DNA of 36,716 nucleotides from Verrucomicrobiota bacterium (GTDB taxonomy: Bacteria > Pseudomonadota > Gammaproteobacteria > Coxiellales > Coxiellaceae), in assembly GCA_013287435.1 (NCBI GenBank), contig JABDDU010000014.1, positions 1 to 36,716 on the forward strand. The letters are read 5' to 3'. Every line of letters begins with the position of its first letter. Position 1 is the first letter of the stretch. Position numbers and translations under genes: made by a program. The notes under the pieces are model-generated. The model made no database searches. It saw only the letters and a list, made by a program, of their open reading frames with translations, and was not told the origin of the DNA. Below, in pieces: positions 1 through 36,716 of this stretch.

Positions 1-186
1 ATTTGAAATATAAATTTCTATTTCAAACTATAAAATACATCACTGATCAGAATTTACTGGTTAATATAATTAATCAAGAACAACAAAAAAATAATATTTG
101 ATAAACCTTGTGTTTATAAAAATATACATATACCATAATTACATGGAGTTATATAAATCTCGTATCTACTAGAAGGGACACTAGAC
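1..186 (+). promoter_or_regulatory. AT-rich leader upstream of parA
   Basis: This non-coding stretch is strongly AT-rich. It opens with a 9-bp inverted repeat (TTTGAAATA at 2-10 and TATTTCAAA at 19-27, 8-base spacer). Such a site could be an operator for the ParA N-terminal DNA-binding region or part of a partition or replication site, but this is inference. A GAAGGG ribosome-binding site lies about 9 bases before the parA ATG. I could not find a convincing -35/-10 pair. Confidence 0.35.
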
Positions 187-1173
187 ATGCAGCCTAAAAT
201 GCTTACCTTAGAAGCTTGCGACTATCTCGGCGTATCGTTGCCAGCCTTACATAAACAATTAAAAACAAATAAGCTCGTCTATGAAAAAAGCCAGAACAAA
301 ATTTATTTCGAACATAAAACAGCGAAGGAAATTTTCAAGCTGAAATTTACTCCGTCGTGCTGGAGTTGGCAAAATTTGAAGGGTGGGGTGGGTAAAACCC
401 ATTTATCTTTCGCGGCTGCCGTTCGTTTGGCTTTATATGGAGCGAAGGTTGCTATCATTGATATTGATCAACAGGGTAATGCGACTCAAGCCTGTGGTAT
501 CGACGCCGGCGATAAACCCGCACTGATTGATATCATTACTGATAAATTAAATATCGAAGAATGCATGGTTCCTGTGATCGAAGGTTTGGATATTTTGCCA
601 AGTCGAATTGAAAATGCGGTACTAGATAATATCTTTGCCATTAATTCACTGCCGGTAGATAAAGAATTAAAAAAACGGGTTGATCGTTTAAAAAATTTTT
701 ACGATTTTATTTTTATTGATTGTCCGCCGTCGCTCGGTCAAACAGTATCATCAGCAGCGCTCGCAGCCGATCATATTGTTGTTCCCATTGATCCGGAAAA
801 ATTTTCATTGTCTGGCTTGAGTATCACTTTAAAAGAATTAGAAAGAAGTATTGCTGAAAAATTTGATGTAAAACTCGATATTAAAATTGTGTTTAATAAG
901 TTTGATGCACGTACAAACCTTTCATCAACGATATTACAAGCGCTCTACACAGATCCTGATTATCAAAAAAGATTATTTAAAACATTTATTCGCACCAGTC
1001 AAGAATTACCAAACTCTGTTGCCAATGGTAAATCTATTTTTGATTCACTGAAAAACACAACAGCAAAAGAAGACATTGATCTTTTAACACGTGAAATTAT
1101 TGCCATTTCAAAATCACAAGAAAACACTCAAGAAAAGCTAGCAAAGGAATATGAGGAAGCCGCATCTGTATAG
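187..1173 (+). CDS. parA: ParA-family partition ATPase with N-terminal DNA-binding region
   Basis: This is a deviant Walker A ATPase of the ParA/SopA type, which positions plasmids or chromosome origins by ATP-dependent binding to nucleoid DNA. The deviant P-loop KGGVGKT is at residues 65-71, the A' motif IDIDQQGNAT at 91-100 and Walker B FIFIDCPP at 174-181. The first ~50 residues look like a small helix-turn-helix or MerR-like reader (LTLEACDYLGVSLPALHKQL), as in type Ia ParA proteins that repress their own operon. At 328 residues it is slightly short for that class, because the linker to the ATPase domain is brief. The next gene starts 19 bases downstream, so the two are probably one operon. 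No canonical ParB with a ParB/Srx domain follows. The family call is secure; whether it serves a plasmid or an integrated element cannot be told from this window. Confidence 0.93.
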   Translation: MQPKMLTLEACDYLGVSLPALHKQLKTNKLVYEKSQNKIYFEHKTAKEIFKLKFTPSCWSWQNLKGGVGKTHLSFAAAVRLALYGAKVAIIDIDQQGNATQACGIDAGDKPALIDIITDKLNIEECMVPVIEGLDILPSRIENAVLDNIFAINSLPVDKELKKRVDRLKNFYDFIFIDCPPSLGQTVSSAALAADHIVVPIDPEKFSLSGLSITLKELERSIAEKFDVKLDIKIVFNKFDARTNLSSTILQALYTDPDYQKRLFKTFIRTSQELPNSVANGKSIFDSLKNTTAKEDIDLLTREIIAISKSQENTQEKLAKEYEEAASV

Positions 1174-1192
1174 GGGCTACTAGGGAGTTATC

Positions 1193-2485
1193 ATGCCACG
1201 TATTGACGATTTTACTGTCAACAAAAAGGTTTTTAAGAAAAAAGAATACCGTAGTTGGGACGGTAATTTAATTGAAACCTTGAAAATAAAAAGCGATACA
1301 GAGCTTCCAGTAAAAACATCTGCAGAGTCCGCTGCCGTGATTCCAGTCGTTGAAGAAAAAACCATAACAACATCAGAAGAACCCATTAACCCAATATCAC
1401 AAAGAGTTCAATTAGGGTTCAATAAGGGTTCCACTGTGGTTCAAATAGAGTCCAATAAGGGTTCAAATAGGGTTCAATTAGGGTTCAATAAGGGTTCAAA
1501 TGAGGTTCAATTAGAGTCCAATCAAGGTTCAATTAGGGTTCAAGAAAATAGTGAATTAGGGTTCATCACTGACAGAAATTTAATATATAAAACAATGCAA
1601 AAATTAAGTGGTAATGAAAAAAAGATTTTCTTTTTTTCAATTAATTTATGCGCACAAAAGGGTGGTGTATCAACCGGTGAAATCAATGGAAATGAATTCA
1701 CTAAAATCATCGGAACTACGCGAAACGGCCGAGAAACAGCGTTAAAACGGCTATGCAAACGAGGGTTAATACAACGTGAAAAAATACGTCGTGGTGTTGG
1801 TGGCGCAATCAGTATTATGACGAGTGAATTAATAAAAACAGATGCGTTAAATTATTTAAACACCAACTTAGCTGGAGAAGAATTACTGACTAATTTAGGT
1901 ACAAATAGGGTTCCATTAGAGTTCAACAATCCTCTATATAGTAGTAGTAGTATTATTATAAATAAAAATACTACTACTAACGCGAACCCTAAAAATTTAT
2001 CAGAAGAATGGGCAGCGATTGATTTTTCAGCTTTAGAGCATATTAGTTTTTCAGCAACACAACTTCGACAATTGGTTGATAAAAATATTCCAGACGCAGT
2101 TCAAGAATCCATTAATCATTTTGCTTATGAGCTTGAACATAACCCTGATAAATACAAAGCACCACTGAATGTGTTGATGGGTGTTTTACGAAAAGGAAAC
2201 ACTTGGACCGCCCCAAAAGGATATGAATCGCCAAAAGATAAGGCATTACGTGAATATACCGAAAGAAAAAAAGCCGAAGTAGAAAAACGAAACCAAATGA
2301 TCAGCGATCTTATGGAAGCTGAATTCTCAAATTGGCAGGCCACATTAACCGACGAGGAGACAAAAAATATTATTCCAGATCATGTTCGAAACTCACGTCT
2401 TTTACCCGCCATCACCAGTTCTTTAAAAACCCATTTCAAAGAACATATTTTGATTCCGAGATTGAAGGAAGAGGGGGTTTATTAA
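1193..2485 (+). CDS. Plasmid replication/partition-type DNA-binding protein with internal 11-residue repeats
   Basis: I do not recognise a named family with certainty. The 430-residue protein has a basic N-terminus ([19 protein letters not shown]). Residues 71-124 form an imperfect 11-residue repeat of the type [12 protein letters not shown] region at about 126-210 resembles a winged helix ([20 protein letters not shown], then [10 protein letters not shown]). The C-terminal region is charged and helical, with a [15 protein letters not shown] stretch at 324-338. Its place directly after parA suggests the ParB or replication-initiator partner. An AGGGAG ribosome-binding site precedes the ATG. 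The repeat is encoded by thirteen abutting 11-bp DNA units, so the gene may also carry a DNA site in cis. Function beyond DNA binding is inference. Confidence 0.7.
1405..1547 (+). repeat. Thirteen tandem 11-bp iterons inside the coding sequence
   Basis: Thirteen units of exactly 11 bp lie end to end, with consensus GGTTCAA(T/A)(T/A)AG. They begin at 1405, 1416, 1427, 1438, 1449, 1460, 1471, 1482, 1493, 1504, 1515, 1526 and 1537. The third and thirteenth units are the most diverged. Because 11 is not a multiple of 3, the reading frame returns every 33 bp, giving an 11-residue protein repeat. The spacing is close to one helical turn, so every unit faces the same side of the DNA. ParR centromeres such as R1 parC are also arrays of 11-bp repeats. 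An iteron or centromere role is inferred. Confidence 0.9.
1898..1930 (+). repeat. Second block of three 11-bp iterons
   Basis: Three more abutting units of the same motif lie at 1898-1908 (GGTACAAATAG), 1909-1919 (GGTTCCATTAG) and 1920-1930 (AGTTCAACAAT). They encode another copy of the protein repeat (RVPLEFNN). They sit about 350 bp after the main array in the same gene, immediately before a hairpin. Confidence 0.75.
1942..1979 (+). repeat. 13-bp-arm inverted repeat (hairpin) within the coding sequence
   Basis: A perfect 13-bp inverted repeat (TAGTAGTAGTATT at 1942-1954, AATACTACTACTA at 1967-1979) surrounds a 12-base all-AT loop. It encodes a serine, isoleucine and threonine-rich linker. 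No T-run follows and it is inside an open frame, so a terminator is unlikely. Together with the adjacent iterons it resembles an AT-rich origin or centromere element (inference). Confidence 0.7.
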
Positions 2486-2514
2486 AAAATATACCTGCCC
2501 CATGCACCCTGCAA

Positions 2515-3660
2515 ACGGGTAGCGCATTGCGATCCCTTCTAGATTTAGCGCCTAAAAAAGCGAAAAAAATAAATGCTGATGGTAGTGAAGTTGACGTTTT
2601 TTTAGATCAAATACAAGTGGGTGATCTTTTAAAAGTAAGACCCGGTGAAAAAATTCCCATCGATGGAATAATAGTAGAAGGGTAAGCTCTATCGGAATTA
2701 ACGCTTGTGGAGAGGAAGGCTCTGGCGCAACAGCTTTGGCTAGTGCGCGAAACCACGCCTCATTGAAGAAAGAACTCAACATCGAACAAGTTTATGGGTA
2801 ACTTTAGATAAGTTTGAGTAAGTTTGAAGGAGCGGCATAGCACAATCGACGAATCCATGATTACAGGTGAATCCATTCCAGTTGAAAAAACAATCCATGA
2901 TAGGGTGATAGGCAGCACCATTAATTTATCCGGTAGTTTTGTGATGCGTGTTCTGCGTGTTGGCAATGACACACTGCTTTCACAAATTGTTGCAGAAGTA
3001 TCTGAAGCGCAACGTTCACGTGCACCTATTCAAAAATTAGCAGATTCAATCTCCCGTATTTTTATTCCAATTATTCTTGTTATTGCAGTCATTACTTTTT
3101 TGATGTGGAGTATTGTTGGGCCTACGCCTGCCATGGTATACGGTTTAATTTCTGCTGTTTCTGTATTAATTATTGCTTGTCCTTGCGCATTGGGTTTGGC
3201 AACGCCCATGTCAATTACGGTGGGGATAGGGCGTGGCGCACAAGCAGGAATTCTGATTAAAAACGCAGAACATTTAGAACGTTTTGAGAAAGTTAATCTG
3301 CTTATGGTTGACAAAACCGGAACCTTAACGATAGGAAAACCCGTATTAAAATCCATTATTGCTGCGCCAGCATTCCATGAAAATGATATTTTATTATTGG
3401 CTGGCAGTTTAGAAAATAATAGTGAACATCCCCTAGCAAATACTATTATTCGTGCAGCAAAAGAGTGAAATCTTGCATTACTTCCTGTGTCAGACTTTTT
3501 TGCTGATATTGGAAAAGGTGTGCAAGGAATTATAAATAATAAAAAAATAGCGCTAGGCAATGCAACATTATTAAACCCAATGATGGGTGCCTTGGCCATG
3601 AGCTTGAGTTCAATTTCAGTGATTGGAAACGCATTGAGATTACGAAGTGTAAAGTTTTAA
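2515..3660 (+). pseudogene. copA: Degraded copper-type P1B ATPase (CopA remnant)
   Basis: Pieces of a Cu+-exporting P-type ATPase survive in order. The first, about 2515-2682, is the actuator-domain region ([28 protein letters not shown]). After an insertion, 2836-3468 carries ITGES, the CPC metal-site helix (ACPCALGLATP), the phosphorylation motif DKTGT and SEHPLA. A TGA at 3466-3468 interrupts the frame. The same frame continues (DFFADIGKGVQGIINN) to about 3576, then jumps to the normal C-terminal end of the family (MSLSSISVIGNALRLRSVKF), ending at TAA 3658-3660. Missing are the metal-binding N-terminus, the first membrane helices and the GDGxND hinge region. The gene cannot make a working pump. 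Its left edge abuts the parA module, so the two were probably joined by recombination. The 87 bases after it (3661-3747) hold nothing I recognise. Confidence 0.9.
2683..2835 (+). other. Foreign ~150-bp insert splitting the copA remnant
   Basis: ATPase homology stops at IIVEG (2682) and resumes at HSTIDES (2836), which are adjacent in intact family members, so about 153 bp is inserted. The insert contains an open stretch at about 2691-2801 that translates to INACGEEGSGATALASAR and further residues, ending LNIEQVYG then stop. It looks coding, but I do not recognise it. Near the right end the 9-mer TAAGTTTGA occurs twice (2809-2817, 2819-2827). GAAGG flanks both sides and might be a target duplication. 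There are no clear terminal inverted repeats. Confidence 0.55.
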
Positions 3661-3747
3661 GAGTGGTAGGCGTTGTATTGGAAAAAATATTATCGATGTC
3701 ACTTCCTTTTTCAGTTTAGAAATTAAAATCTAGGAATTTTTAGTGAC

Positions 3748-4560
3748 TCATGCGTCAGCGCTGATCGCGAGCGGTATATCATTTTTATTGATGAATAAAA
3801 AATCTTCTCGTGTATAAGAAAAAGGTAATATGCTTTTTTGCGGAAGCACATAAACATCATACCCAAGATCACGATATTTTTTCATTATTTTAATCATAAA
3901 ATCATCAGAAAGTAATTCTCCTGCGACTTCCTTATTTTTACGAAAAAAATCTTTATGATTTTTGTAAAATGGATATGCCGTTAATGGAATATTTTTATAC
4001 TGCGCATCAAATTTCCTGCCAAAATCGTTTGAAACAAATCTACCTTTTTTAGATAGATTTGGAATATCGCCAACCAAAAAAACTCCATGGGGTGATAATA
4101 ATGAAACACCTTGTTCGATGAACTTTTTTGGCACTCCACTATAATGCAAGACTGAGTATGCGATTATCCTATCAAATTTTTCATTTCCCAAGTTCATTTT
4201 TTTAAAATCATGAGGAAATGTTCCAGAAATCAATCTAACTACATTTTTATTTTTTTGGTAAATTTTCTGTTTTTTGATGGTATTTATTACTTCTGGAATA
4301 TCAATCAATGTGAGATGAAAATTATTATTAGCCGCCAGTTTGATTAAATTTTCCAGGATATATCCACAACCACAACCAATGTCTAAAATGTTATGGTTTT
4401 TTTTTAATCCTATTTTTGATTTAACTTCAGACCAAATATATTTTTCCTTATTTTTAAAAACATAAGGTCTCCCAGACGCCAGCATCCCTGTTTTTTTAGG
4501 ATTCGTATTTTTTACAAGATTTGCATAAATCCTATTTGACTTACGTTGTATGATATCCAT
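3748..4560 (-). CDS. Class I SAM-dependent methyltransferase
   Basis: The 270-residue protein has the SAM-binding motif ILDIGCGCGYILENL near residue 55. It then has an acidic motif II (LTLIDIP) and a post-I/IV region (FDRIIAYSVLHYSG), the usual order of a Rossmann-like class I methyltransferase. The ATG at 4560 was chosen because the open frame further upstream overlaps the preceding acyltransferase gene and loses the family pattern. The start lies 31 bases after that gene's stop, so they are probably co-transcribed. In this setting the likely substrate is a sugar or sugar nucleotide of the surface glycan, but the sequence does not identify it. It is the last gene before the copA remnant. Confidence 0.8.
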   Translation of the reverse strand: MDIIQRKSNRIYANLVKNTNPKKTGMLASGRPYVFKNKEKYIWSEVKSKIGLKKNHNILDIGCGCGYILENLIKLAANNNFHLTLIDIPEVINTIKKQKIYQKNKNVVRLISGTFPHDFKKMNLGNEKFDRIIAYSVLHYSGVPKKFIEQGVSLLSPHGVFLVGDIPNLSKKGRFVSNDFGRKFDAQYKNIPLTAYPFYKNHKDFFRKNKEVAGELLSDDFMIKIMKKYRDLGYDVYVLPQKSILPFSYTREDFLFINKNDIPLAISADA

Positions 4561-4591
4561 TTTTATTTTCAGCCTTGTTGCTTGCAGCGAA

Positions 4592-5686
4592 CTAGAATAT
4601 ATATTGTAAACCGCAAAATGTATGTGTCGCAAAACCTTCTTTAAAATGCGCAATCGATAATTCTTTCTCAGAAACTTGAGCGTCCCCGCCGGGATAAGGT
4701 CGTGATCCAATTTTATACCACAAGACATTTCTTTTTTTAAATTCGATAATGGCGTGATATTGACATAAATGACCCAACGGATTATCGAACAAAGCTCGAT
4801 CATACGCACCTACAGAATAAACAGCTTCTGTTTTTGTGTATTGATAAAAACCGCCACCCACCATTTCGTTATTTTTATCGCGCAATACAATTAAAAGCGC
4901 CTCGTCATTTTTTATCATATCTGCTTGGGCACGCCAGGTATCATCGCTTCGTGTTTTTCTTCCTGAAACAACCAGATGAAAATAACGAAATTCATTCATA
5001 ATCTCATATAGCTCAAGAACACGACTATCTACAATAAAAACTGACCATAATTTTTCGGCTGAACTTATTAGGCTTTTGTAACTTTTTCTAAATTGAGATT
5101 TTATTTTCTCCAGTGATGCTGATAAATCAACATAAAGCATAAAATAGGGGCGAGGTCTTGCGTGAGATATCAATATCGCCGTTTCCCAAGCAGTTAACCC
5201 TAATCTTCCTTGAAAGGGTATGACCGGGTTTTTTAATGAAAATAATTTAAGGTCGACAACACACTCATAAATTATTTTCCATATTTTTCGAGCGATGACA
5301 TCCGCCGATTTTTCTGAAAATTCTTTAACAAAAATCGGTGGCAGCAATCCCTGTTCAAAACTACACAAGGTGGTTGTTTTGTCAACAGAAGTAAACGACA
5401 TTGGTAATATTCCGATATACTTATTATCACTTTTCATTGAATTATCGGAAATTAAAATAATAGACGAATCCATACAGCTAACGCCTGAAGATTCAACATA
5501 TAATTTTTGATAATTCAGCATTGAATGCGTATAAGAAACCGAACTAAATTCACATCTATTTAAAACAATATCCCAAACACTGGAGTAACCATTTGCGGAT
5601 ACAAACCCAACTCCAACAGAACTAAGTAAGCGATGAAATTTTTCAATCATGCTTATTTTGTTTTCATTTTTTAATGATAGTAGCAC
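4592..5686 (-). CDS. FemAB/GNAT-like acyltransferase
   Basis: The 364-residue protein resembles the FemAB-like (GNAT fold) N-acyltransferases common in glycan clusters. Its middle part has LSASLEKIKSQFRKSYKSLI, a typical family segment. The C-terminal half has the acetyltransferase core (ALLIVLRDKNNEMVGGGFYQ, then YSVGAYDRALFDNPLGHL) and ends with GSRPYPGGD. The family usually transfers an acyl or aminoacyl group to an amino group. In this locus an amino sugar is a reasonable acceptor (inference). The GTG at 5686 has AGG about 8 bases upstream. An ATG at 5650 is an alternative with no visible ribosome-binding site. It leads a two-gene operon with the methyltransferase and is divergent from the aldo/keto reductase operon. 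Confidence 0.75.
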   Translation of the reverse strand: MLLSLKNENKISMIEKFHRLLSSVGVGFVSANGYSSVWDIVLNRCEFSSVSYTHSMLNYQKLYVESSGVSCMDSSIILISDNSMKSDNKYIGILPMSFTSVDKTTTLCSFEQGLLPPIFVKEFSEKSADVIARKIWKIIYECVVDLKLFSLKNPVIPFQGRLGLTAWETAILISHARPRPYFMLYVDLSASLEKIKSQFRKSYKSLISSAEKLWSVFIVDSRVLELYEIMNEFRYFHLVVSGRKTRSDDTWRAQADMIKNDEALLIVLRDKNNEMVGGGFYQYTKTEAVYSVGAYDRALFDNPLGHLCQYHAIIEFKKRNVLWYKIGSRPYPGGDAQVSEKELSIAHFKEGFATHTFCGLQYIF

Positions 5687-5719
5687 AACAGCAACCTGAA
5701 ATATGAACCCTTGTTTATC

Positions 5720-5747
5720 AGTCTAGCCAAAAAATAATTAAAAACAA
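5720..5747 (-). promoter_or_regulatory. Candidate sigma70 promoter for the FemAB-like operon
   Basis: On the minus strand TTGTTT (5747-5742) and TAGACT (5725-5720) are separated by 16 bases, in the 145-bp gap between divergent genes. The predicted transcription start lies about 27 bases before the GTG at 5686. Both boxes are imperfect matches. Confidence 0.4.
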
Positions 5748-5831
5748 GGTAAAATTCCTCATTAAATATACAAACCACCATTCTAATTCGTTATCATAGA
5801 CAAAAAGATAAACCAGTCGGGATAATACACA

Positions 5832-6728
5832 ATGCAACTTGCATTAGGCACAGTTCAATTTGGGTTACCTTACGGAATTACCAATCAAGATAAAACACGG
5901 GTACAAAAATCTGAAGCTGAAAAAATATTGTCTTTTGCCCATCAAAATAATATTCATTTTTTAGACACGGCATCTGCCTATGGTGAGAGCGAAAAAAGAT
6001 TGGGTGAATTGATGAAAAAAATGCCGCAACATCAATTTCATATCATTACTAAAACACAGTCACTTCTAAAAAATAAAATTACAAAACATGATGCCGATAG
6101 TCTTGAAAGTACACTGCAACACTCATTGCAAAAATTGCAACAAACAATGCTTTATGGTCTGATGATTCATGAGGCAGGTGATTTGATGGCGAAAAACAGT
6201 GAATTTTTATTTGAAAAATTACTGTATTTAAAACAAAAAAAATATATTACTAAAATTGGCTGTTCATTTTATCATCCAGAAGATTTATTTCGCATCATAG
6301 AAAAATTTGATCTGGATGTGGTGCAAATCCCTATTAATTTGTTTGATCAACGTTTTATTCATTCTGGTGCCTTGGCATTTCTATATCAAAAAAACATAGA
6401 AGTGCATGTGCGGTCTATTTTTCTTCAGGGTTTGTTGTTATCATCCATCAATAATTTGCTTGCAATAAAAATGGAATGTGCTACCCCTTATCTCAAGAAA
6501 CTGGATGTATTCTGTCAATGCAAAAATATGAGTCGTTTATCAGTGATTATTGCATTTTTAAAAACACTATCCCATTGTCGATTTGTGGTGGGTTTTCAAT
6601 GTGTAACTGAATTACAGGAATTGCTTAAAAATATAAACTTACATAATATTACTGTAAAAATTGATTTTACTGCGCTACAGGTTTTGGATAACAACGTTAT
6701 AAACCCAACACGCTGGCCAAAAAAATGA
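5832..6728 (+). CDS. Aldo/keto reductase family oxidoreductase
   Basis: The 298-residue protein starts with the family signature MQLALGTVQFGLPYGI. It keeps the catalytic set of an NAD(P)H aldo/keto reductase: Asp and Tyr in LDTASAYGESEKRLGE (about residues 45-60), Lys in HIITKTQ and His in YGLMIHEAG. It resembles the branch found in polysaccharide clusters beside SpsF-type proteins. Its stop overlaps the next start as ATGA, so translation is coupled. It probably reduces or oxidises a sugar intermediate made with the two downstream enzymes; the substrate is unknown. Confidence 0.85.
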   Translation: MQLALGTVQFGLPYGITNQDKTRVQKSEAEKILSFAHQNNIHFLDTASAYGESEKRLGELMKKMPQHQFHIITKTQSLLKNKITKHDADSLESTLQHSLQKLQQTMLYGLMIHEAGDLMAKNSEFLFEKLLYLKQKKYITKIGCSFYHPEDLFRIIEKFDLDVVQIPINLFDQRFIHSGALAFLYQKNIEVHVRSIFLQGLLLSSINNLLAIKMECATPYLKKLDVFCQCKNMSRLSVIIAFLKTLSHCRFVVGFQCVTELQELLKNINLHNITVKIDFTALQVLDNNVINPTRWPKK

Positions 6729-7489
6729 TATTAGCGATTTTACAAGCAAGAGTATCTTCTTCTCGTTTGCCGCAAAAAGTCCTAAAACTTATTTTGCAAA
6801 AACCTATGTTGAATCGGCAAATTGAGCGTATTTCTCAATCTAAAAAAATTAACAAATTAATCCTAGCAACCAGCGAACATCCGTCAGATGAACCACTCAT
6901 TGCTTTGGCACAAGAAATGAAGATAGATTGTTATCGCGGATCACTGGATGATGTGCTAACCCGTTATTATTATGCTGCGTTACCATACACACCTTCACAT
7001 GTTGTTCGATTAACGGGCGATTGCCCCGTCATTGATCCGCAACTCATTGATGAACTCATCGAATTTTATATGTGTGGACAATTTGATTACGCAAGATTAG
7101 ATGACAGTTTTCCAGACGGTCTGGATGTTGAAATCCTGTCGTATTCGACTTTAATCAGCGCCTACCATAATGCCATACTCCAATCAGAACGTGAACATGT
7201 AACGCTCTACATTAATTCGCATCCTGATGGTTATCGAATTGGTGTGTTAAAAAACAAAGAAAACCAGGGCGCACTAAGATGGACGGTAGATGAACAAAAA
7301 GATTTTGAGCTCATCACGAAAATTTATGAATCTTTGTATCACCAGAATCCTCATTTTTCACGACAAGATGTTTTAGCGTTTGTGAGAGCCAATCCAAGCT
7401 TACAAACTTACAATACTATATACAAACGAAATGAAGGTTTATTAAAATCGTTAGCAAATGATCGGACAATCAACAGAGTAGCAACATGA
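6725..7489 (+). CDS. SpsF-type cytidylyltransferase (nucleotide-sugar synthetase)
   Basis: The 254-residue protein has the SpsF/CMP-sugar synthetase N-terminus (ILAILQARVSSSRLPQKVL, the nucleotide-binding loop). It then has LILATSEHPSDEPL, the RLTGDCPVIDP metal and substrate motif and the ALRWTVDEQKDFEL segment. These proteins couple CTP to an acidic sugar, and SpsF-like enzymes accompany pseudaminic acid genes in Bacillus-type clusters. ATGA overlaps on both sides join it to the neighbouring reductase and aminotransferase. It could activate pseudaminic acid or another sugar made by this operon. If it does the former, it would back up the frameshifted synthetase at 35643. Confidence 0.82.
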   Translation: MILAILQARVSSSRLPQKVLKLILQKPMLNRQIERISQSKKINKLILATSEHPSDEPLIALAQEMKIDCYRGSLDDVLTRYYYAALPYTPSHVVRLTGDCPVIDPQLIDELIEFYMCGQFDYARLDDSFPDGLDVEILSYSTLISAYHNAILQSEREHVTLYINSHPDGYRIGVLKNKENQGALRWTVDEQKDFELITKIYESLYHQNPHFSRQDVLAFVRANPSLQTYNTIYKRNEGLLKSLANDRTINRVAT

Positions 7490-8772
7490 AATCCTTCCAA
7501 CAATCAGAGATTTTTTTTAAAAAAGTAGAAAAAATTATTCCGCTGGGATCACAAACATTTAGTAAAAGTGCCTTGCATTTTCCACAAGGCGTATCCCCAT
7601 TGTTTTTGACAAAGGGCAAAGGGTCACACGTTTGGGATATTGATGGGAATGAATATATTGATTTTAGCAGTTCTTTAGCAGCTATTACGCTAGGCTATCA
7701 GGATCCCGATGTAGACAGTGCTGTGCAAATGCAAATGCAAAACGGCGTGAGTTTTTCGTTGCCTCACCCACTGGAATATCAGGTCGCAGGAAAAATTATT
7801 GAAATGGTTCCCTGTGCTGAAATGGTGCGCTTTGGAAAAAATGGTTCTGATGCCACCGCAGGCGCCATTCGTTTAGCGCGTGCTTATACAAGACGCGATC
7901 ATGTGCTCGTTGGGGGATATCATGGATGGCAAGATTGGTATATTGGCTCTACTTCACGTGATCTGGGTGTTCCCGACGCAGTGAAATCACTGACGCACAA
8001 ATTTATTTACAATGACATTGATAGTGTACTGAATTGGTTTTCGCAATATCCAAACGAAATAGCCGCTGTCATCCTAGAGCCCATGAGCGGCGATGGCCCA
8101 AAAAGCAATTTTTTAGAAAATCTGCAGGAAATATGCAAAAAGAATAGCTCTGTATTAATTTTTGATGAGGTGGTGACAGGATTTAGAATGCACAACGGTG
8201 GAGCACAAGCTTATTTTGGCGTTACGCCAGATTTATGCGCACTGGGTAAAGGGTTAGCCAATGGTTATCCGCTTTCCGCTGTGGCTGGAAAAGCGGAAAT
8301 CATGCGTCTTATGGAAGAGATTTTCTTTTCATTTACTTTTGGCGGAGAAACATTGTCATTGGCAGCGAGTCTTGCAACCCTCAATAAATTACAGACTCAT
8401 AATGTCATCTCCACTCTGACAGATCGTGGAACGATTTTACTTGCGAACGTACGAGCATTAATTGAAAAACATGGTTTAACAAATTTTCTCGGCATCCGTG
8501 GTCATTCAACACATTCTGTGTTTGAAATAAAAAAAACACTTGATTATTCTGAATTTGAAATTCGGACATTTTTTCTACAGGAATGCGCCGAACGCGGCAT
8601 TTTAACACTGGGTGCGCATAACTTATCCTATGCACACTCGCAACAAGATATTGAAAAAATCATATCGGCCTATGACGATATATTCGCATTCCTTGCAGCG
8701 ACAATAGAGAAAAAAGCGTTAAAGGACCATACACGAGGAAAAATATTAACTCCGTTGTTTGCGGTTCGATAG
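7486..8772 (+). CDS. Class III PLP aminotransferase (glutamate-1-semialdehyde aminomutase-like)
   Basis: The 428-residue protein is a fold-type I, class III aminotransferase. The cofactor aspartate is in LIFDEVVTGFR (about residue 227). The Schiff-base lysine is K255 in CALGKGLANGYPLSAVAG. MVRFGKNGSDATAGAIRLAR and GGYHGWQDWY are also family hallmarks. It resembles HemL but is third in a sugar operon, so it more likely aminates a keto or aldehyde sugar than makes tetrapyrrole. Its stop is 9 bases from the stop of the convergent gene, with no terminator hairpin visible between them. Confidence 0.85.
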   Translation: MKSFQQSEIFFKKVEKIIPLGSQTFSKSALHFPQGVSPLFLTKGKGSHVWDIDGNEYIDFSSSLAAITLGYQDPDVDSAVQMQMQNGVSFSLPHPLEYQVAGKIIEMVPCAEMVRFGKNGSDATAGAIRLARAYTRRDHVLVGGYHGWQDWYIGSTSRDLGVPDAVKSLTHKFIYNDIDSVLNWFSQYPNEIAAVILEPMSGDGPKSNFLENLQEICKKNSSVLIFDEVVTGFRMHNGGAQAYFGVTPDLCALGKGLANGYPLSAVAGKAEIMRLMEEIFFSFTFGGETLSLAASLATLNKLQTHNVISTLTDRGTILLANVRALIEKHGLTNFLGIRGHSTHSVFEIKKTLDYSEFEIRTFFLQECAERGILTLGAHNLSYAHSQQDIEKIISAYDDIFAFLAATIEKKALKDHTRGKILTPLFAVR

Positions 8773-8781
8773 TGATGCAAT

Positions 8782-9783
8782 TTACCGACAGTTTATTAAA
8801 TCCAGTGTGGTGAAAAAGACATCATCTGAAACACCGCAATGCAGCGGTAATAATATATGCGGCTTAAATTCAGGACAACTGATATCAAAGTTAATACTTT
8901 TATTTCTTACTAAAATTTTATGGTTCTCTAAAAGACTCGCCAGCACCGCATCTTGATCAATATTTTCTATGTTTATCGGAAAAACTGGCGGGCACCTTTT
9001 TTCAAGAAAATATTTATGAATGAATTGATTACAGTAATTATTTTTCTTTGTTGATAGGTACTCCATTCTTTTTAAAATAATGTTTCTATTTTCAATCAAT
9101 TTATTTAAATTGGCTTGAATGTTCATTAATCCATTGTAATCAATGAATGTATTTAAATGTTCATAGGCTTCCCAGTTATGATGTAATTTCTTTTGGTTTA
9201 TTGCAGTTGAATATTTTAAATAGGATTGAGATTTCCCAAGAGATTCATTTTCGTTTTGAAGTTTTTTGAATGTCTCCAAAAATTTTTTATTTTTTAATAA
9301 AATAATTGCGCCACAGTAATTTCCCAGGATTTTCGGTAACGAAATTATTTCATACTCACCTTGATTTGGAAAAAAAGATGATGAATCCATGTAAATGGAA
9401 TCAATAGAATCTTCAATAATCAATGACTGATTGTTTTTAGGTGCATAATATATTTCACCCCATTTGTGGACAACGATAGATATTGCTGCATTTGCAGTAT
9501 AAAAACACGTTGGATTAGAATACCGTGATACAACATCCCATAGACAATGAGAAGACCATAGTGGTGCAAAAATAACATTTGACCTATTGGCATTATGTAA
9601 TCTTAAAATTTGAGATAACGCTGATCTTCCAGAAGGCGTCAAAACAACCGGTGTGTTGAATATATTTTCAAAAAAACTCTCAATTTTCTGGATCAGATAA
9701 CATCTTTTTTTTATCTGATCTGGTGTGACTTTTGTAAATGGTATTGGTTTAAAAGAATAAACCGGCCATTGATCATATATCAT
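8782..9783 (-). CDS. Divergent DegT/StrS-like PLP-dependent protein
   Basis: The 333-residue protein resembles the sugar aminotransferases of the DegT/DnrJ/EryC1/StrS family, but distantly. VVLTPSGRSALSQILRLH matches the cofactor phosphate-binding loop. SLIIEDSIDSIYMD has the aspartate position and EIISLPKILGNYCGA has a lysine where the family has its catalytic SxxK. The usual HxGxP motif is not obvious. The ATG at 9783 was chosen. A TTG start 18 codons upstream would run through the remnant of another gene. The substrate is unknown; a dTDP- or UDP-keto sugar is plausible from the neighbourhood. Confidence 0.65.
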   Translation of the reverse strand: MIYDQWPVYSFKPIPFTKVTPDQIKKRCYLIQKIESFFENIFNTPVVLTPSGRSALSQILRLHNANRSNVIFAPLWSSHCLWDVVSRYSNPTCFYTANAAISIVVHKWGEIYYAPKNNQSLIIEDSIDSIYMDSSSFFPNQGEYEIISLPKILGNYCGAIILLKNKKFLETFKKLQNENESLGKSQSYLKYSTAINQKKLHHNWEAYEHLNTFIDYNGLMNIQANLNKLIENRNIILKRMEYLSTKKNNYCNQFIHKYFLEKRCPPVFPINIENIDQDAVLASLLENHKILVRNKSINFDISCPEFKPHILLPLHCGVSDDVFFTTLDLINCR

Positions 9784-9895
9784 TTTCAACCACAATGATT
9801 TTTTGGTCAGGAAAACGCCTTGTGAATTCCAGCCCAACAGTGACGCCCATCATACCAGCGCCGATGATGACGACCTCTTCCGTTATACTACCCAT
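9773..9895 (-). pseudogene. N-terminal remnant of an LhgO-like FAD oxidoreductase
   Basis: The minus strand from ATG 9895 encodes 40 codons, including VVIIGAGMMGVTVGLEF and RRFPDQKIIVVEND, then a stop. This is the dinucleotide-binding start of an FAD-dependent oxidoreductase of the L-2-hydroxyglutarate oxidase type, which normally has about 400 residues. The start overlaps the last 13 bases of the WbpM-like gene, as an intact operon partner would. Homology ends just where the DegT-like gene begins, so the rest was probably removed by the recombination that brought that gene in. Confidence 0.75.
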
Positions 9896-11766
9896 GATGC
9901 CTCCTCCAAGGAGGGGGCTACAGACGTGGTGCTCTGTGAATCTAATGCAAGCAATTGATGCAATGCACCCATTAATTGCATTTCATCTTGTTTCGCATAA
10001 CCGTTCTCCAGTTTTTGCAAACATGTTTTTATTTCTGACCAATGGCGATGTTTAAGATTGGCTTTAAATATTTTTTTCTGTGTTGTTTTTGTCATGGTTT
10101 CTTCTGAATAAAATAATTCTTCAAATAATTTTTCGCCAGGACGAAGTCCTGTGAAAATAATTTTAATCTCTTCCACTTTGTGGCCAGAAAGGATAATCAA
10201 ATCTTTGGCGAGCTCAAAAATATTAATCGACGACCCCATATCGAGCACAAAAATTTCGCCGCCTTTCCCCATCGCACCTGCCTGCAATACCAACTGCGAT
10301 GCTTCGCGGATCGTCATAAAATATCGAGTCATTTTAGGATCGGTGACCGTCAGCGGACCCCCAGCTGCAATTTGCTGTTGAAATAATGGAATCACACTTC
10401 CTGTTGAGCCAAGCACGTTACCAAAACGCACAGTAACTAATTGCGTTTGTGAAATCGCATCATAGGCTTGACAAAAAATTTCTGCAGCACGTTTGGTCAT
10501 TCCCATCACATTCGTAGGATTGACTGCTTTATCACTGGAAATCATGATAAATTTTTTGACACGATGAAAGACGGCCGCGTCCGCCAAACATTGTGTGCCA
10601 AACAGATTATTCTTCACCGCCTGAAAAGGTTGATGTTCTAAAATCGGGACGTGTTTGTAGGCGGCCGCATGAATAATAATATCAGGCTGATGCTTTTTTA
10701 TAATTGAAAAAATAGAGACGCGATCAACGATACTTGCAAGCACGGTCACCACATTAGGGAGCGATAATTCTTGCGCCATTTGATACAAATTAAATTCAGA
10801 GTGATCAAGGATAATCAGTTTTTTAGGGTGCATATTCACAATTTGACGGCATAATTCTGAGCCAATGGAGCCGCCACCACCGCTGACCAATACTGTTTGA
10901 TTGGATAGTAATTTTCCAATGCTGGGCAGATCGAGCTCCACGGATTCACGCCCCAGCAGATCTTCCAATGAAACTGCACGCGATAAAACATTTTTGTTTT
11001 CGACACGTTTTTCCATGAGGCTTGGCAAAATACGAACTGAAATTCCAAGTTGTGTGCAGGTATTTGTAATGGAGCGCACCGTGATTCGTTCAACTGTGTT
11101 TAATGTAATCATCACCTGCTCAATACGATATTTTTTGGCTATGGATGATAAATCTTGGATGTTACCTACAATCGGCACATGCCGAATTTGCTTGCCATGC
11201 AGGGTGATATCATCCGACAAACAGGCGATGACTTGATATTCAGATTGTGTTTGCAATTCCAATGTGCGTAAAAAAATCAGCGCTTCTTTTTCTGCGCCAA
11301 TCAATAACAAGCGTTTTGTTTGTTGCGGTTTTTTTTGTGCATCACTGATGTGGCGAATCACCAATCGACCAAAACCCAAAATCAACACTAACCATAGCGG
11401 ATATATAAACCACGTGCTTACCGGAACAATCTTTAAATCCTGCAAAAAAAATAAGATCGCTATACTGCTAATCCAGGCAGAAGCCACTGCTTTGGAAACT
11501 TGCAATAATTCCGACAGCGAAAAAAAACGCCACAAAGGCCGATAGGTTTGATAATAATTATAAAAAAATAAATGGGTGCACAAGACCACGCCTTGCACAC
11601 GTAAGCTGTGTTGCAATACCTCAACGGTCATGTGGCTAAAATTTTCACGCAGGAAAAATGCAATCCACCATGCCACCAACACAGCTGCCGAATCGTAAAA
11701 CAAAATCGTCATGATGGAATATTTTTGCAATGTCCGTAAGAAAGATGAAAACATCCGTGAATCCAT
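9883..11766 (-). CDS. wbpM: WbpM/CapD-type UDP-GlcNAc C6-dehydratase, membrane-anchored
   Basis: The 627-residue protein has about four N-terminal membrane helices (residues 18-140) and a CoA-binding-like middle domain (RLLLIGAEKEALIFL). Its C-terminal SDR domain has SGGGGSIGSE at 295-303. The catalytic segment SSDKAVNPTNVMGMTK (410-425) has Met in place of the usual Tyr, as in WbpM and FlmA-like large dehydratases. These enzymes make UDP-4-keto-6-deoxy sugars, leading to QuiNAc or FucNAc, at the cytoplasmic face. It lies 6 bases after the WbpL-like gene, the classic pair that makes and transfers the first sugar of many O-antigens. The full-length family match makes the call firm; the exact product is inferred. 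Confidence 0.9.
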   Translation of the reverse strand: MDSRMFSSFLRTLQKYSIMTILFYDSAAVLVAWWIAFFLRENFSHMTVEVLQHSLRVQGVVLCTHLFFYNYYQTYRPLWRFFSLSELLQVSKAVASAWISSIAILFFLQDLKIVPVSTWFIYPLWLVLILGFGRLVIRHISDAQKKPQQTKRLLLIGAEKEALIFLRTLELQTQSEYQVIACLSDDITLHGKQIRHVPIVGNIQDLSSIAKKYRIEQVMITLNTVERITVRSITNTCTQLGISVRILPSLMEKRVENKNVLSRAVSLEDLLGRESVELDLPSIGKLLSNQTVLVSGGGGSIGSELCRQIVNMHPKKLIILDHSEFNLYQMAQELSLPNVVTVLASIVDRVSIFSIIKKHQPDIIIHAAAYKHVPILEHQPFQAVKNNLFGTQCLADAAVFHRVKKFIMISSDKAVNPTNVMGMTKRAAEIFCQAYDAISQTQLVTVRFGNVLGSTGSVIPLFQQQIAAGGPLTVTDPKMTRYFMTIREASQLVLQAGAMGKGGEIFVLDMGSSINIFELAKDLIILSGHKVEEIKIIFTGLRPGEKLFEELFYSEETMTKTTQKKIFKANLKHRHWSEIKTCLQKLENGYAKQDEMQLMGALHQLLALDSQSTTSVAPSLEEASWVV

Positions 11767-11772
11767 TTCAAT

Positions 11773-12738
11773 TTATCTTGCTGAATAACGTCGCACAATG
11801 CGATACCACATCAACCAACCACCCATCAAAAACAATCCCAGCGCAACTGGCGACATCACAAGAAAGTGACAGAAGATCAGCGGCACGCAAATTAAAACAT
11901 TAATACTCAAAATGAATAGCGTGACCGTTTGATGTGCAAATCCTGCTTGCACCAAACGTTGATAGGCATGCTCTCGATGCGCAGCATACCATTTTTTTTT
12001 CTGTTTCATGCGGTGCAGCAATGTCATCGTTGCGTCGATTAAAAAAACACTCAACAAAATAATCCAAACATCCATGGATAATTGATGTTGAATTTTTGTT
12101 GTCCAGATTAGCATGGCAAACCAGTACCCTAGTAAGCCACTACCCACATCTCCCATAAAAATTTTTGCAGGTTGCCAATTCCAGACAAGAAATCCCATTA
12201 CGCTGCTTGTGATCAATAAGCACACCAGGGCATTGCTATAAAAACCGTGAATCCATAACAATAATCCTGCAACTCCGCTAACAAAAACTGCTTCGCTGCC
12301 TGCCAAACCATCAATACCATCCATAAAATTGTATAAATTGACTAGCCATACACTCGAAATACAGGCAATCACAAAAAACAAAAATGGCAGGTGCAGCCAA
12401 TACAAACCCCACACGGAAGATAACAGTTGCACCGCCAAGCGTATACTGGTTTTCATTTCCAACAGATCATCGCAATATCCAATAATGGCAATAGGAATTC
12501 CGCCCAGCAGCGATAAAAAAATATTTTTCTCAATCACGTGAAATACAAAGAGCCAGATTAAAATGGCATAGAAAACAAAAAAGAAGGCAAGGCCTCCGCC
12601 TCGCGGTAGAGGAACGATATGCGAACTGCGCTGATTGGGGGTATCTAAAATTTGATAATGCAAAGAAAGGTTACGAACTAGGTAGGTTAATCCCGCGGAT
12701 AACAAAAAAACCATAGTCAAAGGTAAAACCAATATCAC
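11773..12738 (-). CDS. wbpL: WbpL/WecA-like undecaprenyl-phosphate glycosyl-1-phosphate transferase
   Basis: This is a 321-residue polytopic membrane protein of glycosyltransferase family 4 (MraY/WecA). DTPNQRSSHIVPLPRGGGLA near residue 37 is the conserved N-terminal loop. The metal-binding YCDDLLE and NFMDGIDGLAG motifs and the FMGDVGSGLLGY loop are all present. It transfers a sugar-1-phosphate to undecaprenyl phosphate and so starts a lipid-linked repeat unit. The start is GTG at 12738, with AAGGA 9 bases before it. Its pairing with the WbpM-like gene suggests FucNAc-1-P or QuiNAc-1-P as donor sugar (inference). Confidence 0.9.
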   Translation of the reverse strand: MILVLPLTMVFLLSAGLTYLVRNLSLHYQILDTPNQRSSHIVPLPRGGGLAFFFVFYAILIWLFVFHVIEKNIFLSLLGGIPIAIIGYCDDLLEMKTSIRLAVQLLSSVWGLYWLHLPFLFFVIACISSVWLVNLYNFMDGIDGLAGSEAVFVSGVAGLLLWIHGFYSNALVCLLITSSVMGFLVWNWQPAKIFMGDVGSGLLGYWFAMLIWTTKIQHQLSMDVWIILLSVFLIDATMTLLHRMKQKKKWYAAHREHAYQRLVQAGFAHQTVTLFILSINVLICVPLIFCHFLVMSPVALGLFLMGGWLMWYRIVRRYSAR

Positions 12739-12750
12739 AGCAAAAAATCC

Positions 12751-13023
12751 TTATTGCGTAAAGCTACAGTCATCTGAGGCAGCATAAGCCTGTAAATTCT
12801 TTGTTGCTTGAAAGTGTAACCCATCTTTATGCGAATTTCGAACTATAACGTGCATTAGAAAAGAGGTTGTCCAGTTTTCTGTGGTAAAATTTGGCGCTTC
12901 TCCGCTTTCATGAGGTAGCCAAAGCCACTTTAATGCCAATGTTTTGCTCTTGCTGAAATTAGCGTTATCGGAAGCCGGATGCGGGAAAACCGAGTGAATT
13001 AACAACAACAGCAGCCTGCCCAT
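12751..13023 (-). CDS. Unrecognised 90-residue protein, possible gene or remnant
   Basis: An open frame fills most of the 283-bp gap between the WbpL-like and heparinase-like genes and ends 12 bases before the WbpL-like start. The N-terminus is hydrophobic (RLLLLLIHSVF) and the rest is rich in Trp, His and Asn (TLALKWLWLPHESGEAPNF). The ATG lies on the same CATG as the ATG of the opposite-strand gene, and there is no ribosome-binding site. I recognise no family. It may be a cut-down gene left by recombination. Confidence 0.3.
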   Translation of the reverse strand: MGRLLLLLIHSVFPHPASDNANFSKSKTLALKWLWLPHESGEAPNFTTENWTTSFLMHVIVRNSHKDGLHFQATKNLQAYAASDDCSFTQ

Positions 13024-14614
13024 GTTGAAAAAATTTCTTCTGTATTTTCACACGATCAAATATTTAAAATTTCGTCAAATTTTTTTTCGTATTTATTATT
13101 ATCTGCGCGCGCCAAATCTCAAAAAAAATTTACCCGCCCTACAGATCCGGCAATCCCACTCTCTAAAAAGCACCTATCCCCTAAAAGAGAAAATTTACTT
13201 CTCGGAATCACAAATCATGTTTTTAAATCACCCAGTGAATTTTTCAAACCCAAAAATTTGGCAAGACAATAAACAAGAAAAGCTGTGGTTATATCAATTA
13301 CATTATTTCGATGTATTAAATGGCGTACAGCAAAAAGAAGCATACGCTTTGTTGGAAAGATGGGTAGATGAAAATCCACCGCTGAAAGGCATTGGCTGGG
13401 AACCTTTTCCTGTTTCATTGCGCATCGTCAATATTATTAAATACGCACTATCTGGAAATACTTTATCAAAAAAAATAATCGAATCATTGTATTTTCAAGC
13501 ACGTTTTTTATTTGGACGATGTGAATATCATTTACTAGGAAATCATTTGTTTGAAAATTACAAAGCACTGTGTCTTTCAGGATTATTTTTTGAAACACAG
13601 GAATCAAAAAAATGGTTTACAAAAGGATATCACGGCATCACCCGAGAAATAAAAGAACAAGTTTTGCCAGATGGTGGACATTTTGAATTATCGCCGATGT
13701 ATCACAGTATATTTTTAGAAGGTTTGCTGGATTTGGATAATATATTTTTTACTTATCAAAAAGATTTTTTATGGAAAACAGAAGTTGAGAAAATGCTGTT
13801 TTGGCTGCAAGGAATGCAGCGGAATGAGAATGAACTATCGTATTTCAATGACACAACGAATGATTTTGCGGCACCACCAAAATTACTGTATGACTATGCC
13901 ACAAAACTGGGGTTTCACATCGCCTCGAAAAAACAACCTGTGATTTATTTGAAAGAGTCTGGGTATGCAATTTTGCAAAATGATCGCATAAAATTAATTG
14001 CGGATGTGGGAAATATTGGGCCGAATTATTTGCCGGCACATGCGCATGCGGATACCTTGTCTTTTGAATTAATGATTGATGATATCCCGGTTCTTGTGAA
14101 TTTGGGCATATCTTGTTACGGGTGTTCATCACGTCGACAATTTGAGCGTGGAACCAGCGCGCACAATACTGTTGTGGTAGATCACAAAAATTCTTCGCAA
14201 GTATGGGGAACATTTCGAGTGGGGAAACGAGCGCGAGTGAAAAATATTGTTGTCAAAGAAAATAGCATTGAAGCGGAGCACAATGGGTATTCGTCAGTGA
14301 TGCATAAACGTATATGGAACATTAGTGAGGACAATGTTCTCATCACCGACATCCTGAACACGAATGTTTGCGATACCAACACATATCTACATCTGCACCC
14401 AAAATGCGTGATAAAACCAAGAGGTAAAAATCAAACCTTCATTTTTCTGCCAAATCAAAAAACTGTCAGTGTCTCATTTGCAAATTCTGATATGATGCAA
14501 AACGAGTTTGCCATTGGCTTTGGCAATTTATGTAAGACATCAACTCTGCAGGCAAAGATTCTGGCCAAGATGACTACGCCCAGGATGATTTTTCAATTAC
14601 AGGTATGTAATTGA
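13022..14614 (+). CDS. Heparinase II/III-like protein of polysaccharide clusters
   Basis: The 530-residue protein matches the alginate lyase/heparinase II/III-like group often seen in O-antigen and exopolysaccharide loci. It has an N-terminal helical (alpha/alpha toroid-like) region (LWLYQLHYFDVLNG, GIGWEPFPVSLRIVNIIKY, NHLFENYKAL). A C-terminal beta-rich part carries HAHADTLSFELMIDDIPVL, GTSAHNTVVVDH and the HLHP segment. Members may trim or modify uronate-containing glycan, but many in biosynthetic clusters have no tested activity. No signal peptide is visible, so a cytoplasmic role is likely. There is no clear ribosome-binding site. Its last 22 bases overlap the convergent glycosyltransferase gene. 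Confidence 0.82.
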   Translation: MLKKFLLYFHTIKYLKFRQIFFRIYYYLRAPNLKKNLPALQIRQSHSLKSTYPLKEKIYFSESQIMFLNHPVNFSNPKIWQDNKQEKLWLYQLHYFDVLNGVQQKEAYALLERWVDENPPLKGIGWEPFPVSLRIVNIIKYALSGNTLSKKIIESLYFQARFLFGRCEYHLLGNHLFENYKALCLSGLFFETQESKKWFTKGYHGITREIKEQVLPDGGHFELSPMYHSIFLEGLLDLDNIFFTYQKDFLWKTEVEKMLFWLQGMQRNENELSYFNDTTNDFAAPPKLLYDYATKLGFHIASKKQPVIYLKESGYAILQNDRIKLIADVGNIGPNYLPAHAHADTLSFELMIDDIPVLVNLGISCYGCSSRRQFERGTSAHNTVVVDHKNSSQVWGTFRVGKRARVKNIVVKENSIEAEHNGYSSVMHKRIWNISEDNVLITDILNTNVCDTNTYLHLHPKCVIKPRGKNQTFIFLPNQKTVSVSFANSDMMQNEFAIGFGNLCKTSTLQAKILAKMTTPRMIFQLQVCN

Positions 14615-15777
14615 TTGATGATTTCTTGTGACAGTTGTTCCATTAATCCAGCACGATTAAACTTTTGATACATCAATTCATGATTTTTGTTGTCAGTAGA
14701 ATAAGCCAAAGCACCGTGCATTGCTGTTAGCGCTTGTTCCACGTTGCCAGGTTCAAAAACAAAACTCTGCGTAACCTCACTTTTTAAAAACTTTGCTGCA
14801 TACCCAAAAACGCCTGCAACCATCGGTTTTGCGGTATAAGCATATTCAAAAATTTTTGATGGCAAGACTTTTTCAAAAGCAGGCACATTATTAAAATGCA
14901 AAAATAAAATATCAGCATCTTGATAATGCAAGATCAATTTTTCATGATCGACCGGTGGCAGCAGCACGACGTTAGATAAATGTTCACAGATTTTTTTCAA
15001 TGCATGCAACCGGCCGCCGCCACCAACAATGACAAATTCGCATTGACTAAAAAATTGTTCAGCCAAAACAGGAATAATATTTTCTAATCCTTGACCTTGC
15101 CCAATATTGCCAGCGTATAAGACCCGTTTTTTTGCACGGATTTTTTTATGGCGAAAATCTATTGCATAAAAACATTCATCTATTCCGTTGGAAATGCGGC
15201 TCATTTCACATGATGAATTTTTAAGTTTTTCAAAATGCGAAGCAAAACCCGGAGACACCAAATTGATCAGTGATGCTTTTTTAATAGTATATTTTTCAAT
15301 CCACTGAAAAAACGGCAGTGCCATTTTTAATGGAAATTTCAATAATGATTGCATGGTATCCGTAAAAATATCGCGCATATCCAGTATCAACGGAATTTTT
15401 TGTTTTGCTGCAATGCGGGCGCCCAAAAAAGCGGTAAATAAACGCGAGGAAGTCGAAAAGACTATGTTGTATTTTTTATGCCGTGTGATTTTTAGCGTTT
15501 GAAAAAAGTAATCTGCAAAAGCGCGAGCCTGGTCAAAAAACCCGCTTTGATGTGTAACAATCTTGATTCGCGTTAAGGTGACATTATCATATTTTTTTCC
15601 CACCACTGTTTCTACAGAAAAATTATGATAACGATTGGGTTCTGTCGTAATAATATCAATCGCGATATTCTGTTGTGACGCCAGTGGTGCGAGCGCTTCG
15701 ATCAAAGCACCAGCGCGAAATGAGCCAGCACACAAATCAGGTGGATAATAAAAAGTTAATACTAATATTCTTTTCAT
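14593..15777 (-). CDS. GT4-type glycosyltransferase (WbuB-like)
   Basis: The 394-residue GT-B fold protein has an N-terminal RILVLTFYYPPDLCAGSFRA acceptor loop. Its C-terminal donor domain has RVLYAGNIGQGQGLENIIP and the segment FEYAYTAKPMVAGVFG, typical of family 4 retaining transferases such as WbuB. It probably adds a sugar to the lipid-linked repeat on the cytoplasmic face. It is third in a minus-strand operon (GT2, GNAT, GT4), starting 5 bases after the GNAT stop. Donor and linkage are unknown. Confidence 0.85.
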   Translation of the reverse strand: MKRILVLTFYYPPDLCAGSFRAGALIEALAPLASQQNIAIDIITTEPNRYHNFSVETVVGKKYDNVTLTRIKIVTHQSGFFDQARAFADYFFQTLKITRHKKYNIVFSTSSRLFTAFLGARIAAKQKIPLILDMRDIFTDTMQSLLKFPLKMALPFFQWIEKYTIKKASLINLVSPGFASHFEKLKNSSCEMSRISNGIDECFYAIDFRHKKIRAKKRVLYAGNIGQGQGLENIIPVLAEQFFSQCEFVIVGGGGRLHALKKICEHLSNVVLLPPVDHEKLILHYQDADILFLHFNNVPAFEKVLPSKIFEYAYTAKPMVAGVFGYAAKFLKSEVTQSFVFEPGNVEQALTAMHGALAYSTDNKNHELMYQKFNRAGLMEQLSQEIINQLHTCN

Positions 15778-15782
15778 AATAA

Positions 15783-16493
15783 TTAGAACACTGCTGATGT
15801 AGGTTTTTTTTCAGATTTTGTGCACAAAAAGCAATGATAAATGTTTTGAGGATGATTGAAAACAAAACCCAAAGAAGCATACAGATTAAGAACAGCGAGA
15901 TTTGAAATAGAAATCGAACTTTTTATTTCGTCATATCCAGCAGAAAGTAATTCGCAACAGACTGCCGACCACCAGTATTTAGCCAACCCTTTTCCGCGAT
16001 ACTTTTCTGCCAATGCATGCAGGACGAGGTTATTCTCGCTATATGCAATGAATCCGGCTAATTTGCTACGCCAGTATAATCCAAAAACTTGCCCCATTTC
16101 ACACAATTGACTAAGCCACTTGTCATAGCGTGAATCTGCAGCAACCATAGAAACATTAAAGTCTCGATGAAAATGATTGTGTATAAACGCACCATGGCAT
16201 ATTAACAGCGCCTGTTCGACATCAATTTTTTTGGAAATAGTGGCGTCTGGATGATGCGCTTGACGTAAACGTAATAAATTGCAACACGGTTCGATTAAGG
16301 TATCACAGTAATAAAAACCATATTCATGCAGCAATCGCTTGTCTGCAAGAGGAGGTACTTTGATTGTAAAATGCCCTGTTTTCTGGGTAACTAGCTGCAA
16401 GGCCGATTCTGAATACTCAAGAATTTCCCACGATGATATTCCTAGCGCGGCCGTGTCCCACGGCCTGAGCTTAATCAATGGCGCTAACTTCAT
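15783..16493 (-). CDS. GNAT N-acetyltransferase (WecD/FdtC-like)
   Basis: The C-terminal half carries the acetyl-CoA-binding pattern of a GNAT enzyme: LVLHALAEKYRGKGLAKYWW, then ISISNLAVLNLYASLGFVF. The N-terminal half starts LRPWDTAALGISS, like the WecD type that acetylates dTDP-4-amino sugars. The ATG at 16493 (236 residues) was chosen because AGAAGAG lies 8 bases upstream. A longer frame to 16556 would run further into the preceding gene. The start overlaps the GT2 gene by 23 bases, so the two are translationally coupled. A dTDP-amino sugar derived from the RmlA/RmlB product is a possible acceptor. Confidence 0.75.
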   Translation of the reverse strand: MKLAPLIKLRPWDTAALGISSWEILEYSESALQLVTQKTGHFTIKVPPLADKRLLHEYGFYYCDTLIEPCCNLLRLRQAHHPDATISKKIDVEQALLICHGAFIHNHFHRDFNVSMVAADSRYDKWLSQLCEMGQVFGLYWRSKLAGFIAYSENNLVLHALAEKYRGKGLAKYWWSAVCCELLSAGYDEIKSSISISNLAVLNLYASLGFVFNHPQNIYHCFLCTKSEKKPTSAVF

Positions 16494-17415
16494 TTGTTGT
16501 TTCTCTTCTAATAATATATAGGGGTCGCTTCTTACTTTCATTAAAGTTTTTTCCAATATAAATTCCCATGATCCCGAGAATTCCGATTATGATGCCACCG
16601 ATGAAATATAGAGAGATGATCAGACTGCTCCAGCCAGGTACTGATATGCCAGAAAATATTGAGCGCTGGATAATATATACACCATAACAGAAAGAAAAAA
16701 ACGACATAAAAAAACCTAAACGCACGGATAATCGCAGCGGTTTATCGGAATAAGCGATGACAGTCTCGCTAGCCAGCTTTAATAATTTAGTCATGGTGTA
16801 AGAAGTCTTGCCTTGAAAACGTTCAGCGTGTTCTACATCTATACTGGTAGTGGGAAAGCCAATCCATTGCGTCAATGCACCAAAGAATCTCAGTTGCTCG
16901 CGTACGAGGCGGAAGTTCTTCACCACCTGCTGCGACATTATACGAAAATTACCAACATCCCCATTGTACTTAATGTCAGCAAGATAATTAAATAGCCTGT
17001 AAAACAACCTGGAAATGATTCGTTTCAGTAGAGCGTCGCCACGACGCTCACCTCTTCGTGCTAACACAATATCGTAACCTTCTTTCGCCTTAGCATACAA
17101 ACGTGGAATTTCCTCAGGGCGATCCTGTAAATCGCAATCCATTACTACTACCCATTTGCCGCGACAATAATCTAACCCTGCTGTGATTCCATAGTGCTGA
17201 CCAAAGTTTCGACTAAACTGAATGCCATGTACACGCGCATCAGCCGCAGCAAGTTTTTCGATCACCTGCCACGAGTTGTCCATACTGCAATCTTCGACCA
17301 TCACAATTTCAAAATCTTGCGAAATGCTTCCAAGCGAAACCATCAGTCGTCGATATAATTCATCCAAACAATCTTCTGAATTGTAAACCGGTATAATCAC
17401 AGAAATTTCAATCAT
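16471..17415 (-). CDS. GT2 glycosyltransferase, GtrB/DPM1-like with two C-terminal membrane helices
   Basis: The 314-residue protein has a GT-A domain starting ISVIIPVYNSEDCLDELYRR, with the metal motif VVMDCDLQDRPEEIP near residue 95. It ends with two membrane helices (about 228-252 and 262-288). This is the layout of polyprenyl-phosphate sugar synthases such as GtrB, ArnC and dolichyl-phosphate mannose synthase. It would load a sugar on undecaprenyl phosphate for late modification on the periplasmic side. It is first in its operon and divergent from rmlA. Confidence 0.88.
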   Translation of the reverse strand: MIEISVIIPVYNSEDCLDELYRRLMVSLGSISQDFEIVMVEDCSMDNSWQVIEKLAAADARVHGIQFSRNFGQHYGITAGLDYCRGKWVVVMDCDLQDRPEEIPRLYAKAKEGYDIVLARRGERRGDALLKRIISRLFYRLFNYLADIKYNGDVGNFRIMSQQVVKNFRLVREQLRFFGALTQWIGFPTTSIDVEHAERFQGKTSYTMTKLLKLASETVIAYSDKPLRLSVRLGFFMSFFSFCYGVYIIQRSIFSGISVPGWSSLIISLYFIGGIIIGILGIMGIYIGKNFNESKKRPLYIIRRETTNEVSAID

Positions 17416-17491
17416 TACGATACATATCCTATCTGACCAAACAATTTAAAAACTAGCGGATAAACGGAATTTAATTTAATGTGGGTGAGTT

Positions 17492-17518
17492 TTGTCGAAA
17501 CCATTTTTTCGATATCAT
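17492..17518 (+). promoter_or_regulatory. Candidate rmlA promoter with embedded inverted repeat
   Basis: TTGTCG (17492-17497) and TATCAT (17513-17518) are 15 bases apart, shorter than the optimum. TCGAAA (17495-17500) and TTTCGA (17507-17512) form a 6-bp inverted repeat that nearly fills the spacer, a layout suited to a repressor or activator. AGGA lies 9 bases before the rmlA ATG. The evidence is pattern only. Confidence 0.35.
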
Positions 17519-17548
17519 ACGCTAACATTTTAATTAGGACATTATTTT

Positions 17549-18430
17549 ATGAAGGGAATTATTTTGGCGGGTGGCTTGGGAACGCGCTTGTATCCGCTGA
17601 CCAAAACAACCTCTAAACAATTACTGCCTATTTACGATAAGCCCATGATTTATTATTCACTGTCCACGCTTTTACTGGCCAAGATTCGCGATATATTGCT
17701 CATTTCAACGCCGTGCGATATTACAGCCTATCAACAATTGTTGGGCGATGGCTCGCAGTGGGGTGTATATATTCAGTATGCGATACAACAAAGTCCCGCT
17801 GGACTTGCACAGGCATTTACGCTCGGTGAAAAATTTATTGATAATCAGCCAGTGTGTCTTATTTTGGGTGACAATATTTTCCACGGTCAAAACTTAAGTG
17901 CAGAACTGCAAGCTGCTAAAAACCAATTGATGGGCGCTACTGTTTTTGCCTATTACGTTAAAGATGCGCGTCATTATGGCGTCATTTCTTTTGACCAAAA
18001 CGAAAAAATTATAAATATTGTAGAAAAGCCTAAAAATCCAGCATCACATTGGGCTGTGACCGGTTTATATTTTTATGATAACCAAGTAGTCGATTTTGCA
18101 AAATCAATTAAACCGTCTGCGCGTGGCGAATTAGAAATCACGGACATCAACACACTTTATCTGCAAAAAAAACAATTGCATGCTGTCAAATTGAATCGTG
18201 GATTTGCATGGCTTGATACAGGTACGCATCAATCATTGCTTGAAGCATCGCAATATGTTGCGACACTGGAGCAACGACAAGGGCTAAAAATTGCTTGCCC
18301 CGAAGAAATTGCGTGGCGACTGGGTTATATCACCACTGAACTACTCGAAAAATTAGCAGCGCCGCTAATGAATAATGAATATGGTCAATATCTTTTTAAA
18401 TTACTTCAATCTGAAATGGTGATCGCATGA
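17549..18430 (+). CDS. rmlA: Glucose-1-phosphate thymidylyltransferase
   Basis: The 293-residue protein matches RmlA (RfbA) along its whole length: [20 protein letters not shown] nucleotide-binding loop, [32 protein letters not shown] and [10 protein letters not shown]. It makes dTDP-glucose from dTTP and glucose-1-phosphate in the cytoplasm. Its stop overlaps the rmlB start as ATGA. No rmlC or rmlD follows, so the dTDP sugar is probably not routed to rhamnose by this operon. Confidence 0.97.
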
Positions 18431-19413
18431 CGCATGCACCAAAAAAAATATTAGTGACAGGCAGCGCTGGATTTATTGGCAGCAATTTTGTGCGGCAGGA
18501 ATTACAGAATAATTCAGCCGTGACAATCATTAGTTTGGATAAATTAACTTACGCTGGAGATTTAAAAAATTTGGATAACTTGCCGGATGCACACAGACAT
18601 CACTTTATTCAGGGCGATATTTGTGATGCGCATTTGGTGCAAGATATTTTCACGCAACATGATATTGATACCGTTGTGCATTTTGCTGCAGAAAGTCATG
18701 TGGATCGTTCCATTGAAAATCCACGCGCATTTATTGAAACCAATGTTGTAGGGACATTCAATCTACTTGAAATTGCAAGAGAAAATAATTTGAAACGTTT
18801 TCATCATATTTCAACGGATGAAGTGTATGGCAGTCTAGAAAAAAGTGACAATCCATTTACTGAAACGCATGCGTATCAACCAAACTCTCCTTATTCCGCC
18901 TCAAAAGCAGGATCTGATCATTTGGTGCGTGCTTATGCGCATACGTATAGATTGCCAGTTACCCTGTCCAATTGTTCGAATAATTACGGTCCTTTTCAGC
19001 ATCGCGAAAAATTTATTCCAACGATCATTAATGCATGTCTGAACGAAAAAAAAATTCCTGTTTATGGCGATGGCTCCCATATTCGTGATTGGATTTTTGT
19101 AGAAGATCATTGTAATGCGATTAGTTTAATTATTCGAAAAGGATTCATCAATCATACTTACAATGTTGGCGGGCAATGTGAGATAAGTAATTTGCAATTA
19201 GCAAAACTGATTTGTAAATTAATGGACGTGCGCTTTCCAGACAATTCACCCCATGATCGTTTCATTCAATTCGTCAATGATCGTCCCGGTCATGATTGGC
19301 GATACGCCATTGATAACCAAAAAATAGAAACCACATTAGCCTGGAAACCAACAACATCGGTTAAAACAGGATTGAAAAAAACAATTGATTTTTACTGTGA
19401 ACCGGGAATATGA
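18427..19413 (+). CDS. rmlB: dTDP-glucose 4,6-dehydratase
   Basis: The 328-residue protein is an extended SDR of the RmlB type. It has [10 protein letters not shown] at 11-20, the [15 protein letters not shown] segment, [10 protein letters not shown] with the catalytic Thr-Asp-Glu, and [10 protein letters not shown] with Tyr and Lys. It converts dTDP-glucose to dTDP-4-keto-6-deoxyglucose. It is slightly shorter than the usual 350-360 residues but has all catalytic motifs. The keto sugar could feed an aminotransferase and the GNAT at 15783. After it, 19414-19506 holds no gene and no clear terminator. Confidence 0.96.
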
Positions 19414-19506
19414 ATGTAGCCAGGTTTGACGGAACCAAAAAATTATATCCAGTGATTACGTCAGGGTGACAGAATTAATTGGATAGTGTAGTAGATATAT
19501 TGCGAC

Positions 19507-20559
19507 TCACGACAGCACCTCCCATGTCACAGGCTGCCCATGTTTTACAGGCTCTTTGATAGTGCGCCCAACGACAGCTGGTTGGTGTTTCGTTGCTAAG
19601 CCAAATCCAGGCCTCACGCTGCGAATTGACTCTGTGGTAATAACATCGCCCACTTGTAAATCTTTTGCAAAATACAATGAACGTCTAAATTTTTTTGATT
19701 TTTCTTCGGTTGTTGTCGCTTGATAGGTAACTTTTCCAAGCGCCATCCAAGCGTTTTTAGATTCTTCGATCAGCATTTTTAATTCATGCGGTTCAAGTGA
19801 AAATCCAGAATCGACTCCGCCATCTGCGCGCGACAAGGTAAAATGTTTTTCAATAACAGTTGCACCCAAGGCAACTGCCGCGATAGCAGCACCTATTCCC
19901 ATTGTGTGGTCAGACAAGCCAACAGGGCAGTGAAACATTTCAGATAAATGCGGAATGGTTTTTAAATTCGCATCTGCAGGCGATGCGGGATAAGCGCACG
20001 TGCATTTCAATAAAATAAATTGCTCACAACCATTTTCACGCAATGTTTGCGTCATAAATTGCAAATCACTTAAATCAGCCAGGCCAGTTGATACAATGAT
20101 CGGCTTCCCTGTTCCTGCTACTTTTTTTAAGAGCTGTGCATCGGTATTTTCTAATGAAGCAATTTTATAAGCTGGCACATCCAGTGTTTCCAAAAAATCG
20201 ACTGCGGTTTCATCAAAGGGCGTACTAAAACAAATTAACCCCAGTTCTTTTGCGCGCTGCATAATAGGCGCATGCCATTCCCATGGTGTATGTGCTTCTT
20301 CGTATAAATCATACAAATGACGCCCATACCATAAACTTTTTTTATCCATGATTTTAAATTCATCGCGATCAACATTCAGCGTTATTGTATCAGCGGTGTA
20401 AGTTTGTAATTTAATCGCATGCGCGCCAGCAGTTGCAGCGGCTTTGACAATTTTTAGCGCGCGATCTAATGATTGATTATGATTGCCTGACATTTCTGCA
20501 ATAATAAATGGTGGGTGTGCGTTTCCAATTAAAATATCCGCTATCTTCAATTCTTGCAT
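19507..20559 (-). CDS. pseI: Pseudaminic acid synthase
   Basis: The 350-residue protein belongs to the NeuB family, with the PseI-type start PPFIIAEMSGNHNQSLDRAL (17-36). It has the barrel motifs AIKLQTYTADT, CFSTPFDETAVDFLE, GLSDHTMG and VIEKHFTL, and a C-terminal antifreeze-like (SAF) domain (RRSLYFAKDL, VGDVITTESIRSVRPGFG). It condenses phosphoenolpyruvate with the PseG product to give pseudaminic acid. The TPFDETAVDFLE and AEMSGNHN forms favour PseI over sialic or legionaminic synthases. GGAG sits 8 bases before the ATG. It is divergent from pseG across 98 bp. Confidence 0.93.
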   Translation of the reverse strand: MQELKIADILIGNAHPPFIIAEMSGNHNQSLDRALKIVKAAATAGAHAIKLQTYTADTITLNVDRDEFKIMDKKSLWYGRHLYDLYEEAHTPWEWHAPIMQRAKELGLICFSTPFDETAVDFLETLDVPAYKIASLENTDAQLLKKVAGTGKPIIVSTGLADLSDLQFMTQTLRENGCEQFILLKCTCAYPASPADANLKTIPHLSEMFHCPVGLSDHTMGIGAAIAAVALGATVIEKHFTLSRADGGVDSGFSLEPHELKMLIEESKNAWMALGKVTYQATTTEEKSKKFRRSLYFAKDLQVGDVITTESIRSVRPGFGLATKHQPAVVGRTIKEPVKHGQPVTWEVLS

Positions 20560-20603
20560 GTCGCAATCTCCGCTAATAATGGCGTATACTTTTCACATTT
20601 TGC

Positions 20604-20633
20604 ATGATATAGAAATTCTAAAGACCAAGTCAA
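20604..20633 (-). promoter_or_regulatory. Candidate sigma70 promoter for pseI
   Basis: On the minus strand TTGACT (20633-20628) is followed after 18 bases by TATCAT (20609-20604), or after 16 bases by the overlapping TATATC (20611-20606). It lies in the short pseI-pseG divergent gap, about 45 bases before the pseI ATG. Confidence 0.45.
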
Positions 20634-20657
20634 AGCATTTCAAAAAATGGACAATGT

Positions 20658-21749
20658 ATGAATATTGTGTTTCGAACAGATGCTTCTACTTTAATTGGTT
20701 CTGGTCATGTAATGAGATGTTTAGCTTTAGCGCAAGCTTTTTATTCAAAGGGGCATCGCGTAATTTTTGTTTCTCGAAACCATGTTGGAAACATAAATAA
20801 CATTATTCAGGAACATGGATTTGATCTTAGAATATTATTATTTTCGTCTTCTTGTGATCATAATAACAAATTTGTTTCCAACGATTATTCTCATTGGCTT
20901 GGGACAGATCAGACACAAGATGCAGTAGACACGATATTAGCAATACAATCTATTCCTGTTGATTTACTTATTGTAGATCATTATGCGCTTGGTTATGTAT
21001 GGGAAAAAGAGCTCCGATTTTCTGTAAAGAAAATTTTGGTTATTGATGATCTAGCGAATCGTTTGCATGATGCTGATATTTTGTTGGATCAAAATTATTA
21101 TCCCGATATGCATACTCGCTATAATGAGCTAGTACCTAAAAGTTGTGTAAAATTACTTGGATTAAATTATGTGTTATTACGACCCCTATTTGAACATATA
21201 CAAAAAAAACGATACGCAATAAAAAAAAACAGAATTAATAATATTAAAAATATGCTAATTTATCTTGGTGCCGTGGATATTAATAATATTACGCTAGAGA
21301 TATTAAAAGATTTTCCCGACAGTAAGAAATTTCATGGAGAGATACATGTCATTGTAGGTGATGTCAATCCTAATAAGATTTCGGTTCAAGAATTTTGTTT
21401 GCGTGACAAAAGAATGTTTTATCATTGTCAGCCTTCTTACTATGATCGTTTGTTGATTAATGCTGATTGGTGCATTGGTGCTGGTGGTGGTTCAACGTAC
21501 GAGCGTATTTATATTAACCTAATGAGTACAATAATTTGTGTTTCTGAACATCAAAAGCGAGCAATGGAGTATTTGTCTACTATTATGAATTGTGAATTAT
21601 TTTATGCTAATTCAGTTGCTAAATTAAGGATGATGCTAGAAGATATTGTCACAGATCAAAAAGACAAAAATACCTCAAAGCAAATGCAATTTTCCACAAT
21701 GATGAATTCTGTTGATAAGATTGTTAATAAAATAATATATTATTTATAA
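20658..21749 (+). CDS. pseG: PseG UDP-sugar hydrolase
   Basis: The 363-residue protein matches PseG, the GT-B-like hydrolase that releases UDP from the diacylamino trideoxy-L-altrose precursor of pseudaminic acid. The N-terminus NIVFRTDASTLIGSGHVMRC contains His17, the position of the catalytic base in Campylobacter PseG. Further motifs are LLIVDHYALG, ILVIDDLANRLHDADILLDQN and CIGAGGGSTYER. It is slightly longer than Campylobacter PseG. It faces away from pseI and leads into the ketosynthase operon 93 bp downstream. No strong ribosome-binding site is visible. Confidence 0.93.
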   Translation: MNIVFRTDASTLIGSGHVMRCLALAQAFYSKGHRVIFVSRNHVGNINNIIQEHGFDLRILLFSSSCDHNNKFVSNDYSHWLGTDQTQDAVDTILAIQSIPVDLLIVDHYALGYVWEKELRFSVKKILVIDDLANRLHDADILLDQNYYPDMHTRYNELVPKSCVKLLGLNYVLLRPLFEHIQKKRYAIKKNRINNIKNMLIYLGAVDINNITLEILKDFPDSKKFHGEIHVIVGDVNPNKISVQEFCLRDKRMFYHCQPSYYDRLLINADWCIGAGGGSTYERIYINLMSTIICVSEHQKRAMEYLSTIMNCELFYANSVAKLRMMLEDIVTDQKDKNTSKQMQFSTMMNSVDKIVNKIIYYL

Positions 21750-21842
21750 CTATGTATAATGACGTTTAACTATTTTTTTATACAGCAAAACAGGTCTGAA
21801 AAAAATGATTCACTATTTTATTAACATTGAATTAGCGTAAGA

Positions 21843-22820
21843 ATGAAAATTAAGTTGGAACGAACTGAATATTATCTTCCGCCTCGGAAAGAAAATGGGA
21901 GCGATCTCAAGAAAGATAATCCGGATTGGCGTATTGAGGATATTGAAAAGAAAACGGGTATTTTAGTCCGTCATATTGCAGAACAAAACCAGACTGCAGC
22001 TGACCTGGCGATGTTTGCGGCAGAGAAATTATTTTCATCTGGTTTGTCCAGAAAAGAAATTGACTTTCTAATTTTGGTCACGCAGTCACCTGATTATGTT
22101 TTACCTACAACCGCGTGTATCTTGCAGGATCGTTTGGGTCTTCAGAAGAGCTGCATGGCTTTTGATATTAATCTGGGTTGTTCGGGGTTTATTTACGGAT
22201 TGGCTATTGGTGGATCATTGATTGAAGCTGGAATAGCGAAGCAAGGATTGTTAATTTGTAGCGAAACTTATACGAAATATATTGATAAGTCAGATCGCAC
22301 TTGTAGACCTTTATTTAGTGATGGAGCCTCAGCTACTCTTTTAACCTCTGATTTGAGGGATACATTAGGTCCTTTTGAAATGGGGACTGATGGATCTGGG
22401 TATCATAACTTGATCGTACCTTTCAGTGGTGCACGCCTCGAGCAAGACAACAATCAAAAACGAAAATTATTTATGGATGGAGCCGAAGTTTTTATGTTTA
22501 CTTTGGATGCGGTGCCAAAGTGTGTAAATGCTTTGTTAAATAAAGCGGGAAAAAAAATCAATGATATTGATTTATTTTTTTTTCATCAGGCAAGCAAACT
22601 AGTCATGGATAATATTATTCGTCGTTTGAGCCTGCCGGTAGAAAAAGTTTTTATCAATTATCAGGAAATCGGTAATACTGTTTCCGCATCAATTCCTATA
22701 GCGCTTAAAGATGCAGTAACGAAAAAACGTTTAAAGAATGGAGATTTAATTATGCTTGTTGGTTTTGGAGTGGGACTTTCCTGGGGAGGCTGTTTAGTTG
22801 AGTGGAGAGAAGAAGGATGA
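21843..22820 (+). CDS. Ketoacyl-ACP synthase III (FabH-like)
   Basis: The 325-residue thiolase-fold protein keeps the FabH catalytic triad: Cys113 in DINLGCSGFIYGL, His248 in FFFHQASKLV and Asn278 in EIGNTVSASIPIA. FabH enzymes condense a short acyl-CoA with malonyl-ACP to give a 3-ketoacyl-ACP. Its setting with a reductase, a private ACP and a GNAT points to a dedicated role rather than fatty acid initiation. Its stop overlaps the next start as ATGA. The 93 bp before it holds no gene; the operon may run on from pseG or have its own weak promoter. Confidence 0.92.
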   Translation: MKIKLERTEYYLPPRKENGSDLKKDNPDWRIEDIEKKTGILVRHIAEQNQTAADLAMFAAEKLFSSGLSRKEIDFLILVTQSPDYVLPTTACILQDRLGLQKSCMAFDINLGCSGFIYGLAIGGSLIEAGIAKQGLLICSETYTKYIDKSDRTCRPLFSDGASATLLTSDLRDTLGPFEMGTDGSGYHNLIVPFSGARLEQDNNQKRKLFMDGAEVFMFTLDAVPKCVNALLNKAGKKINDIDLFFFHQASKLVMDNIIRRLSLPVEKVFINYQEIGNTVSASIPIALKDAVTKKRLKNGDLIMLVGFGVGLSWGGCLVEWREEG

Positions 22821-23500
22821 TTATTTTAACTGGCGCTTCAGGAGGAATTGGAAAGGAAATTTTGCCTTACCTTTTAAACATAGATAAAGTGATTGGGATT
22901 TATAATAAGACAGTGCCACAACCATCAGACAATAAAAGATTAGTTTATGAGCAATTAAATTTGGAAAGTTCAACTGAAATTCAATCTTTTGTTAGTAAAT
23001 GGAGCGACAAACTGTCTAAAGTAACTATCGTGCATTTTGCTGCCTTAAAAATTGATAATATCACTGCCAATTTTACGGATACTGATTGGGATCATATGAT
23101 GGGAGTAAATTTAAAAGGCAACTTTCTTCTTACTAAGGCCTTATTACCTCATATGGTTAAAGAGCAGTGGGGACGGATTATTCATATTTCTTCTTGTGGT
23201 GCATTGAATGGGGATGTTGGAACAATAGCCTATTCGACAAGTAAAACTGGGCTGATGGGAATGTCGCGTGTTTTGGCAAAAGAACATGCCAGATTCAATA
23301 TTACCTCAAATGTTTTAATTCTTGGACATTTTGAGGTTGGTTTATATAATCAACTTAGTGATGATTTGAAGAAAATCCTGTTGAATCAAATTCCGTCTAA
23401 AACACTTGGAAAATCTTCAGATATTTTTAATGCGATAGAATTTTTGATGAAATCACAATATGTTAATGGCGCAGCTATTAATATTGATGGCGGAATTTGA
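22817..23500 (+). CDS. FabG-like SDR (3-ketoacyl reductase candidate)
   Basis: The 227-residue classical SDR has the cofactor loop LTGASGGIGKE, then VHFAALK. The active site has Ser in IIHISSCGALNG and Tyr-Lys in AYSTSKTGLMG. The C-terminus YVNGAAINIDGGI is typical of FabG and related reductases. The ATG at 22817 overlaps the stop of the ketosynthase gene, with GGAG about 10 bases upstream. A GTG at 22802 is less likely. Next to a ketosynthase and an ACP, reduction of 3-ketoacyl-ACP to 3-hydroxyacyl-ACP is the natural role (inference). Confidence 0.87.
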   Translation: MIILTGASGGIGKEILPYLLNIDKVIGIYNKTVPQPSDNKRLVYEQLNLESSTEIQSFVSKWSDKLSKVTIVHFAALKIDNITANFTDTDWDHMMGVNLKGNFLLTKALLPHMVKEQWGRIIHISSCGALNGDVGTIAYSTSKTGLMGMSRVLAKEHARFNITSNVLILGHFEVGLYNQLSDDLKKILLNQIPSKTLGKSSDIFNAIEFLMKSQYVNGAAINIDGGI

Positions 23501-23518
23501 TTTTGAAGGCGGTAATAT

Positions 23519-24244
23519 ATGCTAGAGCAACTTAAGTATCAATTTAAGATGGGCAAAAATAGAGAATTGGAATTAGATATGCCAGAGGGAGTCTTTACTC
23601 CCACAGGAACCAGTAAGGTTTTGATCAAAGCAGCGGGAGAGTTTATTAAGCAGCCGGGAAAACTGCTTGATTTGGGTTGTGGTTGTGGAGTAGTGGGGAT
23701 TTCGTTGCAACAACTAGGACTCATTGAAGGTTCTCTTTATGTGTCAGACCTGAGTCAAAAAGCGGTTGACTGTGTGGAAACGAATGCAAAACAATACAAC
23801 TGCCCAATTGTAGCAAAATGCGGTCCGCTATTTGAGCCGTGGAAAGAAGAAAAATTTGATTATATTGTTGATGATGTTTCCGGAGTTTCAGATATCGTTG
23901 CGAAAATTTCTCCCTGGTTTGATAATGTGCCATGCGACTCTGGCATGGATGGAACAGAACTGATAGTGCAGGTTATTCAAGAAGCTCATCGGCATTTAAA
24001 TCCTTTTGGGAAATTATTTTTCCCCGTTGTTTCTTTTTCGAATGCAGACAAGATACTAAAAGTGGCGCATCAAAATTTCTCGCAAGTTGTGCGTCTGGCT
24101 CATGAAGAATGGCCCTTACCGCACGAAATGAATCAGCATGTCGCACTATTAAAAAAACTCCAGGAGAAAGGGGTTATTCAGATTACAGAAAAATTTGGCC
24201 TGGTTCTTTGGTTTACAGATGTTTATGTTGCATATAATGAATAA
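23519..24244 (+). CDS. Class I methyltransferase (HemK/PrmA-like fold) with altered active-site motif
   Basis: The 241-residue protein has SAM motif I at about 49-60 (LLDLGCGCGVVGISLQ) and motif II (LYVSDLSQKAVDCVETN). It looks like the small-domain methyltransferases related to HemK and RsmC, but the expected NPPY tetrad is replaced by DVSG (119-122, in IVDDVSGVSD). Loss of NPPY argues against methylation of a planar amide or base nitrogen. In this operon an acyl chain, hydroxyl or sugar is a more likely acceptor. A GAAGGCGG ribosome-binding site is 6 bases before the ATG. Confidence 0.8.
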   Translation: MLEQLKYQFKMGKNRELELDMPEGVFTPTGTSKVLIKAAGEFIKQPGKLLDLGCGCGVVGISLQQLGLIEGSLYVSDLSQKAVDCVETNAKQYNCPIVAKCGPLFEPWKEEKFDYIVDDVSGVSDIVAKISPWFDNVPCDSGMDGTELIVQVIQEAHRHLNPFGKLFFPVVSFSNADKILKVAHQNFSQVVRLAHEEWPLPHEMNQHVALLKKLQEKGVIQITEKFGLVLWFTDVYVAYNE

Positions 24245-24259
24245 AAGAAGGAAGGAAAT

Positions 24260-24505
24260 ATGGTAATAGTAAGCGAACAAGAAGTTTTAGCAGTTATCCA
24301 GGAAGCGTTGGGTCTTGATGCGAAGTCAATTACATTAGAAAGTTCAGTTTTGAATGTTAATGAGTGGGATTCTTTAGGGCATCTTGGGATTCTTACCGCT
24401 CTCGATAAGTTTTTCGTGGGAAGAGTAGCAACTATAAAAGATATGGCTAAGGCCAACTCAGTTAGTAAAATTTTACAGATACTTAAAAATAATTCTTTAA
24501 TTTAG
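24260..24505 (+). CDS. Dedicated acyl carrier protein
   Basis: The 81-residue acidic helical protein has the phosphopantetheine site NEWDSLGHLGIL, with Ser38 in the DSL motif. This is the normal size and layout of a discrete ACP. A strong AAGGAAGG ribosome-binding site precedes the ATG, 15 bases after the methyltransferase stop. The divergence from a housekeeping AcpP (WDS instead of the usual ADS, less acidic helix II) suggests a specialised carrier. It would hold the chain made by the upstream ketosynthase and reductase and present it to the downstream GNAT. Confidence 0.9.
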   Translation: MVIVSEQEVLAVIQEALGLDAKSITLESSVLNVNEWDSLGHLGILTALDKFFVGRVATIKDMAKANSVSKILQILKNNSLI

Positions 24506-24525
24506 TTGTTGCGCGGGAGGACAAC

Positions 24526-25195
24526 ATGAAAGATTTCAAAAAAACCATTAAGAACTTAAAAGAAAGGACATTTAAAGAAGCAAAATCTAAATCATTACAA
24601 ATTTTTAATTCCAAAAATGAAAAAATTGGCTCATTAGTCCCTGTTGGTGATTGGATTTTAGAAGATAAAGAAAAAATTGGGTTAATATGCGCCTGGCGTC
24701 AAAAAGCAATGCTGATGTCTTTAACACATTTTCAATCAACCTATGAAAAAACTTATGCATTCCTTCAAAATTTCTCTGTTGCGCTAGAAAATCGTCTTTT
24801 GTTTCTTATTTATGACAGAGATGACAGTTTTTTAGGTCACATTGGTGTCGCTAATGTTAATGCTTTGTCGTTTGAGCTGGATAATCTTGTTCGAGGCGTT
24901 AGTGGTGGCGGCCCACAGTTAATATATTTTGCAGAAATTACTTTGCTTGATTGGTGTTTTAGGAATCTTGGAATTAACTATTCAAACGGAAAAGTACTTT
25001 CTTATAATTGGACGGCGCTTTCATTACATGAGGAAGTGGGTTATTCCGTTGTTGAACAAATACCATTGCTTAGAAACGAAAAAGACGGCAATGTTGCTCA
25101 TGAATTTGTATCTTTAGATGACACAAATGTTGATTATTCATGCATAAGCATATCTATAAAAAAAGATGAGTTTTATAAAAAAGCGCACTGGCTTG

Positions 25196-25203
<8 letters not shown>
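24526..25203 (+). CDS. GNAT-family N-acyltransferase, candidate PseH-like acyl-ACP user
   Basis: The 225-residue protein has a GNAT core at about 50-180: FLGHIGVANV, ELDNLVRGVSGGGPQLIYFA as the cofactor-binding region, and NWTALSLHEEVGYSVVEQIP as the terminal motif. It has an N-terminal extension of about 50 residues beyond a minimal PseH. It is fifth in the ketosynthase operon, directly after the ACP, with GGGAGGA before its ATG. It also abuts pseC. It is the best candidate for the missing N-acylation step between PseC and PseG, perhaps using a non-acetyl group from the ACP (inference). Confidence 0.78.
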
Positions 25204-27387
<2,184 letters not shown>

Positions 27388-28644
27388 TTATGAAAACAGA
27401 AATCTGTTATCTGAAAAAAATTGTTGTCCAATTTGAATATAAAATTTCTCAATAGCCGTCCCGATGACATCATAACCTTGTACAAAACAACGAGCAAACG
27501 CTTCGTGTTTAAGCAATATAGAATGAAACAAATTGCTGTCTTGACGGTCATGGAGTCGCACCGTTTCTTCCATCTGAATGGTAATCTGCAACAGTTCTTC
27601 CGGGGTATTTTCAGCAAATCTCCATTCCAGCGGACCATTTTTTTCAGTGTACCAACCTCCCAATCCTTGCATTGTTTCGCCAATTTCTTTTAATGATAAG
27701 AAACGATTTTTCTTGTTATCAAAAATTTTTTTGGTAATAAAAAAAAGATGCGGATACCAAGAGGCAAGTTGATTGTTCAAAGGTGCGACATTCACAAGCG
27801 CAATGGGCCGCCTGAAAATTTGTGGCACGGCATCTAATCCCAGTGAACTCGATATACAAAATGTGCAATTGGCTAATAAGTAGATATCTAAAAAATCAGA
27901 TCGTAAGGGTTGTGTCGCATAGTCGATGATTCTCTCATGAAAAATCCCGAAGGGCTTCTCAACGGTTTTTCCCATGCGAATGACATAATATCCTTTCTGT
28001 GCCAAAAACAGTGCGGCTTTAGAGAAGTTATCAATATCGCAATCTCGAATATTATGGTATGACCAATCTTTCCCGGGAAATTTTGCGTTTAAATAAGCTG
28101 AATCGCGAGCAACAATGCAGACATATTTCGCTCCTTTTGGAATACCCAGTTGAGCCAGCTGCGCATTTGCATGCGCATGCTCCTGTTTGCAAAAATCTAG
28201 ATGAGGCGCGTATTTAAAAAGATGGCCATCCACATCTGGACCGCATGCTCCATGAAATGTGCGCAATGATTTTGGTTTATAGTGCTTACCTAACACCGCG
28301 TTCATCCATCTATCCGTAAAACCTAAGACTCTACAAAAAGGCAAAATCACTATTTTTCTTTTCCACATGCGGTGCAATTGACTATTACAGATGGGTGCTA
28401 CTCGGGTATAAAAAATATATTTCACCCCGTTATCCAACAATTTTCGTTCATTCAGGTGACACAAAAACAATTCGGTATTCAGCGCGTAATGCCCAATACG
28501 ATCAGAAAAAAGTGCGATCAATCTGATTTTGTAAAATGGAAATAATAACAATAAGCAGAAAGTGCAGGGTGCAGCTATCAACACACACCACCACCACCAT
28601 AATTTTCTCATCACGCGTTGACAAAAAATAAAAAAAATGCGCAT
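27388..28644 (-). CDS. TIGR04372-like putative glycosyltransferase
   Basis: The 418-residue protein resembles a family of putative glycosyltransferases from surface-glycan clusters (TIGR04372, from memory). An N-terminal membrane helix (WWWCVLIAAPCTFCLLLLFP) is followed by IGHYALNTELFLC. The C-terminal half has KYVCIVARDSAYL, YYVIRMGKTVEKP, IIDYATQPLRSDFLDIYLLA and ISSSLGLDAVPQIFRRP. The ARDSAY, RMGK and S-x-G segments resemble a GT-B donor site. The start ATG 28644 overlaps the SDR stop (TAATG). A paralogue lies at 33387-34637. Confidence 0.75.
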   Translation of the reverse strand: MRIFFIFCQRVMRKLWWWWCVLIAAPCTFCLLLLFPFYKIRLIALFSDRIGHYALNTELFLCHLNERKLLDNGVKYIFYTRVAPICNSQLHRMWKRKIVILPFCRVLGFTDRWMNAVLGKHYKPKSLRTFHGACGPDVDGHLFKYAPHLDFCKQEHAHANAQLAQLGIPKGAKYVCIVARDSAYLNAKFPGKDWSYHNIRDCDIDNFSKAALFLAQKGYYVIRMGKTVEKPFGIFHERIIDYATQPLRSDFLDIYLLANCTFCISSSLGLDAVPQIFRRPIALVNVAPLNNQLASWYPHLFFITKKIFDNKKNRFLSLKEIGETMQGLGGWYTEKNGPLEWRFAENTPEELLQITIQMEETVRLHDRQDSNLFHSILLKHEAFARCFVQGYDVIGTAIEKFYIQIGQQFFSDNRFLFS

Positions 28645-29393
28645 TAACAACCACCGGTTAATTTGATAAGACTACCAGCGTACGCAAGACTTGCATCAAG
28701 GGCAATATTTACAATCGTGCTCGCAATTTCCTTAACCTGCAAAAATCGACCTAAGGGGAACGTAGACAATTTTTCCTGATAGCGTTTCGGTTCATTTTGT
28801 TTTTTTTGATCCCAAGCGCTTCCTGGATGTAAAAAAATTCCTGGTAAAACAGCACAAATCATAATGGCATCTTTTGCGTAAAAACGAGCCGTGCTTTTTA
28901 CGTAGGCATTAATGGCGGCTTTCGCTGCTGCATACCCAGGTGCAGCATCACCGGTTTCACTCGCATCTGAACTGACATGAATAATGCGACCTGATTTTCT
29001 GCTCTGCATCATTGGCAAAAAATAGGAATTAATTTTTACAGCCACTTCAAGATTTAATGCCATTGACTGACCCAAGATGCCGGGAGATAAAGGTTGCATA
29101 TCCCCATGAATTTTTCCACCAAGAGCATGGATAATGAGATCAGGAGTCGTAATAGATTGACACAGATTATCTAGTACGGCGGTATTTAATAAATCACCTG
29201 AAAAAAAAGAGTGGTATGGGCATTCACAAAAAATTTTTTTTACCGCATCCAAGCTGTCTTTTGTGCGGCCCGTCAAAATGAGCTGATAATTTTTTTCTGA
29301 TAGTAGTTGCGCAACAGCGAGACCTAGGCCACGCGTTGCTCCGGTGATGAGGGCTATTTTTTTAAATCCTTGCTTCATATTTTCAACGGCCAT
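28644..29393 (-). CDS. SDR-family NAD(P)-dependent oxidoreductase
   Basis: The 249-residue classical SDR has ALITGATRGLGLAVAQLL for cofactor binding. IIHALGG takes the place of the NAG motif. The catalytic Ser and Tyr-Lys are in IIHVSSDASETGDAAPGYAAAKAAIN. In nonulosonate loci such SDRs may epimerise or reduce the sugar or an acyl chain; this one cannot be assigned. The ATG at 29393 overlaps the stop of a possible 7-codon minigene (ATG at 29416, TGA 29395-29393) that is preceded by AAGGA, so coupling from that minigene may supply the start. Confidence 0.82.
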   Translation of the reverse strand: MAVENMKQGFKKIALITGATRGLGLAVAQLLSEKNYQLILTGRTKDSLDAVKKIFCECPYHSFFSGDLLNTAVLDNLCQSITTPDLIIHALGGKIHGDMQPLSPGILGQSMALNLEVAVKINSYFLPMMQSRKSGRIIHVSSDASETGDAAPGYAAAKAAINAYVKSTARFYAKDAIMICAVLPGIFLHPGSAWDQKKQNEPKRYQEKLSTFPLGRFLQVKEIASTIVNIALDASLAYAGSLIKLTGGC

Positions 29394-29431
29394 CAACAAT
29401 TTTCATTTTGATCCATACCCTGTCTTCCTTG

Positions 29432-30412
29432 CTATTTTTTAGTACATACAAAACAAACCAGTGACGCTTCATCGGCTGAGACAGGGGTTTTTCCCCAGGA
29501 TCTGACTTGTTCAAAATAATGACGTCGTAATTCCGGAACGGTGTTGATGAGTGTTGGAAGTGATAATTGCTTAAATAGAGGATTTGCGTGATTATTCCAA
29601 GATAGTAATGCATAGGATTCGGTATCTTCTTGAGAAAAAGCAAAGCGGGTGTCCAAAATCTTAAAGCCAGCCTGTTCAATTAATTCTTGCCATGTTTGCC
29701 ACGAGCGATCAACATGCATGCTATACATGTCACGAAATTGTTGCATGTAACTCGGGTGAAAGATTTCTTCAAATTTTTTCATTTGTTTATCAGTTTGCAA
29801 ACTAACCAATAATTTCCCATTGGGTTTTAAGAGTCGAAACATATTGCCCAAAACCAAATCAACACGATCAATATGTTCAAGCGCGCAAACAGAAACGATG
29901 GTTTGAAAACTATTAGAGGGTAGTGGTAGAAAACCCGCAACATTTGCTCGTAAAACGGAACGATAGGCATTGTCAATGAAATTTTTTTCAACAAAACCTT
30001 GAATGGATCTGTTGTATGAGCCTGAATCAGAAAACAGGTCAATACCCAAATCAATTTTTCCAAAAATTCGACTGGTCCAAAATGCATAACCACAGCAAAA
30101 ATCTATTGAAGGCCCATAAATTGGTAACTGATCAGCAAAAAATGACATTTCTGCGCATTTTAGTAAATCATCCCAAATCAAAAAGTCCTTTTTCTTTTCA
30201 AATAACAAACGCTCAGACAAATTTGCAAAATCTTTCTCGCCTTCTGCTGCATCAGACAGTTTGTCCAATGAAGTTAAAAACCAATTTTGAATTGTTTCAC
30301 TCGCGCATAATCCACTCAAAAAGTTCTGATCAAACATTTTATTAACATGAAATTCATATTTATCTTGTTGCATGAGATTATCCATTTCTATAGCGATGGA
30401 AAATTTTATCAT
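29432..30412 (-). CDS. SAM-dependent methyltransferase, class I
   Basis: The 326-residue protein carries a variant motif I (SIDFCCGYAFWTSRIFG, near residue 103). Methyltransferase-11-type segments follow: LPLPSNSFQTIVSVCALEHI and NMFRLLKPNGKLLVSLQT. About 90 N-terminal helical residues precede the catalytic domain. The start is uncertain between ATGs at 30412, 30385 and 30373, none with a clear ribosome-binding site. It heads a five-gene minus-strand operon with the SDR, the TIGR04372-like protein, pseB and pseC, and only 20 bp separate it from the divergent acyltransferase gene. The substrate is unknown. Confidence 0.75.
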   Translation of the reverse strand: MIKFSIAIEMDNLMQQDKYEFHVNKMFDQNFLSGLCASETIQNWFLTSLDKLSDAAEGEKDFANLSERLLFEKKKDFLIWDDLLKCAEMSFFADQLPIYGPSIDFCCGYAFWTSRIFGKIDLGIDLFSDSGSYNRSIQGFVEKNFIDNAYRSVLRANVAGFLPLPSNSFQTIVSVCALEHIDRVDLVLGNMFRLLKPNGKLLVSLQTDKQMKKFEEIFHPSYMQQFRDMYSMHVDRSWQTWQELIEQAGFKILDTRFAFSQEDTESYALLSWNNHANPLFKQLSLPTLINTVPELRRHYFEQVRSWGKTPVSADEASLVCFVCTKK

Positions 30413-30432
30413 TACTATGTATTGTTTGGTAG

Positions 30433-32478
30433 ATGAATAATAAGGTTATTGATCACATGAATCCCAGTCCTTATTCTTATCGTAGAGATATAGATGGATT
30501 ACGCGCCGTTGCTGTATTGTTGGTGCTGTTTTATCATTTGCAGTGGCATTTTTTTTCTGCAGGGTTTGTCGGGGTAGATGTTTTTTTTGTTATCTCGGGA
30601 TACCTCATCACAAAGCATCTTCTGAGTGATATTCAAAACCATCGCTTTAGTCTGAAAAATTTTTATCTGAAGCGTGCAAGAAGAATCTTTCCCGCTCTTT
30701 CCGTCGTTTTAATTTTTACTTCTTTAGCATGTCTTATTCTTTTGTTGCCACAGGATTTAAAAAATTATGGATCCTCGTTGATTGCAACACTGGGTTTTTT
30801 TTCTAATTTTTATTTTTGGCGTTCCGTTGGGTGTGGTTATTTTTCAATTCGCTCTAGTCTGTTTCCGTTACTACATACATGGTCGCTGGCTATCGAAGAA
30901 CAATTTTATTTACTATGGCCTCTTTTTTTATTTTTCTTTAAAAGATATACGAAAGATTCTGTCGTTTTTTATGCAACTTTATCTATCGCATTACTTTCGT
31001 TTTTTTTGTACTACGGTTTTTCTTTTTCCTCGCGTAGCGAATTTTTGTACTATTCGCCATTCACCAGGGCTTTTGAATTGCTTATGGGCGCATTGCTTGC
31101 TATTAGGGGCGATCGCTTGAGGCTGCCGAACAATAGAATTATTCAGCATGCAATTTCATTGGTTGGTTTTTTTTCGATTGTTTTATCCAGTATATTTTTT
31201 GTGGGTAATCATTCAGTACTCGGGTGTCGAATATTGCTGCCCTGTATTGGCACGGCGTTTTTGATCTGGATTGGTCGGGCGAAAATGCCGCCGATTGCCA
31301 ATGCTCTTTTATCGAATACTTTTTTTGTATTTATTGGATTAATTTCATACTCGTTATATTTATGGCATTGGCCTATCATTACCTTGGCTCATTACGAAAG
31401 CATACCGCTTGATTTTAAAAATAGCCTTGTGATCGCATTGTCTAGTATTTTGTTATCCACACTGACTTGGCATTTTATTGAGAAGCCTTTTAGATTTCAG
31501 TTAAAGTACACGTTTTTAAAAACAATGTGCATCGCACTGTTTTTTATCTGGATCCCGAGCGCTATTTTTGGCGTTGCGCTTGAGGAAAAGACGTTGGTTG
31601 GTTTTAATAAAATGCCCACTGGTATTATCAAAAAAACCAGTCCTAAAGCATTTTATGGCCTGCTTTCAAAACAGAGTGATTGTTTCGGTCACAAAGGAGT
31701 TCCTGTATTGCCCTCTGAACGACAATGCATGCTTGGAAATTTAAACATTAAGAATCCTAATGTTCTGATTGCAGGAGATTCTCATGCATTTTCTGATGTG
31801 GGTATGTTAAATGTTTTTCTGAAAAATGCCGCTCTCAAAGGTTATGTTGTCGCTTTTCCCAGTGATGCATTTTTGCCTGGAAAAGTGAGATATGATCAAT
31901 CCAGTCAGCAAACCCTTACGCTGCGAAATGATTACATTGCACAACTGATAAAAACACATCGTTACCAGTATGTTGTCTTGGGTGGATGGTGGGTTGGTTA
32001 TAAAACATTTCCTACAAAAGGAAATATCACCAACCTACCTTACGGCGTTTTACGTTATGGCATGAAAAATGCTATCAAAATGATCATAAAAAGTGGGGCT
32101 GTTCCAGTGATTTTATTGGATGTGCCATCTTTATTTCACGTCAGGCGGGTCTGTGGATTTGAGCACATTGGTTATAATACTCACTGCTATAATTCGAAAA
32201 AAAAAGTTGACGCAGAACAATTTGCATCCCAAGCAATTATTTTAAAATTAAAGCAGCAATACCCGCAGATTATCCTCATTGATCCAAAGAAAATTATTTG
32301 TGACAGCAGACGCTGCTATTCTTCCATCAACAATACACCGCTTTACATGACAGATTTGGTCGCAGGTGCAGGAAGCTGTCACTTAAATGCTTTTGGTTCT
32401 GCGTTGATAGGGAAGCTGTATTTGAAAAAATATGGAAATCCGTTTTTGCGTTTTGCTCAGTGGATCGAACCACGATGA
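30433..32478 (+). CDS. OafA-type membrane O-acyltransferase with C-terminal SGNH domain
   Basis: The 681-residue protein has the acyltransferase-3 domain: YRRDIDGLRAVAVLLVLFYH, FVGVDVFFVISGYLIT and HTWSLAIEEQFYLLWP, with about ten membrane helices to residue 390. A periplasmic SGNH domain follows, with the serine block NVLIAGDSHAFSD near residue 446 and the terminal His in SCHLNAFGSA near 650. Such two-domain enzymes O-acetylate lipopolysaccharide or capsule sugars after export. The start may be the ATG at 30433 or the one at 30457, which has AAGG 11 bases upstream. No clear terminator follows (32479-32536). Confidence 0.9.
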   Translation: MNNKVIDHMNPSPYSYRRDIDGLRAVAVLLVLFYHLQWHFFSAGFVGVDVFFVISGYLITKHLLSDIQNHRFSLKNFYLKRARRIFPALSVVLIFTSLACLILLLPQDLKNYGSSLIATLGFFSNFYFWRSVGCGYFSIRSSLFPLLHTWSLAIEEQFYLLWPLFLFFFKRYTKDSVVFYATLSIALLSFFLYYGFSFSSRSEFLYYSPFTRAFELLMGALLAIRGDRLRLPNNRIIQHAISLVGFFSIVLSSIFFVGNHSVLGCRILLPCIGTAFLIWIGRAKMPPIANALLSNTFFVFIGLISYSLYLWHWPIITLAHYESIPLDFKNSLVIALSSILLSTLTWHFIEKPFRFQLKYTFLKTMCIALFFIWIPSAIFGVALEEKTLVGFNKMPTGIIKKTSPKAFYGLLSKQSDCFGHKGVPVLPSERQCMLGNLNIKNPNVLIAGDSHAFSDVGMLNVFLKNAALKGYVVAFPSDAFLPGKVRYDQSSQQTLTLRNDYIAQLIKTHRYQYVVLGGWWVGYKTFPTKGNITNLPYGVLRYGMKNAIKMIIKSGAVPVILLDVPSLFHVRRVCGFEHIGYNTHCYNSKKKVDAEQFASQAIILKLKQQYPQIILIDPKKIICDSRRCYSSINNTPLYMTDLVAGAGSCHLNAFGSALIGKLYLKKYGNPFLRFAQWIEPR

Positions 32479-32536
32479 TTAACGCCGGCCTCAGCAATAA
32501 TACATGTTTTTTCATAATAATAATTTTCTCCACCAT

Positions 32537-33199
32537 TTATTGTTCAATCAAAATTTTGGTATCATAATGGCGCGCCTTGGCGGGAATTCCAAAAACATTC
32601 TCGTTATCTAAAACATCCTTAACGACCACTGCACCAGCTGCAACCAAACTTCCTCGACCAACCTGAATTCCAGATATAATAATTGAACCAATAGCTAAAA
32701 GTGAGCTTTCAGCAATTTTCACATTAGCGCCTACGTGCACACCTGCTGAAACAAGCACATCGTTAGCTATTGTCGTATCATGATCGACAGTGGCGCCGGT
32801 AGCCACTACGACATTTTGGCCTATGATTGTATTACTATGAATAATGGCGCCTGGAAAAATAACAGAACCTGCACCAATTTTTGCTGTTTGTGAAATGATA
32901 GCGCGAGGATGAATAACTGTTGGGCATTCAAAGCCAGCTGATTTAGCCAAATTAAAGATTTTTTTTCTTAAATTATTATCTCTATAACCACCTACACCAA
33001 TTGCAGCGAATTGAATTCCCTGACTATGAAGCATTGGCAATAAGCTGTCATTACCAAGCACAGGGACTCCAAAAAATAATCCTTTCAGTGTACTATCAGT
33101 CGTGGTGACGCCTACTATTTCGTACTGCTTCATTGCTTGAAGCGTTTCGATAACTACCTTAGCGTGACCACCAGAACCCAGTACAACTATTTTTTTCAT
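32537..33199 (-). CDS. NeuD/PglD-like sugar O/N-acyltransferase
   Basis: The 220-residue protein has an N-terminal Rossmann-like domain (KKIVVLGSGGHAKVVIETL). A left-handed beta-helix of hexapeptide repeats follows (AKIGAGSVIFPGAIIHSNTI, VVATGATVDHDTTI with the catalytic His region). PglD acetylates UDP-4-amino sugars; NeuD-like proteins accompany sialic and legionaminic acid genes. Either could apply here. The ATG at 33199 gives the family N-terminus; a GTG four codons upstream is possible. Confidence 0.85.
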   Translation of the reverse strand: MKKIVVLGSGGHAKVVIETLQAMKQYEIVGVTTTDSTLKGLFFGVPVLGNDSLLPMLHSQGIQFAAIGVGGYRDNNLRKKIFNLAKSAGFECPTVIHPRAIISQTAKIGAGSVIFPGAIIHSNTIIGQNVVVATGATVDHDTTIANDVLVSAGVHVGANVKIAESSLLAIGSIIISGIQVGRGSLVAAGAVVVKDVLDNENVFGIPAKARHYDTKILIEQ

Positions 33200-33361
33200 C
33201 AATCTAACCACTCACGCTGAGCCTAAAAAATTTTACTTCATTAACAACAGTAGTTATCTATAAAAACCTTAATACCATGAAATTTTTTCTGAACGATCTG
33301 TTTCAAATTAACTGTCTTAATCGTTGTTTTAATCATCAGATAGGTGCCTCAGAATTTTGCA

Positions 33362-33390
33362 AGTATGTTGTATCGTCCTATTATTGTCAA
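33362..33390 (-). promoter_or_regulatory. Candidate sigma70 promoter for the NeuD-like gene
   Basis: On the minus strand a perfect TTGACA (33390-33385) is followed after 17 bases by CATACT (33367-33362). It overlaps the last codons of the upstream TIGR04372-like gene and would give a leader of about 155 bases. The region 33200-33386 holds no gene. Confidence 0.45.
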
Positions 33391-34637
33391 ACTGAAACGA
33401 GTGCAGCAGTGTTTTTTTCTTGTAAAAAAAACGAATTTAATTTTGTAAAACTACTTGAAATTTTGCATCGCACGACGCCATCCGATTGAATCAGTATATC
33501 TACTGCTGATACGGTATTTCTGAAAATATTTTGTATATTTTTTTCTTCTTCTGTTTCCGGATATGTTTTGTCAAAGCGTGCTTCTACTTCCATTGCAAAT
33601 GCCAAGAGTTCTTCGGGTGTGTTGTCATGTAGTTCAATACCCTGGTGTTGATAGTATGCGGTTCTACATATATGTTCTCCCGAACTCCACAGAGCCGCGA
33701 TTTCTGATAAGGACATATATCTTTTTTCAGATGCTAACCAGTATTTTTTTGGTAATAATACGGCGTTTTCATAACAGTAAGGCCCATTTAAAACAGGTAC
33801 TAGGTTGGTAGTCGCGATGGGTTTTCGAAAACACGTTGAAAGCGCAAAAAAACCACAACTATCACCAAAATAAAACGCACAGTTTGCGCTTAAATAAATA
33901 TCTAAAAACTCACTGCGCCATTTCGTGGCATAATCGATAATATAGTTTTCCGAATCCGGAATTTCAGTGGCGACTTTAGCGCCAGTGCGTACGATATAAT
34001 ATCCCTTGCTTGACAGATATTTTGCAGCTTGAAAAAAAGATTCTATCTTTGTGTTTCTAAAAGATTGTGGTATCCCTCCATAGGCGCGATCTCTAGAATG
34101 CAAAATAATATATTTTCCACCTTTTGGAATCCCCATTTTTTCTAATGCCTCTGCTCCTTTTGTCAATTCATGCGATGTAAATTTCAAAAAAGGCGGCATA
34201 CTCAGTATTTTTCCGGTTTTATCTTTATCGCCCGCCTCAAACTCGTTGCGTTTTTCAAAGAAAAGTACTTTGAGAAAAGGAATTTTTTCGCTCAATAATT
34301 CTATTGTCACAATGATGGATGTTAACCAATGCGACGTTATGATAGGAATAACACGAGTCCACATCACATGCAGTTGCTGATTGATTGGCTTTTTATGCAA
34401 TGCGTAGTAGAAAATATAAGATGTTTTTTTTCTAATATTGACGGCTTGATCAATGAGAAAGGCATCTACGTTTCCTGCAAAATGACCAATGGCCTCGCAA
34501 GGTATAATGACAAACTCAATTTTGTATAATGGCCTTATTAACCAAATAAAAAAAGCAAAAGGAAAAACACCGCACATGATGAAGCAGTCCCTGAAATATT
34601 TCCAGAAAAATGAAGGAATTTTATTGAAAGACATCAT
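33387..34637 (-). CDS. TIGR04372-like putative glycosyltransferase, paralogue
   Basis: The 416-residue protein is a paralogue of the one at 27388-28644. Both have a membrane helix near the start (MCGVFPFAFFIWLIRPLYK here), then IGHFAGNVDAFLID, MGIPKGGKYIILHSRDRAY, YYIVRTGAKV and IIDYATKWRSEFLDIYLSAN. Both end with an NTPEELL segment and a helical tail. The ATG at 34637 has GAGG 5 bases upstream; the next codon (34634) is also ATG. An open frame further upstream crosses the divergent promoter region and was ignored. It probably adds a different sugar from its paralogue. Confidence 0.75.
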   Translation of the reverse strand: MMSFNKIPSFFWKYFRDCFIMCGVFPFAFFIWLIRPLYKIEFVIIPCEAIGHFAGNVDAFLIDQAVNIRKKTSYIFYYALHKKPINQQLHVMWTRVIPIITSHWLTSIIVTIELLSEKIPFLKVLFFEKRNEFEAGDKDKTGKILSMPPFLKFTSHELTKGAEALEKMGIPKGGKYIILHSRDRAYGGIPQSFRNTKIESFFQAAKYLSSKGYYIVRTGAKVATEIPDSENYIIDYATKWRSEFLDIYLSANCAFYFGDSCGFFALSTCFRKPIATTNLVPVLNGPYCYENAVLLPKKYWLASEKRYMSLSEIAALWSSGEHICRTAYYQHQGIELHDNTPEELLAFAMEVEARFDKTYPETEEEKNIQNIFRNTVSAVDILIQSDGVVRCKISSSFTKLNSFFLQEKNTAALVSV

Positions 34638-34683
34638 GTAAACCTCGGAGCGACTATCGCGATATTTTTCTAATTTAGTGCCG

Positions 34684-34712
34684 TATAATATAATCTTTTC
34701 TGGATCCAGAAA
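34684..34712 (+). promoter_or_regulatory. Divergent promoter region with overlapping TATAAT boxes and 16-bp palindrome
   Basis: Two overlapping TATAAT hexamers (34684-34689, 34689-34694) lie upstream of the Gfo/Idh gene. They are followed at once by a perfect 16-bp palindrome, TTTCTGGATCCAGAAA (34697-34712), which would cover the transcription start. No good -35 box is visible. The layout suits an operator, but the binding protein is unknown. Confidence 0.4.
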
Positions 34713-34731
34713 GCTATGTTTGGTTGTAACC

Positions 34732-35646
34732 ATGAGTAAGCGCAATACATTAATCATTGGCTTCGGCTCCATTGGACGTCGGCACGCAATCGCATTATCC
34801 GAATTAGGTTGCCGTGTTTTTGTCGTGACCAAGCAAACCGATATCCAATATCCATCTTATCGTTCAATTTCAGATGCCATGAGGAATGACGTTTTTGATT
34901 ACGTGGTGATCGCGAATGAAACCCATTTGCATCACAAAACATTAAAGGAAATTGTGGCGCACGATTTTCTTGAATGCATATTGGTTGAAAAACCGTTGTT
35001 TTCTGACGGGTTGTTACCGCTTGATCTTGATAACGCATCTGTCTATGTCGGATATAATTTACGCTTTCATCCTGTTATTGCACACCTAAAAAATATTTTA
35101 TATTCAGAGAAAATCATTTCTTTTTCTGCCGGTGTTGGCCAGTATTTGCCAACATGGCGATCCAATATTGATTATCGCAATAATTATTCAGCCAAAAGCG
35201 AGCTGGGTGGAGGTGTGTTGCGAGATTTAAGTCATGAGTTAGATTATTGCACCTGGATTTGCGGTGATTGCAAAGAAGTGGCCGCCATTGGTGGAAAATT
35301 CAGTGATCTAGAAATTAATAGTGAGGACACCTATACCATTCTAATGCGCTGTCAAAACGCAGCATCCGTGGTGATTCATATGGATTATTTAAGTCGTGCG
35401 CCTTATCGCCATATTCGTATGGAAACAATGCGCCATACTTATTATGCTGATTTACTGAAAAATCAATTATCCATTGATGGTGTCATGCAACAATTCCCAT
35501 TGGTTAATACCTATGAGCATGAGCATCGTGCAATTTTAGAAAACAAGCGCTATTCTTTGTGCACGTATCAAGAGGGGTTGAAATTGATGAAATTAATTTC
35601 ACAGATAGAATTTGCTAATCACAATAAAACATGGGTGTTTTCGTGA
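34732..35646 (+). CDS. Gfo/Idh/MocA-family NAD(P) oxidoreductase
   Basis: The 304-residue protein begins with the cofactor loop LIIGFGSIGRRHAIAL. It keeps the conserved Glu-Lys-Pro motif (ILVEKPLFSD) and the C-terminal domain pattern GGGVLRDLSHELDYCTWI with its catalytic-region His. These enzymes oxidise or reduce sugars and sugar nucleotides. Its GTGA overlap with the next gene suggests it works on the same nonulosonic acid pathway. The ATG at 34732 gives the family N-terminus; a start at 34678 would add 18 unrelated residues. Confidence 0.85.
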   Translation: MSKRNTLIIGFGSIGRRHAIALSELGCRVFVVTKQTDIQYPSYRSISDAMRNDVFDYVVIANETHLHHKTLKEIVAHDFLECILVEKPLFSDGLLPLDLDNASVYVGYNLRFHPVIAHLKNILYSEKIISFSAGVGQYLPTWRSNIDYRNNYSAKSELGGGVLRDLSHELDYCTWICGDCKEVAAIGGKFSDLEINSEDTYTILMRCQNAASVVIHMDYLSRAPYRHIRMETMRHTYYADLLKNQLSIDGVMQQFPLVNTYEHEHRAILENKRYSLCTYQEGLKLMKLISQIEFANHNKTWVFS

Positions 35647-36352
35647 AAAAAATTTGCACCATTTGCGCACGCGGCGGATCACAAGGCGTCAAAAATAAAA
35701 ATATTTTATCACTGCGTGGCAAACCACTCATTACCCATTCCATCTTGCAAGCGAAAAAATCTGGTTTATTTGATTTGATTGCAGTCAGTAGTGATTCTAA
35801 AAAAATTCGTGAGGTTGCTTTAGAATGGGGTGCGGATGAGGTAGTGGAGCGTCCATTGGAAATGGCGACATCAACCGCGGCAAAGTTGCCGGCGATCCAG
35901 CATGCAGTGTCGACCATAGAGAAAAAAAGAAACATGATCTTCGATGTTGCGGTTGATTTAGATGCAACATCGCCACTACGCTCAGTGGACGATATTGTGA
36001 AATCCATGCAGTTTTTTCTGAGTAAGCCGAGCGCGAGTAATTTAATTACCGGATGCAAAGCCCGCAAATCACCGTATTTTAATTTGGTGGAAAAAAACCA
36101 AGAGAATGAGTACGTTTTTTTATCTAAAAAAAAACCCATCCAGCGATTGTTCGCAGGCAAGATGCGCCGCTCTGTTACGATATGAATGCATCGATTTATA
36201 TTTGGCATCGTTCTGCGCTTCTCGAAAATACCACGGTGTTTTTTGAGCGCACATTGATTTATGAAATGCCAGAAGAACGCTCCGTGGATATTGATACACC
36301 ATTTGATTTACAGTGGGTGCGTTATTTAGCTAAAAATAGGACAGATCTTTGA
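35643..36352 (+). pseudogene. Frameshifted CMP-nonulosonic acid synthetase (NeuA/LegF/PseF family)
   Basis: The first frame from GTG 35643 has the synthetase nucleotide-binding loop (ICARGGSQGVKNKNI), LIAVSSDSKKIRE and VDLDATSPLRSVDDI. It then loses homology and stops at TGA 36183-36185. Homology resumes in another frame with IVRRQDAPLCYDMNASIYIW and VDIDTPFDLQWV, and ends at TGA 36350-36352. The break lies at a run of nine A residues (36126-36134); one more A would restore a continuous protein of about 236 residues. The restored product would activate pseudaminic or legionaminic-type sugars with CTP. Its end overlaps the next start (TGATG). Confidence 0.85.
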
Positions 36353-36716
36353 TGCGATATGATCAGCTATTTCGATTAGATGGAAAGGTTGCAGTTGTCA
36401 CTGGCGCAGCGGGTATTTTGGGTTCAGAGTTTTGTGTAGCGCTGTCTGAGATGGGTGCGCTTGTTGCCTGTTTGGATGTTAACCCTAATGCTTTAACGCA
36501 ATTAAAAGACAGCATGAAAAAAGAATACGCGGATAGAAATATATTTTTATCTTGTGATGTTTCTGATCCCGCATCTGTTTCGCAAACGGTTGAAGAAATT
36601 ATTCAAACATTTTCGCACATCGATATATTACTCAATAATGCAGCAACAAAAGGAAAAGATGTGCGTGCGTGTTTCAATGATTTTTTCGATTATTCATTGG
36701 ATTTATGGCGTGAAAT
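36352..36716 (+). CDS. SDR oxidoreductase (PtmA-like), cut by the window end
   Basis: The first 121 codons of a classical SDR are present: LDGKVAVVTGAAGILGSEF for cofactor binding, CLDVNPNALTQL with the acidic NAD-preferring position, and DILLNNAATKG. The window ends before the Ser-Tyr-Lys active site. A cytidylyltransferase gene next to an SDR gene recalls the ptmB-ptmA pair of Campylobacter flagellin modification, so a role in nonulosonic acid formation is likely (inference). Confidence 0.82.
   Translation, partial: MRYDQLFRLDGKVAVVTGAAGILGSEFCVALSEMGALVACLDVNPNALTQLKDSMKKEYADRNIFLSCDVSDPASVSQTVEEIIQTFSHIDILLNNAATKGKDVRACFNDFFDYSLDLWRE

Follow-up and report, generated by a model that had tools for sequence, protein, structure and literature searches.

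Thirteen abutting repeats of 11 bp lie within the coding sequence of a gene next to parA, and sequence comparison suggests that the DNA-binding protein encoded around them most probably docks on these repeats. We consider it likely that the array consists of iterons for the wHTH domain of this protein, and that the protein, expressed from an operon shared with parA, initiates the replication of a plasmid-type replicon. The stretch of DNA that was analysed, 36,716 nucleotides of contig JABDDU010000014.1, is referred to here as the window.

Results

The first gene of the module, parA (187–1173, + strand), encodes a Walker-type ParA ATPase with an N-terminal helix-turn-helix (Pfam AAA_31, E=3.5e-37; PHROG 164, ParA-like partition protein, E=1.6e-51). 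The gene with the repeats (1193–2485, +) starts 19 bp past parA, the order that the original prediction had given, and its 430 codons specify a candidate replication initiator. The AlphaFold2 model of the 430-residue protein contains one wHTH domain (residues 128–225; 1574–1867, +), the putative reader of the iterons, and an all-helical C-terminal domain (residues 271–427; 2003–2473, +), both modelled confidently. Two linkers are predicted to be disordered, linker 1 ahead of the wHTH (residues 30–120, pLDDT < 50; 1280–1552, +) and linker 2 behind it (residues 227–266; 1871–1990, +).

The protein matches PHROG 428, 'replication initiation protein', weakly (E=0.0012), and Rep3_N (WH1) with E=0.039 and 14.8 bits, under the gathering cut-off of 22.4. 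With the whole model, the top PDB match in Foldseek is DnaD (9a5c_B, E=7e-4). VIA matched many wHTH folds, the WH1 domain of pPS10 RepA among them (1hkq, Z 8.5). The fold matches of the model also include the centromere-binding wHTH protein TubR, and the viral ones include replication proteins, one of them a GpO N-terminal protein. No PDB structure matches the C-terminal domain alone significantly; DnaD gives a weak match (2i5u, E 4.3, Z 3.3). Judged from the model, the two-domain architecture is most like that of DnaD and of phage replication proteins.

Direct counting and TRF confirm the 13 abutting units that had been predicted. The stretch 1405–1547 (+), in the coding sequence of linker 1, is made up of exactly 13 11-mers with the consensus GGTTCAATTAG, which is matched at 121 of the 143 bases; unit positions 2, 3, 5, and 7 are invariant in all 13 units. 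TRF recovers this array 1 as 1406–1543, with period 11, 12.5 copies, and a score of 150. Searching the window for GGTTCAAN4GGTTCAA with up to two mismatches gave 14 matches, compared with 0.43 expected, and none of 100 shuffles reached 14. Two of these matches form a patch at 1898–1926 (+), array 2, which has three units (GGTACAAATAG GGTTCCATTAG AGTTCAA) in the coding sequence of linker 2, a location used by most homologues too. Thus, the original inventory was correct for array 1 but missed these three units, as well as the non-coding array on a second contig, C34, described below.

Is the array conserved as DNA or as protein? The lag-11 identity of array 1 is 0.70, while random synonymous recoding of the same peptide gives 0.40 ± 0.04. 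None of 5000 such recodings attains the observed value, nor do random 11-residue repeats. Since synonymous identity could also be explained by slippage, we place the weight on tests other than recoding. In the window, the GGTTCAA core occurs in every reading frame (5, 4, and 6 times), and so do the repeat cores across all loci (84, 78, and 113). Mismatches in the window array fall at 6 of 91 core positions and at 16 of 52 spacer positions, and third codon positions within the core are no looser than the rest (2 of 31), so codon position does not account for the conservation of the core. The original prediction had named as its refutation a comparison in which homologues keep the peptide repeat and scramble the DNA motif; the outcome was the opposite, with relatives of similar wHTH keeping GGTTCAA and altering the encoded peptide. 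These comparisons indicate that conservation of the array lies in the DNA and not in the peptide.

Tandem slippage can produce arrays of this kind, and the linkers are disordered, which would fit a low-complexity peptide or a neutral tandem expansion whose DNA repeat has no role. We find this hardly credible, since the motif recurs in the second linker and in non-coding DNA, is read in three frames with the core kept and the spacer not, and changes along with the wHTH, as shown below. As the sole cause of the array, a protein-level repeat or neutral slippage was rejected by the recoding, non-coding recurrence, three-frame, and core/spacer tests.

The window begins just 186 bp before parA. In the remainder of the 1.38-Mb genome, a GGTTCAA array is found in a single place, the right end of contig C34 (7.4 kb), where 14 exact GGTTCAA cores lie in about 560 bp, in one orientation and with no ORF of at least 70 aa. 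Because this array matches the one that homologues have upstream of parA, C34 probably precedes the window; a search for an exact overlap of the C34 end with the window start found none. Positions 3406–6416 of C34 (L053) contain a second, divergent parA–rep cassette, with the iteron GCGACACA in the linkers of the gene and again ahead of its parA. The presence of this cassette beside the GGTTCAA array probably reflects a two-replicon molecule. Likewise, Rickettsiella massiliensis has two divergent cassettes on a single contig.

Two further features of these contigs were seen. Directly past the rep gene of the window, at 2521–3660, a P-type metal ATPase is found in broken pieces, which suggests a rearrangement or an insertion/deletion scar. 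Both cassette-bearing contigs also have a long run of surface-polysaccharide-type genes (window 3748–36716 and L053 63–3384), among them nucleotide-sugar and nonulosonic-acid-like enzymes, glycosyltransferases, and an acyltransferase.

Relatives were found by tblastn on complete plasmids of Piscirickettsia, Legionella, Cardinium, Bandiella, and Cysteiniphilum. The locus searches used an alignment of the C-terminal domain, the whole-family alignment being too divergent for pattern-based searching, and gave 21 further loci, including Legionella, Rickettsiella, Aquirickettsiella, a Coxiellaceae MAG, alphaproteobacterial MAGs, and a Chlamydiae MAG. One viral contig (L037) also carries a member. 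Sampling 398 genomes of the phylum at random yielded no further members, so the distribution of the family is patchy, and no match to the C-terminal domain was found among annotated phages.

In nearly all homologues with enough upstream sequence, the gene is preceded by parA. About 30 homologues have motifs of about 11 or 12 bp in both disordered linkers and in the non-coding DNA upstream of parA; the place is equivalent in most of them, and the sequences differ (GGTTCAA, GRTAAC, RGAATCAA, ACAAACT, CGGAACACAA, GGAACAAT, GCGACACAA, AGGGGTC, AGGTACA, and TAGTAGTC). Of the 173 short gaps between coding cores, 158 differ from a multiple of 11 by at most 1 bp, and only 73 are multiples of 3. Some Legionella loci have their copies mostly upstream of parA and few inside the gene, which means that the intragenic copies may be auxiliary. 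The Cardinium locus (L008) has a recognisable array upstream of parA only. The opposite is seen on the Bandiella plasmid (L010), with 20 copies in the gene and none in the 1 kb upstream of parA that was scanned.

These distributions bear on whether the repeats are no more than operators for autorepression or copy control, with the functional origin elsewhere, for example, upstream of parA. The motif does occur there, probably at the promoter of the operon, and the loci with few intragenic copies would be consistent with this role. However, at least 13 phased units deep in the gene together with a second patch are more than an operator requires, and the Bandiella plasmid lacks copies in the upstream stretch that was scanned, so we regard an operator function alone as improbable.

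A DnaA-box cluster common to the family was not found, and such clusters are rare. The viral contig has seven DnaA boxes (TTATNCACA) in 205 bp just upstream of parA (L037 1889–2093), an origin-like arrangement. Plasmid p5PS2, which bears a replicon of this family, also has numerous phage head and tail genes (L041 10579–24661) and so is a phage-plasmid-like element. Decayed cassettes were also seen, with a broken rep on an 11.7-kb plasmid of P. salmonis (L039 4001–4697) and, in the draft of R. massiliensis, a parA with a frameshift (L021, parA region).

For 22 loci, a motif was learnt by EM for each locus from the linker-1 coding DNA only and then used to scan the other regions. Linker 2 contains 56 matches, compared with 3.0 expected (18-fold), and the DNA upstream of parA contains 205, compared with 26.5 expected (7.7-fold). 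No enrichment was seen in parA (22 vs 21.8 expected), in the wHTH coding region (5 vs 5.5), or in the C-terminal coding region (9 vs 10.4) of these loci. Motifs of other groups were not enriched (A 0.9x, C 0.8x). Because the groups were assigned by eye after viewing the motifs and the wHTH sequences, we use the same-group rate for description only.

The Mantel tests are independent of these groups. Loci that are closer in wHTH identity have more similar motifs (r=0.54), and the partial correlation of motif with wHTH given the C-terminal domain is 0.48 (p=2e-4), while that with the C-terminal domain given the wHTH is −0.03. Given both the C-terminal domain and ParA (two segments), the wHTH retains a partial correlation of 0.40 (p=3e-4). 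The ParA core also keeps a partial correlation of 0.22 with the motif (p=0.012), suggesting that ParA travels partly with the cassette. Across the loci compared, the identity of the motif thus appears to track the wHTH and not the C-terminal domain.

Natural exchanges of the cassette show the same pattern. The two genes on one contig of R. massiliensis (L020 and L021) have C-terminal domains that are 97% identical and wHTH domains that are 33% identical, and their iterons differ: one has GGTAACGA and the other GGTTCAA, each within the gene and again upstream of parA. Nucleotide homology between them begins at the C-terminal domain, which is exchanged independently of the wHTH and the iterons. 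The window protein and its congener L011 share 67% identity in the C-terminal domain and 14% in the wHTH, and have no common iteron; conversely, the window, L016, and L021 have the wHTH type and the GGTTCAA iteron in common. Just outside the two differing arrays of R. massiliensis, there is a 144-bp non-coding element that is 92% identical (L020 1431–1574; L021 1453–1596). The conservation of the motif as DNA and its co-variation with the wHTH argue for a DNA-level element that is most likely bound by the protein of its own gene, as the original prediction had proposed.

Discussion

What is the function of the array? The annotations of two complete plasmids, p5PS2 and that of L. israelensis, name no initiator, and ten of their unassigned, regulatory, or unclear proteins compared with Pfam gave no Rep family. 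Plasmids of P. salmonis have been reported to be without an identifiable initiator or iterons, and passive replication was suggested; for pPSLF89-3, the authors report neither a rep gene nor iterons (PMC6963756). We found that RS35225 of pPSLF89-3, which adjoins parA and is annotated as hypothetical, is a member of the window gene family. Because these plasmids have no other recognisable Rep and RS35225 is found on pPSLF89-3, we favour an initiator with intragenic iterons. The weak matches to known initiator sequences (for Rep3_N, 14.8 against 22.4 bits) count against this assignment, as do the lack of a significant structural match for the isolated C-terminal domain, the rarity of DnaA-box clusters, and the Legionella and Cardinium loci with few or no recognisable copies inside the gene.

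The original prediction had offered a centromere, a copy-control site, or a self-repression site. The wide comparison does not support a centromere or a self-repression site as the main role and favours iterons of an initiator, which may also serve in partition beside ParA. If the repeats were a parS/parC-like site and the wHTH protein only the partner of ParA, an analogue of ParB, replication would be driven otherwise. The location of the gene directly after parA with no separate parB annotated beside it, the centromere-like arrays upstream of parA, the similarity of ParA that also follows the motif, and the fold match to TubR would all be consistent with this. Nevertheless, we think it unlikely, since p5PS2 and the L. 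israelensis plasmid would be left with no recognisable initiator, the two-domain architecture is nearest to DnaD and phage replication proteins, and the PHROG 428 match is to an initiation protein. The co-variation of ParA with the motif does count against a protein that is an initiator only, and so a partition function is possible. Tentatively, one protein might be both initiator and ParA partner, with the same 11-bp sites acting as origin, copy-control site, and centromere. Were this the case, replication, segregation, and incompatibility would change together upon exchange of a wHTH–iteron–parA cassette.

For the initiator that we favour, we propose loading of the protein onto the helically phased 11-bp sites, both in the coding segments of the two linkers and in the array upstream of parA. 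The C-terminal domain would then nucleate melting or recruit the helicase, and the extra sites may serve in autoregulation or handcuffing. The linkers would accept almost any peptide, leaving the DNA sites free to evolve there. The wHTH and its sites could therefore form an exchangeable specificity (incompatibility) cassette on a host-adapted C-terminal domain.

The gene with its array offers a direct candidate for the replicon that was missing in P. salmonis, and the module also reaches Legionella, Rickettsiella, Coxiellaceae, Midichloriaceae, and Cardinium. As the recognition code would lie inside the gene of each replicon, the family supplies about ten pairs of wHTH and iteron, natural domain swaps included. 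From sequence, the compatibility of plasmids could become predictable, and the joint change of a DNA-binding domain and its sites becomes testable.

Comparison with known systems

Origins internal to initiator genes have been described as 'uncommon but not exceptional' (PMC3155836). In the RepA_N plasmids (pSK41, pAD1, and the chimera pPR9), the DNA-binding domain and the origin have been exchanged naturally between proteins with CTDs that are >97% identical (PMC5703833), as in the swap between L020 and L021. The likeness extends to the wHTH, perhaps to the DnaD-like architecture, and to in-gene origin repeats that encode a linker, which is dispensable in RepA_N; the window arrays also sit in predicted disordered linkers of a rep-type gene, where they may have origin activity. 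However, hmmscan of nine family members against Pfam gave no match to RepA_N (PF06970) at E<=1. Here the iterons flank the wHTH coding region on both sides and lie upstream of parA, the units are about 11 or 12 bp, and the hosts are Gram-negative intracellular bacteria.

In phage lambda, the origin iterons lie in the middle of the gene of the initiator itself, O (PMC7466680), and co-variation speaks here for a putative reading of the in-gene iterons by the wHTH. One of the nine members matches Phage_rep_O (PF04492) weakly (E=0.0016), and the window protein does not match it. Lambdoid phages have 4–6 iterons in one block, whereas up to about 26 units of 11 or 12 bp are found here in two linkers and a non-coding array, and the window gene adjoins parA and not the P helicase-loader gene.

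In RepABC plasmid p42d, oriV lies within the initiator gene, near parA-type genes (PMC3155836). However, repC has no iterons, while the window system has extensive iterons and no repB. The Rep_3 plasmids (pPS10, pSC101, and F) have direct-repeat iterons and a WH1 fold like that of the model (1hkq), but Rep3_N is below its cut-off for the window protein, and the model has one wHTH rather than WH1–WH2. Furthermore, the Rep_3 iterons are 20–22 bp long and outside the gene, and those described here are about 11 bp and inside it.

The parC/ParR system of plasmid R1 has 11-bp direct repeats beside a partition gene. The parallel that the original prediction had drawn with it holds for the repeat length but is superficial, since the partner in the window is a Walker ParA and not ParM, the repeats are inside the gene, and the motif varies between replicon groups.

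By sequence, the window protein reaches no cut-off of the RepA_N, lambda O, or Rep_3 families. Lambda O and RepA_N of pSK41/pPR9 appear to be the closest in logic, as functional parallels. What is new is the family itself, the two-sided intragenic array mirrored by a non-coding array, the phasing of about 11 bp, and the wide spread in intracellular bacteria. The module is most likely a plasmid replication system, apparently unrecognised, that is widespread in Legionella, fish pathogens, and symbionts of insects and amoebae.
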